In this document: in pieces, positions 1-64,000 of the stretch
How positions within the stretch are numbered: position 1 is the first letter of the stretch
Layout: the number at the start of each line of letters is the position of its first letter
Assembly: GCF_017876755.1 (NCBI RefSeq)
Contig: NZ_JAGIOO010000001.1
Span: 9,347,786 to 9,411,785, forward strand
Length of the DNA stretch: 64,000 nucleotides
Source of the DNA: Crossiella equi
GTDB taxonomy: Bacteria > Actinomycetota > Actinomycetes > Mycobacteriales > Pseudonocardiaceae
Direction of reading: 5' to 3'
Program-made: the position numbers and the translations under genes
The notes under the pieces: model-generated
Told to the model about the DNA's origin: nothing
The model's input: the letters and a program-made list of their open reading frames with translations, nothing else
Databases searched by the model: none

Positions 1-867
<867 letters not shown>

Positions 868-903
868 TCCGCACACCCGTCAGCATCCAGGAAGGAGACG
901 CAC

Positions 904-2028
904 ATGCTCGGCACGACCAGAACCCGAAGACGGAGCAGGTTGCCCGCGGCGGTGGCCGCGGTGGCCGCCCTGCTGGCCGGTCTGCTGGCCGGCGCGAGTC
1001 CCACCGAGGCGCGGGCGGCCGGGCCGGAACCCCAGGTGGCCGGCCCCGGCACCGACAGGTCCACCGCGAACCTGCCGTCGAACTTCCGGTGGTCCTCCAG
1101 CGGGGTGCTGGCGGGTCCGAAGCCGGACGCCCAGCACGCCGGGGCGCTGGCGGTGAAGGACTTCTCCGTGGTGCGGCACAACAACCAGTGGCTGGTCTAC
1201 GCGACCACGGCCAGTCCGTCGGGCTGGGGACTGGTGCAGTACGCGTTCAACGACTGGTCCCAGGCCGCCACCGCGCGGCACACCTACCTGGACACCTCCT
1301 CGGCGATCGGGCGCGGGTACCGGGCCGCGCCGCAGCTGTTCCACTTCGCGCCGAAGAACCTGTGGTACCTGGTCTACCAGACCGCCCCGCCCACCTACTC
1401 GACCAGCACCAACCCCGCCGACCCCCGGTCCTGGTCGGCGCCGCGCACCTTCATCGCCCAGGAACCGCCGATCGTCCAGCAGAACAAGGGCAACGGCCAG
1501 TGGATCGACTTCTGGGTCATCTGCGACTCGGCGAACTGCTACCTGTTCTTCAGCGACAACAACGGCCACGTCTACCGGGCCCAGACCTCGCTGGCGAACT
1601 TCCCCAACGGCTTCGGCAACACCCAGATCGTGCTGTCGGACGCCAAGTTCTCGTTGTTCGAGGCGACCAACGTGTACAAGGTCGCCGGCCGGGAGCAGTA
1701 CCTGTTGATCCAGGAGGCGATCGGCTCCACCGGGCGGCGCTACCTCCGGTCCTACACCGCGCCCAGCCTCATCGGCCGGTGGACCCCGTTGGCGGCGACG
1801 GAGAACCAGCCCTTCGCCGGGCGGAACAACGTCAGCTTCCCCGGCGGCGCCTGGACCCAGGACATCAGCCACGGCGAGCTGGTGCGGGCCGGCAACGACC
1901 AGACGCTGACCATCAACCCGTGCCGCCTGCAGTACGTGTACCAAGGAATGGATCCCAGAGCAGGTGGTGAGTACATCCGGCTGCCCTGGCGGATGGGTCT
2001 GCTCACCCAGACCAACTCCACCTGCTGA
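904..2028 (+). CDS. GH62 alpha-L-arabinofuranosidase, secreted
   Basis: Removes arabinose side groups from arabinoxylan. The ATG follows an AGGAAGGAG ribosome site. Residues 1-40 form an arginine-rich signal peptide with an alanine/leucine core ending near ARA-AG. The rest is one GH62 five-blade catalytic domain (about residues 57-374) starting at the FRWSSSG motif. The putative catalytic acids are seen: Asp in KDFSVV (D86), Asp in WIDFW (D202) and Glu in LFEATNVYKV (E253). No binding module is present, unlike its paralogue at 9496-11016, which has CBM13 in front of the same domain. Confidence 0.93.
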   Translation: MLGTTRTRRRSRLPAAVAAVAALLAGLLAGASPTEARAAGPEPQVAGPGTDRSTANLPSNFRWSSSGVLAGPKPDAQHAGALAVKDFSVVRHNNQWLVYATTASPSGWGLVQYAFNDWSQAATARHTYLDTSSAIGRGYRAAPQLFHFAPKNLWYLVYQTAPPTYSTSTNPADPRSWSAPRTFIAQEPPIVQQNKGNGQWIDFWVICDSANCYLFFSDNNGHVYRAQTSLANFPNGFGNTQIVLSDAKFSLFEATNVYKVAGREQYLLIQEAIGSTGRRYLRSYTAPSLIGRWTPLAATENQPFAGRNNVSFPGGAWTQDISHGELVRAGNDQTLTINPCRLQYVYQGMDPRAGGEYIRLPWRMGLLTQTNSTC

Positions 2029-2035
2029 CCGAGCC

Positions 2036-2070
2036 GGCCGCCGCCCCGCAGGGCGTGCGGGGCGGCGGCC
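2036..2070. terminator. Strong GC hairpin between GH62 and GH95 genes
   Basis: A perfect 15-bp stem (left arm 2036-2050, right arm 2056-2070) with a 5-base loop lies 7 bases after the GH62 stop and just before the ribosome site of the next gene. There is no T-run. It could be a terminator, or an mRNA-stabilising or attenuating hairpin inside the operon. Confidence 0.6.
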
Positions 2071-2086
2071 ACCCAGGAGGATCGAG

Positions 2087-4510
2087 ATGTCGGATGTGAC
2101 GCGGCGGCAAGCGCTCAGGCTCGGCGCGGCGGGGGTGGGAGCCACGCTGGCCTCCGCCGCGTGGAACGCGCAGGCCCGGGCCGGGTCGTCCGCGCCGGCG
2201 GAGGTGCGCGCGGCCGGGGATCTGGCGCTGTGGTACGACAAACCGGCCGGCGCGGACTGGCTGCGCGCGCTGCCGGTGGGCAACGGCCGCCTGGGCGCGA
2301 TGGTGTTCGGCAACACCGAGACCGAGCGGTTGCAGCTCAACGAGGACACGGTGTGGGCAGGTGGCCCGCATGACTACAGCAACCCGCAGGGCGCGGCCGC
2401 GCTGCCGGAGATCCGCAGGCTGGTGTTCCAGGACCAGTGGGGGCGGGCCCAGGACCTGATCAACCGGACCATGCTGGGCAAGCCGGCTGGCCAGCTGGCC
2501 TACCAGCCGGTCGGCGACCTGCGGCTCGCGTTTCCGGGCGGTGGCGGGGTTTCCGGCTACCAGCGGTGGCTGGACCTGACCACCGCCAGCACGGTGGTGA
2601 CCTACCTGGCGAACAACGTGCGGCACCGGCGTGAGGTGATCGCCAGCGCGCCGGATCAGGTGATCGCGGTGCGCCTGACCGCGGCGACCCCCGGCTCGAT
2701 CTCCTTCTCGGCCACCTTCGCCAGTCCGCAGCGGTCCGGCGTGTCCAGCCCGGACAGCACGACGATCGCCTTGGACGGCCGCTCCGGCGACCAGCGGGGC
2801 ATCGCCGGCGCGGTCCGCTTCCTCGCGCTGGCCAAGGCCGTCGTCGAGGGTGGCAGCACGAGCAGTTCCGGAGGCACGCTGCGGGTCTCCGGCGCGACCA
2901 GCGTGACGCTGCTGATCTCCATCGGCACCAGCTACGTCGACTACCGCACCGTCAACGGCGACTACCAGGGCATCGCCCGGCGGCATCTGGTTGCCGCACA
3001 GGGCGTCGGCTACGACACCCTCCGAGCCCGGCACGTCGCCGACTACCAGAAGCTGTTCGCGCGCACCACGATCGACCTCGGCCGGACCGCGGCGGCCGAC
3101 CAGCCGACCGACGTCCGGATCGTGCGGCACAACGCGGTCGCCGATCCGCAGTTCGCCGCGCTGCTCTTCCAGTACGGCCGGTACCTGCTGATCTCCTCCT
3201 CCCGGCCGGGCACCCAGCCCGCCAACCTGCAGGGCATCTGGAACGAGCAGCTGAACCCGCCGTGGGAGTCCAAGTACACCCTCAACGTCAACCTGCCGAT
3301 GAACTACTGGCCCGCGCACCCGACCAACCTGGCCGAGTGCCACCAGCCGGTGTTCGACCTGATCAAGGACCTGACCGTCACCGGAGCCCGCACGGCGCAG
3401 CTCCAGTACGGGGCGCGCGGCTGGGTCACCCACCACAACACCGATGCCTGGCGGGGCGCCTCGGTGGTGGACTTCGCGCTCGCGGGCATGTGGCAGACCG
3501 GTGGCGCGTGGCTGGCCACGATGATCTGGGAGCACTACCGGTTCACCGGCGACCTGGAGTTCCTGCGGGCCAACTACCCCGCGATGAAGGGCGCGGCCCA
3601 GTTCTTCCTGGACACCCTGGTGCCGGAACCGGGATCCGGCTCGCTGGTGACCAATCCGTCGAACTCGCCGGAGCTCCTGCACCACCCGAACGCGAGTGTG
3701 TGCGCCGGCCCCACCATGGACACCCAGATCCTGCGCGACCTGTTCGACGGCTGCCTGCGCGCGGGCGAGCTGCTCGGCGTGGACGCCGGTTTCCGGGGGC
3801 AGGTGCAGGCCGCCAGGGCCCGGCTGGCCCCGATGAAGGTCGGCTCGCGCGGCAACATCCAGGAGTGGCTGCGCGACTGGGTGGAGACCGAGCCGAACCA
3901 CCGGCACGTCTCGCACCTGTACGGCCTGCACCCCAGCAACCAGATCACCAGGCGCGGCACGCCCCAGCTCTTCGCCGCCGCCCGCCGGACCCTGGAACTG
4001 CGTGGTGACGCGGGCACCGGCTGGTCACTGGCCTGGAAGATCAATTTCTGGGCGCGGCTGGAGGACGGCGGCCGGGCGCACCAGCTGATCCGCGACCTGG
4101 TGCGGCCGGAACGGCTGGCGCCCAACATGTTCGACCTGCACCCGCCGTTCCAGATCGACGGCAACTTCGGCGCGACCGCGGGCATCGCGGAGATGTTGCT
4201 GCACAGCCACAACGGCGAGCTGCACCTGCTGCCCGCGCTGCCGGCGGCCTGGCCGGCCGGCAGCGTGCAGGGGCTGCGCGGGCGCGGCGGGCACACCGTC
4301 GGCGCCAGCTGGCGGGGCGGCTGGATCGAACAGCTCTCCGTCACCCCCGACCGGGACGGCGCCGTCCGGGTCCGCAACCGGATGTTCACCGGCGGCTTCG
4401 AGCTCCGCGACCAGACCAGCGGCGTCCAGGTCCAGCCCCGGCGGCCCGAGCCGGACCTGGCCGAGTTCACCGCTCAGGCAGGCCACACCTACCGCGCGAC
4501 CGCGCGGTAA
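2087..4510 (+). CDS. GH95 family glycosidase (alpha-L-fucosidase / alpha-L-galactosidase type), exported
   Basis: Predicted inverting enzyme that removes terminal fucose or L-galactose from hemicellulose side chains. The start is ATG 2087 after AGGAGG, giving 807 aa; the frame is open further upstream, but that part has no ribosome site. The leader VTRRQALRLGAAGVGA is a near twin-arginine (Tat) signal (RR followed by Q). The GH95 N-terminal signature is clear: ALPVGNGRLGAMVFG and LNEDTVWAGGP near residues 60-95. The (alpha/alpha)6 core carries PANLQGIWNE, NVNLPMNYWP and the late FQIDGNFGATAGIAEM motif. Length is normal for the family. Substrate (fucose or L-galactose) cannot be told from sequence alone. 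Confidence 0.9.
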   Translation: MSDVTRRQALRLGAAGVGATLASAAWNAQARAGSSAPAEVRAAGDLALWYDKPAGADWLRALPVGNGRLGAMVFGNTETERLQLNEDTVWAGGPHDYSNPQGAAALPEIRRLVFQDQWGRAQDLINRTMLGKPAGQLAYQPVGDLRLAFPGGGGVSGYQRWLDLTTASTVVTYLANNVRHRREVIASAPDQVIAVRLTAATPGSISFSATFASPQRSGVSSPDSTTIALDGRSGDQRGIAGAVRFLALAKAVVEGGSTSSSGGTLRVSGATSVTLLISIGTSYVDYRTVNGDYQGIARRHLVAAQGVGYDTLRARHVADYQKLFARTTIDLGRTAAADQPTDVRIVRHNAVADPQFAALLFQYGRYLLISSSRPGTQPANLQGIWNEQLNPPWESKYTLNVNLPMNYWPAHPTNLAECHQPVFDLIKDLTVTGARTAQLQYGARGWVTHHNTDAWRGASVVDFALAGMWQTGGAWLATMIWEHYRFTGDLEFLRANYPAMKGAAQFFLDTLVPEPGSGSLVTNPSNSPELLHHPNASVCAGPTMDTQILRDLFDGCLRAGELLGVDAGFRGQVQAARARLAPMKVGSRGNIQEWLRDWVETEPNHRHVSHLYGLHPSNQITRRGTPQLFAAARRTLELRGDAGTGWSLAWKINFWARLEDGGRAHQLIRDLVRPERLAPNMFDLHPPFQIDGNFGATAGIAEMLLHSHNGELHLLPALPAAWPAGSVQGLRGRGGHTVGASWRGGWIEQLSVTPDRDGAVRVRNRMFTGGFELRDQTSGVQVQPRRPEPDLAEFTAQAGHTYRATAR

Positions 4511-4531
4511 CGCCAAGCAGAGGAGACAACG

Positions 4532-5458
4532 ATGTCCGACTCAGCAACCGCACGGCCCCGCCGCCTACCGGGCAGGCGGTGGTGGGCCCTGCTGGCCGCC
4601 GCCGCACTGGCCTTCACCGGAGCCGCGGCCACCGCAGGCACCGGGGTGGCCGAGGCCGAGGGCCAGGCGGCCCCCGCGGCCTGCGGCAGGCCGCCGACCC
4701 TGCAGAACGGGACGCACACCATCCAGAGCGGCGGCAAGAACCGCAGCTTCATCCTGAGCGTCCCCGGCAACTACGACCCGAACCGCCGCTACCGGCTGGT
4801 CTTCGGGTTCCACTGGCGGGGCGGCACCGCCCAGCAGGTCGCCGGGGGCGGCAGCGACGGGGACGTCTACGCCCACTACGGGCTGCGGCGGCTGTCCGAC
4901 AACAGCGCGATCTTCGTGGCGCCGCAGGGCCTCGGTGGCGGCTGGGGCAACGCCGGCGGCGAGGACGTGACCTTCGTGGACAACATGATCAAGCGGATCG
5001 AGGACGGCCTCTGCGTCGACCCCGGACAGCGCTTCGCCCTGGGCTTCAGCTGGGGCGGCGCGATGAGCTACTCCCTGGCCTGCTCCCGGCCCAACGTCTT
5101 CCGCGCGGTCGCGGCCATCGCCGCGCCAGGGCAGATCAGCGGGTGCGCCGGGGGCAACCAGCCCTTCGCCTACATGGGCATCCACGGCATCTCCGACAAC
5201 ATCGGCGCGGGCCGGGGACTGCGGGACCGGTTCGTCCGCAACAACGGCTGCACCGCGCAGAACCCGCCTGAGCCCGCGCGGGGCAGCCGCACCCACATCA
5301 CCACCACCTACTCGGGTTGCCGGGCCGGGTTCCCGGTGGTGTGGGCCGCTTTCGACGGCGGGCACCAGCAGGGGCCCGTCGACGGGTGCGCCGGGTGTGA
5401 GAGCGGCGCGAGGAGCTGGGTGAAGAACGAGGTGTGGCGGTTCTTCACCTCGCGCTGA
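4532..5458 (+). CDS. Secreted CE1/LpqC-like esterase (feruloyl or acetylxylan esterase type)
   Basis: Alpha/beta hydrolase of the polyhydroxybutyrate depolymerase/feruloyl esterase group. A leader with a hydrophobic alanine-rich segment (about residues 14-45) indicates secretion. The nucleophile Ser lies in GFSWGGAM, with candidate Asp in HGISDNIG and His in FDGGHQQG near the end. An oxyanion-type HWRGG loop follows FGFHW. There are several cysteines (CGRPPT, LCVDPG, SGCAGG, GCAGC), as expected for a disulfide-stabilised exoenzyme. It sits 21 bp after the GH95 gene inside a xylan-degrading operon, so removing ferulate or acetate from xylan is the likely job. A polyester or PHB substrate is less likely but possible. 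Confidence 0.85.
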   Translation: MSDSATARPRRLPGRRWWALLAAAALAFTGAAATAGTGVAEAEGQAAPAACGRPPTLQNGTHTIQSGGKNRSFILSVPGNYDPNRRYRLVFGFHWRGGTAQQVAGGGSDGDVYAHYGLRRLSDNSAIFVAPQGLGGGWGNAGGEDVTFVDNMIKRIEDGLCVDPGQRFALGFSWGGAMSYSLACSRPNVFRAVAAIAAPGQISGCAGGNQPFAYMGIHGISDNIGAGRGLRDRFVRNNGCTAQNPPEPARGSRTHITTTYSGCRAGFPVVWAAFDGGHQQGPVDGCAGCESGARSWVKNEVWRFFTSR

Positions 5459-5487
5459 CGGTGCACACCCGCACGCGGCCGCCTTTC

Positions 5488-5525
5488 GGCCAGTGCCCGG
5501 GCGAGGTCACGCCCGGGCACTGGCC
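5488..5525 (+). terminator. Perfect 16-bp hairpin after the esterase gene
   Basis: The arms 5488-5503 and 5510-5525 pair perfectly around a 6-base loop, 30 bases after the esterase stop. This is probably the end of the upstream transcript, or a partial terminator, since the GH5 gene on the same strand starts about 80 bp later. Confidence 0.75.
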
Positions 5526-5605
5526 GGCGCAGGTGCGCCTCGACTGGTCCGACTGCGCGGGTGACCACCTCTGGCCATCCCATCGACGAAGATCGTGAGG
5601 GTTCC

Positions 5606-7330
5606 ATGTTGCGATTGCTCAGAAACAGCTCGACCCGCCACCGGATCGGCGCACTGGTGGCCGGGGTCACGACCCTGGCCGCGAGCCTCACCCTGGTGAC
5701 GGCGGAGGAGGCCACCGCCGGAGAACGGGCACCGGCCAACGCGATGGCCCACGTCGCGGCGATGCAGCCCGGCTGGAACCTGGGCAACACCCTGGACTCC
5801 ACCGGAGACGACGAGACTTCCTGGGGCAACCCGCGGATCACCCAGGCGTTGCTGCGCAACGTGAAGGCCCAGGGCTTCCGGAGCATCCGCATCCCGGTGA
5901 CCTGGACCCAGCACACCGGGCCCGCGCCGGACCACACGATCAAGCCGGCCTACCTGGCGCGGGTCAAGGAGGTCATCGGCTGGGCGCTGGCCGAGGGCCT
6001 CTACGTCATGGCCAACCTGCACCACGACTCCTGGCAGTGGATCTCGAACATGCCGGCGAACCGCGCGGGCGTGCTCGACCGCTACAACAAGCTGTGGGTC
6101 CAGCTGGCCGCGGCGTTCAAGGGCTTCTCACCGACCAGGCTGACCCTGGAGAGCGTCAACGAGCCGCAGTTCACCGGCAGCTCGGGGGCCGCCCAGAACG
6201 CCGAGCTGCTGCACGAGCTCAACGCCTCCTTCCGGGACATCCTGCGCCGCTCCGGTGGCAACAACGCCAGCAGGCTGCTCGTGCTGCCGACCCTGCACAC
6301 CTCCGCCGAGCAGGCGCGGCTGGACGAGCTGGCGACCTCGATCCGCGGGTTCAACGACCCCAACCTGATCGCCACCGTGCACTACTACGGTTACTGGCCG
6401 TTCAGCGTGAACGTCGCGGGTGGCACGCACTTCGACGCCACCGCGCGCAAGGACCTCACCGACGCCTTCGACCGCGTGCACAACACCTTCATCGCCCGCG
6501 GCGTCCCGGTGATCCTGGGCGAGTACGGTCTGCTCGGTTTCGACCGGCACACCGGCACCATCCAGCAGGGCGAGAAGCTGAAGTTCTTCGAGTACCTGGG
6601 TCACTACGCGCGCCAGCGCAAGATCACCACGATGCTGTGGGACAACGGCCAGCACCTGGGCCGCAACTCCTTCCAGTGGAGCGATCCCGAGCTGTGGGCG
6701 CACATCAGGTCGAGCTGGCTGACCCGCTCCGCCACCGCCTCCACCGACCAGGTGTTCAGCGCCCGGTCCAGTGCCGTCGCCGCCAAGACGATCACGTTGA
6801 ACCTCAACGGAACCTCGTTCCGGGGGCTGCGCCACGGCAACACCGAACTGGTGCGCGGCGCCGACTACACCGTCTCGGGGGACCAGCTCACCCTGACCGC
6901 CTCGGCGATCGCCAGGTTGAGCGGATCGCGGCCCTACGGCGTCAACGCGGTGCTCTCGGCCCGCTTCGCCACTGGACTGCCGTGGCGGATCAACCTCATC
7001 ACCCACGACCAGCCGATCCTGGCCGGCGCCAACGGCACGACGGCCGCCTTCGCCATCCCGACCACCTTCCGCGGTGACCTGCTGGCCACCATGGAGGCCA
7101 AGTACGCCGACGGCACCAACGCGGGCCCGCACGACTGGACCCCGTTCAAGGAGTACGACCGCGCGTTCGCGCCCAACTACGCCGGCAACGCCACCAACCT
7201 GACCCCGGACTTCTTCGCCGCCGTCAGGGACAACGCCAGGGTGACGCTCACCTTCCACTACTGGAGCGGCGTCAAGCTGACCTACCACGTCACCAAGTCC
7301 GGCAGCTCGGTCACCGGTACGACGGCCTGA
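5606..7330 (+). CDS. GH5 endo-glucanase-type enzyme with C-terminal X2 (CBM_X2) domain
   Basis: Secreted retaining beta-glycanase, most likely a cellulase, xyloglucanase or related enzyme. ATG 5606 follows GTGAGG and gives 574 aa; an in-frame GTG at 5561 would only add a charged leader ahead of the signal peptide. The GH5 domain (about residues 45-370) shows GWNLGNTLDS, IRIPVTW, NLHHDSW, the acid/base Glu in ESVNEPQ and the nucleophile Glu in ILGEYGLL. The X2-type immunoglobulin-like module follows (FSARSS to about residue 560) and is the kind that spaces catalytic and binding parts. It is 20 bp upstream of the CE2 gene. Confidence 0.9.
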   Translation: MLRLLRNSSTRHRIGALVAGVTTLAASLTLVTAEEATAGERAPANAMAHVAAMQPGWNLGNTLDSTGDDETSWGNPRITQALLRNVKAQGFRSIRIPVTWTQHTGPAPDHTIKPAYLARVKEVIGWALAEGLYVMANLHHDSWQWISNMPANRAGVLDRYNKLWVQLAAAFKGFSPTRLTLESVNEPQFTGSSGAAQNAELLHELNASFRDILRRSGGNNASRLLVLPTLHTSAEQARLDELATSIRGFNDPNLIATVHYYGYWPFSVNVAGGTHFDATARKDLTDAFDRVHNTFIARGVPVILGEYGLLGFDRHTGTIQQGEKLKFFEYLGHYARQRKITTMLWDNGQHLGRNSFQWSDPELWAHIRSSWLTRSATASTDQVFSARSSAVAAKTITLNLNGTSFRGLRHGNTELVRGADYTVSGDQLTLTASAIARLSGSRPYGVNAVLSARFATGLPWRINLITHDQPILAGANGTTAAFAIPTTFRGDLLATMEAKYADGTNAGPHDWTPFKEYDRAFAPNYAGNATNLTPDFFAAVRDNARVTLTFHYWSGVKLTYHVTKSGSSVTGTTA

Positions 7331-7350
7331 CAACCCTGGAGGAAACCACC

Positions 7351-8439
7351 ATGCACCGATCCCGAACAGCGGCAGCGGCGGTCCTCACCTCCGTGCTGGC
7401 CACCACCCTGAGCAGCGTCCCGGTGGCCGAGGCCGCGCCTCTGGACCAGGCGCACACCGCGGGCCGGGTGACCAGGTCCGTCCAGTACACCTGGCCCGGC
7501 GTCTACTTCGAAGGCAACTTCCGCGGCACCGGAGTCGGGATCGTGCTCAACGACGCGGTGAACGACTACGAGGTGCAGATCGACGGCAGGACCGTGGCCA
7601 CCCTGGTGACGCCGGGCCGGACCACGCACTGGGTGCGCGACCTGGCCAACGGCACGCACCGCGTCCGGCTGGTGAAGCGGACCGAGAGCACCTGGGCCGC
7701 GGGGGAGTTCGGCGGTTTCCTGGCCGCGCCGGGCGGCGCGGTGCTGAGCAAGCCGCCCGCGCGCGCCAGGCAGATCGAGTTCATCGGCGATTCGATGACC
7801 GCGGGCTACGGCAACATGTCCACCTCGCGCGACTGCTCGGCCACCGGAGGGGTCAGCCGCAACACCAACACCGACCAGAGCTTCGGCGCGCTCACCGCCC
7901 GCGCGCTCAACGCCGACTACCAGGTCAACGCCCAGTCCGGCCTGGGCATGGTGCGCAACTACAACGGCGGTTCCCCGGAGATCACCTACCGCACCTTCTA
8001 CGACCGCGCGTTGCAGTACGAGCCCGGCGAGGTGTGGCGGAACCCCTCCTGGCGGCCACAGCTGGTCGTGGTCGGCCTGGGCGCCAACGACTTCTCCACC
8101 GCGATCAACCCCGGCGAGCAGTGGACCGCGGAGCGCCTCGTCGCGGCGTACAAGTCCGCCTACCACGGATTCCTGGACAAGCTGAGGGCCCGCTACGGCC
8201 CCGGCACGACGATCGTGGTCAGCGCGACCGCGGTGTCCAGCACCACGACCTTCGCCGATGCCACCAGGCAGGTCGTGCAGGAGCGCAACCGCAGGGGCGA
8301 CAGCCGCGTCCGCCACTGGTTCTACGATGATCCGGCGCTGGACCGCCTCGGCTGCGACTGGCACTTCTCCCAGCGTGACCACCGGCTGATCTCCGGCCTG
8401 CTCACCGACTACCTGGCCAAGCTGCCCCTGGGCTGGTGA
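7351..8439 (+). CDS. CE2 family acetyl esterase, SGNH type, secreted
   Basis: Removes acetyl groups from xylan or mannan, preferring the free C6 position in known CE2 enzymes. The ATG follows CTGGAGG. A short signal peptide (residues 1-28, ending AEA-AP) leads into the CE2 N-terminal jelly-roll (about 30-140) and then the SGNH hydrolase domain. Visible SGNH blocks are FIGDSMTAGYG (nucleophile Ser), GLGANDFS, and DWHFSQRDH near the end, which supplies the Asp/His part. Length of 362 aa is typical. It is the last gene of this operon: a hairpin follows 40 bp downstream. Confidence 0.92.
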   Translation: MHRSRTAAAAVLTSVLATTLSSVPVAEAAPLDQAHTAGRVTRSVQYTWPGVYFEGNFRGTGVGIVLNDAVNDYEVQIDGRTVATLVTPGRTTHWVRDLANGTHRVRLVKRTESTWAAGEFGGFLAAPGGAVLSKPPARARQIEFIGDSMTAGYGNMSTSRDCSATGGVSRNTNTDQSFGALTARALNADYQVNAQSGLGMVRNYNGGSPEITYRTFYDRALQYEPGEVWRNPSWRPQLVVVGLGANDFSTAINPGEQWTAERLVAAYKSAYHGFLDKLRARYGPGTTIVVSATAVSSTTTFADATRQVVQERNRRGDSRVRHWFYDDPALDRLGCDWHFSQRDHRLISGLLTDYLAKLPLGW

Positions 8440-8478
8440 GGCGGGACCAGTTCGGCCGGGCGGATTCAGCCGGGTTGT

Positions 8479-8526
8479 CCAGGGAGAACACCGCGCGGTC
8501 TTCGACTCCGTGCGGTGTTCTCCTGG
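8479..8526 (+). terminator. Hairpin ending the first hydrolase operon
   Basis: CCAGG-GAGAACACCGC on the left pairs with GCGGTGTTCTCCTGG on the right (about 15 bp with one bulged base), 40 bases after the CE2 stop. No gene follows on this strand for about 1 kb, so termination here makes sense. Confidence 0.8.
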
Positions 8527-8707
8527 ACCGCTACGAACAGCACGCCCCGCGGCTGGCCACCGGCAACGAGTACGCCCCCGGCTGGGGCCTGATCGCCACC
8601 GCGGTGCTGGTCGCCCGCACCCCAGGCCCGCCGCTGCCGGAGCTGTGCGCAGCGGAGACCGGGGCAGCACGCGATCGAGAAAATCTGTGCTGGCGGCACT
8701 AGATCGC

Positions 8708-8959
8708 TGAGGTTGTCCCCAAAGACCGGACACCGGATTTCATGCCACGAGGGTGAGACCTTGACGAGAGCCGACGCGGACTTCGTGCGGGGTGTGGTAG
8801 TCGAGTGTCGAACTGCCGCAACGGCCGGTCCGACGAACGGGCCAACGCGACTGCGTCCCTACGGAACTGCTCGGGGTACTTCGACTTGCCTGACACGGTG
8901 AACATCCTTCCCAGACCGCTGTCTGGGATCAGGGTGTCCGGCTCAAGGAGACAACCTCA
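8708..8959 (-). mobile_element. 252-bp IS3-family remnant with both terminal inverted repeats
   Basis: The ends 8708-8733 and 8934-8959 are 26-base inverted repeats: both read TGAGGTTGTC inward, then differ at 5-6 positions, then share CCGGACAC. Inside, on the minus strand from 8905, a peptide starts SGKSKYPEQFRRDAVALARS, which is the N-terminus of an IS3 OrfA transposase (helix-turn-helix). It runs out after about 30 residues. OrfB is absent, so this is an internally deleted, non-autonomous copy (MITE-like). No clear target duplication is seen. Confidence 0.8.
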
Positions 8960-9259
8960 CAAGTACCGGCAGCCGGTGGACCCGCGCACGTTCGGCGTCG
9001 CCCGATGAGCACGTTCTCACTTTTCGGGCAGTAGACACCGTCGGCTCATTCCTGTTTCGATCGTCCAAGCCGGACTGTCCATTCCGGAAGCCAAATAGAA
9101 CGACTACTTCTTCGCGTCCGGTAGCTTCGGGCGGGATTCACCACCGATGTGGCCACCCGTGCAGTCGAACGGCATTCGACTGCACCGCAGCTCATCCTGC
9201 ACGTGCATACCGTTGACCCTTGAATGTCCAGGACTGATCTGGCAGCCTTGTGACGGAAA
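8960..9259. other. Non-coding stretch between IS remnant and LacI-type operator
   Basis: About 300 bases with no credible gene; the short open frames here lack ribosome sites and family signatures. GC is visibly lower than in the flanking genes (for example ACTTTTCGGGCAGTAG and CCAAATAGAACGACTAC), as expected for the upstream region of the 9496 gene. Confidence 0.5.
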
Positions 9260-9273
9260 TGTTAACGCTAACA
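9260..9273. promoter_or_regulatory. LacI-family operator upstream of the CBM13-GH62 gene
   Basis: TGTTAACGCTAACA is a 14-bp near-palindrome with the central CG that LacI/GalR regulators of sugar genes recognise; only one base pair breaks symmetry. It lies 222 bp upstream of the GTG at 9496. The sequence differs from the two operators near the LacI gene at 25879-26919, so a different LacI protein may act here. Confidence 0.7.
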
Positions 9274-9495
9274 ATCAAGGTGGTGTCCGGACTCCGCATT
9301 TACCTCGACAAAAAGCCGTCACGAGATCCAGCGGCGACGCCTACTGTGTGGCGGACGCGTCGAATTGATCACCGCTCGTGTGAATTCGTGTTGTGCGCTG
9401 ACCGCTTGCGGACCGAGCCGGGTGCATGCGGATCGGTCCTTCCTGTCGCGCATATCGGGCCCTGTGTGCGGCCCTGACCTCGAAGGAGAATCACT

Positions 9496-11016
9496 GTGGA
9501 TTCTATGGGCCGTGTCCCGCTGCGCGGGCCGAGCCGGGTGGCGCGGCGCCGTGCGGCCGGCATCCGGCGTGGCCGCCAGGCCTCCGTGCTGAGCACCCTG
9601 CTCGCGACCGTGCTGGTGGCCAGTGCGGTGGTCGCGCTCACTCCGCGCGTCGCGTCGGCTGCGACCGTTGACCCGAATGCCTCGTACGTGCTGGTCAACC
9701 GCAACAGTGGCAAGGCGATGGACGTCGCAGGTGCCGGCACCTCCGACGGGGCGGCGGTCCAGCAGTGGTCCCGCCACGACGGGGCCAACCAGCAGTGGCA
9801 GTTCGTGGACTCCGGCGGCGGCTACTACCGGATGAAGTCGAAGAACTCCGGCAAGGTCCTCGACGTGGCCGGCTTCTCGACCGCGGACGGCGGCAAGGTC
9901 CAGCAGTGGACGGACCTCAACGGGAGCAACCAGCAGTTCCGGCTCGCCGACTCCGACAACGGCTACCTGAGGTTGGTCAACCGCAACAGCGGCAAGGCCC
10001 TGGAGGTGACCGGAGGGTCGGCCGCGGACGGGGCGGCGGTCGTGCAGCACGGCGACCAGAACGGGGTCAACCAGCAGTGGCAGCTCGTCCGCGTGGGCGG
10101 CAACCCGGGGGCGTGTGCCCTTCCGTCGACCTACCGCTGGTCGTCGACGGGCCCGCTGGCGAACCCGAAACCGGGCTGGATCTCGCTCAAGGACTTCACC
10201 ACCGTCGTGCACAACGGCAAGCACCTGGTCTACGGGTCGACCGTCGACTCGACGGGGAAGCACTACGGCTCGATGAACTTCGGGCCGTTCACGAACTGGT
10301 CGGACATGGCCTCGGCCCCGCAGACCGCGATGAACATCGGCACCGTCGCGCCCACGTTGTTGTACTTCGCTCCGAAGAACATCTGGGTGCTCGCCTACCA
10401 GTGGGGCCCGACCACCTTCAGCTACCGGACCTCCAGCGATCCCACCAACGCCAACGGGTGGTCGGCGCCGCAGGAACTCTTCCGCGGGAACGTCCCCGGC
10501 GGCGGTGCCCTGGACCAGACGCTGATCGCCGACGACACGCACATGTACATGTTCTTCGCCGCTGACAACGGCAACATCTACCGTGCCAGCATGCCGATCG
10601 GGAACTTCCCGAGCAGCTTCGGCACCTCGTACACGACGATCATGACCGACACGAGGGAGAAGCTGTTCGAGGGGGTCGAGATCTACAAGGTCAAGGGCCA
10701 GAACCAGTACCTCATGATCGTCGAGGCGATGGGGGCCGGCGGCCGCTACTTCCGCTCGTTCACCTCCAACAGCCTCAGCGGGAACTGGACCCCGCAGGCC
10801 GCCACCGAGAGCAATCCGTTCGCCGGTAAGGCCAACAGCGGCGCCACCTGGAGCAACGACATCAGCCACGGCGACCTCGTGCGCACCAACCCCGACCAGA
10901 CCAAGACCATCGACCCCTGCAACCTCCAGTTCCTCTACCAAGGAATTCCCCCGGGCTCCGGGGGCCCGTACAACTCCCTGCCCTGGCGGCCGGCTGTGCT
11001 GACGCTGCAGCGCTGA
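9496..11016 (+). CDS. CBM13 (ricin-type) + GH62 alpha-L-arabinofuranosidase, secreted
   Basis: Debranching enzyme for arabinoxylan or arabinan. GTG 9496 follows AAGGAG. The long actinomycete leader (about 55 residues, RR-rich then hydrophobic, ending VASAA) is followed by a beta-trefoil CBM13 (about residues 57-195) with three repeats. Each repeat has a SGK-D/E-V core and a QQW-type end. The GH62 domain starts at TYRWSST near residue 211, with KDFTTV, QTLIADD and [10 protein letters not shown] giving the three active-site acids. The catalytic half is clearly related to the GH62 at 904-2028. The gene stands alone, between a LacI-type operator and a strong terminator. Confidence 0.95.
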
Positions 11017-11044
11017 TCGCCTGACACGGGGCCATCTTCGACCA

Positions 11045-11081
11045 GGGCGGCGCCCTCACCCATCGAGTGAGGGCGCCGCCC
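11045..11081 (+). terminator. Perfect 15-bp hairpin after CBM13-GH62
   Basis: Arms 11045-11059 and 11067-11081 pair perfectly around a 7-base loop, followed by CGCCTTTCG. It starts 29 bases after the stop codon. Confidence 0.85.
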
Positions 11082-11400
11082 CGCCTTTCGGCATAGGTCG
11101 TGTCGCCGTGGCCTGGACAGCGCGATCGTGAACACCTCCGGCATCGGCAGCCGCCACGCCCGCCGAGCTGGCCAGGGCCGTGCTGCGCGAACAGGACCTG
11201 CAGCGCCGTGCGGCCCGGCGCGCGGCCTGGATGGCACCAGGCCCGGTGTCCAAGCCCGCCCCGCCGATCACCGTGGTCCGAGCGGGCCTGCCCGGTTCGG
11301 GCTCGAGCAGGCGCTGACGCCCGGAGCTTGGCACCCGATCCGGTGATGGCACAAATACGCGAGCTCGCCAGAGTTGTGGGGGGTCGTTCAGGTCCAGCCC
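11082..11400. other. Stretch with only a possible decayed gene tail
   Basis: No confident gene. One plus-strand frame (about 11150-11317) reads like the end of a real protein: it begins TPAELARAVLREQDLQRRAA and stops after GLPGSGSSRR. It has no start, ribosome site or recognisable family, so it is at most a remnant. Confidence 0.35.
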
Positions 11401-11726
11401 CTATGCGTGGTGCGCCTTCTCGAACTCTTCGATGACGTGTGTCGGGATGCGGCCGCGGTCAGGGAGTTCCCCTCCCGTTTGGACTTGGCCCAGTCCCGGA
11501 TGGCCTTGGTCTGTTCCTGACGGGACCGCAGGCCGGCCGCATCCGCACCTGGGCACGCCGAAGACTGTCGTGGCGCTTCGACCTGCACCCTTGTCCTGGG
11601 TTTTCTGTTGCCCCGCACGAAGACCATCGACGATCCCGCGTCGACCGCGATCAGCAGAGGCAGAAGCCGTTGCGCATCTGCCGTCAGCGACGGCGAGTCG
11701 AGCCTTGAGCTTGGCACGCGGTTCAT
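11401..11726 (-). pseudogene. Decayed Lsr2-like nucleoid protein gene
   Basis: Lsr2 is the actinobacterial H-NS-like silencer of AT-rich DNA. Its C-terminal DNA-binding motif is present but split over two frames: RSRQEQTKAIRDWAKSKREG in one and LPDRGRIPTHVIEEFEKAHH in the next, which together match the Lsr2 tail (REQ-AIRxWA...RGRIPxxVxExY). A frameshift at about 11465 separates them. Upstream, only weak traces of the N-terminal dimerisation domain remain (VDAGSSMVF). It is probably dead, and lies tail-to-tail with the terminator of the CBM13-GH62 gene. Confidence 0.6.
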
Positions 11727-11790
11727 GCTGGTCGGGGCGCTCGCTCATACGGTGGAAGCACGGTGACGTGTGCACACCGAGCCTGTCTTT

Positions 11791-12165
11791 TCAGGGCTTC
11801 GGGTCGGTGGTGTGGGTGTGACGGTGGTGGACGTAGTCGCTGGTGTGTTGTTCGGCCCAGTCCTGCAGGTGTTGCAGCGCTGAGGTGACGCCGCGGGCGA
11901 GGTCGGTCAGGGCGTACTGCACCGTCGGGGGGCGGCTCGTGTGCACGATGCGGGTGATCAGTCCACCGGCTTCGAGGTCGCGCAGGGTCTGCGCGAGCAT
12001 CTTGTCGCTGACGCCGCCGGCGCGCCGGCGCAGCTCGGACCAGCGTTGCGGGCCGTCTATGAGGTCGACCAGGACCAGGGCGGCCCACCGGGCGGTGACC
12101 AGGGCGAACAGCTGCCTGCCGGGGCAGGCGGGATCGCGGACATTGCCTCGCGTGCTTTCCTGCAT
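11791..12165 (-). CDS. HxlR-family winged-helix regulator
   Basis: One-domain transcription factor of 124 aa, usual for HxlR. After a short N-terminus with CPGRQ (a cysteine at the position often used for redox or electrophile sensing), the winged helix reads RWAALVLVDLIDGPQRWSEL, RRAGGVSDKMLAQTLRDLE and GLITRIVHTSRPPTVQYALT. ATG 12165 follows AGGTGAGG. It is divergent from the MBL-fold gene at 12256 with a 90-bp shared promoter region, so it most likely represses itself and that gene. Confidence 0.92.
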   Translation of the reverse strand: MQESTRGNVRDPACPGRQLFALVTARWAALVLVDLIDGPQRWSELRRRAGGVSDKMLAQTLRDLEAGGLITRIVHTSRPPTVQYALTDLARGVTSALQHLQDWAEQHTSDYVHHRHTHTTDPKP

Positions 12166-12255
12166 GTGCTCACCTCACCTGAAGGTATGTACTTCCCTAG
12201 AGAAAGTTACTCGGTCAGAGTGAGTGAACCAACCGCTGATCGTCAAGGAGTACCT
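12166..12255. promoter_or_regulatory. Divergent promoter/operator of HxlR and MBL-fold genes
   Basis: The 90-bp gap is AT-richer than its flanks. GAAGGTATGTACTTCC (12180-12195) is an imperfect palindrome, and GTATGTAC...AGTTAC forms a second, wider inverted repeat. HxlR proteins bind such short dyads between divergent genes. Position supports autoregulation; the exact operator is inferred. Confidence 0.5.
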
Positions 12256-13068
12256 GTGGTAACCGACGTTGCCGTGACCCGCGCCGCGAGCACCGTGACG
12301 GTGCTCGGCGGCCCCACCGCACTGATCCATCTGGCCGGCTGGACGCTGCTGACCGACCCGACCTTCGACGCCGCCGGCACCGAGTACCAGGACGGCCCGG
12401 TCATGGTGCGCAAGACCGCTGACCCGGCGCTGAAGCCCTCACAGCTGCCCGCCCTCGACGCCGTCCTGGTCAGCCACACCGGGCACCTGGACAACCTCGA
12501 CACCGCCGGGCGTACGGTGGCCTCCGGTGCGTCGGAGGTGTTCACGACCGTCGCCGGCGCCGAGGATCTCGGGGGCGCAGCCGTCGGCCTGGAGCCCTGG
12601 CAGACCCGGACCCTGTCGAAGCCGGGCCGCGCGCCGCTGAACATCACCGCGGTCCCCGCCCGCCACGGTCCCGTCGGCACCGAGGCCATCACTGGTCCGG
12701 TCACCGGCTTCCTCCTGCACACCGATGACGACTCGGCACCGACGGTGTACGTCTCCGGTGACACCGTCGACCTGGACGCGATGAGCACCCTGGCCGACCG
12801 GTACCGCGTAGACGTGGCGCTGCTGCACCTGGGCGCGGCCGGCTTCGAGGCATTCGGTGACATACGACTGTCACTGACCGCGGGCCAGGCCGTCGAGGCC
12901 CGCCGCCTGCTCGGCAACCCCCTCGTGGTGGCCGTGCACGCCGAGGGCTGGGCGCACTACACCGAAGACCGCAACCACGTCCAGCAGACCTTCGACGCCG
13001 CCGGCGCCCCGCTGCACTGGCCCACCTTGGGGCGGGCCGTCACCCTGCCGGACCCGCACACCCGCTGA
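12256..13068 (+). CDS. MBL-fold hydrolase (UlaG-like) with altered metal motif
   Basis: Predicted cytosolic metallo-beta-lactamase-fold protein of 270 aa. GTG 12256 follows AAGGAG. The fold is recognisable from the start VTVLGGPTALIHLAGWTLLTDPTFD, DAVLVSHTGHLDNLD, the RHGP segment, VYVSGDTV and VVAVHAEGWAHYTE. In relatives the first motif is HxHxDN/H; here it is HTGHLDN, so the second ligand has become Gly-His with a one-residue shift. Metal binding may be changed or partial. It is divergent from the HxlR regulator; such pairs often deal with reactive small molecules. The substrate is unknown. Confidence 0.8.
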   Translation: MVTDVAVTRAASTVTVLGGPTALIHLAGWTLLTDPTFDAAGTEYQDGPVMVRKTADPALKPSQLPALDAVLVSHTGHLDNLDTAGRTVASGASEVFTTVAGAEDLGGAAVGLEPWQTRTLSKPGRAPLNITAVPARHGPVGTEAITGPVTGFLLHTDDDSAPTVYVSGDTVDLDAMSTLADRYRVDVALLHLGAAGFEAFGDIRLSLTAGQAVEARRLLGNPLVVAVHAEGWAHYTEDRNHVQQTFDAAGAPLHWPTLGRAVTLPDPHTR

Positions 13069-13223
13069 CACCTCACCCAGGGCCGCCGCCGGCGCACCAG
13101 CCCGACCCTCCAAGCCGACGAGACGCGGGAGCGGGCCGCGGTCACCGCACGGTCAATGGCTCACGCAGATCGGCCTGTAGCCGACCCGCCAGTCCGCAAC
13201 GAAGAAACGAAAAAGGAAAGAAC

Positions 13224-13574
13224 ATGACACCGGAAGTCGTGCACGAGCGCTTCGCCCAGTACCTCAAGGACCAGGACCTCGACGGACTGGGGTCCCTGTT
13301 CGACGAAGACGCCATGTTCGTACCGGGACCGGGACAGCAGCCGGTCTACGGCAGGGAAAGCATCAAGGAAGCGCTGAAGCCCTACCTCGCCTCGCCCGGC
13401 ACCATGGAGGTGAAGGCCACGTCGGTCCATCAGAACGGCGACCTGGCGATGGTCCAGCCGTCCTGGCAGATCACGAGCGAGAGCGGCACTGTGGCAGGAA
13501 AGGCAGTCGAGGTGATGAGGAGGACCAGCGAGGGGGACTGGGTCTACATCATCGACAACCCCTACGGCGTCTGA
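13224..13574 (+). CDS. SnoaL/NTF2-like small protein
   Basis: Cone-shaped NTF2-like fold of 116 aa: helix (VVHERFAQYLKDQDLDGLGS), then LFDEDAMFVPGPGQQPVYGR, then beta strands ending WVYIIDNPYGV. The family includes ketosteroid-isomerase-like enzymes and many uncharacterised hydrolase-like proteins. ATG 13224 follows GGAAAGAAC. It lies 155 bp after the MBL-fold gene and may be co-transcribed and HxlR-controlled. Function is not assignable. Confidence 0.85.
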   Translation: MTPEVVHERFAQYLKDQDLDGLGSLFDEDAMFVPGPGQQPVYGRESIKEALKPYLASPGTMEVKATSVHQNGDLAMVQPSWQITSESGTVAGKAVEVMRRTSEGDWVYIIDNPYGV

Positions 13575-13622
13575 TTCTCGTCATCCTCAAATCACCGTCG
13601 GGCGACGGAACCTCGTCACCGC

Positions 13623-13661
13623 AGTGGCGGCCGTATCGACTTTCTCGATGCGGCCGCCGCT
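13623..13661. terminator. Bidirectional hairpin between converging genes
   Basis: TGGCGGCCG-T-ATCGA pairs with TCGAT-G-CGGCCGCCG around a 5-base loop holding TTT. It lies between the end of the SnoaL-like gene (+) and the end of the decayed gene on the minus strand. Confidence 0.75.
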
Positions 13662-14070
13662 TGCTTCCCGGCTTCGGTGACACGGTCATGATCCAGTGTG
13701 GTCCGGGCGCAGTTGGCTGAGGGGAGGGTGAGCAGGTCGGTGCCGGCGAAATCCAGGCGGGCACCGGCTGTCACGGCGCCGAGGAAGGGGGTGGCGGTGA
13801 ACCGCCGGTACAGCAGTGCTTCGTCAGCGCCGACCGGGGTGAGTCGTTCGATGGTGTGCCGGCTGTCGGGAAACGCCGCATCCAGTGCGGCCAGCAGCAT
13901 GACAAGGACGTCGCGGTCGCTGGCTTCGTCGCTGAAGCCTGCGGGGCGGGTTGTGGTCGTGGAAGTCCTCGGCCAGGTGGGCCTGTACGTTCGTTCCGGC
14001 AAGAGGTTCGTAGGACACGTGTCGGCCGACGTGGTCGGTGAAGGTCTGGGCGAGGTCGGGACCCCGTGAT
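13640..14070 (-). pseudogene. Frameshifted SnoaL-like ester cyclase
   Basis: The minus-strand reading has the family's N-terminal part in one frame (VQAHLAEDFHDHNPP, about 13950-13910). Its remainder is in another frame: GFSDEASDRDVLVMLL, AALDAAFPDSRHTIERL, then FLGAVTAGARLDFAGTDLL, ending near 13640. The shift is near 13935. The pattern (DHNP, then FPD, then GTD) is that of SnoaL-like polyketide/ester cyclases. No good start is visible. It is unlikely to make a working protein. Confidence 0.65.
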
Positions 14071-14212
14071 CCCTGGTTGCTGTCCCACGGCGATCGTGCC
14101 GGTGATGTCGGGGCGATCGAAGAGAGCAGGGTCGCGCTGCCCGTGTCACTGCCGCGGCGTGCTCAGCCTCATGGTTGTGGCCACCGGCGTGACCACAACC
14201 ACTCACAACTCC

Positions 14213-15946
14213 TCAGCCGGTGCGAACGAGTGACAGCGCGTCGGCGAAGAGGTAACCGTTACCGCTGGCCGCCCGGATGGTGACAGTGGCGGTTCCCGCA
14301 GCCAGCGGGATGTTCGCGAGCTCGCGGCGGGTCCAGCCGCCCGATGCCGGGATGTTGAGCGTCCGCGAGGTGCCGGCCGCGTCGGTGACCGTCAGCTGCG
14401 CCGCGCTGAGCGATCCCGATGTCTTGGCGTGCAGGCCCAGTTTGTAGGTTCCGGCCGGAATCGTGATCCGCTGCCGCGCGCCTCCCGCGTAGGACGAGGT
14501 GGCGCCGATCCGCAGGCCGAAGCGGCTGCCGTTCGCGCCGCCGTTGATGTTGGTCACGATGTTGCTCGCCCCGGACTCGCGGAAGTTCGTCCATCCGGTC
14601 AGCGTCGAGGCGATGACCCGGTCGGCCTGGAAGTCGGGGTTGAGCACGTAGTTGTTCGCCGGCCCGACCCTCCATTCACCGGTGGTGACGTTGAACTGCC
14701 ACTGGCTGACCGAGTGGAACTGCGGCCGCGCACCGGTCTTGGTGATCGGCACCCACTGGTTGTAGCCGATGCCGTTCCAGGCGAAGTCGGCCCAGCGGTC
14801 GCCGGCGTAGATCACCGTGTTCTGCTTGGTGCCCTTGACCGTCACGAAGAACCCGGTCTGGGTCACGTGGCTGTAGTCCATCTCGGTGCCGGGGAGGACG
14901 TACTCGCTGCTGTAGGAGCCCTGGATGTTGCTGCTGGTCGACTCGTTGACGTAGTTGACCGAGGTGTTCCAGCCGTGCAGGTCCGACGCGGCGTGGTAGT
15001 ACTTGCCGTCGAGCTTGAACATGGCGTTGCCCTCGCGACCGGAGCCGCGGCGGATCTCCACGGCCGGCTCGATCCGCAGCGAGTCGGACTCCCGGAACTT
15101 GGCCACGAAGCCGCGCGACCGTCCTTCGCGGTTGGAGAAGATCAGGTAGTCCTTGCCGTTGTCGTCGGTGAAGACGGTCTGGTCACCGGTGCCGGTCGTG
15201 GGGGAGTTGACGACCTGCGTCTGGAAGTAGCCGTAGTCGAACGTGTCGGTCGGAGAGTCGCCCTGCAGGAGCAGAACACCGTGTCCGCCGCGACCGGTGT
15301 GCCACATCTGCACGGCCAGCACGTACTTGCCGGTGTTCTCGTTGTACGACACACCGAGACGTCCGACCCAGCCCGCACCACCGAGGTTCGCGCCGTTGCC
15401 CACGCCGGTGGACCGCGTCGCGACCCGGTTCTCGAACTTCCAGTTCACCAGGTCCTTCGACGAGTACACCGGGATCGACACGAACTGCACGTTGCCGTCG
15501 TACTTGCGCGTCGGGTTGGCGCGGTAGAGCTCGGCGCCCGTGTAGTGCACGCCGTACCAGTAGTAGGTGTCGCCGAACTTGAAGACACCGCCGCCCTGCG
15601 AGTAGATCGGGTTGCCACTGGTGTCGTTCCAGAACGTGTTGTTCGTGATGGTCTCGAACGTGCCCTCGTCCGCGGTCTTCAGGTCGCCTGCGGTGTTCAT
15701 CAGCGCCGTCTTCGCCACGGCGACCTCCGAAGTGGTGGCCGACCGGTTGTTCGCGACCTCGGCCGCCGAGGTCAGCGCCTTGGCGAAGGGTGCCCAGGAA
15801 TCGGCCGTGTACTTGGTGGGCACGCGCGTCTGGTAGTCCGCGACCAGGTACTCGAGCCCACGATCCAGTGGCTTCGCCGCAGCGGGGAGCGGTATCAGTG
15901 TCGCCGCCACCACTACCGCAGCAGTAACCAGTTTCCAGTACCTCAC
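14213..15946 (-). CDS. GH43 galactan/arabinan-type hydrolase with N-terminal FIVAR and C-terminal CBM-like domain
   Basis: Secreted enzyme of 577 aa. GTG 15946 has GGAAGGTGA just upstream and begins the signal peptide RYWKLVTAAVVVAATL; an ATG 15 bp earlier is less well placed. Residues about 35-105 form a three-helix FIVAR unit (YLVADYQTRVPTKYT...TALMNTAGDL). The five-bladed GH43 domain follows, with GGGVFKFGDTYYWYGVHY, VYSSKDLVNWKFE and GREGNAMFKLDGKYY, of the subfamily that includes exo-1,3-galactanases. The last 140 residues (NYVLNPDFQADR...ADALSLVRTG) look like a CBM4/16-type jelly-roll. It starts 4 bp after the PL9 gene ends. Confidence 0.85.
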   Translation of the reverse strand: MRYWKLVTAAVVVAATLIPLPAAAKPLDRGLEYLVADYQTRVPTKYTADSWAPFAKALTSAAEVANNRSATTSEVAVAKTALMNTAGDLKTADEGTFETITNNTFWNDTSGNPIYSQGGGVFKFGDTYYWYGVHYTGAELYRANPTRKYDGNVQFVSIPVYSSKDLVNWKFENRVATRSTGVGNGANLGGAGWVGRLGVSYNENTGKYVLAVQMWHTGRGGHGVLLLQGDSPTDTFDYGYFQTQVVNSPTTGTGDQTVFTDDNGKDYLIFSNREGRSRGFVAKFRESDSLRIEPAVEIRRGSGREGNAMFKLDGKYYHAASDLHGWNTSVNYVNESTSSNIQGSYSSEYVLPGTEMDYSHVTQTGFFVTVKGTKQNTVIYAGDRWADFAWNGIGYNQWVPITKTGARPQFHSVSQWQFNVTTGEWRVGPANNYVLNPDFQADRVIASTLTGWTNFRESGASNIVTNINGGANGSRFGLRIGATSSYAGGARQRITIPAGTYKLGLHAKTSGSLSAAQLTVTDAAGTSRTLNIPASGGWTRRELANIPLAAGTATVTIRAASGNGYLFADALSLVRTG

Positions 15947-15950
15947 GATG

Positions 15951-17285
15951 TCACCTTCCATCACTCTCGAAGGCGCCGAGGTCCGGCGCACTCCCGCTGT
16001 GGGGCAGGCCCACGTTGGTGCCTTTGTCGATCAACGCGCTGTTCGCGGCGAGGCGGAGGTGCGGCAGCACGGGCAGGCTGCCGTCGGCCTGGCGCAGTGC
16101 GTCCCAGCCGGATGTCGACACACTCCGGAACTGCGCGTCCGACAACGGAACACCAAGGTCCCAGGAGTTGTGCGAAGCCGTGGTGCCGTTCATGTTCGCC
16201 AGCAACGTGCCGGTGTAGGCGATGTTGTTGCGCAGGTTGCCGCGGCCGACGGCCGCGCCGCTGGAGTTGATGCCCCGCATGTCGAAGTCGGGGCGGTTGC
16301 CGTAGCTGGTGTTGTTGAAGTAGTCGTTGGCCACGGGGTGGTGGTTGGAGTAGAAGCCCGCGGCCTTGTTGTTGAACGCCAACGAGAAGCGCACGGTGTG
16401 CTTCACCGCCCCGGCGTCGAACTCACGACCGAAGCCACCCATCTTGAACCCGGCACCGTTTCCTGCACTCGTCGTCGTCCCCGGCACGTAACCGTTGCGC
16501 CAGGACCAGGAGTTCTCGATGAGCACCGGCGAGTAGGTCGAGATGAGGTCGAACCCGTCGTCGGCGTTCCACCACGAGCGGCAGCCGCGGAACACGTTCG
16601 CGGACCGTCCGGCGGGCGTGTAGTGCGAACCGAACCCGTCGGCGTTCTCGCCCGGCCGGTCGCTGCTGTGCAGGTCGTAGTTGTCGTGAGCGTCCGAGTT
16701 GAGGACGAGATTGCCGCCCCCGCCGTTGATGAACAGGCCGGTACCCATGTGGTGATGGGTGTCGATCCGCTCGAAGACGTTGTTGCTGCCGGAGATCCAG
16801 AGTCCCCAGGACTCGGCGTTGCGGTTGTTGTTCTGCGGTACGCCGGTGACCTCCAGACCCTTGAGGTGGAGCCAGCTGCCGGTGACACTGAAGCCCTTGA
16901 TGCGGCAGTCGTCCTTCATCCGCGAGAAGTCGAAGACCGGCTTCTCGCCAGGATGTGCCCAGTACCGGATCGGGTTGCCCGAACTGCCGCTCTTGTTCAG
17001 GGTGATCGCGTCGACCCTGGCCGTCTGGCCCGAACAGGAACTGTTAGCGCGGGTGTAGGCGTACCTGCCGCCCCGGAAGTAGACGGTGTCACCAGGTTTG
17101 GCGGCCGTCTGCGCACGCGTGATCGTGGCCCACGGCGCCGCCTGGGTGCCGGCCGCACTGTCATCTCCGTTGGGAGCCACGTAATAGACGCTCACGGCCG
17201 ATGCCGGACCGGCGGCGATCATGAGAGTGCTTGCCGTGATCACCGCGACCAGGACAGCGCGGGTCGCGTAGATTGTGTTCTTCAC
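15951..17285 (-). CDS. PL9-type right-handed beta-helix pectate lyase, secreted
   Basis: Predicted polysaccharide lyase for polygalacturonan-like backbones. GTG 17285 has AGGTGACG upstream; the signal peptide spans residues 1-29 (ending ASA-VS). The mature protein opens with VYYVAPNGDDSAAGTQAAPW, then parallel-helix coils with asparagine ladders (GLEVTGVPQNNNRN, GLWISGSNNVFERI). The PL9-like core ENADGFGS...GCRSWWNADDGFDLI carries the acidic calcium-site candidates. Length of 444 aa fits. It is sandwiched between a broken gene (17290-17784) and the GH43 gene with 4-bp gaps on both sides, so all are one operon. A pectin target agrees with CE12 nearby. Confidence 0.82.
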   Translation of the reverse strand: MKNTIYATRAVLVAVITASTLMIAAGPASAVSVYYVAPNGDDSAAGTQAAPWATITRAQTAAKPGDTVYFRGGRYAYTRANSSCSGQTARVDAITLNKSGSSGNPIRYWAHPGEKPVFDFSRMKDDCRIKGFSVTGSWLHLKGLEVTGVPQNNNRNAESWGLWISGSNNVFERIDTHHHMGTGLFINGGGGNLVLNSDAHDNYDLHSSDRPGENADGFGSHYTPAGRSANVFRGCRSWWNADDGFDLISTYSPVLIENSWSWRNGYVPGTTTSAGNGAGFKMGGFGREFDAGAVKHTVRFSLAFNNKAAGFYSNHHPVANDYFNNTSYGNRPDFDMRGINSSGAAVGRGNLRNNIAYTGTLLANMNGTTASHNSWDLGVPLSDAQFRSVSTSGWDALRQADGSLPVLPHLRLAANSALIDKGTNVGLPHSGSAPDLGAFESDGR

Positions 17286-17289
17286 TGCG

Positions 17290-17784
17290 TCACCTGCCGG
17301 GGTAAGTGATGTTCGGCCTGGGCGGTCGGCTCATGCCCGCGCCGAGGAAGTAGTCGACGTGGTGGGACTGCATGTATCCCTTGAGCGTCATGGCGTTGCG
17401 GTACGCGGGGTTGAGCGCCAGCGTGTACAACCTCGTGCTGGTCGGGTGGTTCGTGGTGAAGATGATCAGCTGGTTGAAGGTCACGTTGGTGTAGAGGGCT
17501 TCCTCACGCCAGTGGCCGAGGATGTCGCCGTAGAACGTGGGTTGCACGCTCTGGCTCGCGTCGACCGCGCCGTGGCTCGAGGTGACGAGCAGGCGTGGCA
17601 GGCTGTTGGTGGGCTTGGGGTTGTTCGGTCCCACGGGGACTGTGGGTCAAGCGGTCGCGTGTCGAGATCCTGACCTCCCTGCTGGGGTTGCATTCGCCAG
17701 ACCGGCACCGAACAGAGGCGCGCTGCCCGTGATCACTGCCGCAGCCGTGCCCAGCCTCAGGAAGGTGCGTTGTTGTATCGACAC
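17290..17784 (-). pseudogene. Broken exported protein: Tat leader followed by out-of-frame C-terminal part
   Basis: From GTG 17784 (ribosome site CAGGGAG) the peptide begins VSIQQRTFLRLGTAAAVITG, close to the leader of the hydrolase at 19422-20306, but it hits a stop after about 44 residues near 17650. The rest lies in another frame as about 114 residues (PKPTNSLPRLLVTSSHGAVD ... YFLGAGMSRPPRPNI), ending at 17290. The mature domain is not one I recognise. The catalytic core seems deleted, with only leader and tail kept. Whether the tail is still translated is unknown. Confidence 0.6.
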
Positions 17785-17824
17785 GACAACTCCCTGCAGG
17801 GAAAGGGTTGTGCGGAAAGGAGCC

Positions 17825-19330
17825 CTACGGGCCCGTTGTGGCGGCGCCCGTCCGGAAGGTGTACGTGGTGATGCTCCGAGCGGGCAGGGTCAACGTGGCA
17901 GAGCCGTTGGACACCGGCGGCAGTGCGGTCGCGGAGAGGTTCTCGGACGCGCTGGTGCGGTACGCGCCGCTCGCCGAGACGCCGCTGCCGGGGAGTTGCA
18001 GGCTCACAGTCTGGGTGCTGGCGTTGACGTTGTTGACGACCAACGTCCAGGTGCCGCCGAGCGAGGTGGCCATGATCTGCACACCGCTGGGTGCGCCGGT
18101 CACGGGATGGCGGACGGATCCGGGGCGGACGAACTTGCTGTACTGACCGAGTGCGTAGAACCGCTTGGTGAGGTAGAGGTTCTGGTTGCCGTTGCTCGCG
18201 TAGTTCGGGTCGAAGTAGATCAGCCCGTCGTTGTAGCCCTTGGTGTTGATGGTCGTGGCGCACGACGGGTTGCTGCCGGGGCTGCACCCCATCACCTTGG
18301 ACAGTGCGGTCCACCAGTGGAACGCGGAGTCGCCGGCGATGGTGAAGTCCCGGTGGATGATGCTCGCCATGGCGAGGCCGCCGGTGATGGTCGGGTCGTA
18401 CTGGGCGCCGTACGTCGGCGAGCTGCTGTTGCTCCAGCAGCAGATTTCAGTGGCCCACGTGGGTTTGCCGTGCCGCTTCGCCATCGGCGGGATCTTCGCG
18501 AGCGTCTCGTCGCTCGGGAAGTCGTAGGTGTGGTGGGCGAGGTTCGCCACGTACTGAGAGGTGTCCGGCTGGCTGATCCACTGCGGTACCTCGTTGAGGA
18601 ACCTGGCGACTTTGTCGGACTCGTCGGCGCTCACGCGGGTGGCGGGCGCTCGCGACGCCAGGGTCTGCCCCACCGCGCGCACGATGTCGTCACGCAGCCC
18701 GACAGGGGTCAGCATGCCTTCCTGGGTGCACTGGGAGAATGAGACAGCGGGCTCGTTCATGGGGCTGACGTAGTTGATCTTCACGCCCTCGGTGCCGAAG
18801 TGGGTGACGATGTCTGCCAAGTAGGTGGCGTACGCCCGGAGCGATCCCGACTTCAGAGTGCCGCCGCAGCTCTTGCCGTTGGACATCCACACCGCCGGTG
18901 CGCTGTTGACGAAGCCGACGATGTCCGGGACCCCGTGCTGGGCCGCGTAGCGCAGGAAGGTCGTGCCGCCCGGATCACGGGTCCAGTCGTAGCGGCCCGG
19001 TGCGACCATCAGCGACTGCGGCGCCCGGTCACCTGCCTGCACCCCGGTACCGCCGCCACCGATGTTGTACCGGTAGGCCGACAGCTGGATACCGCTGGGA
19101 CTGAACAGGAGTTCAGCCACCCGTTGCTGGACGGCCGGGGAGAAGCGGGCGAGGTCGTTGACCCACCAGGCGCCGGATGCCCCGATGTTCTGGATCGTCT
19201 GCGCTGGGGTCGGCGATATCCGGGCCGTGGCGGTTACGCCGACGTCCGCGGTCGCCATGGCCGTTGTGCTCAGGAGCAGGACTGATGCGAAGGCGCCGGC
19301 CTTCACCTTGAACCCGCGCGTGTGTAACAC
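17825..19330 (-). CDS. GH30 endo-beta-1,6-galactanase-type enzyme, secreted
   Basis: Retaining glycosidase of 501 aa. The signal peptide covers about residues 1-28 (ending ATA-DV). The GH30 barrel begins TIQNIGASGAWW, with YRYNIGGGG and DIVGFVNSAPAVWM. The acid/base Glu is in SPMNEPAVS and the nucleophile Glu in WATEICCWS. The C-terminal beta-sandwich (from about YALGQYSKFVRPG to the end) is the usual GH30 side domain. The CQ..CC set and the GASGAWW start resemble the subfamily acting on 1,6-galactan side chains of arabinogalactan proteins. This fits the GH43 and GH53 neighbours. Confidence 0.88.
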   Translation of the reverse strand: MLHTRGFKVKAGAFASVLLLSTTAMATADVGVTATARISPTPAQTIQNIGASGAWWVNDLARFSPAVQQRVAELLFSPSGIQLSAYRYNIGGGGTGVQAGDRAPQSLMVAPGRYDWTRDPGGTTFLRYAAQHGVPDIVGFVNSAPAVWMSNGKSCGGTLKSGSLRAYATYLADIVTHFGTEGVKINYVSPMNEPAVSFSQCTQEGMLTPVGLRDDIVRAVGQTLASRAPATRVSADESDKVARFLNEVPQWISQPDTSQYVANLAHHTYDFPSDETLAKIPPMAKRHGKPTWATEICCWSNSSSPTYGAQYDPTITGGLAMASIIHRDFTIAGDSAFHWWTALSKVMGCSPGSNPSCATTINTKGYNDGLIYFDPNYASNGNQNLYLTKRFYALGQYSKFVRPGSVRHPVTGAPSGVQIMATSLGGTWTLVVNNVNASTQTVSLQLPGSGVSASGAYRTSASENLSATALPPVSNGSATLTLPARSITTYTFRTGAATTGP

Positions 19331-19421
19331 GTCACTTCACCCCTGGTGTCCGATGTGGATGGTTGATGGGCGTGGCATTCGAGCCGTGCTCGCGGAGTTC
19401 GCTCAAGTGGCTGGTTGCGTG

Positions 19422-20306
19422 TTACCCCAGCTGGGCTTCCCACCTGGTCCTGGATCCGGACGCGTCGGCGGGGAGGCGGTCGCGTGCGGCGGTGTCGCCG
19501 TACATGGTCCAGCGGGCCCAGTCGACGACGGTCCTGGGGAAGCGCTGGTCGCTCCAGAAGCTGGTGTGGCTGCCGCCGAGGAAGGTGAGGAAGGCCTTGG
19601 GCCACCTGATCTCGTTGTAGGCCTGGCGTGCGGAGGAGTAGCTGGTGGTCGAGTCGCGGTCGCCGTGGACGAACAGGACCTTGGCGTTGACGGCGCTGGC
19701 CGGGTTGCCCATGTCGACGCAGGACTGGGGGTTGGCGGAGACGATCCGGCTGTCGGGCCAGCGGGTCAGCAGGCCGTGGGTGACCATGCCGCCCAGGGAG
19801 TGGCCGGAGACGCCGACGCCGACGCTGGTGTTGATGCGCCCGGCCAGCGGGCCGTTCGCGTTGAGCGCGAGGGTGTTGGTGAGGACCTGTGAGACGTCCT
19901 TGGAGGTGTTGCCGTTGTTGACGTCGCCGAAGTTGTGGTTGAAGTGCGGGGCGGGGACGACGAAGCCCGCCGCCGCCAGGGCCTTGATGATGAACAGGGA
20001 GTTCTGCGGGCTGCTGCCGAAGCCGTGGGTGAAGTTGTAGACGGGGAAGACACCGTTGGCGGCCGGGGCGTTCGTCACCGGGTTGCCGCCGGCGGTGCCG
20101 GTGGCGGGGTAGTAGATGTAGGTGGTGCACGGGCGGCTGCCGCGCTTCCAGTCGTACCGGCGTACACCGACCGCGAACGGCGTGGTCGGTGCGGTGCCCA
20201 GCGGGCCGACGGCCAGGGCCTGGCCGGTGCCGAGGAGGGTTGCACCGCTGACGGTCGCGGCGGCGACCGTGCTCAGCTTCAGGAACGTACGTCGTTGCAT
20301 TGACAC
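19422..20306 (-). CDS. Exported alpha/beta hydrolase (chlorophyllase/dienelactone-hydrolase-like)
   Basis: Predicted secreted esterase of 294 aa. GTG 20306 lies 6 bases after AAGGAG and is preferred over ATG 20300. The leader MQRRTFLKLSTVAAATVSGA is a Tat-like signal. The fold shows TTYIYYPATGTAGG, the HGFGS loop after VYNFT, the nucleophile Ser in VSGHSLGGMV, Asp in VHGDRDSTTS and His in LGGSHTSFW. The substrate is not clear: cutin-like, acetyl or feruloyl esters on pectin are possible. A 787-bp upstream gap gives it its own promoter, and the GH30 gene follows 91 bp downstream. Confidence 0.82.
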   Translation of the reverse strand: MSMQRRTFLKLSTVAAATVSGATLLGTGQALAVGPLGTAPTTPFAVGVRRYDWKRGSRPCTTYIYYPATGTAGGNPVTNAPAANGVFPVYNFTHGFGSSPQNSLFIIKALAAAGFVVPAPHFNHNFGDVNNGNTSKDVSQVLTNTLALNANGPLAGRINTSVGVGVSGHSLGGMVTHGLLTRWPDSRIVSANPQSCVDMGNPASAVNAKVLFVHGDRDSTTSYSSARQAYNEIRWPKAFLTFLGGSHTSFWSDQRFPRTVVDWARWTMYGDTAARDRLPADASGSRTRWEAQLG

Positions 20307-21054
20307 GATGACTCCTTGCAGAGAGCGGCAGGATCGGTGTGGAACTGGTCGCGAGGTGTGGACGAAGCAGGTGCGCGATCTCGATTCGATCAGTCTCCGT
20401 CCGTCCGGAAATGCTGTCAAAAAAGCACTTTCCATGCCGTCGATTCGCCGTCGAACAACCGAGTGAACAAACGATAGACCTTTTCGGAGCGCAGGAATCC
20501 GCACCCTCGCTCCGATGTGGCTTCCATGTAGGGCAAGTCCGTCGCGCACGTGTCGGTCTGCCGTCTGATCTGACGAGTGCACGGTAGCTCGTGGCCGGCA
20601 CGGTGCAACTGTGCGGCCGGTACGAATAAGTCCTTTGTGGACGTAACAGACAATGCTTGCGGCTAATCCGTTTCGTTTGTCCGCGGACCCAGGAGCGGCG
20701 GCCTGGCCTTCTTGGCTGGACGCTGCCGGAGCGGCGCTCGCACGTTGATCAACGGTCATTCGCGGTTTCGGGAGTTGGATGGAAACCGCGTCACACAGTA
20801 AGAATGAGGTCCGTGATTTCGGTCAGACCAGCTGGAAGACCGCCCTCACGTGAGCAGGGGCATGACGCTGGTGATGTGACGGATCCGTTCGGCGTTCGCG
20901 GCGTCAGAACAGGAAACTGCCGTACGGCCCATTTCGGATCCCGTTCTCCTGTCGTTCATTGAAGTGGGTGTTCGGGTAGTTGCAGGGAGAGCGTCGACAT
21001 GGGCGTGTCCTCGGACATGGGCTTTGGCCCAGCACATCCGTGCAGGTGTTCCCA
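20307..21054. promoter_or_regulatory. Long upstream region with inverted repeat, no gene
   Basis: This holds no credible gene. CGCGGTTTC (20761-20769) and GAAACCGCG (20782-20790) form a perfect 9-bp inverted repeat with a 12-base gap, the size of a regulator site. A minus-strand TTGACA-like hexamer sits near 20418, in a locally AT-rich run with six A residues. This is the probable promoter region for the 20306-to-14213 minus-strand genes. Confidence 0.5.
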
Positions 21055-21086
21055 CCGGCCTGGTGATTTGGCTGTCACCGGGCCGG
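21055..21086 (-). terminator. Terminator hairpin after the GH43 gene
   Basis: CCGGCCTGGTGA (21055-21066) pairs with TCACCGGGCCGG (21075-21086) with one mismatch, 8 bases beyond the stop of the 21094-22095 gene. It separates that gene from the next minus-strand unit. Confidence 0.75.
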
Positions 21087-21093
21087 TCCGTGC

Positions 21094-22095
21094 TCAATTT
21101 CCCCTCACCACCCCGGTGGCGGTGTCGATGCTGATCCGCTGGTGCCAGCTCATGGTGACGGTGCGGGAGGTTGGGAACGTCAGCGGCAGCCACACGTACT
21201 GCGACTCGTTGACCGGGCGGTTCCACGCGCCCGCCCACCGGTCACCGAGGTAGATGTACGAGGTGGTCTGAGTGCCTTGCACGGGCAGCACGAACGCGGT
21301 CTGGCTGCGGTAGGCGGTGGAGTCACCGACGTTCGCGAGGCCGCTCCACGTCCCGGTCATGCTGGTCGCGGTCGCGTACTTCTGCTGGTTGGGGTTCCAG
21401 TAGGTGGCGCCGGAGGTGACCAGGAAGTAGATGCCGTTCCGTTTGAAGAAGGCGGGAGATTCGCGGGAGGTGCCGCGCCACAGCGTCCGCACCAGCGTGC
21501 TGACCTGGGTGTAGTCGGCGTTGAGCCGGTACAGGTTGAGGTCGGCGTTGTTGCGTGCCGCGGAGGCCATGTAGGCGGTTCCGTCGTCGTCCTTGAACAA
21601 CGTGATGTCGCGGGACATGTGCTGGCCGAACGGGCGGAAGCTGCCGCGCCAGGTGTAGTTTCCGTCCACGGTGGACGACGTGGCGACGGCGGCGCGGGCC
21701 TCGTTGTAGTCCCGGCCGTTCTCCTTGTGCATCCACATGACGAACTGGCGGGTGGTGCTGTTGTAGACGACCTTCGGTCGTTCGATGTTCGCCACGCGGA
21801 GTTCGGCGGCCGACGAGTTGGTGAGGACGTTGTTGCGGAACTCCCACGTCTTCAGGTCCGTCGACCGGTAGACCGAGACCGCTTTGAAGGTGTTGTCGGG
21901 GTTGCGGTTCTCGCCGAACCAGTAGTAGTGCTCATCGACCTTGATCATGCCGCCGCCGTGGGCGTGCACGACGTTGCCGGAGGTGTCGGTGAACTGGGTT
22001 CCGTTGGTCACTGTCACCGGTGCGGCCGACGCGCTGAGGGGTGTGGTGAGAAGGGCGCTCGCCAGCAGGGCGACCGCAAGCAACAGTCGCGGCAT
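21094..22095 (-). CDS. GH43 exo-beta-1,3-galactanase-type enzyme, secreted
   Basis: Single-domain secreted GH43 of 333 aa. ATG 22095 follows AGGAAGGAGG. The signal peptide ends at ASA-AP (residue 24). The blades carry VHAHGGGMIKVDEHYYWFGE near the start, VYRSTDLKTWEFRNN, ERPKVVYNSTTRQFVMWMH, SRDITLFKDDDGTAYM and the late SYIYLGDRW. The GGGMIK...YWFGE start is typical of the subfamily of exo-1,3-galactanases that trim the main chain of type II arabinogalactan past branches. It is shorter than the 14213-15946 paralogue and has no added domains. Confidence 0.85.
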   Translation of the reverse strand: MPRLLLAVALLASALLTTPLSASAAPVTVTNGTQFTDTSGNVVHAHGGGMIKVDEHYYWFGENRNPDNTFKAVSVYRSTDLKTWEFRNNVLTNSSAAELRVANIERPKVVYNSTTRQFVMWMHKENGRDYNEARAAVATSSTVDGNYTWRGSFRPFGQHMSRDITLFKDDDGTAYMASAARNNADLNLYRLNADYTQVSTLVRTLWRGTSRESPAFFKRNGIYFLVTSGATYWNPNQQKYATATSMTGTWSGLANVGDSTAYRSQTAFVLPVQGTQTTSYIYLGDRWAGAWNRPVNESQYVWLPLTFPTSRTVTMSWHQRISIDTATGVVRGN

Positions 22096-22129
22096 GGCGC
22101 CTCCTTCCTGTAAAGGTGGGATGTGGAAG

Positions 22130-22159
22130 CTGGCCCTGGCGCCGCCACGTCAGGGCCAG
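22130..22159 (-). terminator. Hairpin between CE12 and GH43 genes
   Basis: CTGGCCCTG (22130-22138) and CAGGGCCAG (22151-22159) pair perfectly, 12 bases after the CE12 stop in the minus direction. It likely ends the 25492-to-22171 transcript. Confidence 0.7.
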
Positions 22160-22170
22160 CGGCTGGGTGC

Positions 22171-23202
22171 TCAGCGCAGGTAGCTGGCCAACGGCAGGTT
22201 CAGCTCACGGACGCCTTGCACGACGAGGCCGGCCATCTCCGCGCCGCCGTGTGCGGAGAAGTGGGTGTTGTCGCCTGTTTCCCTGGTCAGGTAGAGGGTT
22301 TGGGACGCCGACGGCCCGAGTGACTCGACGAGTGCCTTGCTCTTCGCGGTCAGGTCGATCACCGGCACGTTCGCGCTGCGGCCCAGAGCCCTGATGATCG
22401 CGGGCAGGTCGGCGCCGACGCTGTTGATGTGCAACGCGGTGCCGTTGAGTCGGTTGCCGCTGAACAACCTGCGCACCGGTGGGGTCATCAGCACCGGGAC
22501 ACCGCCGCGTTCCCGGACGCCGTTGACGAGCTTGGTGAGGTTGTCGCGGAACGCCGTTGCGCTGGTCTTCTTGTCGTTGTGCCCGAGCTGGATGAATACG
22601 AGGTCCTTGCTCTTGATCAGCGGCTTCATCGTGGGGAACAGAGCGCGGTTGGACAGGAAGCTGCCGGAGCTCTCGCCGGAGTCGCCGTAGTTGGCGACGA
22701 CAGCACCTTCGCGGATCCGCGCCGACAGGTACTGGCCCCACCCGGTGTAGGGCGCGGTCGGCTGGTCGCAGACGGTCGAGTCGCCGGCGAGGTAGGCCAC
22801 CAGGGGAGCCTGCGCCGGGGTGACGGTCAGCGAGTTGACCGCGGGTGCGCTGCCGCTGAACGTGAGCTGCAGGCCGGGCGTGCCGGTGCCGCCCTGTCCG
22901 GTGGGTTGCCCTTCCGGGTTGCGGACGTTGACCGTGGCCTTGGTGCGGATGAGTTGGCCGGCGGTGGTGGAGACGGTGTTGAGGACCTGCCGGCGGGCCT
23001 CCACGGACATCGAGGTGTTGGCGGCTTTCCCGGTGCTGCCGAGTTCCACGGTGACGTCGTAGTTGCCGGGGGCGAGGTTGAAGCTGCACCTGATCGGCGA
23101 GGTGCCGGAGCACTGCGGTGGTAGTGCGGCCGCGGCGGGGATCGGCGCCAGCACCACGGCGTTGAGTGCGGCTGTGAGGAGTGTGAGACGCTTGAGGTAC
23201 AC
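22171..23202 (-). CDS. CE12 rhamnogalacturonan acetylesterase, secreted
   Basis: Removes acetyl groups from the rhamnogalacturonan I backbone. GTG 23202 follows ACAGGAG and starts the leader YLKRLTLLTAALNAV; 343 aa. An N-terminal beta domain (about residues 28-135, NLAPGNYDVTVELG and LQLTFSGSAPAVNS) precedes the SGNH domain. Its blocks are LAGDSTVCD (nucleophile Ser), NYGDSGESSGSF, IQLGHNDKKT and the late DNTHFSAHGG. It lies 11 bp after the GH53 gene, inside the operon starting at 25492. Confidence 0.92.
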   Translation of the reverse strand: MYLKRLTLLTAALNAVVLAPIPAAAALPPQCSGTSPIRCSFNLAPGNYDVTVELGSTGKAANTSMSVEARRQVLNTVSTTAGQLIRTKATVNVRNPEGQPTGQGGTGTPGLQLTFSGSAPAVNSLTVTPAQAPLVAYLAGDSTVCDQPTAPYTGWGQYLSARIREGAVVANYGDSGESSGSFLSNRALFPTMKPLIKSKDLVFIQLGHNDKKTSATAFRDNLTKLVNGVRERGGVPVLMTPPVRRLFSGNRLNGTALHINSVGADLPAIIRALGRSANVPVIDLTAKSKALVESLGPSASQTLYLTRETGDNTHFSAHGGAEMAGLVVQGVRELNLPLASYLR

Positions 23203-23213
23203 GAGTTCTCCTG

Positions 23214-24224
23214 TCACACGTTGAGAAAGCCGTCCATGGCGGCGGTGGGGCGCCGGTTGCTCTCCCAGGCGGTGGATCCGTAGCCGGTGAACGGCGGGTA
23301 GCCCTCCGGCTCCCAGAAGAAGGTGCCGAGGCCGCCGAAGGCCTTGGTGCCGGTGATGAACTGCCGCAACCCGTCGCGAACCTGGTTGGCCTTGCCGCGC
23401 GGCCCGCCGTACTCGACGTGCATGATCGGCTTGCCGTAGGTGGACTGAATGGTCCGCATGTTGCCGATGATCGGTGAGACGTTGCTGCCCTGGGCGTAGG
23501 ACGACAGCCCGGTGATGTCCCACTTGCCGCCGTTGCCGCGGTAGGCGTTGAAGAACCTCTGGATGCTGTCCATCTTCTGCGGCTGGGCCAGGTGCACCAT
23601 GACGGGTGTGCTCGGGAAGACCTGTTTGGACACCTCGTAGGCGGCGTTGAGCAGTCCGGTCATCTGGGCCGGTTTGCTGACGCTGCCGACGGGGGAGCAG
23701 ATGCCGCTGTTCTGCTCGTTGCCGATCTTCACCCAACCCGGTGTGACGCCACCGGCCTTGAGCAGCTTCAACGAGTCGTCGACGTACCTGCGCAGGGCGT
23801 CACGCATCTGCGTGTACGTCATGTTCGCCCACGCCTTGGGCGGCCTCTGCACGCCGACGGAGTTCCAGGTGTCACCGAAGTGGAAGCCGAGCAGCACCTG
23901 CATGCCCGCGTCACGGCACCGTTGGGCCATGCGAACGGTCTCCTGGATGCTGCAGTGACCGTCGGTAGGGCTGGTGGACGGGTTGACCCAGGTGCGCAGG
24001 CTGATCGCGGTGAGGCCGTAGCTTTTGAGGATGGTGAACAGGTCCTGCCGCACGCCGGACTTGTTGAGCCAGTAGTAGCCGTTGGCCTCCATCTGAGGCA
24101 TCCAGCTGATGTCCGCGCCCTTGACGAACGTCGCCGCGGACGCCTGCGGAGCCGCGCCCAGTGCGAGGGCGCCCGCTCCGGCTGCCGCACCGATCATCAG
24201 GCTGCGGCGGGAGATTCCAGTCAT
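23214..24224 (-). CDS. GH53 arabinogalactan endo-beta-1,4-galactanase, exported
   Basis: Cuts type I galactan side chains of pectin. ATG 24224 overlaps the stop of the upstream gene as ATGA and follows TGGAGCAAG; 336 aa. The leader MTGISRRSLMIGAAAGAGAL is a Tat-type signal. The mature domain begins KGADISWMPQMEANGYYW, as GH53 does. Seen are RTWVNPS, LGFHFGDTW, the acid/base Glu in VKIGNEQNSG and the nucleophile Glu in MHVEYGG. There is no extra module. Translational coupling to the cutinase-CBM13 gene means the two are made together. Confidence 0.95.
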   Translation of the reverse strand: MTGISRRSLMIGAAAGAGALALGAAPQASAATFVKGADISWMPQMEANGYYWLNKSGVRQDLFTILKSYGLTAISLRTWVNPSTSPTDGHCSIQETVRMAQRCRDAGMQVLLGFHFGDTWNSVGVQRPPKAWANMTYTQMRDALRRYVDDSLKLLKAGGVTPGWVKIGNEQNSGICSPVGSVSKPAQMTGLLNAAYEVSKQVFPSTPVMVHLAQPQKMDSIQRFFNAYRGNGGKWDITGLSSYAQGSNVSPIIGNMRTIQSTYGKPIMHVEYGGPRGKANQVRDGLRQFITGTKAFGGLGTFFWEPEGYPPFTGYGSTAWESNRRPTAAMDGFLNV

Positions 24225-25492
24225 GATCGCTTGCTCCAGTTCTGGCTGCCGGCTCCGGTGCAGGTGTTGACGACGATCGGTGAGTTGTCGGCGGTGCCTG
24301 CGGCGTCGAGGCAACGCCCGGACACCGCGTTCGTGACCGTGCCGTTGGCGTTGACCGTCCACTTCTGACTGTTGCCGCCGTTGCAGGCATTGATCGTCAC
24401 TCGTGTGCCCTGTGCGGAAGTGCCTGCTTCCACGCACTTCGGGTTGTCGTAGACACGCAGCTCACCCGTGGCCGTCTGGGTCCAGCGCTGGTTGGTCTGG
24501 CCGTTGCAGGTCCACAGGAGCAGCTTGGCGCCGTTCGCCTGGGACCTGCCCTCCACGTCCGCGCACTTGCCGGAGGCGGCGCCCGCCAGGCGGTAAGTGT
24601 CGGCGGGAGGCATCGGGTCACCGATGAGCGGGCAGCTGCTGCGGTATGTGCGGATGCCGGTGTTGTCCAGCAGAGGGCACAGGAACTGCTGGTAGCGCGT
24701 GTCCTGGTCGAGGAAGATCTTCATCCACGGGATGACCTTGCGCGTCATCACCGAGTTGTTCGACGTCGGGAAGCTGTGCGGGGCATTGGTCAGCTCCAGG
24801 TACATCTTCTCCGTCGTGGCCGGCACCTGGTTGTAGTAACTGTTGGTCGTCGCCGGCGTGACCGTCGTGTCACGCTGGCCGGCGAGCAATGCGACCGGCA
24901 CTCGCATGTTGGTGAGGTTCTGCGACGCGCTGTACGGTGCGTTGCCGATCACGACCTTGAGCGACGGCCGCTTGAGCCCCGCCGAAATCGCACCTCCGCC
25001 ACCCATCGAGTGACCCATCACCCCGACGCGGCTCGCGTCGACCCGGTCACGCACCGAGCTGCGCTGGGTCAAGTAGTCGAGTGCGGCCAGGAGCTGGTCG
25101 CCGCGCGCGACGTCCCAGTCGGTGCGGCTAATGGTGTCGATACCGATGATCACGAAGCCGAACGAGGCCAGCCAGTGGCCCATCCACGCGCCCTCGGCAG
25201 CCCACGTGGCGGTGTAGCCGGGCGAGACGGCGAGCGCCGCGAACTTCCCCTGGCTGGTGTCGGTCGGATAGTAGATCTTCGCGCCGCCGAACCCGTTGCC
25301 GCCGCCCACGCTTGTCTCCGAGGTGGCGAAGGTGCCACGGCTTGCCGCGACACTGGCCTGGGTGGGGTTCGGTCCGCGCTGGTGGGGGTTGTCGGCGGCG
25401 GACGCCGGACCCGCGGTCACGGTGGACGCGAGCACGCCGAGGGTGGCCGCGCAGGCGATCGCCGCTCGTCTCAGCAGGTGGCTTCTGGGCAC
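24221..25492 (-). CDS. PET-hydrolase/cutinase-type polyester esterase fused to a CBM13 domain
   Basis: Secreted esterase of 423 aa. The leader spans residues 1-33 (ending ASA-AD). The catalytic domain (about 40-295) follows bacterial cutinases of the LCC/PETase group. It has SPGYTATWAAEGAWMGHWLA, IGIDT, the nucleophile elbow GHSMGGGG, Asp in GQRDTTVTP, His in TNAPHSFPTSNN, and the late WMKIFLDQDTRYQQFLCPLL with two cysteines. The ricin-type CBM13 (about 300-423) has three QxW-like repeats ending WTQ, WTV and WSK. Fusion of this catalytic type to a sugar-binding trefoil, inside a pectin operon, points to an ester in plant cell walls or cutin. It is the first long gene downstream of two LacI-type operators. 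Confidence 0.88.
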   Translation of the reverse strand: MPRSHLLRRAAIACAATLGVLASTVTAGPASAADNPHQRGPNPTQASVAASRGTFATSETSVGGGNGFGGAKIYYPTDTSQGKFAALAVSPGYTATWAAEGAWMGHWLASFGFVIIGIDTISRTDWDVARGDQLLAALDYLTQRSSVRDRVDASRVGVMGHSMGGGGAISAGLKRPSLKVVIGNAPYSASQNLTNMRVPVALLAGQRDTTVTPATTNSYYNQVPATTEKMYLELTNAPHSFPTSNNSVMTRKVIPWMKIFLDQDTRYQQFLCPLLDNTGIRTYRSSCPLIGDPMPPADTYRLAGAASGKCADVEGRSQANGAKLLLWTCNGQTNQRWTQTATGELRVYDNPKCVEAGTSAQGTRVTINACNGGNSQKWTVNANGTVTNAVSGRCLDAAGTADNSPIVVNTCTGAGSQNWSKRS

Positions 25493-25549
25493 AGTGAGGT
25501 ACCTCTTCCTCGGCAGGGGCGGCGAAAGAGTTGGAGCCGGACGTTGTGG

Positions 25550-25717
25550 TCAGGGCGTCCAGGGGAGGCCGGGCAGCAGACGCCCGGTGAGGTCGAACAC
25601 GCCTCGCATCGTGAGGGAGTCAGCGGAGGCGGCAGGGGTCGGCGGCGTCGCGAAGCGCGTCAGGACCGACAGGTCCGCGGCGGCTCTTCGCGCATGCCCG
25701 GTGCCGTGCGCGGTCAG
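25550..25717 (-). CDS. Possible 55-residue leader peptide or gene remnant
   Basis: A short minus-strand frame with strong GC at third codon positions. It starts at CTG 25717, 5 bases after GGAGG (AAGGAGGCATCT), and ends at 25550. The peptide starts LTAHGTGHARR and ends FDLTGRLLPGLPWTP. There is no ATG, GTG or TTG start, so translation is uncertain. It lies between the LacI-type operators and the cutinase gene. It may be a short translated leader or the remnant of a larger gene; no family is recognised. Confidence 0.3.
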   Translation of the reverse strand: MTAHGTGHARRAAADLSVLTRFATPPTPAASADSLTMRGVFDLTGRLLPGLPWTP

Positions 25718-25736
25718 AGATGCCTCCTTGGTCTCT

Positions 25737-25750
25737 TGTGAACGTGCACA
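25737..25750. promoter_or_regulatory. LacI-type operator, copy 1
   Basis: TGTGAACGTGCACA is a near-palindrome with central CG and only one asymmetric base pair. The identical 14-mer recurs at 25825-25838, 88 bp away (about 8.4 helical turns). Both lie upstream of the 25492 operon and next to the LacI gene. Confidence 0.8.
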
Positions 25751-25824
25751 GTACCCGGTGCGCTGTATCTACATTGATAGAACAGCAATAGGAAGATCGT
25801 TTCAAGAGTCTGAACGTCGAATCG

Positions 25825-25838
25825 TGTGAACGTGCACA
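25825..25838. promoter_or_regulatory. LacI-type operator, copy 2
   Basis: This is the second exact copy of the operator at 25737-25750, sharing GT after the core as well. Between the copies the DNA is AT-rich (ATTGATAGAACAGCAATAGG), as expected of a promoter for the minus-strand operon. Paired operators suggest looping or cooperative repression. Confidence 0.8.
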
Positions 25839-25878
25839 GTCGAATTCCGTCGAACAGGTCGCAATTCGTCAAGAATGG

Positions 25879-26919
25879 TCAAGCGGACTCGCGGACCACG
25901 AGTTCCGTGGGCAGGATGACCGTGGCCGGCCCCTCGCCGGCGATCTGGGCGAGCAGTTGGCGCACCATCATTTCGCTGATGCGGGTCCACGGCTGGCGGA
26001 TCGTGGTCAGTGGGGGATGAACCGCGGTCGCGATTGGTGAGTCGTCGAAGCCACCGACAGCGATGTCATCCGGCACGCGTCGGCCCGCCCTCTCGATCGC
26101 CGACAGCGCTCCGTCCGCCATCAGATCCGAGGCGACGAACACCGCGTCGACGTCCGGTGCTGCCGTGAGCAGCCGGTGCATGCACGCCTCGCCGCTCGCC
26201 CGGCTGTAGTCTCCGTTCGCCACGAGTTTCTTGTCGTAGGCGATACCGTGCTCGGCGAGCATCTGGCGGTAGCCCCGCAGCCGCTCGACGCCGCCGGGTG
26301 TGTCCTGCGGTCCGGTGATGGTCGCGACGCGCCGGCGGCCGGACTCGATCAGGTGGCGCACCATGGTCCTGGCGCCCTCGAGGTCGTCGGACGCCACATA
26401 GGACAGCCCGCCGCGCTCGCCGAGCGGCTTGCCGCAGCACACGAACGGCAGGTTCGCCTGCCGCAGGTGCTCGATCATCGGGTTGCCGCGGTGCGCGGAG
26501 ATCAGCAGCACGCCGTCGACGTGATGCGCGGACAGGAACCGAGTGATGCGGCGGCGCTCGGCCTCGGTGCCCGCCGTGATCAGGATGAGTGGGATGTCGT
26601 GCTCGCCCAGTGCGGTGGTGCACCCGATGAGCAGCGTGGTGAAGTTCGGGTCGCCGAAGAGCCGGTCCTGGGGCTCCGACAACAGGAACGCCACCGAGCC
26701 CGCGCGCTGGGTCACCAGGCTGCGGGCCGCGCGGTTCACCACGTAGCCGAGCTTGCGGATCGCGGCGTCGACCGCGTCCCTGGCAGCCGGGCTCACGTTG
26801 TGCCCGCCTTGCAGGACGCGTGACACGGTGCCACGGGAGACGCCGGCGTGCTCGGCGACGTCGATGATCGTCGGCGGACGCTGGGCGCGCGTTCGCCGGC
26901 GTGGCGCTGTGTCCGTCAT
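25879..26919 (-). CDS. LacI/GalR-family transcriptional regulator
   Basis: DNA-binding sugar-responsive repressor of 346 aa. After a basic N-terminus (RRRTRAQRPP) the LacI headpiece reads TIIDVAEHAGVSRGTVSRVL, followed by the hinge KLGYVVNRAARSL. The periplasmic-binding-protein-like core runs from GSVAFLLSEPQDRLFGD to the end, with GVLLISAHRGNP, VASDDLEGARTMV, AVFVASDLMADGAL and VGGFDDSPIA. The gene is complete. It lies between a broken sugar ABC permease and the pectin operon, with two operators just past its stop. It most likely controls that operon and senses a galactose-, arabinose- or rhamnose-type product. Confidence 0.95.
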   Translation of the reverse strand: MTDTAPRRRTRAQRPPTIIDVAEHAGVSRGTVSRVLQGGHNVSPAARDAVDAAIRKLGYVVNRAARSLVTQRAGSVAFLLSEPQDRLFGDPNFTTLLIGCTTALGEHDIPLILITAGTEAERRRITRFLSAHHVDGVLLISAHRGNPMIEHLRQANLPFVCCGKPLGERGGLSYVASDDLEGARTMVRHLIESGRRRVATITGPQDTPGGVERLRGYRQMLAEHGIAYDKKLVANGDYSRASGEACMHRLLTAAPDVDAVFVASDLMADGALSAIERAGRRVPDDIAVGGFDDSPIATAVHPPLTTIRQPWTRISEMMVRQLLAQIAGEGPATVILPTELVVRESA

Positions 26920-26945
26920 CGGCCCTCATCTGCTCAGGTCGGTGG

Positions 26946-27490
26946 TCATGACTTTACGACGCCGGACAGCAGGCCGACGCGCCAGTAGCGCTGCAAGCCC
27001 AAGAACAGTGCGATCAGGGGAACGATCGACAGCAGAGCGCCGGTGATCACGAGGGTGTAGAGGGCGGGTCTGCTCGATCCCTGCTGCAGCAGGCTGAAGA
27101 GGCCGACGGTGACGGGGAACGTCTCGTCCTCGGTGAGCATGACGTAGGGCAGGAGGAAGTTGTTCCAGATGGCGACGAACTGGAACAGGAAGATCATGAC
27201 CAGTCCTGGAAGCATCATCGGCCACGCGATCGAGGTGAACAGCCGTACCTCGCGGGCGCCGTCCACCCGTGCGGCCTCCAGCACCTCGTTGGGCACGGCG
27301 GCGTTCGCGTAGACGCGCGCCAGGTAGATGCCGTACCGGCTGAGGATGCTGGGCAGCAGCACCGACCAGTACGTCCCGGTCAGGCCTGGCTTCGCCAGCA
27401 GGAGGTACTGCGGGATGGCCAGGGGTGATCGGCGGCATCAGCACCCCGGTGAGGATCACCGTGAAGATGACGCCGCGGCCGCGGAAGTCG
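26946..27490 (-). pseudogene. Truncated, frameshifted sugar ABC transporter permease (MalG-type)
   Basis: The C-terminal half is intact in one frame (LLPSILSRYGIYLARVYANA, the EAA loop EAARVDGAREVRLFTSIAWP, then WNNFLLPYVM and PLIALFLGLQRYW). The preceding part (FRGRGVIFTVILTGVLMPPI) is in another frame; the shift is near 27425 and IPQYLLLAKPGLTGTYWSV follows it. Everything before about 27490 is missing, including the first membrane helices. The partner permease and binding protein are absent, so the transporter that would feed this locus is lost here. Confidence 0.85.
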
Positions 27491-27731
27491 AAACGAAGTC
27501 GAGCTCGGTGTGCGCGGCCCACCACAACTCGCGCAAGATCGCCTGGCCACTAACACGGCCGTGGTCGTCGATCCTGGCGAAGTCGAATGAGAGTGGGGAT
27601 CCCGCTGGCGCGGGACGTGCCGGACCGCCGACGAAAACAGGCTGGATTTCACCAGGTGCCGAGCCGCAGTCGAGCGGGGCGGGAGCCGCGATCGCGGCGA
27701 GGTCGAGCGTTCGGATGATGGGTTTAGGCAT
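27456..27731 (-). pseudogene. N-terminal fragment of an unknown protein cut at the scar
   Basis: ATG 27731 follows a good site (GAGGTGAGG) and opens MPKPIIRTLDLAAIAAPAPL, then GEIQPVFVGGPARPAPAGSP and FDFARIDDHGRVSGQAILRE. Around 27490 it runs into the permease remnant read in another frame, so only about 80 residues are original. No family is recognised. It lies just downstream of the tRNA-Leu terminator, so it may be the natural downstream neighbour of that tRNA gene. Confidence 0.45.
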
Positions 27732-27770
27732 CGGCCTCACCTCGCCACTCGAGCGAGATATGCGAACGCG

Positions 27771-27805
27771 CAAAAAGCAGGGTTCCTTATGTCTGGAACC
27801 CTGCT
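27771..27805 (-). terminator. Rho-independent terminator of the displaced tRNA-Leu 3' end
   Basis: Read on the minus strand, AGCAGGGTTCC pairs with GGAACCCTGCT (perfect 11 bp, 27776-27805) and is followed directly by TTTTT. It lies 40 bases beyond the CCA end of the tRNA fragment and is the most canonical terminator in the window. Confidence 0.85.
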
Positions 27806-27844
27806 CTGGCTGTCTTGCTGAGACCGGGGAAACTTCCCCGCTGC

Positions 27845-27875
27845 TGGTGTCCGAGGGGGGACTTGAACCCCCACG
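27845..27875 (-). other. 3' fragment of tRNA-Leu (integration site remnant)
   Basis: On the minus strand these 31 bases read as the 3' end of an actinomycete tRNA-Leu: the T arm GGGGGTTCAAGTCCCCC, acceptor strand TCGGACA and encoded CCA. The 5' three quarters of the tRNA are missing: upstream DNA (27876 on) does not pair with it. A 3' fragment that keeps its own terminator is what the far end of a tRNA-integrating element leaves behind, so this is an att site. Confidence 0.8.
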
Positions 27876-27962
27876 CTGGTGAAATTTCCCTTGATTGGGG
27901 AAATCACACCGATCATGGTATCGGACGTACGGGGAAGACTGGGGCCCTCTCTCGCGAACCAG

Positions 27963-29334
27963 GGGTCTGTCAAACGAGCGGTGTAACTCGGGTTGAAGGA
28001 AACTACTTGCGTCCGGCGGCCAGGCGGCCGTCGAAGGCGATCTCGAACGCGTTGAGCGCGGGCTTCCACCGCATCGTCCAGCGTTTGCGGCCGGTGCCGG
28101 TCGGATCCAGGCTCATGATCGCCATGTAGACGCACTTCAGGGCAGCCTGCTCGTTCGGAAAGTGGCCGCGGGCCTTGACGGCGCGGCGGATGCGGGCGTT
28201 GACGCTCTCGATGGCGTTGGTCGAGCAGATCACCCGCCGGATCTCCGGATCGAAGGCGAGGAACGGCACGAACTCGGCCCAGGCGTTGTCCCACAACCGC
28301 ACGATCGCCGGGTAGCGTGCGCCCCAGGCCTCGGTGAACTCGGCGAACCGCTCGCGGGCGGCGGCCTCAGTCGGCGCGGTGTAGACCGGCTTGAGCGCTT
28401 TGGCGATCGCGTCCCAGTGCTGACGACCCGCGTAGCGGAAACTGTTGCGCAGCAAGTGAACCACGCAGGTCTGCGTGATCGTCTGCGGCCAGACCGTGGT
28501 GATCGCATCCGGCAGCCCGGTCAGCCCGTCACAGACCACCATCAGCACGTCGGCCACGCCGCGGTTCTTCAGTTCGGTGAGGACATGCAGCCAGTACTTG
28601 GCGCCCTCGCCGCCGTCGCCGGCCCACAACCCGAGAATGTCGCGGCGGCCCTCACAGGTGACCGCGAGCGCGACGTAGATCGGCCGGTTGGCCACCTGAC
28701 CGTCCCGAATCTTGACGTGGATCGCATCGATGAAGATCACCGGATACACCGAGTCGAGGGGCCGGTTCTGCCACTCGACCATGCCCTCGACCACCTTGTC
28801 GGTGATGGTGGAGATCGTCTGGCGCGACACCTCAGCGCCATAGACCTCGGCCAGGTGCGCGGAGATCTCCCCGGTCGTGAGCCCTTTGGCAGCCAAGGAG
28901 ATCACCATCTCGTCCACACCGCCCAAGCGCCTCTGCCGCTTGGCGACGATCTTGGGCTCGAAGCTGGCGTCGCGGTCACTCGGCACGTCGATCTCGACCG
29001 GGCCGACATCGGTGAGCACGGTCTTGGACCGGGTGCCGTTACGCGAGTTGCCGGTCCCGCGGCCGGCCGGGTCGTGCTTGTCATAGCCGAGGTGGTCGGT
29101 GATCTCGCCTTCGAGCGCGGACTCGAGCAGCCGCTTGGTCAGCTGCTGCAGCATCCCGCCCTCACCGGTCAGCTTGAGCCCGCTGGCCTGGGCGCTGCTC
29201 ACCAGCTGCGCGACGAGCTGCTCGTCCAGGCCGGTCGCGGGCTTCGAGTCCTCAGCGTTCTCCACGCCGGACATCATGTCGGTCATCAGGTGCACTTCCA
29301 TGATCGGGAGTTACACCGCTCGTTTTACAGTCCC
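27963..29334 (-). mobile_element. Complete IS256-family insertion sequence
   Basis: The inverted ends 27963-27989 and 29308-29334 are 27 bases and differ at two positions; both contain AAACGAGCGGTGTAACTC. They enclose one transposase gene. No clear 8-bp target duplication is visible, so the flanks may have been rearranged after insertion. Confidence 0.92.
28003..29301 (-). CDS. IS256-family (Mutator) transposase
   Basis: DDE-type transposase of 432 aa, full length. Seen are the N-terminal ALEGEITDHLGYDKHDPAGR and RSKTVLTDVGPVEIDVPSDR motifs. The catalytic region has VIFIDAIHVKIRDGQ (first Asp), VVCDGLTGLPDAI (second Asp) and ICSTNAIESVNARIRR (Glu and following basic helix). The open frame looks functional, so this copy may still be able to move. 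It lies just right of the tRNA-Leu fragment. Confidence 0.95.
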   Translation of the reverse strand: MEVHLMTDMMSGVENAEDSKPATGLDEQLVAQLVSSAQASGLKLTGEGGMLQQLTKRLLESALEGEITDHLGYDKHDPAGRGTGNSRNGTRSKTVLTDVGPVEIDVPSDRDASFEPKIVAKRQRRLGGVDEMVISLAAKGLTTGEISAHLAEVYGAEVSRQTISTITDKVVEGMVEWQNRPLDSVYPVIFIDAIHVKIRDGQVANRPIYVALAVTCEGRRDILGLWAGDGGEGAKYWLHVLTELKNRGVADVLMVVCDGLTGLPDAITTVWPQTITQTCVVHLLRNSFRYAGRQHWDAIAKALKPVYTAPTEAAARERFAEFTEAWGARYPAIVRLWDNAWAEFVPFLAFDPEIRRVICSTNAIESVNARIRRAVKARGHFPNEQAALKCVYMAIMSLDPTGTGRKRWTMRWKPALNAFEIAFDGRLAAGRK

Positions 29335-30130
29335 TAGTAGTTGGCCTGTCTGCGCTGGTAGTGGGCTTGTTGGGCGCGGTATTGGTGGCGTCGGCGCCAT
29401 TGTGACCAGGTCCAGGTCAGAATGTGGTCGAACGGGGTGGTGATCAGGTGTGCCAGGAGACGTTTGACCTCTCCCAGTGTGATTGGGATGAGGCCGCTGC
29501 CAGGGCTTTTGGGGCGATCGCGGCGGTGACGGCCAGATAGGTGTGCGCGAGCATGGCCAGGGTGATGTGGCGGTACCAGGCGTCGTAGCGGCGCACCTGG
29601 TACTGGTCCAGGCCGACTTCGGTCTTCGCGGTCTGGAAGCAGTCCTCGATCGCCCAGCGCGCTCCAGCTACTCGAATGAGGTCCTCATCGGTGTTTCCTG
29701 TTGGGGCGTAACACAAGTAGTGGGCGATCTCGTGCACGCCTTTGCTGTTACGGGTCAGGGAACGACGTGCCAGCAGCCAGCGCCCCCACCCCGGCGGGGT
29801 GGTGTCGGGGTAGGTCGGCAATCCGGCGACGGCCCAGTCGAACATCCGTGGTCCTTTGGCGCCGTCGCCGCAACTCCGGCGTTTCCATGCCTGCTCCGGG
29901 GCGTGGGCCACCAGCGTGTCGGCTCGGGACGTGCCGGCCACCGCGGGGATGGTCTGGTTACTGGGCACGGCCACGACATAGCCGATCCGCCGGTCTTCCA
30001 GCCAGCGCCGGAACTTCGAGTCCCCGCCGTAGGCTTCGTCGGCGGTGACCCAGGTCGCCGGGACCCCGGCGTCCAGGGCGCGGGCGAGCATCCGCTGTGC
30101 GAGCACGGGTTTAGTGGCGAACTCGGTCTC
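29334..30130 (-). mobile_element. IS701-family transposase remnant
   Basis: Read leftward from 30130, this carries the C-terminal two thirds of an IS701-type DDE transposase: VTADEAYGGDSKFRRWLEDR, GYVVAVPSNQ, and RWAIEDCFQTAKTEVGLDQY with the last catalytic Glu. Near 29505 a frameshift occurs; the tail (LGEVKRLLAHLITTPFDHIL) continues in another frame to a stop at 29334, which touches the IS256 right end. The N-terminal third is gone, cut by the IS3 element at 30131. It is non-functional. Confidence 0.88.
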
Positions 30131-30196
30131 TGAGCTTCCCCCGGTAGCCCGGTGGCTTTCCAGACATGGTCCGATAGGGCCTGAAGGGAGTCGTCC

Positions 30197-30508
30197 GTGG
30201 CACCACCGAAGAAGTACCCCGACGAGTTGAGGTCCCGCGCTGTCCGGTTGTACCGGGAGTCCGACCCCAAGCCGGTGATCCGACGCCTGGCCGAGCAGCT
30301 GGGCGTGCACCCGGAGGCGTTGCGGAACTGGATCCGGCAAGACGAGACCGACCGTGGACAGCGTGGTGACTGGTCCACGACCACCGAGTCCGAGGAGCTG
30401 CGCCGGCTCCGCAAAGAGAACGCGGAACTCAAGCGCGCCAACGAGATCCTGAAGACCGCGTCCGCGTTTTTCGCGGCCGAACTCGACCCGACCCGGCGAC
30501 GGTCGTGA
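30197..30508 (+). CDS. IS3 OrfA (helix-turn-helix subunit)
   Basis: 103 aa. It starts MAPPKKYPDELRSRAVRLYR, with the helix-turn-helix RRLAEQLGVHPEALRNWIRQ, then the leucine-zipper-like tail ELRRLRKENAELKRANEILK. It overlaps orfB by 4 bases (GTGA); in this family OrfA and OrfB are often joined by programmed frameshifting to give the full transposase. Confidence 0.93.
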   Translation: MAPPKKYPDELRSRAVRLYRESDPKPVIRRLAEQLGVHPEALRNWIRQDETDRGQRGDWSTTTESEELRRLRKENAELKRANEILKTASAFFAAELDPTRRRS

Positions 30509-31422
30509 AGCTCGTCGAGCAGCTTCGCGGCCGGTTCGGGGGCGAGTTCGTCCTCCGGGTCCTCGGTGTCGCCTCTTCGACCTACCACAGCTGGGTGGCC
30601 CGACAGGCCGCTCCGTCGGATCGCGAACGCGAGGACGAGGCGATCACCGCGGAGATCGCCGACATCCACACCGCCTCGGGCGGCACCTACGGCAGCCCGC
30701 GGGTGCACCAGGTGCTGCGGCGGCGGGGCATCCGCGTGTCGCGCAAGCGGATCGAGCGGTTGATGCGCCAGGCCGGCCTGCAAGTCGCGTTCCTGCGTAA
30801 ACAGTGGCGGACGTCGTCGACCAGGCAGGATCCACGAGCGTCACCGACGCCCGATCGGGTGAACCGGGACTTCACCGCGCCCGCGCCGGACCGGCTGTGG
30901 GTCGCCGACGCGACCCGGATCCGCACCGGCGAGGGCATCTTCTGGCTCGCGGCCGTGCGCGACGCGTTCTCCAACCGGATCGTGGGCTGGAAGACCTCCG
31001 ACCGCTGCGACACCGACCTGGTCCTGGGCGCCCTGGAGTACGCGATCTGGTCCCGGGACGTGCGCGACGGGCAGCTGATCCACCACAGCGACCGCGGGTC
31101 GACCTACACGGCCTTCCGGTTCGCGGAACGGTTGCAGGACAACGGGATCCTGCCGTCGATGGGGTCGGTCGGCGACTCCTACGACAACGCGCTGATGGAG
31201 AACTTCTTCTCCACCCTGAAGATCGAGCTGGTCTACCGCCGCACCTGGCGCACCCGCGACGAGGCCGAGAACGACCTGTTCCGCTATATCGACGGGTTCT
31301 ACAACACCGAACGCATCCAGAAAGACCTCGGCTGGCTCAGCCCCGACGAGTACGAAACCGCCTGGCACAACACCCACACCGAGCCAGCTACCATCCCGGC
31401 ATCACCAACCCGATCCAGGTAA
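30505..31422 (+). CDS. IS3 OrfB (DDE integrase domain)
   Basis: 305 aa, full length. The N-terminal part has the HTH_21-type segment (YGSPRVHQVLRRRGIRVSRK). The rve integrase core shows WVADATRIRTGEG (first Asp), IHHSDRGSTYTAFRF (second Asp) and MGSVGDSYDNALMENFFSTL (Glu), ending IDGFYNTERIQKDLGWLSPD. All catalytic residues are present, so the element looks active. Confidence 0.95.
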   Translation: MKLVEQLRGRFGGEFVLRVLGVASSTYHSWVARQAAPSDREREDEAITAEIADIHTASGGTYGSPRVHQVLRRRGIRVSRKRIERLMRQAGLQVAFLRKQWRTSSTRQDPRASPTPDRVNRDFTAPAPDRLWVADATRIRTGEGIFWLAAVRDAFSNRIVGWKTSDRCDTDLVLGALEYAIWSRDVRDGQLIHHSDRGSTYTAFRFAERLQDNGILPSMGSVGDSYDNALMENFFSTLKIELVYRRTWRTRDEAENDLFRYIDGFYNTERIQKDLGWLSPDEYETAWHNTHTEPATIPASPTRSR

Positions 31423-31452
31423 CAACCACCTCAGGCTACCGGGGGAAGCTCA

Positions 31453-31850
31453 AGGATCCTCGATGCGCACCCTCTTGCCCGGGCCCTGACCTCGCTGCCC
31501 GGCATCGGGGTCAGGACCGCCGCCCGCATCCTGCTGGAGATCGGCGACGCCTCCGGCTTCGCCAGCTCGGCGCATCTGGCCGCCTACGCCGGAATCGCCC
31601 CGGTCACCCACCGCTCCGGCTCCAGCATCCGCGGCGAGCACCCCGCCCGCACTGGCAACCGCAAGCTCAAACGGGCCTTCTTCCTGGCCGCCTTCGCCGC
31701 CTTGAGCGACCCAGTCAGCCGGACCTACTACGACAAGAAGAGAGCCGAGAGCAAGAAGCACAACGCCGCCCTCATCTGCCTGGCACGCCGCCGCTGCGAC
31801 GTCCTGTTCGCCATGCTCCGCAACAAGGTCCTCTACCAGCCACAACGCCC
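31453..31850 (+). mobile_element. IS110-family transposase C-terminal remnant
   Basis: Open frame without a start: ALTSLPGIGVRTAARILLEI, HLAAYAGIAPVTHRSGSSIR, RKLKRAFFLAAFAALSDPVS and YYDKKRAESKKHNAALICLA are the conserved C-terminal domain (transposase_20) of IS110/IS116 enzymes. The 5' part is lost at the IS3 boundary. The frame runs on into the CRISPR array, so the natural end is lost too, or lies at about 31850. Confidence 0.88.
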
Positions 31851-31889
31851 CGAAAATGGAGCTTCAGCGAGTTCGGCCGCCAGGTCCCG

Positions 31890-33196
31890 CGGAGCACCCC
31901 CACGTGCGTGGGGCGGACCTCCGACCGAAGAACGGCTAGCTGTTCTTGGCCGGAGCACCCCCACGTGCGTGGGGCGGACGGAATAACAGCGGCATGAACC
32001 TGTTGGCGCAGCGGAGCACCCCCACGTGCGTGGGGCGGACAGGGGCTCAACCCGGCGGTCTCACTCGGCGAGCGGAGCACCCCCACGTGCGTGGGGCGGA
32101 CTCCGAATCATCATCAGTTCGTTCCGAACACATCGGAGCACCCCCACGTGCGTGGGGCGGACATCGAGGCACTGGTCCGTGGGTCAGCAGCAGACGGAGC
32201 ACCCCCCACGTGCGTGGGGCGGACCCGGTCAAGCACCGTGTCCAGCGCCTCAGCCGCGGAGCACCCACGTGCGTGGGGCGGACGTCAAGGACCACCTGCG
32301 TGATCCTGGCCGGGCGCGGAGCACCCCCACGTGCGTGGGGCGGACATCGACCGCAAGATGGACACCGGCCGGTTCCACGGAGCACCCCCACGTGCGTGGG
32401 GCGGACGCCTGGGCGGAGGTGCGGCGGTTGAGGATGGCCGGAGCACCCCCACGTGCGTGGGGCGGACACGGCGCGCAGTTCCTGCAAGGGCTTCAGATAC
32501 GGAGCACCCCCACGTGCTTGGGGCGGACTACGGCGTTCCCGCTGGGCACCGGCCTTGGGGAGGGAGCACCCCCACGTGCGTGGGGCGGACCCGCCGCCTG
32601 GCCGCAAGGTCGTCATGGACCTGGGAGCACCCCCACGTGCGTGGGGCGGACGGCCGGGTCGCTGACCTGGTAGCGGATCGCGGCGGAGCACCCCCACGTG
32701 CGTGGGGCGGACGGGCTCAACACCCAGGGCGACGGATACAGCAACGGAGCACCCCCACGTGCGTGGGGCGGACGGTCGAGTACGGCCAGTCCTGGCCGGA
32801 GCACGGAGCACCCCCACGTGCGTGGGGCGGACAAGGACGCGATGAAGCTCGCATCTACCGGAGCGGAGCACCCCCACGTGCGTGGGGCGGACTACGCATG
32901 CCCAGCTGGCCCGCCTGCCTGAAACGGAGCACCCCCACGTGCGTGGGGCGGACGTGACACCCACGATCCACGACAGCAGGCCAACCGGAGCACCCCCACG
33001 TGCGTGGGGCGGACCCCGGCCGCGTGCACTTCGACTTCACCGGCGCCGGAGCACCCCACGTGCGTGGGGCGGACGTGGCTGAGCCCGGCGGGTACTGCAT
33101 CGCCACCGGAGTACCCCCACGTGCGTGGGGCGGACCGCGCCGGAGCGTCGTCACCTGCTGCAGGGTCCGGAGCACCCCCACGTGCGTGGGGCGGAC
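31890..33196 (-). CRISPR. CRISPR array 1, type I-E, 22 repeats
   Basis: 22 repeats of 29 bases (start CGGAGCACC, palindromic core CCCCACGTGCGTGGGG, end CGGAC) with 21 spacers of 32-33 bases, giving a 61-base step. Read on the minus strand the repeat begins GTCCGCCCC and ends CTCCG, the usual I-E direction. The leader is therefore at the right, next to the repeat at 33168-33196. Variant repeats include those at 32196 (one extra C), 32258 (two C fewer), 32501 (GCTTG), 33048 (one C fewer) and 33108 (GTACC). Confidence 0.97.
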
Positions 33197-33334
33197 ACTT
33201 CGCGACCTGCGGCTTTACAGAGCAAGTAGTGAGTTTTCAAGGTGCGGTGTCACCGGTCGGTTGTCCCAGCGGTGGAGGTTGTCAGGGAGTGAGGGTATCG
33301 ATAGTTGCGTCGCAGGTACTGCCGGAGGAGTCAG
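33197..33334 (-). promoter_or_regulatory. Leader of CRISPR array 1 and upstream region of cas3 (set A)
   Basis: The first bases after the last repeat, ACTTCGCGACCTGC, then GCT, and an AGTTTTCAA block 36 bases in, recur at the same spacing after array 2 (37966 on). Such shared, non-repeat DNA at one end marks the leader. It reads leftward into the array, while cas3 starts rightward at 33335, so the two share a divergent control region. Confidence 0.8.
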
Positions 33335-36084
33335 GTGGGGTTGATGGTGGGGCTGGACATGCTGCTGTGGGCTAAGGAACGTGGTCTGCGGGAGCGGTAC
33401 TCGGTGTTCTGGCACAGCGCGGATGCCGCCGCGGCGGCCTGGGCGTTGTGGGAGCGGGTGTTGTCCCCGGCGCAGCGGGAGGTCATCGCCGAGGGCATGG
33501 GCGTCTCGCAGGCGCAGGCGCAGCGGTTGGTCGCGTTGTGGGCGGGGCTGCACGATCTGGGCAAGATCACCGAGGAGTTCCAGTGCAAGAGCGACCAGGC
33601 GGTCCAGGCGTTGCGGCAGGCTGGTTACCCCAGCGGGGACGCGGTCGTCCAGCTGCCCCATGATTTGGCCGGTCAGATCGCGGTGGCGCCGTTGTTGGCC
33701 GAGCTCGGGGCGGTGGAGGACCGGATTTGGACGCGTTCACCACATTGCGTGGCCGCGCAGGTCATCGGCGGTCACCACGGCCGCTTCCATGAGCTGGAGG
33801 CCCGGTTCGAGCGCTCCTACCGCAACCCGCAGGCCATGGGAGATGGGGAGTGGGAGCGGCAGCGGCGGCTGCTGGTCTCTGAACTGCACACCCTCCTGGG
33901 TGCCCCGGCCCTGCCGGCGCGGTTTGAGGTCGCGGCGGCGGCGTTGGTGACCGGGGTGGTGGTGCTGGCCGACTGGCTGGTCAGCCAGGTCTCCTTCATC
34001 ATCGCCCGCCAGGCCGACCCAGCCACCACGATCGCCGGCTGGTACCACAAGAGCCTGACCGCGATGCCCACCGTGTTGCGGGAGGCAGGGCTGGGGCGTG
34101 CGGTGCTGGCCGCCACCGACGTGCACACGGTGTGGGGGTTCGCTGCGAATACTTTGCAGGAGAGCGTGCAGCGGGAGCTGGCCGGGCGGGTGCGGGGTGC
34201 GGGGATCTTGGTGGTGACCGCGGCGCCGGGGGACGGCAAGACCGAGACCGCGCTGGTCGCGGCCTCCATCCTCGGGCAGGCCGCGGGGGTGTCGGGGGTG
34301 GTCTTCGCGCTGCCGACCATGGCCACCGCCGACCAGATGCACGCCCGGGTGCGGGAGTTCACCGACAAGGCGGTGACGGGACCGGCCGCGGTGACTCTGT
34401 TGCACAGCATGGCCCGCCTGCACCAGGCGGCTGCGTGGGGCGGGGGACGGTTGGTGGCGGTTGCAGGTCCGGGGGAGGTGCCGCAGTGGCTGTACGGGGC
34501 CAAGCGCGGGCTGCTGGCGCCGATGTCGGTGATCACCGTCGATCAGGCGTTGATGGCGGTGCTGCCGTTGCGGCACAACGTGATGCGCCTGTTGGGGCTC
34601 TCGGGCAAGGTGGTGGTCATCGATGAGGCCCACGCCTATGACTCCTACATGCAGTCCCTGCTGGTCACCTTGCTGACCTGGCTGGGGCGCTACCGGGTGC
34701 CGGTGGTGTTGTTGTCGGCGACCCTGCCCACGGTGATCAGCGACGCCCTGATCAACGCCTACCTGCGGGGCCGGCACGGCAAGGCCTACCAGGCTCGGGG
34801 TTTCGCTATCGCCTACCCGGGCTGGCTGTTCGTCGACGCCGAGGGCCAGACGATCGCACCGAGTGCGGAGGCGGTGCGGGAGATGGCCGTGATGCGCACC
34901 TCCCGGCTCACGGTCGACCTGGTCGAGGTCACCGGCGAGAGCGGGGCGGCTTCGCGCCGGGAGCGGGTGCGGGCGTTGCTGGAGCCGCTGCGTACCGGGG
35001 AGGCCGGGTCGCGGTGGTGTGCAACACGGTGGACTCGGCCCAGGAGACCTTCACCGACCTGCAGGCCTGGGCGGCCGGGGAGATCGAGGTGCGGCTCCTG
35101 CACGCCCGGCTGCCCGACGAGCAGCGCGCCATGGTCTCCGCGGAACTCCTGGCCGGGCACGGCAAGGGGCCGCGACCTGGAGGCGTGCCGAGTGTCACGG
35201 TGGCCACCCAGATCATCGAGCAGTCTCTGGACGTCGACTTCGACCTGGTGATCACCGACCTGGCCTCGATGGCCCAGCTGCTGCAGCGCGCGGGGCGCTG
35301 CCACCGCCATCCCCGCCCGGAGACCGATCGTGGCGCCTGGCCAGGTGATCCCCGGCTGGTGGTACTCGTCCCGGCCGACGAGGCGGGGGAGTTGGTGATG
35401 CCGTGGGCGTGGCGGGCGATCTACCCGCGGTATCTGCTGGAGCGCACCCTGGAGCGGCTGCGCGCCCGCGGGGGTCGGCCGGTGGCGGTGCCGGGGGATG
35501 TGGCCGGGTTGGTGGGTGAGGTCTACGACGAGTTTAGTCTGGAGGAGAAGGACCACCGCTGGTGGGTGGAGTACGAGGGGGACAAGCAGGCGCAGCGTGA
35601 CCGGGCTGGGTGGGTGAAGGTCCCGGAGGCGGGCTCGATCCGGAGGTTGGAGCAGCTGTCCCGGCCACCGGTGGCCGAGGCCGGGCCGTTGGAGGACTGG
35701 GAGGTGGAGCTGACGACCCGGTTGGGGGCGGATACCCAGCGGGTGGTGTGTTGTTTCGTGGACGAGTCGGGGCGGCGGTGGCTGGACCGGCACCGCTGGG
35801 TGGCCTTGCCGGGTGAGGAGGCCTCGGCGTCGTCCCGGCCGTCGGCGGTGGTGGTGCGGATGGTGATGGCTCGGTCTATTCCGGTCCGGGCGTCGTTGCT
35901 GACCGAGCACCAGGACGAGGGCCACGGGCGGCGTCCAGTGAGTTGGGAGAAGACGCCGTGGCTTGGAGACCTTGTCCTCATCCCGTTGCCTTTGCGGGGG
36001 ACTGCGGCAGGGGCGGTGGTTATCGGCAGGCGGACGTTTACTCTGGATGATCAGCTTGGCTTGGTGATTACCAAGATCGACTGA
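33335..36084 (+). pseudogene. cas3: cas3 (set A), HD nuclease-helicase with one frameshift
   Basis: Type I-E signature nuclease-helicase. GTG 33335 lies 6 bases after GGAGG; ATG 33344 is an alternative. HD part: FWHSADAAAAAW, LHDLGKITEEFQ, GGHHGRF. Helicase: Walker A-like TAAPGDGKTETAL, DEAH box in VVVIDEAHAYDSYM, motif III LLSATLPT. At about 34999 one base is missing within a GGGG run; the second half (VAVVCNTVDSAQETF, ATQIIEQSLDVDFDLVITDL, QRAGRCHRH) continues in another frame to a complete C-terminal domain at 36084. The joined product would be about 915 aa, normal length. It is a true pseudogene or a sequencing error; no canonical slippery heptamer is seen. Confidence 0.9.
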
Positions 36085-36108
36085 CTAGCCATGCCGCCTC
36101 ACTGTCCT

Positions 36109-37965
36109 CGGAGCATCCCCCCCCGTATCTGGGGCGACGGGGACTACGGGCAGCCCCGCCCTGCGGGCGGCCGGAGCATCCTCACGTGCGCGGGGCAGAC
36201 ACGAGTTCGGTGCGGACCTGGTCCAGCGCGGCCGGAGCATCCCCACGTGTGTGGGGCGGACGTCAGCACAGGGTTGGGTCTGGTGGTGATGGCCGGAACA
36301 TCCCCACGGGTGTGGGGCGGACCCTCCCCAGCCTGATCGAGCCGACCTCAGCACCGGAACATCCCCACGGGCGTGGGGCGGACTCATGCAGGGTGTGACG
36401 CTCTTCGGTGGTGGCCGGAACATCCCCACGGGCGTGGGGCGGACGCCTCCAGGACGTACGCCCAGTGCGGCCATCCACGGAACATTCCCACGGGCGTGGG
36501 GCGGACCGATGATCGTCCCAGTGTGGACACCCTGATTTCCGGAACATCCCCACGGGCGTGGGGCGGACGTGGCGAGCGCGGCGAGGAGCGCGGGCCGCGG
36601 CGGAACATCCCCACGGGCGTGGGGCGGACACCGGCATGGACTCCTGGCCGAGCACGAAGCCCGGAACATCCCCACGGGCGCGGGGCGGACGGCGGCCAGG
36701 GGCGGACGCGACACGATGGCGCCGGAACATCCCCACGGGCGTGGGGCGGACCCAGGTGGCCCTGGCGTACGAGGCCGAGGCGCCGGAACATCCCCACGGG
36801 CGTGGGCGGACGCGGGAGAGCACCTCGGCAGGACCGGACCCGGCGGAACATCCCCACGGGCGTGGGGCGGACCTCGGTGCCGCGGTCGGCGCGTTCGCGC
36901 TCTCCGGAACATCCCCACGGGCGTGGGGCGGACACCAGCATGACCCCTGACGACGTGATCGACGTGCGGAACATCCCCACGGGCGTGGGGCGGACGACAG
37001 TAGAGCGCGATGGGCGGCCGACGAAGTCGGAACATCCCCACGGGCGTGGGGCGGACCGCCAGGGCCGATCCGGATGAACGGGTGGGGCCGGAACATCCCC
37101 ACGGGCGTGGGGCGGACTCGCCCGCGCCCATGGGGAGATCGTGAAGAACCGGAACATCCCCACGGGCGTGGGGCGGACAGGGTCGGCTCATCGGCGGCGG
37201 AGTGGCAGAACGGAACATCCCCACGGGCGTGGGGCGGACTCCCCGTGCTGCACCTGGGGCAGCCTGAAGCCCGGAACATCCCCACGGGCGTGGGGCGGAC
37301 ATAGTGGAGGGCGATCTTGGCGCGCCAGTGCGCGGAACATCCCCACGGGCGTGGGGCGGACCACTGCATGAGATCCGGGTAGGTCTGGTCGAGCGGAACA
37401 TCCCCCGTGGGCGGACTTCGGCCACCCTCGGGACAGTCCCCCCAGCGACGGAACATCCCCACGGGCGTGGGGCGGACAGCGACAGCCGCACCACCACCGC
37501 AGCGGGATCGGAACATCCCACGGGCGTGGGGGCGGACTACATCAGGGGCGGGTCGGTCACGAACGTGGACGGAACATCCCCACGGGCGTGGGGCGGACTA
37601 CATCAGGGGCGGGGTCGGTCACGAACGTGGACGGAACATCCCACGGGCGTGGGGCGGACTCGGGAATGTCCAGGAATGCCGGGTTGATTGGTCGGAACAA
37701 TCCCCACGGGCGTGGGGCGGACTCGCCGTGCAGCTCAGCCATGACGGGGATGTTCGGAACATCCCCACGGGCGTGGGGCGGACGTGGCCATTCCGGCCGC
37801 GAGTTCCGGTCCAGCGGAACAGTCCCCACGGGCGTGGGGCGGACGGCGCGACCGCCGGGGTGCGCACGCCTCGGACGGAACATCCCACGGGCGTGGGGGC
37901 GGACACTGGGACCGGTCGCTCGCCGTGGGCGATCGCCGGAACATCCCCACGGGCGTGGGGCGGAC
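36109..37965 (-). CRISPR. CRISPR array 2, type I-E, 31 repeats
   Basis: 31 repeats of 29 bases (start CGGAACATC, core CCCCACGGGCGTGGGG, end CGGAC) with 30 spacers of mostly 32-33 bases. It is read leftward from a leader right of 37965. The four leftmost repeats are degenerate, as expected at the old end: 36109 (badly decayed), 36172 and 36233 (GGAGCAT and ACGTGTGTG, like array 1) and 36294 (GGGTGTG). The spacers at 37538-37569 and 37599-37631 are duplicates. The array lies between cas3 and cas8e of set A, interrupting the usual gene order. Confidence 0.97.
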
Positions 37966-38100
37966 ACTTCGCGACCTGCTGCTATGCGAGCGTATCGTCA
38001 GTTTTCAAAGATCAAGAACTGCTACTCGTAGGGCTGTTGAGGCGTCGATGGCGCCGACGTCCCGGGAGCGGTCGGCACGCTACCGGAACGTGCTCCCTGG
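37966..38100 (-). promoter_or_regulatory. Leader of CRISPR array 2
   Basis: Starts ACTTCGCGACCTGC and has AGTTTTCAA at the same distance as the array 1 leader; between them only scattered positions match. After about 50 bases the two leaders diverge. It marks the end where new spacers would enter. Confidence 0.8.
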
Positions 38101-38608
38101 CTCCAGGAACCTGGTCGACAGAGCTTGAATACGCCTGGGCAGGGTCCCGGCGGCTTGATCTGCGGAAAGCTCCACGGTGAGCAGATCCTGGGGGCAGTCT
38201 GTCGTGCCCGAGGATCTCAGTTGTGCGCATTTGTTGAAACCCGAATCAAGCGCGCCTTGAATGCGTCGTTGTCGACGCAACCATTTTGGGGGTGGCTGCG
38301 GTAGGTGTGGTTGCTCCTGTGCGCTGTGCAGGGGGCGGTTGGTGGCGGATGGGGATCGCCCGCGTGTCTGTGTGGCCTTGAGAACCGGCCTGGCCTTCCA
38401 GGCGTGGAACATGCGGAGGGTGTGACGTGTCTGGCAATAAGCAAGACGGCATCGTGCAGTAAATGCTCGGATCGCCTTTTTCCTGGTAAAGGCTGTATCT
38501 CGGGTCGGCTCGCGGGAATTGTCGGTGTCATCCCCTAGGCTGCGCGCCGTCCTGATGACCGCATGCGCATTCACTAGAAGGTGTCATTGTTTTGTGAGGA
38601 GATCCGTA
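38101..38608. other. Gap between array 2 leader and cas8e (set A)
   Basis: About 500 bases with no credible gene in either strand: open frames here lack ribosome sites and family motifs. An AT-richer patch around 38430-38590 (AAGCAAGACGG, CATTGTTTTGTGAGGAG) is the probable promoter for the cas8e-cas11-cas7 remnant. Confidence 0.5.
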
Positions 38609-38689
38609 GTGGCTAACTCCGGTCCGGCCGGTGGCGATGTTCGTGGCGGTGCCGCGGTCGAGCCCGGCCGCGCGGGGGAGGAGCACGAG

Positions 38690-40204
38690 ATGGGGCTCGG
38701 TGTGCCCACCTACGACCTGCTGGAACGACCGTGGATTCCAGTACGCCGCCTGGGCGGGTCCCAGGTCGAGTTGGTGGGGTTGCGGGAGCTGTTCACCCGG
38801 GCGCACGAGCTCGCTGACCTCGCGGTTCCGCTCCCGCCGGCCGCGGCCGGGTTGTGGCGGGTGCTCTACGCCCTCACCGCCCGCATCGCCGACCTGTGCC
38901 CGCGGGAGTGGCTGGATCAGCGCCTGGACCTGCTCGACCAGGGCCACTTCGACCCAGAAGACATCGAGGCCTACTGCGGCAAGCACGCAGGCGCCTTTGA
39001 CCTATTCGGGCCGCGGCCGTGGATGCAGGAACCCACCCTCCGTCAGCAGTGCCCAGGTCCGTCCGGGATCAACAAGCTCGTCTTCGGCCGCCCGACCGGC
39101 AGCAACCAGGTGTGGTTCGGCCACTTCACCGACGCCCGCCCCGAACCCGTCCCCACACCCGAGGCGATCCAGCACCTGCTGATCCAGCACTACTACGGCC
39201 CGTCCGGGCGCTGCACCGCGCGCAAGGCCGGAGACGGTCAGCTGGCCAACTCCACCAAGGGGATCCTGCGCTCCACCCTGTCCTACCACCCCGTCGGCGA
39301 CACGCTGTTCGAGTCGCTGCTGCTCGGTCTGCCCAGCCCTGGCGATGACCCCGGCGGCCAGCCTGACGACCTGTGTCCGTGGGAGCGGACCCAGCCCCTG
39401 GACCCGCTGGGCAGGCCCCCGTATCCGAGCTGGCCCGGCGGGCTGCTCACCGGACGCTCCCGGCACGCGGTCCTGCTCCTCCCGGATGCCACCGGGGCCA
39501 ACGTCATCGACGCCTACGTCACCTGGGCCTGGCGCGAACCCGGCGCCGATGTGCCGGACCCGTACCTGATCTACCAGCTCAGCAAGGAGAACAACCCCTA
39601 CGGGCGCCGGGCGGAGATCGAGCGTGGCCTGTGGCGGGACCTGGACGCGCTGCTGCGCCACACCAGCCTGGGCTCCCAGTCGCGTCGGCCTCAGGTCTTC
39701 GACGGCCTCAAGGAGCTGCCCAGCGAGCTGCTGAACAGAGTTCGGATCCGCGCCTACGGCTTCGACCAGGACGGTCAGACGCGGGAGAAACGGTGGCTGT
39801 CCGCGCTCACCCCGCCGGTGCTCCACCGGATGGAGGAGGCATCCAAGGAAGCACCACAGCAGATCGGGCTGCTCCGTGAACACGCCGAAGCCTTGGGAGA
39901 GAAGCTGAAAACGGTACTCATCGGCGCCTGGCACCAGGCCACCGCAACCACCGATAAGGCCAAGACCGGGCCTTGGGCCGCTCGCGCCGCCCGCGTCTAC
40001 TGGCCCGCCGCCGAACGGGAGTTCTGGGACCGCCTGGCCGCTGAAGAGATCGACACCTCACCGGACCGCTTCCGGGAGCTGGCCCACGATGCCATCGACG
40101 CCGCGCTGAGTGAGACCGATGAGGCCAAGCGCACCGTGGCCAAGGCGATCGCCGCCGCCCACCGCAACCTCGACCGCAAAGACCGTGGCAAGGAGAGCAC
40201 GTGA
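38690..40204 (+). CDS. cas8e: Cas8e/Cse1 (set A), large Cascade subunit
   Basis: Large subunit of the type I-E surveillance complex; it recognises the PAM and recruits Cas3. ATG 38690 (site GGGGGAGGAG) gives 504 aa beginning MGLGVPTYDLLERPWIPVRR, the normal Cse1 start; GTG 38609 with GAGGAG would add 27 low-complexity residues. Typical stretches: FDLFGPRPWMQ, INKLVFGRPTGSNQVWFGHF and TLSYHPVGDTLFESLLLGLP, plus a C-terminal four-helix region. The frame is intact. The stop overlaps the cas11 start (GTGA). Confidence 0.93.
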   Translation: MGLGVPTYDLLERPWIPVRRLGGSQVELVGLRELFTRAHELADLAVPLPPAAAGLWRVLYALTARIADLCPREWLDQRLDLLDQGHFDPEDIEAYCGKHAGAFDLFGPRPWMQEPTLRQQCPGPSGINKLVFGRPTGSNQVWFGHFTDARPEPVPTPEAIQHLLIQHYYGPSGRCTARKAGDGQLANSTKGILRSTLSYHPVGDTLFESLLLGLPSPGDDPGGQPDDLCPWERTQPLDPLGRPPYPSWPGGLLTGRSRHAVLLLPDATGANVIDAYVTWAWREPGADVPDPYLIYQLSKENNPYGRRAEIERGLWRDLDALLRHTSLGSQSRRPQVFDGLKELPSELLNRVRIRAYGFDQDGQTREKRWLSALTPPVLHRMEEASKEAPQQIGLLREHAEALGEKLKTVLIGAWHQATATTDKAKTGPWAARAARVYWPAAEREFWDRLAAEEIDTSPDRFRELAHDAIDAALSETDEAKRTVAKAIAAAHRNLDRKDRGKEST

Positions 40205-40844
40205 GCACCGCCCTCACCACCCAAGCAGCCACGCCTGCCAGGGCCACGACCGTGGAGGAGAGGTTCGTCGAGCACATCCAGCAGCTGTGCGCCCGCTCGT
40301 CCGCAGCCCGCAACCAACTTCGTCGTACCGAACGTCGGCGCCCTGAAGATGTCAGCCGCGCCGTGCACCAGGTCGTGGCGCGCTGGCTGCCCGACAACCC
40401 CAGCCCAGGCCGCGAACGCGCCTACTACACCGTGGCCGCACTCCTCGCCGCCCAGCCCAACACCACCCACCGGAACATCGACGACCAGCCCCCGCCGGTA
40501 GTCGACGACACCGCCCCAGAGACGCGGCCACAGCAGCGGCGAGCCAACCGGGGGCGGCCCTGGCCCGAGCCTGTCTGGGACAGCCCGACGGCGCGAAGAC
40601 GATCGGCTTTGCCGGCGCCGAACGGCACCCGGAGCTGATCTGCCGCCAAGGCCTGCACGGCCTGCACCGCCACCTTCCCGCCGTCATCCGCCGCATGAGC
40701 GAGATCGACGCCAGCCCGGACTGGGTGCGGCTGCTTAAAGACCTGGCCCGCTGGGAGTGCACGCCCCGGCTGGTGGCCAAGGAATGGCAGCAGATTTTTT
40801 ACCGCACCGCCTACGATCCCGACGCCCTTCGGGCCGAAGAGTAG
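40201..40844 (+). pseudogene. cas11: cas11/cse2 (set A), frameshifted
   Basis: Small Cascade subunit. GTG 40201 overlaps the cas8e stop. The first 85 residues or so are normal (VEERFVEHIQQLCARSSAAR, VVARWLPDNPSPGRERAYYT). Then the frame becomes proline- and arginine-rich and stops at 40638. The expected second half (FAGAERHPELICRQGLHGLH, PDWVRLLKDLARWECTPRLV, AKEWQQIFYRT) lies in another frame, ending at 40844. The shift falls about 40500-40560. The joined length (about 214 aa) would be normal. Confidence 0.87.
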
Positions 40845-40847
40845 AAC

Positions 40848-41180
40848 GTGACCAGCACCCCCGCTCGCTACTACCTCGACTACCACCTGCTGCACACCCT
40901 GTCCTGCGTCAACCTCAACCACGACGACCTCGGCCCGCCGAAGTCGATGGTCTACAGCGGTCGGGAGCAGGCGGGGAGTTGTGCATCGACAAGAGCGGGA
41001 TGATCATCCTGGTCTACCTGCCCGAGGCCGCCATCGCCGAGCTCATTGCGGTTGCCTCCACTGCCGCGACGCTTCGTAGCCGAATCTACCGCCGAGGAAG
41101 CCAATCCGGCGGGGGAGGAAGTGGGCGGCGGGAAACCAAGCGGGGCCAGGGGAAGAAGGGTGCGGCCAGGTTGGCTGACT
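40848..41180 (+). pseudogene. cas7: cas7 (set A), internally deleted remnant
   Basis: GTG 40848 starts a normal Cas7e N-terminus (RYYLDYHLLHTLSCVNLNHD, DDLGPPKSMVYSG), but after 40 residues the frame changes and stops at 41003. A second frame, from about 40980, carries KSGMIILVYLPEAAIAELIA, which resembles a mid-protein Cas7e segment, and then fades. The RNA-binding core is missing. cas5 and cas6 of set A do not follow, so set A cannot make a complete Cascade. Confidence 0.8.
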
Positions 41181-41451
41181 GCTTCCGCAGGAGATCACGT
41201 AGCGAGCGAATCCCGCGCAGTCTTGGATGGCCGGACCACGCAGGGTATGAAGGTACCGACGGCGGCTTCAGCTTGATGGTTGCCACCGACCGCACCTGCA
41301 GTGCGACCATCACCATGGTGGTCAACCAGCTCGTGGATCCGCATTCAGATGAGACGGTCGAGCTGGCGCTGAGCAACCAGTCCCGTGGCCTGCCAGGACG
41401 TCGCGCACATGGATGAAACATGGCGAGGTAGTCTCACTTGGCGATGGCCGA
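41181..41451. other. Decayed DNA after the cas7 remnant
   Basis: No intact gene. A frame open to 41416 (DGGFSLMVATDRTCSATITM, VVNQLVDPHSDETVELALSN) looks protein-like, but I cannot match it to a Cas or transposase family. Confidence 0.35.
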
Positions 41452-41508
41452 CGGCTGCGGAGCTGGCACCGGTGGGCTAACACCAGGACCAGCTGAACTC
41501 CGCAGCCG
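41452..41508. terminator. Imperfect hairpin between the two cas sets
   Basis: CGGCTGCGGAG (41452-41462) pairs with CTCCGCAGCCG (41498-41508), and inner AGCTGG/CCAGCT parts extend it. The loop is long, so it may be a terminator or only a relic of an inverted repeat. Confidence 0.45.
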
Positions 41509-41519
41509 CCGACCAGCTG

Positions 41520-41717
41520 CTACCCGCGAGTGCGTAGCAACAGCAAGATGAGGACCAGTCCGGCCTTCGCCAGAGTGACGGAGGCCGGACTGTCGCTTGT
41601 CGCGATCTCAGCCAGGTATTCCACCGCCAGCGGCATCAGTGCCAGGTAGCGCGCCTCATCCTCGGCCCGTCGTCGGCGGCCATTCTCGCCGCCATCCGAC
41701 CGTTGATGTGCCTCCAT
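41520..41717 (-). CDS. Possible 65-residue hypothetical protein
   Basis: ATG 41717 opens a charged stretch (RSDGGENGRRRRAEDEARYL), then LAVEYLAEIATSDSPASVTL and a hydrophobic tail AGLVLILLLLRTRG that could be one membrane helix. No clear ribosome site and no family. It lies on the strand opposite both cas sets. Confidence 0.3.
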   Translation of the reverse strand: MEAHQRSDGGENGRRRRAEDEARYLALMPLAVEYLAEIATSDSPASVTLAKAGLVLILLLLRTRG

Positions 41718-41993
41718 CGCAACCCCGATTCTCGCCAGGCGCAGGCCACGAGGCTGTCCACCTCACCGATGGCCGTCTGCCGGACGCGTGAGGGCCTCCC
41801 CAAACTGAGGAGCCGAGGTCGCAGGAGCACAGGCAGGACCCTACCGCCTCCGCGCGAGTGGCGGCTTCCGGGTCCATGTCGAGGCGCTGCCTTCAACATA
41901 GCAACTTGCTTAACTCCTCTGCGGGGGATATTTTCTCACCGACCAATACGCTCCGCTGCTGCGGAGATGGCCCCTTGCTTTGCTGCAGGCGCC

Positions 41994-42023
41994 GATCCTC
42001 CCCGCGCATGCGGGGATGTCTAC
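41994..42023 (+). repeat. Orphan CRISPR-like repeat upstream of cas3 (set B)
   Basis: GATCCTCCCCGCGCATGCGG followed by GGATGTCTAC has the I-E repeat form: CCCCGC-GCAT-GCGGGG stem and GATG after it. It runs in the opposite direction to arrays 1 and 2 and has a different stem (CCCCGC instead of CCCCACG). No second copy lies within the usual 61 bases. It looks like the last survivor of a deleted third array belonging to set B. Confidence 0.6.
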
Positions 42024-42059
42024 GAGACGGAAGATCGTGAGAATGGAACGCTGACCTTG

Positions 42060-44423
42060 GTGGCCTCCGACCTTGACGCCCTTGCTGCGTGGGGAAAATC
42101 GAGCAAAGGGCGGTCCCATCCACTCGTATGCCATGCGCTCGACACGGCAGCGGTTGCCGACCGAGTGCTCGCGTTGTTCGTCGGGCCTGCTCTCAGGCGG
42201 GAACTGGTCGAAGCGCTCGCGCCACTCGGGCAGCCGGAGATCTGGGTCGGCACACTGTGTGGACTGCACGACCTCGGGAAGGTCACACCTACCTTCCAAG
42301 GGTTGAACCGAGCAGTCTCGAAATTCGATGCGGTGGCGATGCGTGACATCGAGCGAGTCGAGCGCCAAGCGGGCGTTTCCCGGCGAGTCGACACCCCACA
42401 CGGCATCGTCACCGCCCTGCACTTCCGGCAGATGCTGCGGGCCTGGGGGGCTACCCCGATCACGGCGGAGGTGATCGCCGGGGCGTTGGGCGGGCACCAC
42501 GGACACTTCCCGAGCACCGGCTCGGTACGGCAGGCGCAACGCGAGGTCAACAACCACGGCGGTGCGAGGTGGGAGGCGATCCGGGAGGACGTGGCTCGGC
42601 GGGTCCTGGAGTTGCGCGGGCTCCCAGACCCCACTGGTTTGCCCTGGGGGCGTGTGCAGGCCAACGAGGTGGTTGGTACGGCGCTGGCCGCGCTGACGAC
42701 ATTGAGCGACTGGATCGCCTCCGACGTTACGAACTTCGAGTTCGCCGCCCCTGACGACCTGGAGGCCTACACCCGCCACGCCAACTCGCTGGCGGACGCC
42801 GCGGTTGGCCGCCTGGAATGGAAGGCTTGGCAGCTGGCCACCACCTTCGTCGACTTGTTCCCGGCATACCCGGTGCGCCCGGTGCAGTCCGTTGTGGAGG
42901 CGCTGACCAAAGACCTGGCCGAGCCCGGGCTTGTCGTGATCGAGGCCCCGACAGGCGAGGGCAAGACCAAAGCCGCTTTGCAGGCCGCGGCCGCGCTGTC
43001 CGCCAACACCGGTGCCGCGGGTGCGTACATCGCGGCGCCGACTAGGGCAACGGGCCAGCAGACGTTCAGGGAGCTCGACAAGCTGTTGTGCCAGCACGGC
43101 GATCCCGCACGGCCGGAGCTGGTCCACGCCGGAGCGGCTGAGTTCCTGGCTGAACTCGCCGCGCGACCGACCAGCGTGGGGGAGGACGATGAACAAGACT
43201 CGGACCTCCGGGCGCAGTCCTGGTTCACCAACAAAAAGAACCTTCTTGCGCCTGTTGGGGTGGGCACGGTCGACCAGGCGCTGAAAGGGGCCATCCGGTC
43301 CGGCCATGCCTTCGTGCGCCTGGTGGCGCTGACGAACAAGGTGTTTGTGGTGGATGAGGTCCACGCCTACGACACCTACATGTCCACCCTGCTCGACCGC
43401 TTGTTGGCCTGGTTGGGACGGATGGGCGTCAGCGTTGTGCTGTTGTCGGCCACTCTGCCCCGGCGTCGCCGTGACGAACTGATCGCCGCGTGGCGGGCCG
43501 GCGCGCTCGGGAGCATGCGGGCCGAACCACCGAAGCGGCACCGCGAGGATGCCTATCCCCGGGTCACCTTGGCGACCAGGGATAAGCCGGCCGAGGAGCA
43601 CCCGGCCGAGCTGTCCGAGCTGAACGCGTCCAGGCCATTGGCGCTCAAGCGCATCTCTGACGACGAGGTCGTGGCCTGGGCTCTGGAGGAGGCCGGGAAA
43701 GGGCGGGCAGTGGCTGTCGTGCACAACCTCGTGCGCAGAGCGACCCACACCTACCAACAACTCCAGAGAAGCCTCACCAGGCTACCGAAGGGCAGGCGAC
43801 CGAAGCTCTACCTGTACACCGGCCGGTTGACCAGCGGTCAACGTCGTGCGGTGGAGAACAAGCTGATCGACAGCTTCGGCGAGGGCGGGTCCCGGCATGC
43901 GGCGATCATCGTCGGGACCCAGGTGCTGGAGCAGGGACTGGACCTGGACTTCGACGCGATGCTCACCGACCTGGCCCCAGTGGACGTGCTGACCCAGCGC
44001 GCGGGCCGGCTGCACCGGCACTCCCGAGGTGGTAGCCGGGGAGAGTTCGTCCTGCACCTGGCCGGAGTCGCGGACGGCGACACCGGACCGGTTTTCCCGC
44101 CTTATCTCGACCGGGTGTACGATTCCATGATCTTGTTGCGAACCTGGGCTCTTCTGCGGGACAAGAAGAGCATCACACTACCCGCCGACGTGCCCGAGCT
44201 GATCGACGCCGTGTACGACCCGGCGGAGGGGATCGGTTGCCCGGCAGGGTGGCACGAGGCCTGGCAGGCCGCTGCGGAAAAGCTTTCACGTGCGCGCACC
44301 GAGTCCAATCACAAGGCCCGGCTCATGTACGTTCCGCATCCGGCTGCCCTCGACGACCTGAGCGAGCTCACCCGCAACCCGATGAACACCAGCCGAACCC
44401 GGGAAAAGAGCAGGAGGCGTTGA
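42060..44423 (+). CDS. cas3: Cas3 (set B), HD nuclease-helicase lacking its C-terminal domain
   Basis: Type I-E Cas3 of 787 aa from GTG 42060 (weak ribosome site). HD part: HPLVCHALDTAAVADRVLAL, LHDLGKVTPTFQ, GGHHGHFP. Helicase: EAPTGEGKTKAAL (Walker A), VVDEVHAYDTYM (DEVH in place of DEAH), LLSATLP, then ATHTYQQLQ, GTQVLEQGLDLDFDAML and QRAGRLHRH. It stops after the linker (HPAALDDLSELTRNP ... KSRRR). The accessory C-terminal domain present in set A Cas3 is absent here and reappears, one frame over, at the start of the next gene. Confidence 0.93.
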   Translation: MASDLDALAAWGKSSKGRSHPLVCHALDTAAVADRVLALFVGPALRRELVEALAPLGQPEIWVGTLCGLHDLGKVTPTFQGLNRAVSKFDAVAMRDIERVERQAGVSRRVDTPHGIVTALHFRQMLRAWGATPITAEVIAGALGGHHGHFPSTGSVRQAQREVNNHGGARWEAIREDVARRVLELRGLPDPTGLPWGRVQANEVVGTALAALTTLSDWIASDVTNFEFAAPDDLEAYTRHANSLADAAVGRLEWKAWQLATTFVDLFPAYPVRPVQSVVEALTKDLAEPGLVVIEAPTGEGKTKAALQAAAALSANTGAAGAYIAAPTRATGQQTFRELDKLLCQHGDPARPELVHAGAAEFLAELAARPTSVGEDDEQDSDLRAQSWFTNKKNLLAPVGVGTVDQALKGAIRSGHAFVRLVALTNKVFVVDEVHAYDTYMSTLLDRLLAWLGRMGVSVVLLSATLPRRRRDELIAAWRAGALGSMRAEPPKRHREDAYPRVTLATRDKPAEEHPAELSELNASRPLALKRISDDEVVAWALEEAGKGRAVAVVHNLVRRATHTYQQLQRSLTRLPKGRRPKLYLYTGRLTSGQRRAVENKLIDSFGEGGSRHAAIIVGTQVLEQGLDLDFDAMLTDLAPVDVLTQRAGRLHRHSRGGSRGEFVLHLAGVADGDTGPVFPPYLDRVYDSMILLRTWALLRDKKSITLPADVPELIDAVYDPAEGIGCPAGWHEAWQAAAEKLSRARTESNHKARLMYVPHPAALDDLSELTRNPMNTSRTREKSRRR

Positions 44424-44428
44424 CTTCC

Positions 44429-46378
44429 GTGCCCGACGATCAGGAAACGCTGAGTGTCGACGTCGTCCTGCTCACCTTGGACTGGAACCGGTGCAGACCG
44501 GTCGACAGCGATGTCGAGGTAGACCTGAACGGCAACAGCGAGCCGTCGAACGAGGTCGTCTCAGCTCTGCTGAACTCCGCGCTCACCCTCGTCGCCGAGG
44601 GCGACATCCCACCCGACCTCGTTGGCGAACTCGTTGAAACTGCCGTGCCCCCGTTGTTCCGGTCCAGCCCCTCGCTGTTGGACCACCGGGCTTTGCTGTT
44701 CTCGGACGGCCGGTGTGCCGTCGGCGGCCACCTGCTCCAGTACCACCAGGCGAGCGGCCTGGAACTCGGTGAGCCTCCCGCCGAACCGCCCATGGTCGAA
44801 CAGTCCTTCGACTTGCTCACCCAGCCGTGGATCCCGGTGCTGTGCAACGACGGCAACACCGACATGGTCAGCTTGACCGACCTGTTCACCCGTTCGCGGA
44901 CGATCCGTCGGATCACCGGCGAGACCGCGCCGATGACGGCCGCGCTGTACCGGCTTGTGCTGGCCTTGCTGCACCGGATCTACGGACCAGGAAGCGAGAC
45001 CGAGTGGAAGGACCTGTGGGAAACGGAGAGCTTCCCGCGCGGTCCCATGGCCGAGTACCGCGACCGCTTCGCTGACCGGTTCGACCTCTTCCATGAAACA
45101 CGCCCGTTCCTCCAATGTCCGCAGCTCGCCGCCCTGCGGCCTGCCACGCCCGCAAAACTGGTCCCCTACCGTGCTGTGGGCAACAACGTCACCCTCTTCG
45201 ACCACACCACCGCTGACGACGAAGTCGTTCTGCGCGCTGACGAAGCAGCTCGGTGGCTGGTCACAACGCATGCCTTCGACCCTGGCGGGATGAAGACGCC
45301 TTTCCTGAAGGACAAGTCCTCCGAACGCGCGCACTGCAACAACTTCGGCGTGATCCTGGTAGAGGGCGCGAACCTGCACGAGACGTTGCTGCTGAACACG
45401 CTGGTCTATCACCCGGTGAACGAGAGGCCGGTGATGACCACCGCGGACGACTGCCCGGTCTGGGAGCGGGAGGAACCACCGCTCGGCCTGCCCGGCAAGG
45501 CCCGGCCGCGTGGCTGGACCGACCTGCTCACGTGGCCGTCGCGACGGATCCTGCTGTCGAGCGAGAACGGGATGGTCACCGGCGTTGTGCTCACCCCCGG
45601 CGACCGGCTCATGATCGATGTGGTCGCCGAGGAGAAGATGGCCGCCTTCCGACGACCACGCGATCCCAAGGGCAAGATCAAGAAAGACGCTCCGCTGCTG
45701 CCAGTGCGACTTCACCCGGTGCGAGGGGTGTGGAGGCACAGCGTCGATCTGCTGATGAAAGACCTGTGGCTTGAGGGCGACCACCACCGTGCGCCGGCAC
45801 TCGACCAGCTCGACCACTTCACCGGTCGTGAGCACATTCCGGCCGACGCGGAATACACCCTGCGCGTGTTCGGGCAGCGTCTGGACAAGAAGGCCGCCGT
45901 GATCGAGGCCTGGCAGGAGGAAGAGGTGCCTGCCCCGGTCCCGTTGCTGCGTTCCCGGGACGAACGGGTTGGTGGCCTGATCGGTGAGGCCATCTCACTC
46001 GCCGACGAGATCGGCTCAGCCCTGCGAGCCCTGCAGGCGAACTTCCGCCGGGAGCTGAAGGCCGAGCCATACGCCGACATCGACCTCTCCTACTGGCCTC
46101 GGCTGGCCCGCCCGTTCGGGACGTTGTTGAGCAGCATCGGCCGGTGTCTTGACGAAGGCAAAACCGCATGGGACCCCGCGTGGACGTGGGCAGAAGCGGT
46201 GATCCGGCTCGGAGAGGAGACCGCCAGCCGGTGGGTGCGGTCCTCGCCTCTGGAGGCCACCAGCTTGCTCGTGCTCGGCAAGCATCACGCCCAGTTCCTG
46301 AGTCGGCTGGCTACAACGAAGAAGACCTATCGCCTGAAGATCGTCGGCTACTGCGCGCCGGAGGACGATGATGACTGA
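44429..46378 (+). CDS. cas8e: Cas3 C-terminal domain fused to Cas8e/Cse1 (set B)
   Basis: One open frame of 649 aa from GTG 44429 (GGAGG 11 bases upstream). Residues 1 to about 120 (SVDVVLLTLDWNRCRPVDSD, VVSALLNSALTLVAEGDIPP, LLDHRALLFSDGRCAVGGHL, ASGLELG) align with the C-terminal domain of set A Cas3. Cse1 then begins at residue 122 (ATG 44792): MVEQSFDLLTQPWIPVLCND, LFTRSRTIRRITGETAPMTA, FDLFHETRPFLQ, NTLVYHPVNERPVM. The junction has no stop. Either the fused form is made, or Cse1 starts at 44792 with a poor ribosome site. Natural Cas3-Cse1 fusions are known in some actinomycete I-E systems, so this may be a split version. Confidence 0.88.
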   Translation: MPDDQETLSVDVVLLTLDWNRCRPVDSDVEVDLNGNSEPSNEVVSALLNSALTLVAEGDIPPDLVGELVETAVPPLFRSSPSLLDHRALLFSDGRCAVGGHLLQYHQASGLELGEPPAEPPMVEQSFDLLTQPWIPVLCNDGNTDMVSLTDLFTRSRTIRRITGETAPMTAALYRLVLALLHRIYGPGSETEWKDLWETESFPRGPMAEYRDRFADRFDLFHETRPFLQCPQLAALRPATPAKLVPYRAVGNNVTLFDHTTADDEVVLRADEAARWLVTTHAFDPGGMKTPFLKDKSSERAHCNNFGVILVEGANLHETLLLNTLVYHPVNERPVMTTADDCPVWEREEPPLGLPGKARPRGWTDLLTWPSRRILLSSENGMVTGVVLTPGDRLMIDVVAEEKMAAFRRPRDPKGKIKKDAPLLPVRLHPVRGVWRHSVDLLMKDLWLEGDHHRAPALDQLDHFTGREHIPADAEYTLRVFGQRLDKKAAVIEAWQEEEVPAPVPLLRSRDERVGGLIGEAISLADEIGSALRALQANFRRELKAEPYADIDLSYWPRLARPFGTLLSSIGRCLDEGKTAWDPAWTWAEAVIRLGEETASRWVRSSPLEATSLLVLGKHHAQFLSRLATTKKTYRLKIVGYCAPEDDDD

Positions 46379-46979
46379 CCGGACCCCGACGCCTCGAACG
46401 AGCTACATCGCTCAGTTGCACGGCATCGAGCGTGCTCTGAACTCGGGTATTCAAAAACGGGTTGCTGGTGCCCGTCACGACCTGGCCTTGCTACGCCGAA
46501 GCTTGACCGGCGGGCGCCAGGCTGAGGCATACGAGGTCGTGTTCCGCGACGCGATGCCCGACCGCAGCCAGGAACAGGAGGTCTGGGTGCTGGTGGGTGG
46601 GCTGTTCGCCTTGCACCCGTCGCCCTGGCGGGATGCCGGACGGATCCGCAGCATCGGGGCATCGATGGGATTGCTGAGCAAGAAGGCGCCCAACGCGGCC
46701 ACCGTGACCAGACGATTCACCCAGCTCCTCGGACGCAGCCCGGCAGCACTTCCGTACGACCTTCGGCAAGCCGTGCGCCTTCTCGCGGACCACGGTGTCC
46801 CGGTCCACTACGGCAGGCTCCTCGACGACCTGGTTGTTCTGCTGGGCAAGGAACCTCGTGGTGAACGCGCCAGCGAGGTCCGGCTCACCTGGGCCCGCGA
46901 GTACCACCTGCCCCGTACCGCCACGACCACCACCGAGCCGGCCGAACCAGGCTCGACTGCTCTGGAGAACACACCGTGA
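46368..46979 (+). CDS. cas11: Cas11/Cse2 (set B), small Cascade subunit
   Basis: 203 aa, alpha-helical. It overlaps cas8e by 11 bases. It starts with TSYIAQLHGIERALNSGIQK, then GARHDLALLRRSLTGGRQAE, VWVLVGGLFALHPSPW and FTQLLGRSPAALPYDLRQAV, with the typical end RLLDDLVVLLG...EVRLTWAREYH. This subunit dimerises along the Cascade belly and holds the target strand. It is complete, unlike its set A counterpart. Confidence 0.93.
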   Translation: MMTDRTPTPRTSYIAQLHGIERALNSGIQKRVAGARHDLALLRRSLTGGRQAEAYEVVFRDAMPDRSQEQEVWVLVGGLFALHPSPWRDAGRIRSIGASMGLLSKKAPNAATVTRRFTQLLGRSPAALPYDLRQAVRLLADHGVPVHYGRLLDDLVVLLGKEPRGERASEVRLTWAREYHLPRTATTTTEPAEPGSTALENTP

Positions 46980-48097
46980 TCATCGAACTGCACCTGCTCC
47001 AGTCCTTCCCGGTGAGCAATCTCAACCGCGACGACCTCGGCCAGCCCAAGACCGCGTCGGTCGGTGGCCACCTCAGAGCCCGGATCTCCAGCCAGAGCCT
47101 CAAACGAGCCGCGCGAAAGCTCTTCACCGAGTACGGACTCGACAAGTCCGAGGTCGGTGTGCGTACCAAACGGTTGCTCACGCAGGTAGAGAACCAGTTG
47201 GCTGACCAGGGGCGCGACCGGGATGAAGCGCGAGGCGTGGTCATCGCGGCGCTGGAACAGCTCGGCTTCGGCGTCGACTCGGCCAAGGGACTCACCGAGT
47301 ACCTGCTGTTCGTCAGCACGGAGACGATCGACCGGCTGGCCGAGCTCTGCACACAGAACTGGGACAGCCTGTCGGCCTTCGCCTCGGCCAAGTCGGGAGC
47401 GAAGCAGGCCAAGGCCAAACTCGACAAGGCGGCCCAGGCGGAGGTCAAGCGTGTCCTGGATGCCAGCCGCGCCACCGACATCGCGCTGTTCGGCCGTATG
47501 ATCGCTGACAACAAAGACCTCAACGTCGACGCCGCGTCCCAGGTCGCCCATGCGATCTCCACCCACGTGGCCGTCACCGAGTTCGACTACTTCACCGCCG
47601 TGGATGACTTCCTGCCCACCGAGGAGTCCGGCGCGGACATGATCGGCACGGTGGACTTCAACTCCGCCTGCTACTACCGGTACGCCAACATCAACCTGGA
47701 ACAACTGGCCCGGAACCTCGACAACGACCGCGACTTGGTGCGCCGCGCCGCCAAGGCGTGGCTGTACGCCTTCATCAACGCCGTTCCCGGTGGCAAGCAG
47801 AACTCGACGGCGGCCCGGACGATGCCTGACACCCTGCTGGGCGTGGCCCGCCCGCACGGCGCGTGGAACCTGTCCAACGCCTTCCTCAACCCGGTCAGCG
47901 CCGACGACTTGATGGCAGAGTCCACGACCAGGCTGATCGACCACTTCACCAAGCTCAGGTCCTTCTACGGGAAGTCCAACATCGCCTCCGCTGTGGCCGC
48001 CTCGGTCTCCAGGGACTTGGCACCGGCCGACGGACTGGCCATCGCGGACAACGTCGATGACTTCGTCGAGGCGGTACTGACCGGGGCAGCGGCGTGA
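46976..48097 (+). CDS. cas7: Cas7e/Cse4 (set B), Cascade backbone
   Basis: 373 aa; GTGA overlap with cas11. It starts IIELHLLQSFPVSNLNRDDL, then PKTASVGGHLRARISSQSLK, the standard Cas7e opening that binds crRNA. Further: DIALFGRMIADNKDLNVDAA, QVAHAISTHVAVTEFDYFTA, SGADMIGTVDFNSACYYRYA and NQ-type ends. Six copies would line the crRNA. Complete and of normal length. Confidence 0.96.
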   Translation: MIIELHLLQSFPVSNLNRDDLGQPKTASVGGHLRARISSQSLKRAARKLFTEYGLDKSEVGVRTKRLLTQVENQLADQGRDRDEARGVVIAALEQLGFGVDSAKGLTEYLLFVSTETIDRLAELCTQNWDSLSAFASAKSGAKQAKAKLDKAAQAEVKRVLDASRATDIALFGRMIADNKDLNVDAASQVAHAISTHVAVTEFDYFTAVDDFLPTEESGADMIGTVDFNSACYYRYANINLEQLARNLDNDRDLVRRAAKAWLYAFINAVPGGKQNSTAARTMPDTLLGVARPHGAWNLSNAFLNPVSADDLMAESTTRLIDHFTKLRSFYGKSNIASAVAASVSRDLAPADGLAIADNVDDFVEAVLTGAAA

Positions 48098-48813
48098 CGA
48101 CGAGCTTGGCGCTGTGCTTCGACGCGCCCATGCAGTCGTGGGGGACACGGGCCCGGGGAATCGTCCGCGACAGCACCGCGGAGCCGACGAAGTCCGGGGT
48201 GATCGGAGTGCTCGGCGCCGCTCTAGGCGTTGAACGGGATGACGAGCCACGCATCGCCGAGCTGGCCGAGCTGCGCCTGGGCGTGCGGGTGGATCGCGAA
48301 GGGCTTCTGGAACGCGACTACCACACCACCCAGGATGTTCCCACCACGCAGGGAACCGGTCACCGCACCGTCGTCAGCGAGCGCTACTACCTGGCCAACG
48401 CCCTGTTCCTCGTGGTCCTGGAAGGCGAGAGGCTGCTGCTGGAGCGGGTGGCTGACGCGATACGCAATCCCCGCTACCCGATGTTCTTCGGCCGCAAGGC
48501 GTACGTCCCGTCGCGACCCTTGCTGCTCCCGGAGGCTGCTCCCGTGGACCGCGGCCTTGACGAGATGATCGCTGAGCACAGCTGGCTCGAACCGTCTGAT
48601 CTAGCCCGGAATCGTGCACTGCGAGACAAGGAGCGATCGGCACTGCGCACGGTGGTCGACTGCGCGCCAACCCAGGCGGGAGCGGAAGCCCGCAACGACC
48701 AACCGGTGAGCTTCGCCCACGACCACCGCCGACACGGCCCCCGAACAGTCCTCGTCAGCCAAACCCCCCTCACCGACCGCATGATCGTAGAGGGAGTGAG
48801 TCTGTGTTCCTGA
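48094..48813 (+). CDS. cas5: Cas5e (set B), crRNA 5'-handle binding subunit
   Basis: 239 aa; GTGA overlap with cas7. It starts SLALCFDAPMQSWGTRARGI, then RDSTAEPTKSGVIGVLGAAL, LLERDYHTTQDVPTTQGTGH and PRYPMFFGRKAYVPSRPLLL, all hallmark Cas5e strings. It caps the Cascade backbone and holds the 5' handle. Complete. Confidence 0.96.
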   Translation: MTTSLALCFDAPMQSWGTRARGIVRDSTAEPTKSGVIGVLGAALGVERDDEPRIAELAELRLGVRVDREGLLERDYHTTQDVPTTQGTGHRTVVSERYYLANALFLVVLEGERLLLERVADAIRNPRYPMFFGRKAYVPSRPLLLPEAAPVDRGLDEMIAEHSWLEPSDLARNRALRDKERSALRTVVDCAPTQAGAEARNDQPVSFAHDHRRHGPRTVLVSQTPLTDRMIVEGVSLCS

Positions 48814-49466
48814 CAAAACTCGTGATCAACCCCCTGTCCCCGCAGTTCCGGACGGATGCCCGCGATGTCCAGAACATGCACCGCACGGTGATGTCCGGCT
48901 TTCCGGAAGAGCAGCCCAGCGATGCCTACAGGCAGACACACGGCGTGCTGTGGCGACTGGACCAAACCGACCACATCGTCCACTACGTTCAGAGCGCGAC
49001 CGAACCCGACTGGAGCCGTCTCCCTGAGAGTCACCTGATCGGCTCCGCCCAGGTCCGCTCACTGCAGCCAGTCCTGGACGCCATCGCTCCAGGCCGAAAA
49101 TTCGCCTTCCGGCTACAGGCCAACGCCACGCGCTGCGTCCGGACCGACGACAAGCCGCACGTCCCCACCCGAGTGCCGCTCAAAGATCCCGACGAACAAC
49201 TGGGATGGCTGGCCAGGAAGGGCGATCAACACGGCTTCGTAATCCCGGCAGGTCACCACGGCCGCCCTGACGTCGCCGCAAGCCCGGTCTCGCGGCTCAC
49301 CGGTAACCGGAAGAACCACCGCCTGACTATCACCCCAGTCCGGTTCGACGGCCACCTCGTCGTCACCGATGCCGAGGTGTTTCGCCAGGCGGTCATCGGC
49401 GGCATCGGTCGCGCAAAGGCGTATGGCTGCGGCCTTCTGAGCCTCACCCGTCCACTCTCTCCTTGA
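48804..49466 (+). CDS. cas6: Cas6e (set B), pre-crRNA endonuclease
   Basis: 220 aa; GTG 48804 lies inside the cas5 end. It starts FLTKLVINPLSPQFRTDARD, then VQNMHRTVMSGFPEEQP, where His in NMHRTVM is the usual catalytic position. The C-terminal glycine loop is GGIGRAKAYGCGLLSLTRP. It would cut repeats at the base of the stem. Since no array of the set B repeat type survives nearby, its substrate is either arrays 1 and 2 or something outside the window. No cas1 or cas2 follows. Confidence 0.94.
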   Translation: MFLTKLVINPLSPQFRTDARDVQNMHRTVMSGFPEEQPSDAYRQTHGVLWRLDQTDHIVHYVQSATEPDWSRLPESHLIGSAQVRSLQPVLDAIAPGRKFAFRLQANATRCVRTDDKPHVPTRVPLKDPDEQLGWLARKGDQHGFVIPAGHHGRPDVAASPVSRLTGNRKNHRLTITPVRFDGHLVVTDAEVFRQAVIGGIGRAKAYGCGLLSLTRPLSP

Positions 49467-49589
49467 TGGGACGGTGGAGAGGTGCTATGCGCTACGTTCG
49501 AGCTGGCTCTTGTCCGCTCAGGCGCCGGACGAGGTGAACTCCGCTATGAACCGCTCACTACCCCAGCGGTCATGTCGGGTACCCCGGGC

Positions 49590-50790
49590 ATCCCGCCGCG
49601 CAACCAGGCCACGCGCGCGCCGCTGAGCGCTGGAGGCCGGCACCCCGGTCAGCCAGGCCCTGTCGACGGCCAACACCAGCCTGTACCTCGATGGGGCAGT
49701 AGACCTGCATACCCTTGGAACTGTTCGTGGTGCACACCGAGCTCAGCCCGCCGGCGGCCACGATCTCCCACGGGCGCTCGGCGATCCGGCAACAGGTCAC
49801 GATCGTCGTGCCGGGCCCGGGGGCCAGGTCGAAGACCAGCCGGTCGGGCAGCCTGCGGGTGAGCCCGGGGGCGATCCGCCACTGCGGGACGTGCAGTTCC
49901 AGCGCGGCGAGGTCGGCCAGCCACATCAACCCGGCCAACTCCGTGACCAACGGGTACTCGATCACGCCGTTCGTGCCGTCTCGGCTGCGGCGCCCGCTGG
50001 TGGGCAGATGGGCGGTCGGCAGCCAGTCCGGGGCACCGCGCGAGACGTTCTTCTCGAAGAAGCTCTGCCCACGCACGCCGTCGGGGGAAGCGGAGCACCG
50101 TGACCGGACGCCCGGCCAGGTGCGGCAGCAGCACCGCGGCGAATTGGGCGTAGTAGTCCAGCACCTGCGCTTTGCTGAACCCGCCGGGGAACAGAGGCTT
50201 GTCCAGATTGGACAGCGTGAGGTGTCGGCATCGACCTGCACCACCTGCCGCGTAAGCGCCGCCTCGGCGACCGGCTGTGGTGCCGGAGCGTGGCCGCCCG
50301 GCTCTGGTAGGAAGATCTGGGCGGGTTCGCGGTCCTCGCGCAGGCCGCGCCAGGCGGTGAGCCGCAACCGGCCCGCGCCGCGGGTGAACTGCGGGTAGAC
50401 CACCTCTCCGACCGACACCGGCCGCACGGCGGGCACGTTCGGCGAACCCGGTGCCCGCGTCACCGATGTAGACCAGGCCCCCGGTAGTAGGGTCGTGTGC
50501 GCCCCGCAGCAGCCCAGCGATGTTGCGGTCAGTCGGTTCTGTCCCGGGCGTTAGCCGCAGACGAGTACCTCCTGGCTCTGGACCAAGGTGTGCTTGAGCC
50601 AGGCGTTGGTGCGCGCGCCTGGGGTGTAGGGGGCGGTGACCAGCTTCGCGGCCAGGCCCTCCTCGCCGTCGTGGGCGACCTGGTCGAGCAAGGCCTGCGG
50701 TGTCATCCGGTCGGCGGTCAACGCCTCGAACTCATACGCCGGTGCGACCGCGACCCGGCGCGGATCTCGCATCGGCAGCTCCGCGAGCAG
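49590..50790 (-). pseudogene. ligD: Decayed ligD-like gene (ATP-dependent ligase C-terminus + polymerase domain)
   Basis: Remains of a bacterial NHEJ enzyme, read leftward. Ligase part: FEALTADRMTPQALLDQVAH and GLAAKLVTAPYTPGARTNAW, then in another frame NIAGLLRGAHDPTTGGLVYI and RPVSVGEVVYPQFTRGAGRL (OB fold). Polymerase part: MLDYYAQFAAVLLPHLAGRP, VRGQSFFEKNVSRGAPDWLP, GVIEYPLVTELAGLMWLADL. The catalytic DLD motif reads FDLAPGPG, so the second Asp is lost. Several frameshifts, and both ends are missing. Clearly dead. Confidence 0.82.
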
Positions 50791-50799
50791 TTGGCGCGA

Positions 50800-51507
50800 C
50801 TCGGCTTACCGGCTGTGGGGCAATAGCAGGTCGGATTAATACGTGGTCCGCTTGAGGGTGAGGGGGTCGTGCCAGTTTGCCGTGGACGGGCACGACCTCG
50901 ACGCGGGCAGCACCATCCACGGGTCTGAGTGGCAGTACGCCCAGTCAACCGCTCCTGGTGCCCGGGTTCGCTACCTCGTGCTGCCGTCTGCGCTGGTCAC
51001 CGATGCGTTGCGGGTGCGCCTCGGGGACGAGCCGTTGGGGACGCTCGAGTTCGAGCCGGCTGGTCGGCCGCGATCGACCTCGTCGAGGCCGCATTTGGTC
51101 TGTATGACCGGGAAGCATCGGAAAGAGATGGCGCCTAGTGGGATAGGTAACATTGGCGAGCGCCTTCAAGGTGATGTTTCTGTCGGCGTGGCGTGCTACG
51201 AAGCGGGGGCTCATGGTGTAAAAATCGGCAGCTCCGGCACGGTCGTAGTGGGCCGACTGGGTGAACTCAGGTGAACAGCTTGCGGTGTGCGCTGGCTGGG
51301 TATTAGAAATATTTCCGGTCGATCGGCTCGGGGAGGTGTCGATAGGCGTGTCTTCGTTCACGCGCGCCTGATTTATTTGTCGGCGGTTCTCGCTGGGGTC
51401 AGGTTGACTTCTGCTCGTGTCGTACGGGCGATGGTGTCTTAGTGAACGATGACGAAGGCGACCTCGTCGTGATTCTGAACTCCTATCGTGGAGTGCAGGG
51501 GGGAATA
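50800..51507. other. Stretch without a confident gene
   Basis: The best open frame (plus, 50843-51274; contains RYLVLPSALVTDALRVRLGD) has no clear ribosome site, a non-coding-looking second half and no recognised family. From about 51280 GC falls (TATTAGAAATATTTCC, TGATTTATTTGTCGG), as expected for the promoter region of the 51508 gene. Confidence 0.45.
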
Positions 51508-52080
51508 ATGATGCGATTTCGTGCACGTGCTGTTTTGGCATGCGCCGCGACTACTTGTGCGGCGATTCTGGCCGCCGCCGGCTTGGCCACGGCGCAGACG
51601 CCGGCTACCTCAGGCCCTACTCCGCCGTCGCCGGGGATGGCCGCGGTTGCCTTCGCTGACGTGCCGACCGGGTTCATGGTCAACGCCAACAGCGGTCGCT
51701 GCCTGATCGTGCCCGGCGGTGACGGAGGCAATGGTGTCCAGGTCCGTCAGCACGACTGCCTGGGGCAGGACTACCGGCGCTGGGAGATCGGTCAGACTGA
51801 ACCCGGCTACGTGATGATCCGGAACAAGCAGACCCAGAAGTGCCTGGCCATCCCAGGAGCCGACCCCGCTGACGGGGTCCCGGTCATCCAGCACGAATGC
51901 GTTCGTGAGTGGCAGGACCAGCGCTGGCAGCGCGTGCCGGTGGACAACGGCTTCGCCTACGTCAACTCCGTCACCGGGCGATGCATCTCGGTCAAGGACG
52001 CTGTTCAGTGGAGTGACGCGCCGATCGTCCAGCAGGAGTGCGCGTTCACTCCGTTCCAGGTCTGGCGCGAATACAAGTAG
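51508..52080 (+). CDS. Secreted ricin-type beta-trefoil lectin
   Basis: 190 aa. ATG 51508 (a second ATG follows at once) after GGGGGG. Signal peptide residues 1-30 (ending ATA-QT), then a P/S/T-rich linker. One beta-trefoil of three repeats runs from about residue 50: GFMVNANSGRCLIVPGG, GYVMIRNKQTQKCLAIPGAD, FAYVNSVTGRCISVKD, each with a Q-x-W/Y-type end (YRRWE, DQRWQ, FQVWR). No catalytic domain, so it binds sugars. It heads a group of exported proteins. Confidence 0.9.
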   Translation: MMRFRARAVLACAATTCAAILAAAGLATAQTPATSGPTPPSPGMAAVAFADVPTGFMVNANSGRCLIVPGGDGGNGVQVRQHDCLGQDYRRWEIGQTEPGYVMIRNKQTQKCLAIPGADPADGVPVIQHECVREWQDQRWQRVPVDNGFAYVNSVTGRCISVKDAVQWSDAPIVQQECAFTPFQVWREYK

Positions 52081-52120
52081 AGTCCAAGCGACTCGATCAG
52101 CGAGAGGCGGAACGGCGCGG

Positions 52121-52450
52121 ATGCGGTGGCTGAGGTGGGCTCGCGTAGTCGGGGTGGCTGTCCTCTTGGTGGCCGTTCTCGGTGTGCTGACTCCCATCTC
52201 GGCCGACAGTCCGGTGCCCGGGACCTGGGCTGACTGCGGCACTGCTGTGTCGGAACTCCTACCCGCGGATGCCGATCTCACTGTTGAGGGCGGTATTGTC
52301 ATCGACCGCAACTCTCCTGCGGGCCAGTTCGTCCTGGATTGTGTCGACGCTCGGCGTGGCCGTTGGGTGTGGTTCGGCGTGGCGGTACTCGCTGGCGCCC
52401 TGTTGTTCGCCGCTGGTACGAAGAGTCCAATTATCTGGCCTCGCGGCTAA
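52121..52450 (+). CDS. Small membrane protein, unknown function
   Basis: 109 aa from ATG 52121 (AGAGGCGG upstream). Two membrane helices: residues 8-25 (VVGVAVLLVAVLGVLTPI) and about 84-102 (WFGVAVLAGALLFAAGTK). The loop between them is outward-facing by charge and carries two cysteines (TWADCGTAV, FVLDCVDAR) that could form a disulfide. It sits 40 bp after the lectin gene. No family recognised. Confidence 0.7.
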   Translation: MRWLRWARVVGVAVLLVAVLGVLTPISADSPVPGTWADCGTAVSELLPADADLTVEGGIVIDRNSPAGQFVLDCVDARRGRWVWFGVAVLAGALLFAAGTKSPIIWPRG

Positions 52451-52610
52451 CTCCTTGCTCGCTCGCCGCTGTGGCAGAGCTGGGCTAAGTCAACGTGCGA
52501 TTCTGATTTTCAAGTAGCCGGTCTCTTCTGTCCTTTCTATCTGCGAGCTGAGCGCATCGGAATAGCCTGAATTCCGGTGTGTGGCTCTCGGTTGATCTTT
52601 TGGAGCGAGC

Positions 52611-53885
52611 GTGCCCATAAGCATGCGTCGCGGCACAATGCTGGCCGCGATGACGACAGCAGCGCTGACAACCCTGTCCGTGCTCACCCCCTTACCCGCC
52701 CTGGCCAACCGTGAGTGTGAGCTCGGCTCCCGCTATGCCGCGGCCAACCTGTGCGTCGACCCTGCGGAGAACATGTACGGGATCTTCGCGACCTGGCTTC
52801 ACAAGCCCGTCACCTTCCAGCCCGGTGCCGTGGGCGATGCCTTCGTGGAGAGCACCGTGCAGGTGATGACCGATGGCAACGGGGGACCGAGCAAGCACTG
52901 GATTGGCCTCAAGGCCAGCAACGCCGGCGGCTCGACCCGCTACCAGTCGTTCTGGGTGGAATCCAGCAGTGTCTACGAGTACCACGCCATCGGCGGTGAG
53001 TTCACCACGCTCGACGAACGTCCGCACAGCTACATGAGCATCCAACGTTCCGGGACCACCACCTGGGACCTGATCTACGACTTCAACCCCGTGGGACAAA
53101 CCAAGGGGCAGCGCAGTGACAAGGCCGACCGGATCATGACCGGTTGGTTGCTGGAGAACGAGTCACAGAGGGTGCAGTTCCCGGCCAGCGAGGCACGGCT
53201 GCGCTACCTCAACGGCAACCGCACCTGGGTCCAGTTCTCCACCGCGAACAGCCTGCAGGATGTCAGCACCGGCAAGTGTGGCGCCGGCGGCGCCCCGGAC
53301 TCCTGCTTCAACGCCGACCCCACCACCAACGGCTCCTACCTGGTCGGCTGGCGAGTGGACAAACCAGGTAGCCCTGCCCCGGAAACGGGAACGACGGGGT
53401 CGGCTCCGCAGCACCGCCCGCAGGTGCCCCCGGTCACGCACAACGGTGTTGACCAGCGCGCGCTGCGCGAATGCATGGACAACGACGCACAGCAGTGCCT
53501 GGACACCGTGCCAGGCCTGGCCGACTGCGTCAGCCAGCGCCTGGTCTGCAACCTGACCGCCGCACCAGCGGGCACTGACCGAACCCGGCCGGGTACTGCC
53601 AGCCGCGAGGACATCCTGCACAAGGCCAGTGCGCGCGAGGACGGACAGGGGCGACCCGACGAGACCGTGGCCCGCGACCTGAAGCTGGTCGATGCCGCTG
53701 CGTACAACCGTGCCACCGGAGCAAGAATCCCGGAGGCCACCGGTGAGGTCTGGACGGTCGTCAGCGACGCGCCGATCCGGTCCTTCACCGGTGACCGAGC
53801 GCCGCACCGTGGCTACACGATGGCATTCGACCGCACGGGTGCCCTGCTGCACGCCTGCCTCGGTCAGGCCTGCCCTCGCCCCTGA
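52611..53885 (+). CDS. Exported protein of unknown function
   Basis: 424 aa from GTG 52611 (TGGAGCGAGC upstream); ATG 52623 is possible. Signal peptide to about residue 32 (ALA-NR). The first half is beta-rich and begins RECELGSRYAAANLCVDPAE, with LHKPVTFQPGAVGDAFVEST and WVESSSVYEYHAIGGEFTTL. It resembles secreted proteins that cover a surface rather than enzymes. A P/Q-rich hinge (about 255-280) is followed by a cysteine-containing part (ALRECMDNDAQQCLDTVPGL, ADCVSQRLVCNL). The C-terminal 100 residues look like a separate small domain. Only 35 bp before the nuclease gene, so probably co-expressed. Confidence 0.75.
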   Translation: MPISMRRGTMLAAMTTAALTTLSVLTPLPALANRECELGSRYAAANLCVDPAENMYGIFATWLHKPVTFQPGAVGDAFVESTVQVMTDGNGGPSKHWIGLKASNAGGSTRYQSFWVESSSVYEYHAIGGEFTTLDERPHSYMSIQRSGTTTWDLIYDFNPVGQTKGQRSDKADRIMTGWLLENESQRVQFPASEARLRYLNGNRTWVQFSTANSLQDVSTGKCGAGGAPDSCFNADPTTNGSYLVGWRVDKPGSPAPETGTTGSAPQHRPQVPPVTHNGVDQRALRECMDNDAQQCLDTVPGLADCVSQRLVCNLTAAPAGTDRTRPGTASREDILHKASAREDGQGRPDETVARDLKLVDAAAYNRATGARIPEATGEVWTVVSDAPIRSFTGDRAPHRGYTMAFDRTGALLHACLGQACPRP

Positions 53886-53920
53886 CCTCCATTCCTCATC
53901 TCCTGGAAACAAGGAGCAAC

Positions 53921-55051
53921 ATGAGCGCGAGAAAGATCGCGATGGCGTTCGCCGCCACCCTGATGCTCACGGGCACCGGGCTGGCTGGCACCTCCGCCGC
54001 CAGCCCGCGCACAGGTCTGACCGATGTCACAACCACACAGACCCCTGTGCTCGACAGTGCGACTCGGGCGGCTGGGTTGCGTGAGGAGTGCAGGCAGCAC
54101 CTCGCCGAAGCGAAGTCGCCCAATGGGTGGATCAAGAACCGTTTCGAGACCTGCCGCTATGAGCGCAAAGAACTTCTCTTGGTCAACAACCAGCTCCTCA
54201 AGATCGGCGAGATCCACTTCGACTACTGGGTGATCGGCCTGGCCAACCCTAACGGCGGGCGTTCCGTGGAGTATCAGGTCGCCATCGAGAACATCAACAA
54301 GCTCTCCGGCCCTCGCGAGGAGGACTGGGAGATCACCACTCGGTTCAAGCGCGTGGACGGGCTCAACTGGAAGGTCGACACCCCCAACGGCGAGAGCAGG
54401 GCTGGCTTCCTCCCAGCCTGGCGGCAGAATCCGCAGTGGACGATGCTGTACACCACGCCTAACGACTACGGTGATGGCCAGTACGGACTCGTGCGGGCCA
54501 ACGTCGTCATGGATCTGATCGTCTACGTCGCCGGGGCGCGGCCCTACGAGGAGTTCGAGAGCCTCCGCAGCAAGTTCCGCTTCGACAGCTCCAAGGGCAA
54601 GGTCGGCAAGCACCACGGCTCCGTCTTCACCGACGCCAAGGTGACCTTGCAGCTCAGCCTGAGCAAGGACGGTGAGAAAGAGAGCGCCCGCCACATCGAC
54701 GATGCCCTCCACCACCCCGAGCGCACCTTCCCCTACGGCGGCGGCGCCAACATCCCCGGTGAGACCGTTCCCCTGACGCGGATGCTGGACGAGAACGAGA
54801 TCAGCAAGAATCGACTCGCTTCAGGCAAGACCTGCAAGGACGTCTGGGGCACGGAGTACCCGGCAACCAAGTACAACTGCGACGAGTATCCCTTCGCCAG
54901 CACCTACCAGGGAGCCGCCCGAGGGAACTACTCCGCACGTCCGATCGACAAGAACGACAACCAACAGGGCGGCGGCAGGGCCCTGAACGACATGTACCGC
55001 GACAGCCGGATGCTGGACGGGGACGCCTTCTACGTGAAGATCAACCCCTGA
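53921..55051 (+). CDS. Exported protein with NucA/NucB-type DNase domain
   Basis: 376 aa; ATG 53921 after AAGGAG; signal peptide residues 1-27 (TSAAS). The middle (about 50-260) is an unfamiliar beta-rich domain (LLKIGEIHFDYWVIGLANPN, YGLVRANVVMDLIVYVAGAR). The C-terminal 70 residues hold the DNase_NucA_NucB signature: CKDVWGTEYPATKYNCDEYP, FASTYQGAARGN, then NQQGGGRALNDMYRDSRMLD and GDAFYVKI. The CDEYPFAS motif carries the proposed catalytic Asp/Glu. It is probably a secreted non-specific DNase used in nutrient recovery, development or competition. Confidence 0.85.
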   Translation: MSARKIAMAFAATLMLTGTGLAGTSAASPRTGLTDVTTTQTPVLDSATRAAGLREECRQHLAEAKSPNGWIKNRFETCRYERKELLLVNNQLLKIGEIHFDYWVIGLANPNGGRSVEYQVAIENINKLSGPREEDWEITTRFKRVDGLNWKVDTPNGESRAGFLPAWRQNPQWTMLYTTPNDYGDGQYGLVRANVVMDLIVYVAGARPYEEFESLRSKFRFDSSKGKVGKHHGSVFTDAKVTLQLSLSKDGEKESARHIDDALHHPERTFPYGGGANIPGETVPLTRMLDENEISKNRLASGKTCKDVWGTEYPATKYNCDEYPFASTYQGAARGNYSARPIDKNDNQQGGGRALNDMYRDSRMLDGDAFYVKINP

Positions 55052-55065
55052 ACGACGGATGTTGA

Positions 55066-55106
55066 GCAGCGGCTGGGGTCATACGCGTCACGACCCCAGC
55101 CGCTGC
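55066..55106 (+). terminator. Perfect 15-bp hairpin after the nuclease gene
   Basis: GCAGCGGCTGGGGTC (55066-55080) pairs perfectly with GACCCCAGCCGCTGC (55092-55106), 14 bases after the stop. It ends the 51508-55051 group, or partly uncouples the next gene. Confidence 0.85.
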
Positions 55107-55155
55107 CCTATCCTCGACCGCGCCAACCGTCGCCCCTCGGAACGTGGAGAACCGG

Positions 55156-55668
55156 ATGCCGGGCAGGGTCCTCAGCCACACCGCACTACTCCACCCCGAC
55201 TACTGGGGGTTTGACCTCCACGACATCGACAACCCGCCCGGAGAGCTCGACGCCGCAGTGGTCGAGCACGCCGACCAGTACGGTGTGGCGGCAGTGGGAC
55301 ACCACATCCTCGTCCAGACCACCCAGAACTCCGCGCGCGTGCAGGTCACAGTGGAGATCTGGGACCAGTGCGCCCCTCCCGGCGTCGAGTACGAGATCGA
55401 CCACGGCATCTTCCGGGTGTCCCTGCCGTCAGGACTTCTGTTGATGTGGCAACGCACCTTCGGTGGCGCCGACACCGTTGAGTTCCCTACGGCAGGTGAC
55501 TACGAAGTGCATGCCTGGTCCAACGGCCGTGCGGCCGCCGGAGAGGCCATCGAGCACATCACGCGCGGCGATGACGAGGAACCGACACTCGAACGGATTC
55601 GCGAGGTCGACGGTGTGGAGAGGTACCTCTTCCAGTTCCACCTCGTGCGCGCCAGCGCCAGCGAGTAG
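55156..55668 (+). CDS. Cytosolic hypothetical protein downstream of the DNase
   Basis: 170 aa from ATG 55156 (GGAG 7 bases upstream; in-frame GTG 55144 is less likely). No signal peptide or membrane helix, acidic overall. Beta-rich: AALLHPDYWGFDLHDIDNPP-like start after RVLSHT, YGVAAVGHHILVQTTQNSAR, VQVTVEIWDQCAPPGVEYEI, TFGGADTVEFPTAGDYEVHA, then REVDGVERYLFQFHLV. No family recognised. Acidity, lack of export and position after an exported nuclease fit an immunity or accessory protein, but the terminator between them weakens that idea. Confidence 0.75.
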   Translation: MPGRVLSHTALLHPDYWGFDLHDIDNPPGELDAAVVEHADQYGVAAVGHHILVQTTQNSARVQVTVEIWDQCAPPGVEYEIDHGIFRVSLPSGLLLMWQRTFGGADTVEFPTAGDYEVHAWSNGRAAAGEAIEHITRGDDEEPTLERIREVDGVERYLFQFHLVRASASE

Positions 55669-55937
55669 CAGTTCGGTCTCGCAGCACCGCCATCTCGTTC
55701 GGACCACGTGCGGTTCGTGGACGGGCAGATGGCCGCAGTGGTGAAGCGCGGCCACACGCTGATCAGCATTGCTCTGCGCATCCCGCCTGAACTGCCGCTT
55801 CCGTGATGCTGAAGTTCGGTGTGGACGCTTCGTGGCGTCGTGATCGCGGTTGAGTTCGACCGCGCAGACGTGGGGTCCGAATGGGTACCCCAGTTGAACT
55901 CCGTTCGTGTGAACGGTTGGTTCTAGGTTCAGGTGCC

Positions 55938-56699
55938 ATGACGGGACATGGCGCGCTCTCCGGACGTCACATCGTCGTCACTGGCGCCGGCAGCGGGATT
56001 GGCCAGGCGGTAGTGGTGGAGGCGGTGGCCTGCGGGGCTTCGGTCACCGCGGTCGGCCGCAGGCCCGATGCGTTGCGCAAGACCGTCGAGCTGACCGCGG
56101 ACGAGGATCGGGTGCTGGTGTGCCCGGCCGATATCGCTGATCCCGCCGCGGCCGAGCGGATCGTGACGGTGGGCCGCGAGCGCTTCGGACCGGTTACCGG
56201 CTTGGTCAACAACGCCGGTACGGCCCGGTTCGCCGCGTTGGACACCGCACAGCCGGAGGACTTGGAGCACATGTTCGCTGTGCACGTCAGCGGTCCGGTC
56301 CGCCTGGTGCAGCGTTGCCTGACGGACCTGCGGCGTGCCCGGGGCAGCATCGTCAACGTCACCTCGGTCGGCGGTGCGCTCGCGACTCCGGGGCGCTCGT
56401 TCTACGGTGCGACGAAGGCGGCCATCAACCACCTGACGCGGTCCCTGGCGGTCGAGCTCGCGCCGGAGGTGCGGGTGAACGCGATCCTGCCCGGTCCGGT
56501 GGACACACCCATCTACGACGACCTCGGGATCAGTCCGGGGGAGACGATCACGTTGCGCGAGAAGCTGTCCGAGGCGACGCCCTTGCGGCGGTTCGGGACC
56601 TCCGAGGAGGTGGCCCACTGGGTCTGCCTGCTGCTGGGTGACGCGGCGGGCTGGCTGACCGGGGTGCTGTTGCCTGTGGACGGCGGCCGCTGCGCCTGA
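55938..56699 (+). CDS. Short-chain dehydrogenase/reductase
   Basis: 253 aa classical SDR from ATG 55938. Nucleotide site VVTGAGSGIGQAVVVEAVAC; GRR after the second strand suggests NADP(H). NNAG in LVNNAGTARF, catalytic Ser in NVTSVGGAL, and YGATK (Tyr/Lys pair). C-terminal LPGPVDTPIY and GVLLPVDGGRCA are typical. It starts the biosynthetic block and is followed 17 bp later by the aminotransferase, so it likely acts on a precursor amino acid or its hydroxylated form. Confidence 0.93.
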   Translation: MTGHGALSGRHIVVTGAGSGIGQAVVVEAVACGASVTAVGRRPDALRKTVELTADEDRVLVCPADIADPAAAERIVTVGRERFGPVTGLVNNAGTARFAALDTAQPEDLEHMFAVHVSGPVRLVQRCLTDLRRARGSIVNVTSVGGALATPGRSFYGATKAAINHLTRSLAVELAPEVRVNAILPGPVDTPIYDDLGISPGETITLREKLSEATPLRRFGTSEEVAHWVCLLLGDAAGWLTGVLLPVDGGRCA

Positions 56700-56716
56700 G
56701 GAGGGGACTGGTATCG

Positions 56717-57946
56717 ATGACGACCACGTACACCCACGATGACAAGCCGCGGCCGACCCCGGTGGCGGACATCCCGCCTTCCTGCGTGCACGAGGTGTTC
56801 CGCGAGGTGGAGCAGTGGGAGCGCGAGCGCGGTGTGCCCGCCATCCGTCTGCACGTCGGTGAACCGGCGTTCCGCCCTTCCCCGGTGGTGGCGGGCGCCC
56901 TGGCCGCCGCGGTGCGGGACGGCCGGGACAGCTACACCACGGCCGAGGGCGTGCTCGAGCTGCGCGAGGCCGTGGTGGCCAAGCTCGTGCGGGACAACGG
57001 ACATGACACCGATCCCGGACTGGTGTTCGTCACCCCGGGATCTACACAGGGCCTGTTCGCGATCATGAAGTCGCTGCACAGCCCGGGCGCGCGCCTGCTG
57101 TTGCCCGCCGTGCACTGGCCGGTGCACCTCCAGCAGTGCCTGCTCGCCGGGTACACCCCGGACTTCTACCCGCTGGACGAGCACATGCGCCCGGACCCCG
57201 TGGCCCTCGCCGCGCTGCCGGAGGTCCCGAACACCGTGTTGCTGCTCAACACCCCCTCGAACCCGGCGGGGGCCTTGTGTGACGCGCAGCTGCTGGGCAC
57301 GCTGATCGATCTGGCCAGGAGCCGGGGCTGGACGGTGGTCAGCGACGAGGCCTACGAGGACTTCGCCTTCGACGGGCCGCACGTCTCGGCCGCCTCGCTG
57401 GAGGTCGGTCTCCCGGCTGAGGACCGGATCGTGTTCAGCGCGTTCAGCTTCTCCAAGAGCTACGCCATGACCGGTTACCGACTCGGCTACGTGGTCGCGC
57501 CCAACGAGCACCACGCCCGGACGCTGTGCACGGTGCAGGAGGCGTCGATCGTCTGCCCGGCCCTGCCGGTGCAGCTCGCCGGTCTGGCCGCACTGGGTGA
57601 GCGCGAGCAGGCGGCGGCCAACGGGGTGTTCGTCCGCGCGACCCGGGACCGGGCTCTGGCGCCGCTGGTGGCGGCAGGACTGCTGGCGCACCTGCCGAGC
57701 GGTGGCTGGTACGCCTTGCTCGACTGCGCGCACACCGGTCGCAAGGCCGAGGACTTCGCGGCGGACCTGTTGCGGCTGCAGGGCGTCGCGCTGGCGCCCG
57801 CAGCCGGGTTCGCACTGCGTCGTGGCCGCTCCGGGTTCGTCGCAGACACCGGTTCCAGGCAGCTGCTGCGCCTGGCGTTCTGCGGCGCGCCGGAGCAGGT
57901 CGCGGAGGGGGCCGAGCGGATCGCGGCCTTCGTCGGATCGTGGTGA
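56717..57946 (+). CDS. PLP-dependent class I/II aminotransferase
   Basis: 409 aa. Fold type I signatures: IRLHVGEPAFRPSPVVAGAL, VFVTPGSTQGLFAIMKSL, LLNTPSNPAGALCDAQLL, VVSDEAYEDFAFDG (PLP Asp), and SAFSFSKSYAMTGYRLGYVV with the Schiff-base Lys. The C-terminal domain ends QLLRLAFCGAPEQVAEGAER. Amino donor and acceptor are unknown. It overlaps the tryptophan dioxygenase by 7 bases, so the two are made together; transamination of kynurenine or a tryptophan-derived keto acid is a reasonable role. Confidence 0.93.
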   Translation: MTTTYTHDDKPRPTPVADIPPSCVHEVFREVEQWERERGVPAIRLHVGEPAFRPSPVVAGALAAAVRDGRDSYTTAEGVLELREAVVAKLVRDNGHDTDPGLVFVTPGSTQGLFAIMKSLHSPGARLLLPAVHWPVHLQQCLLAGYTPDFYPLDEHMRPDPVALAALPEVPNTVLLLNTPSNPAGALCDAQLLGTLIDLARSRGWTVVSDEAYEDFAFDGPHVSAASLEVGLPAEDRIVFSAFSFSKSYAMTGYRLGYVVAPNEHHARTLCTVQEASIVCPALPVQLAGLAALGEREQAAANGVFVRATRDRALAPLVAAGLLAHLPSGGWYALLDCAHTGRKAEDFAADLLRLQGVALAPAAGFALRRGRSGFVADTGSRQLLRLAFCGAPEQVAEGAERIAAFVGSW

Positions 57947-58650
57947 GCGTGAGCACGGGAGACCTGGACTACGTCGGCTACATCCGGCTGGCCGCGCTGC
58001 ACGAGGCCGTGCAGCCGCTCACCCCCGAACACGACGCGGTCACGCATGGCGCCGAGCACCTGTTCATCGTCACCCACCAGGTAGCTGAGCTGTGGCTCAA
58101 GCAGGTGCTGCTCGACGTGGACCGGGCCGAGCGGGCGCTGGCCGAACGCGGGCTCACCAGGGCCGACGAGCACCTCGTGCGCGCGAGCCGGGTGTTCGAG
58201 CAGGTGATCGGCGCCACCTCGGTGCTGACCAGGTTGCCCCCCTCGGACTTCGCCCGATTCCGCAGCCTGCTCGGTACGGCCAGCGGAGCGCAGTCGCCGC
58301 AGTTCCACGAACTGGGCTCGCGTCTCGGTGTGCGTGGCAAGCACAGCATCCTCTACGAGCACTTCGAGTCGGTGCTGGCGGAGAGCTCGCTGTCCGTGGC
58401 CGACCTCTACCGCTGGGGACCGTCGGCCGGTGCGGTCTACCAGCTGGCCGAGCACCTCGTGGAGCTCGCCCACGGGTTCTGGCGGTGGCAGTCCTGCCAC
58501 GTGGAGACCGTGCGCAGGGTGATCGGATGTTCCGGCGGCACCGGGGGCACCAGCGGAGTGGACCACCTGGTGAAGCGCATGGAGCTGCCATTCCCAGAGC
58601 TGTGGGAGGTGCGGGGAGCGGCGGTACGGGAAACCGCGGTACGCCCATGA
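57940..58650 (+). CDS. Tryptophan 2,3-dioxygenase
   Basis: Haem enzyme that opens the indole ring of tryptophan to N-formylkynurenine. 236 aa, on the short side of the bacterial range. GTG 57940 overlaps the aminotransferase end; GTG 57949 is possible. Conserved: EHLFIVTHQVAELWLKQVLL (active-site His/Glu region), SPQFHELGSRLG, then FWRWQSCHVETVRRVIG (haem His region) and GTGGTSGVDHL (substrate loop). A TDO inside an NRPS cluster supplies kynurenine-type units, as DptJ is thought to do for daptomycin; quinoline-2-carboxylate pathways also start this way. Confidence 0.93.
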   Translation: MVSVSTGDLDYVGYIRLAALHEAVQPLTPEHDAVTHGAEHLFIVTHQVAELWLKQVLLDVDRAERALAERGLTRADEHLVRASRVFEQVIGATSVLTRLPPSDFARFRSLLGTASGAQSPQFHELGSRLGVRGKHSILYEHFESVLAESSLSVADLYRWGPSAGAVYQLAEHLVELAHGFWRWQSCHVETVRRVIGCSGGTGGTSGVDHLVKRMELPFPELWEVRGAAVRETAVRP

Positions 58651-58747
58651 CCCGGCTCCCGGTCGCTCGATCGCGGCATTGGACACGAAGGTGATCCGAT
58701 GGGAGGATGGCTTTGCATAAATTCAGTCTATGGGCAGGGGGGCCCTG

Positions 58748-59437
58748 ATGACCTTTGACGCTTGCGGTCAGGTAATCGAATACAATCGCTTCCGCGTTGT
58801 CGTCGTGCATCGGAACGAGATCGTCAAAAAGGGGTTGGAGAAGATTCTCGCGGAGGACCGCAGGGTGCTTCGCGTGTGGAGCTGTGAGAGCGTGTCGTCG
58901 GCACGGTCTGTGCTTGCCAAGTGCCCTGACGAAGCCGTGTTGGTGCTCGCGGCCCACTCTCTGGCCGGTGACGGTGCGCGGCTGCGAGGTGACGGCGGGC
59001 AATCGGTCAAAGTGCTGTTGCTGCTCGACGACGTGGACGCGGGCGACCGTGTGCACGCGGCGGCGTGGGCCGACGGCTTCCTGGTGGAGAGCACCCTGAC
59101 AGCGGAAACCCTGTCTGAGTCGCTTGGGCAGGTCAGCCGTGGTGAAGTGCCGATGCCGCCGGGCATGGCCAGGTCATTGCTGACCCGGGTGGCCAGGGAG
59201 CACGAGCAGAGCGCGGCGCAACGGCTGTTGCTGACCCAGCGGGAGCAGCAGACCCTCCGCCTGGTGGTGGACGGGCTGAGTAACAAGCAGATCGCGCGTC
59301 GGCTCGGCGTCGGTGTCAACAGCGTGAAGCGCCACGTCAGCAACCTGCTCGCGAAGCTCAATTGTCCGAATCGGACGAAGGCCGCCGCGTACGCGATTCA
59401 TGTCGGACTGGTGGCGGAGCGCCGCGAGTCTGGCTGA
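58748..59437 (+). CDS. LuxR/NarL-type regulator with atypical receiver
   Basis: 229 aa from ATG 58748 (an ATG at 58730 adds six residues). The C-terminal GerE helix-turn-helix is clear: LTQREQQTLRLVVDGLSNKQ, then IARRLGVGVNSVKRHVSNLL, AKLNCPNRTKAA. The N-terminal part (about 15-135) has the receiver layout (FRVVVVHRNEIVKKGLEKIL), but the acidic pair is HRN-E instead of DD/DE. The phospho-Asp position lies in VLVLAAHSLAG and is not Asp. Phosphorylation is therefore unlikely; it may respond to a ligand, such as the product. It probably controls the NRPS that follows. Confidence 0.88.
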   Translation: MTFDACGQVIEYNRFRVVVVHRNEIVKKGLEKILAEDRRVLRVWSCESVSSARSVLAKCPDEAVLVLAAHSLAGDGARLRGDGGQSVKVLLLLDDVDAGDRVHAAAWADGFLVESTLTAETLSESLGQVSRGEVPMPPGMARSLLTRVAREHEQSAAQRLLLTQREQQTLRLVVDGLSNKQIARRLGVGVNSVKRHVSNLLAKLNCPNRTKAAAYAIHVGLVAERRESG

Positions 59438-59631
59438 GCGCTTCGCGTGCTGCAGGCAAGTGTGGAAGGAGAGCTGGGGGCTTCGTTGGCTTTTGTGCCT
59501 GGTTTCTGGATTAGGTAAATCAGGTGATCCTGGGGTTCTGAGGTCTTGTCGCGTGCTTCAGTGAAATGCCTTCGGCTGCCCGCTCCTCCTTTTCCGTGTG
59601 ATGACACGACGAGGGGTGAGGTGCGCACGCA

Positions 59632-64000
<4,369 letters not shown>

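What the first reader, a model, noticed from the sequence alone, without database searches (positions are those of the whole stretch)
42060..46378. Cas3 C-terminal domain has moved to the front of Cas8e in set B
Seen: set B Cas3 stops right after its linker. Residues 1 to about 120 of the next gene align by eye with the C-terminal domain of the set A Cas3 (matching VVxxxLxxSxxL, the LLDHRALL-like and GLEL-like ends) and run into Cse1 without a stop. Known: some actinomycete I-E systems have natural Cas3-Cse1 fusions. Inference: the ancestor was a fused Cas3-Cse1 and a frame change near 44400-44423 split it after the helicase. The CTD would now be tethered to Cascade instead of to the nuclease-helicase. 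A Cas3 that docks through its own detached domain would be a new arrangement.
Basis: partly seen in the sequence, partly recalled or inferred. Interest (0 to 1): 0.75.

Follow-up and report, generated by a model that had tools for sequence, protein, structure and literature searches.

The report
Split Cas3 domain carried by Cascade
In a group of actinomycete CRISPR systems the end piece of the DNA-shredding protein Cas3 has become a separate small protein, and in a few, including this genome, it is attached to the target-finding complex instead, which gives a natural way to find out what that piece does.

Summary
The type I-E Cas3 at 42060-44423 has nuclease and helicase but no C-terminal domain (CTD); the next protein (44420-46378) starts with that CTD and continues as Cas8e (Pfam; the CTD model matches Cas3 structures). 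It is neither a sequencing error nor unique. Trees of Cas8e and Cas3 put it in a clade (support 100) of 51 actinomycete loci whose Cas3 ends after the helicase. In 37 the CTD is a stand-alone gene between cas3 and cas8e, in 7 it is fused to Cas8e, in 7 I found none at the locus. The 6 Cas3-Cse1 fusions in the trees lie outside, and joining them with the CTD-Cas8e rows is rejected (p-AU 6e-5). The clade also lacks cas1 beside the operon (32 of 33 loci with room; 20 of 20 outgroup loci have it). Best mechanism: the CTD acts in trans as removable lid and docking piece of Cas3, pre-mounted on Cascade here. Anatomy and history are shown; function is inferred.

The parts
42060..44423 (+). cas3 without its C-terminal domain: HD nuclease, helicase domains and a short linker tail
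   Evidence: Pfam/NCBIfam; no Cas3_C match; nuclease and helicase motif columns conserved across the clade
44412..44431 (+). junction: AGGAGG (44412-44417), TTG start overlapping the cas3 TGA (44420-44423), alternative GTG start at 44429
   Evidence: sequence; four-base start/stop overlap in 20 of 29 related junctions
44420..44776 (+). Cas3 C-terminal domain (PF18395) at the N-terminus of the Cas8e protein (right-hand edge approximate)
44777..44809 (+). flexible linker between CTD and Cas8e (edges approximate)
   Evidence: low pLDDT at residues 121-130 of the model
44810..46378 (+). Cas8e/Cse1 part of the same protein
   Evidence: PF09481 E 2e-98; top Foldseek hit T. fusca Cse1 E 2e-31
46368..46979 (+). 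cse2 (cas11e)
   Evidence: PF09485
46976..48097 (+). cas7e
   Evidence: PF09344
48094..48813 (+). cas5e
   Evidence: PF09704
48804..49466 (+). cas6e, last gene of the operon; no cas1 match up to 55000
   Evidence: PF08798

Best explanation
This is a complete Cascade operon of a type I-E clade that has no cas1 beside it and whose Cas3 is split. The nuclease-helicase ends after its linker and the CTD is made separately, probably by coupled re-initiation at the cas3 stop. In the ancestor of this sub-branch (or twice) the free ctd gene fused in frame to the cas8e gene behind it. Proposed mechanism: the CTD, which in ordinary Cas3 covers the single-stranded-DNA channel and is proposed to contact Cse1, works in trans. 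Mounted on Cas8e by a flexible linker, it receives the CTD-less Cas3 at the R-loop, takes the place of the covalent lid, and gates entry of the displaced strand. Shown: domain content, fold, operon, clade, order of events, selection on the CTD. Inferred: re-initiation, binding to Cas3, gating, and that interference works.
For: Domain content; the CTD fold matches Cas3 entries before noise, and a profile of 32 CTDs matches 4q2c residues 846-947. All 36 named clade loci have a Cas3 tail of 1-16 aa after the helicase match, against 110-204 aa in the 20 outgroup loci with a cas3 match; the first set gave 1-15 aa in 33 of 33 against 147 or more in 15 of 15. Clade support 100 in the Cas8e, Cas3 and concatenated trees. 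The fused sub-branch holds 7 of 7 fusions, 94 in each single-gene tree and 100/99 concatenated. Nine pairs of free CTDs give dN/dS 0.11-0.63. HD and helicase motifs are conserved. A review says the CTD is suggested to contact Cse1 and to leave the Cas3 core transiently (PMC5965380, passages); a 2024 paper says its precise function is not elucidated (PMC11417383, passages).
Against: No experiment, and no complex model: the tool folds single chains only. 7 of 51 rows have no CTD at the locus; four of six of their genomes gave no hit at all and two only one in a frame as long as a full Cas3; a seventh genome gave the same. So the CTD can be lost, or those systems are dead. Window set B has no array beside it. 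The nearest relative of the window locus, L150, has a free CTD, so tethering to Cas8e is not essential. Three of nine dN/dS ratios exceed 0.5, so constraint on the CTD is moderate. In type I-C the Cas3-Cas8 contact was placed in other loops than the CTD (PMC11417383, passages).
Confidence: 0.62

Rival explanations
1. One reading: an ancestral full Cas3-Cse1 fusion was cut by a frame change in the linker.
For: Full Cas3-Cse1 fusions exist and carry the CTD between helicase and Cse1, e.g. L136 residues 869-990 of 1610.
Against: All 6 full fusions in the trees lie outside the split clade; the held-together tree is rejected, p-AU 6.4e-5 on Cas8e; the commonest state inside the clade is a free CTD gene.
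Confidence: 0.03
2. Programmed frameshifting (or stop read-through) at the overlap makes some full-length Cas3 with CTD, so the split is only apparent.
For: In 20 of 29 loci the CTD frame is -1 relative to cas3; the CTD frame is open upstream of 44420 in the window (ORF from 44237); in L146 cas3 and CTD share a frame with one stop between.
Against: CTD frames differ between loci (20, 8 and 1 of 29), yet a start codon lies at each of the 29 junctions, from 31 bases before to 6 after the end of cas3 (starts were sought from about 30 bases before the stop onward). In the window AGGAGG precedes the overlap, and I saw by eye no canonical slippery heptamer in the right phase.
Confidence: 0.1
3. The CTD on Cas8e no longer serves Cas3; it has become a structural or regulatory part of Cas8e, and Cas3 works without a lid.
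For: Several clade members keep an intact Cas3 reading frame and Cas8e without any CTD.
Against: 37 of 51 rows keep a free CTD as a separate protein next to cas3, under some purifying selection, which does not fit a Cas8e-only role.
Confidence: 0.15
4. The window locus and its kin are decaying, non-functional remnants.
For: No cas1 beside the operon, no array beside window set B, CTD losses; set A next door is broken.
Against: All six genes of the window operon are intact and co-linear; 13 of 36 named loci have CRISPR arrays within the fetched DNA, 8 of them on both sides; catalytic motifs are conserved.
Confidence: 0.1

Closest known systems
Type I-E with natural Cas3-Cse1 fusion (e.g. L136, L132, L064 here)
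   Same: Cas3 parts and Cse1 are physically joined; the CTD is next to Cse1
   Different: there the whole Cas3 is on the chain; here only the CTD is, and Cas3 remains a separate protein; different branch of the tree
Ordinary type I-E Cas3 (PDB 4q2c/4q2d, to my recollection from Thermobaculum terrenum; T. fusca 4qqx/4qqy/4qqz)
   Same: Pfam families of HD, helicase and CTD; CTD fold
   Different: CTD covalently on Cas3
Adaptation-less I-E of Streptomycetaceae with tnsB/tnsC (Faure 2019, as described in the review PMC12231136; the original was not read)
   Same: same gene order cas3-cas8e-cse2-cas7-cas5-cas6 without cas1 (and there without cas2)
   Different: Mu-transposase C-terminal domain (PF09299) found in only 2 of 34 and 1 of 6 clade genomes; in the two with comparable positions it is on another contig. 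No detached CTD is mentioned in the passages read
Type I-D
   Same: a Cas3 part (the HD domain) sits on the large subunit while the helicase is separate (PMC5965380, passages)
   Different: there the nuclease moved, here the CTD

Membership tests
Type I-E CRISPR-Cas | Cse1/Cas8e, Cse2, Cas7, Cas5e and Cas6e of the I-E families | tested here: met
Type I-E CRISPR-Cas | Cas3 with HD nuclease and SF2 helicase with intact motifs | tested here: met
Type I-E CRISPR-Cas | CTD on the Cas3 chain | tested here: not met
   the CTD is on Cas8e
Type I-E CRISPR-Cas | cas1-cas2 adaptation module beside the operon | tested here: not met
   with two I-E Cas1 queries (cas1 only; cas2 not searched; a very divergent Cas1 would be missed)
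Cas3 C-terminal domain family (PF18395) | profile match and fold | tested here: met
   32 of 32 CTDs match at E<=1, window 3e-7 above the gathering score; fold
Natural Cas3-Cse1 fusion | one chain HD-helicase-CTD-Cse1 | tested here: not met
   tree test
TnsB/TnsC-associated I-E | tnsB beside the operon | tested here: not met
   PF09299: none in the window genome; 2 of 34 and 1 of 6 genomes; in two of the three it is on another contig, in the third the contig was not matched to the locus

The most novel reading that the evidence does not exclude
In this clade the Cas3 CTD has become a genuine subunit of the surveillance complex: a Cascade-borne gate that catches a lidless Cas3 nuclease-helicase at the R-loop. 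The gating function thus passed from the nuclease to the target-recognition complex, first as a free subunit and then by fusion to Cas8e.
Probability: 0.4. Interest if true: 0.78.

Novelty: new variant of a known kind. Interest (0 to 1): 0.68.

Why it matters
What the Cas3 CTD does is an open question (PMC11417383, on a type I-C Cas3, says its precise function has not been elucidated; passages). Here nature has separated it from Cas3 in all 51 clade rows, moved it onto Cascade in 7 and apparently dropped it in 7. That gives a ready-made set for testing whether the CTD is a lid, a docking piece or both, and a two-part or Cascade-tethered switch for Cas3 tools. It also suggests that CRISPR annotation should look for the small ctd gene (about 100-140 codons), which could be overlooked; how it is annotated in public records was not checked.

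Tried and rejected
Rejected: sequencing error (same junction logic in many genomes); chance match; split of a Cas3-Cse1 fusion; Tn7-like association (with one contig not placed). Not settled: whether CTD and Cas8e fused once and reverted in L150, or fused twice (one origin without L150 is not rejected, p-AU 0.305; the window locus plus L150 is a 100/99 pair). The same two clade tests on the Cas3 tree were started and did not finish; I did not resume them. Led nowhere: a first scan of genome contigs with the single protein; viral scans (searches gave no usable pattern; one search gave one distant Cas8e); plasmids (161 records, none covering 80% of the query; the 15 listed start at residue 129-130 with 29-34% identity); VIA-align (library not present). 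In one search my residue numbers are shifted by one against the columns; the column counts stand.

Literature searches for a separate or moved Cas3 CTD: in the held open-access library. None of the titles and abstract beginnings listed describes it; two searches listed 20 of 39 and 20 of 47 papers, two of three. Papers seen as passages only: PMC12231136, PMC4223832, PMC5965380, PMC9427990, PMC3150331, PMC3890593, PMC11417383. The rest were seen in listings only. Faure 2019 and Shmakov 2018 are known to me here through PMC12231136; Huo 2014, Westra 2012 and the Cas3-Cascade structure papers were not read.

Full report
What is in the window. Pfam and NCBIfam show an intact type I-E interference operon of six genes at 42060-49466: cas3, cas8e, cse2, cas7, cas5, cas6. 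Cas3 (787 aa) has Cas3_HD, DEAD and Cas3-like_C_2 but no Cas3_C. The Cas8e protein begins with Cas3_C (residues 9-111 of 44429-46375, E 8e-7, above the gathering score) and continues as Cse1 (E 2e-98). AlphaFold on an alignment of 45 rows gives mean pLDDT 90.7; residues 11-120 are folded with block means 86-98, residues 121-130 are weak (60), and Cse1 follows. Foldseek finds T. fusca Cse1 first and, at rank 24, the Cas3 entry 4q2d at E 3e-4 over 133 columns. The CTD folded alone (pLDDT 89.3) matches 4q2d and 4q2c at E 3e-7 and 5e-7, and T. fusca Cas3 chains at 0.004-0.02; the next hit is at 2.4. A profile of 32 CTDs finds 4q2c residues 846-947 at E 3.8e-12.

The junction. The cas3 stop TGA (44421-44423) overlaps a TTG start (44420) in the Cas8e frame, with AGGAGG at 44412-44417; GTG 44429 is an alternative. 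The AGGAGG is very close to the TTG and rather far from the GTG, so the true start is open.

Relatives. In 390 genomes of the family, 99 have a Cas8e match (at most 3 candidates per genome were scored, so copies are undercounted). Cas8e places fall into two classes: 31 at 369 bits or more (window included) and the rest at 196 or less. I fetched the 30 others of the upper class, two more from the order-level search and 15 others for contrast. The window and 32 of 32 such loci have a Cas3 that ends 1-15 residues after the helicase match; of the 15 others, 13 have a separate Cas3 with 147-192 further residues and two have Cas3-Cse1 on one chain. A named scan gave 57 loci and repeats this: 36 of 36 clade loci have tails of 1-16 residues, 20 of 20 outgroup loci with a cas3 match have 110-204 (L185 has no cas3 match; where cas3 matched in pieces, as in L161, L183, L190 and L200, I count the last piece; L161 and L200 have a broken cas3).

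Where the CTD is. In the first set of 32 loci I found a free CTD gene in 29, a fusion to Cas8e in 2 and none in 1 (L045). Of the 36 named loci 23 have a free CTD, 6 a fusion (L144 Micromonospora sp. HM5-17, L145 Streptosporangium saharense, L146 Acrocarpospora catenulata, L147 Actinokineospora auranticolor, L155 Spongiactinospora gelatinilytica, L163 Actinocrispum wychmicini) and 7 none (L149, L154, L158, L161, L171, L175, L176). In L171 the profile gives a weak hit (E 0.25) between cas3 and cas8e, perhaps a remnant. A joined set of 51 rows, used for the trees, has 37 free, 7 fused and 7 without. Of 32 CTDs scanned, 32 match PF18395 at E<=1 and no other family matches more than one. The start of the CTD overlaps the cas3 stop by exactly four bases in 20 of 29 named loci, free and fused. 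Nine pairs of related free CTDs give dN/dS 0.11-0.63, three of them above 0.5: maintained as protein, with moderate constraint.

History. Quick maximum-likelihood trees of Cas8e and Cas3 HD-helicase, 77 rows each, put the 51 rows on one side of a branch with support 100. The 26 outgroup rows were labelled by their long Cas3 tail or open frame; the split-type CTD profile gives some hit to 24 of them, many of them weak (E 0.001 to 0.4), and none to L101 or L199. The 6 full Cas3-Cse1 fusions all lie in the outgroup, in several places. Forcing the 7 CTD-Cas8e rows and the 6 full fusions together costs 1022 log units, p-AU 6.4e-5 (Cas8e). The concatenated tree (55 rows, without the mixture model) puts all 7 CTD-Cas8e rows in a nine-row sub-branch (100/99; 94 in each single-gene tree) inside rows with free CTDs, with L149 (CTD lost) and L150 (free CTD, sister of the window locus 100/99). 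So the CTD was freed first and fused to Cas8e later: either once with a return to a free gene in L150, or twice. One origin without L150 is not rejected (p-AU 0.305).

The rest of the system. Among 36 named clade loci 33 have about 1.5 kb or more beyond cas6; 32 have no cas1 match and L177 has two short fragments; 20 of 20 outgroup loci with room have cas1 there (the queries were two I-E Cas1 of the window's genome, so a very divergent Cas1 would be missed). In 18 clade genomes Cas1 (PF01867) is found somewhere in 10. In the window's genome Cas1 lies at 2.25 and 7.08 Mb, near other Cas8e copies. CRISPR arrays were seen within 13 of 36 named loci, on both sides in 8, and in none of the 7 without CTD, two of which have less DNA to search. 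TnsB-type PF09299 occurs in 2 of 34 and 1 of 6 genomes, on another contig in the two where positions can be compared, so this does not look like the tnsBC variant that a review attributes to Faure 2019 (passages).

Loss of the CTD. Whole-genome searches with the CTD profile in the genomes of six of the loci without CTD find none in 4; in 2 the only hit lies in an open frame of 943-999 aa, as for a full Cas3, and the same holds for L154/L045, Streptoalloteichus hindustanus, frame 994. In most of these genomes 150 of 161-258 first-look candidates were scored, so a weak copy could be missed. Either Cas3 can work without a lid in this clade, or these are failing systems.

How it probably works. 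[quoted passage not shown] A 2024 paper on a type I-C Cas3 calls the CTD a filter on a long linker whose precise role is unknown, and places the Cas3-Cas8 contact of type I-C in other loops (anchor and recruit loops), so docking by the CTD is not a general rule. A domain that must open and that is thought to touch both Cas3 and Cse1 can plausibly be cut from Cas3 and kept as a separate piece, and later mounted on Cse1. The catalytic HD and helicase columns are conserved through the clade (HD in 49 of 49 rows with letters, D, E and H of the DExH motif in 51 of 51). The binding and gating steps are inference.

Verdict.

Noticed in passing
window 33305-36084: Set A cas3 is broken: two overlapping ORFs in different frames match the front (residues 34-484) and back (553-720) of the set B Cas3. 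Described only.
   Followed up: partly
window 38519-41416: Set A has cas8e and a short cse2 (145 aa, weak match); among the ORFs listed before set B I saw no obvious cas7, cas5 or cas6, but did not scan them.
   Followed up: no
window 31889-33178 and 36292-37826: CRISPR arrays near set A; set B has only a lone repeat-like sequence at 42000.
   Followed up: partly
L149, L154, L158, L161, L171, L175, L176: Clade members with no CTD found at the locus; none of the seven has an array in the fetched DNA.
   Followed up: partly
L177:9868-10282: Two short cas1 fragments downstream of cas6, perhaps a remnant of a lost adaptation module.
   Followed up: no
L146:4572-4574: cas3 and the CTD-Cas8e gene are in one frame separated by a single stop codon.
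   Followed up: no
G000 at 2.25, 7.08 and 9.39 Mb: The genome has four Cas8e genes; the Cas3 of the two distant ones is full-length (L100 and L101) and the set A Cas3 piece carries Cas3_C, so only set B is of the split kind.
   Followed up: partly
L208: A contig in the viral collection with a distant Cas8e (30% identity).
   Followed up: no
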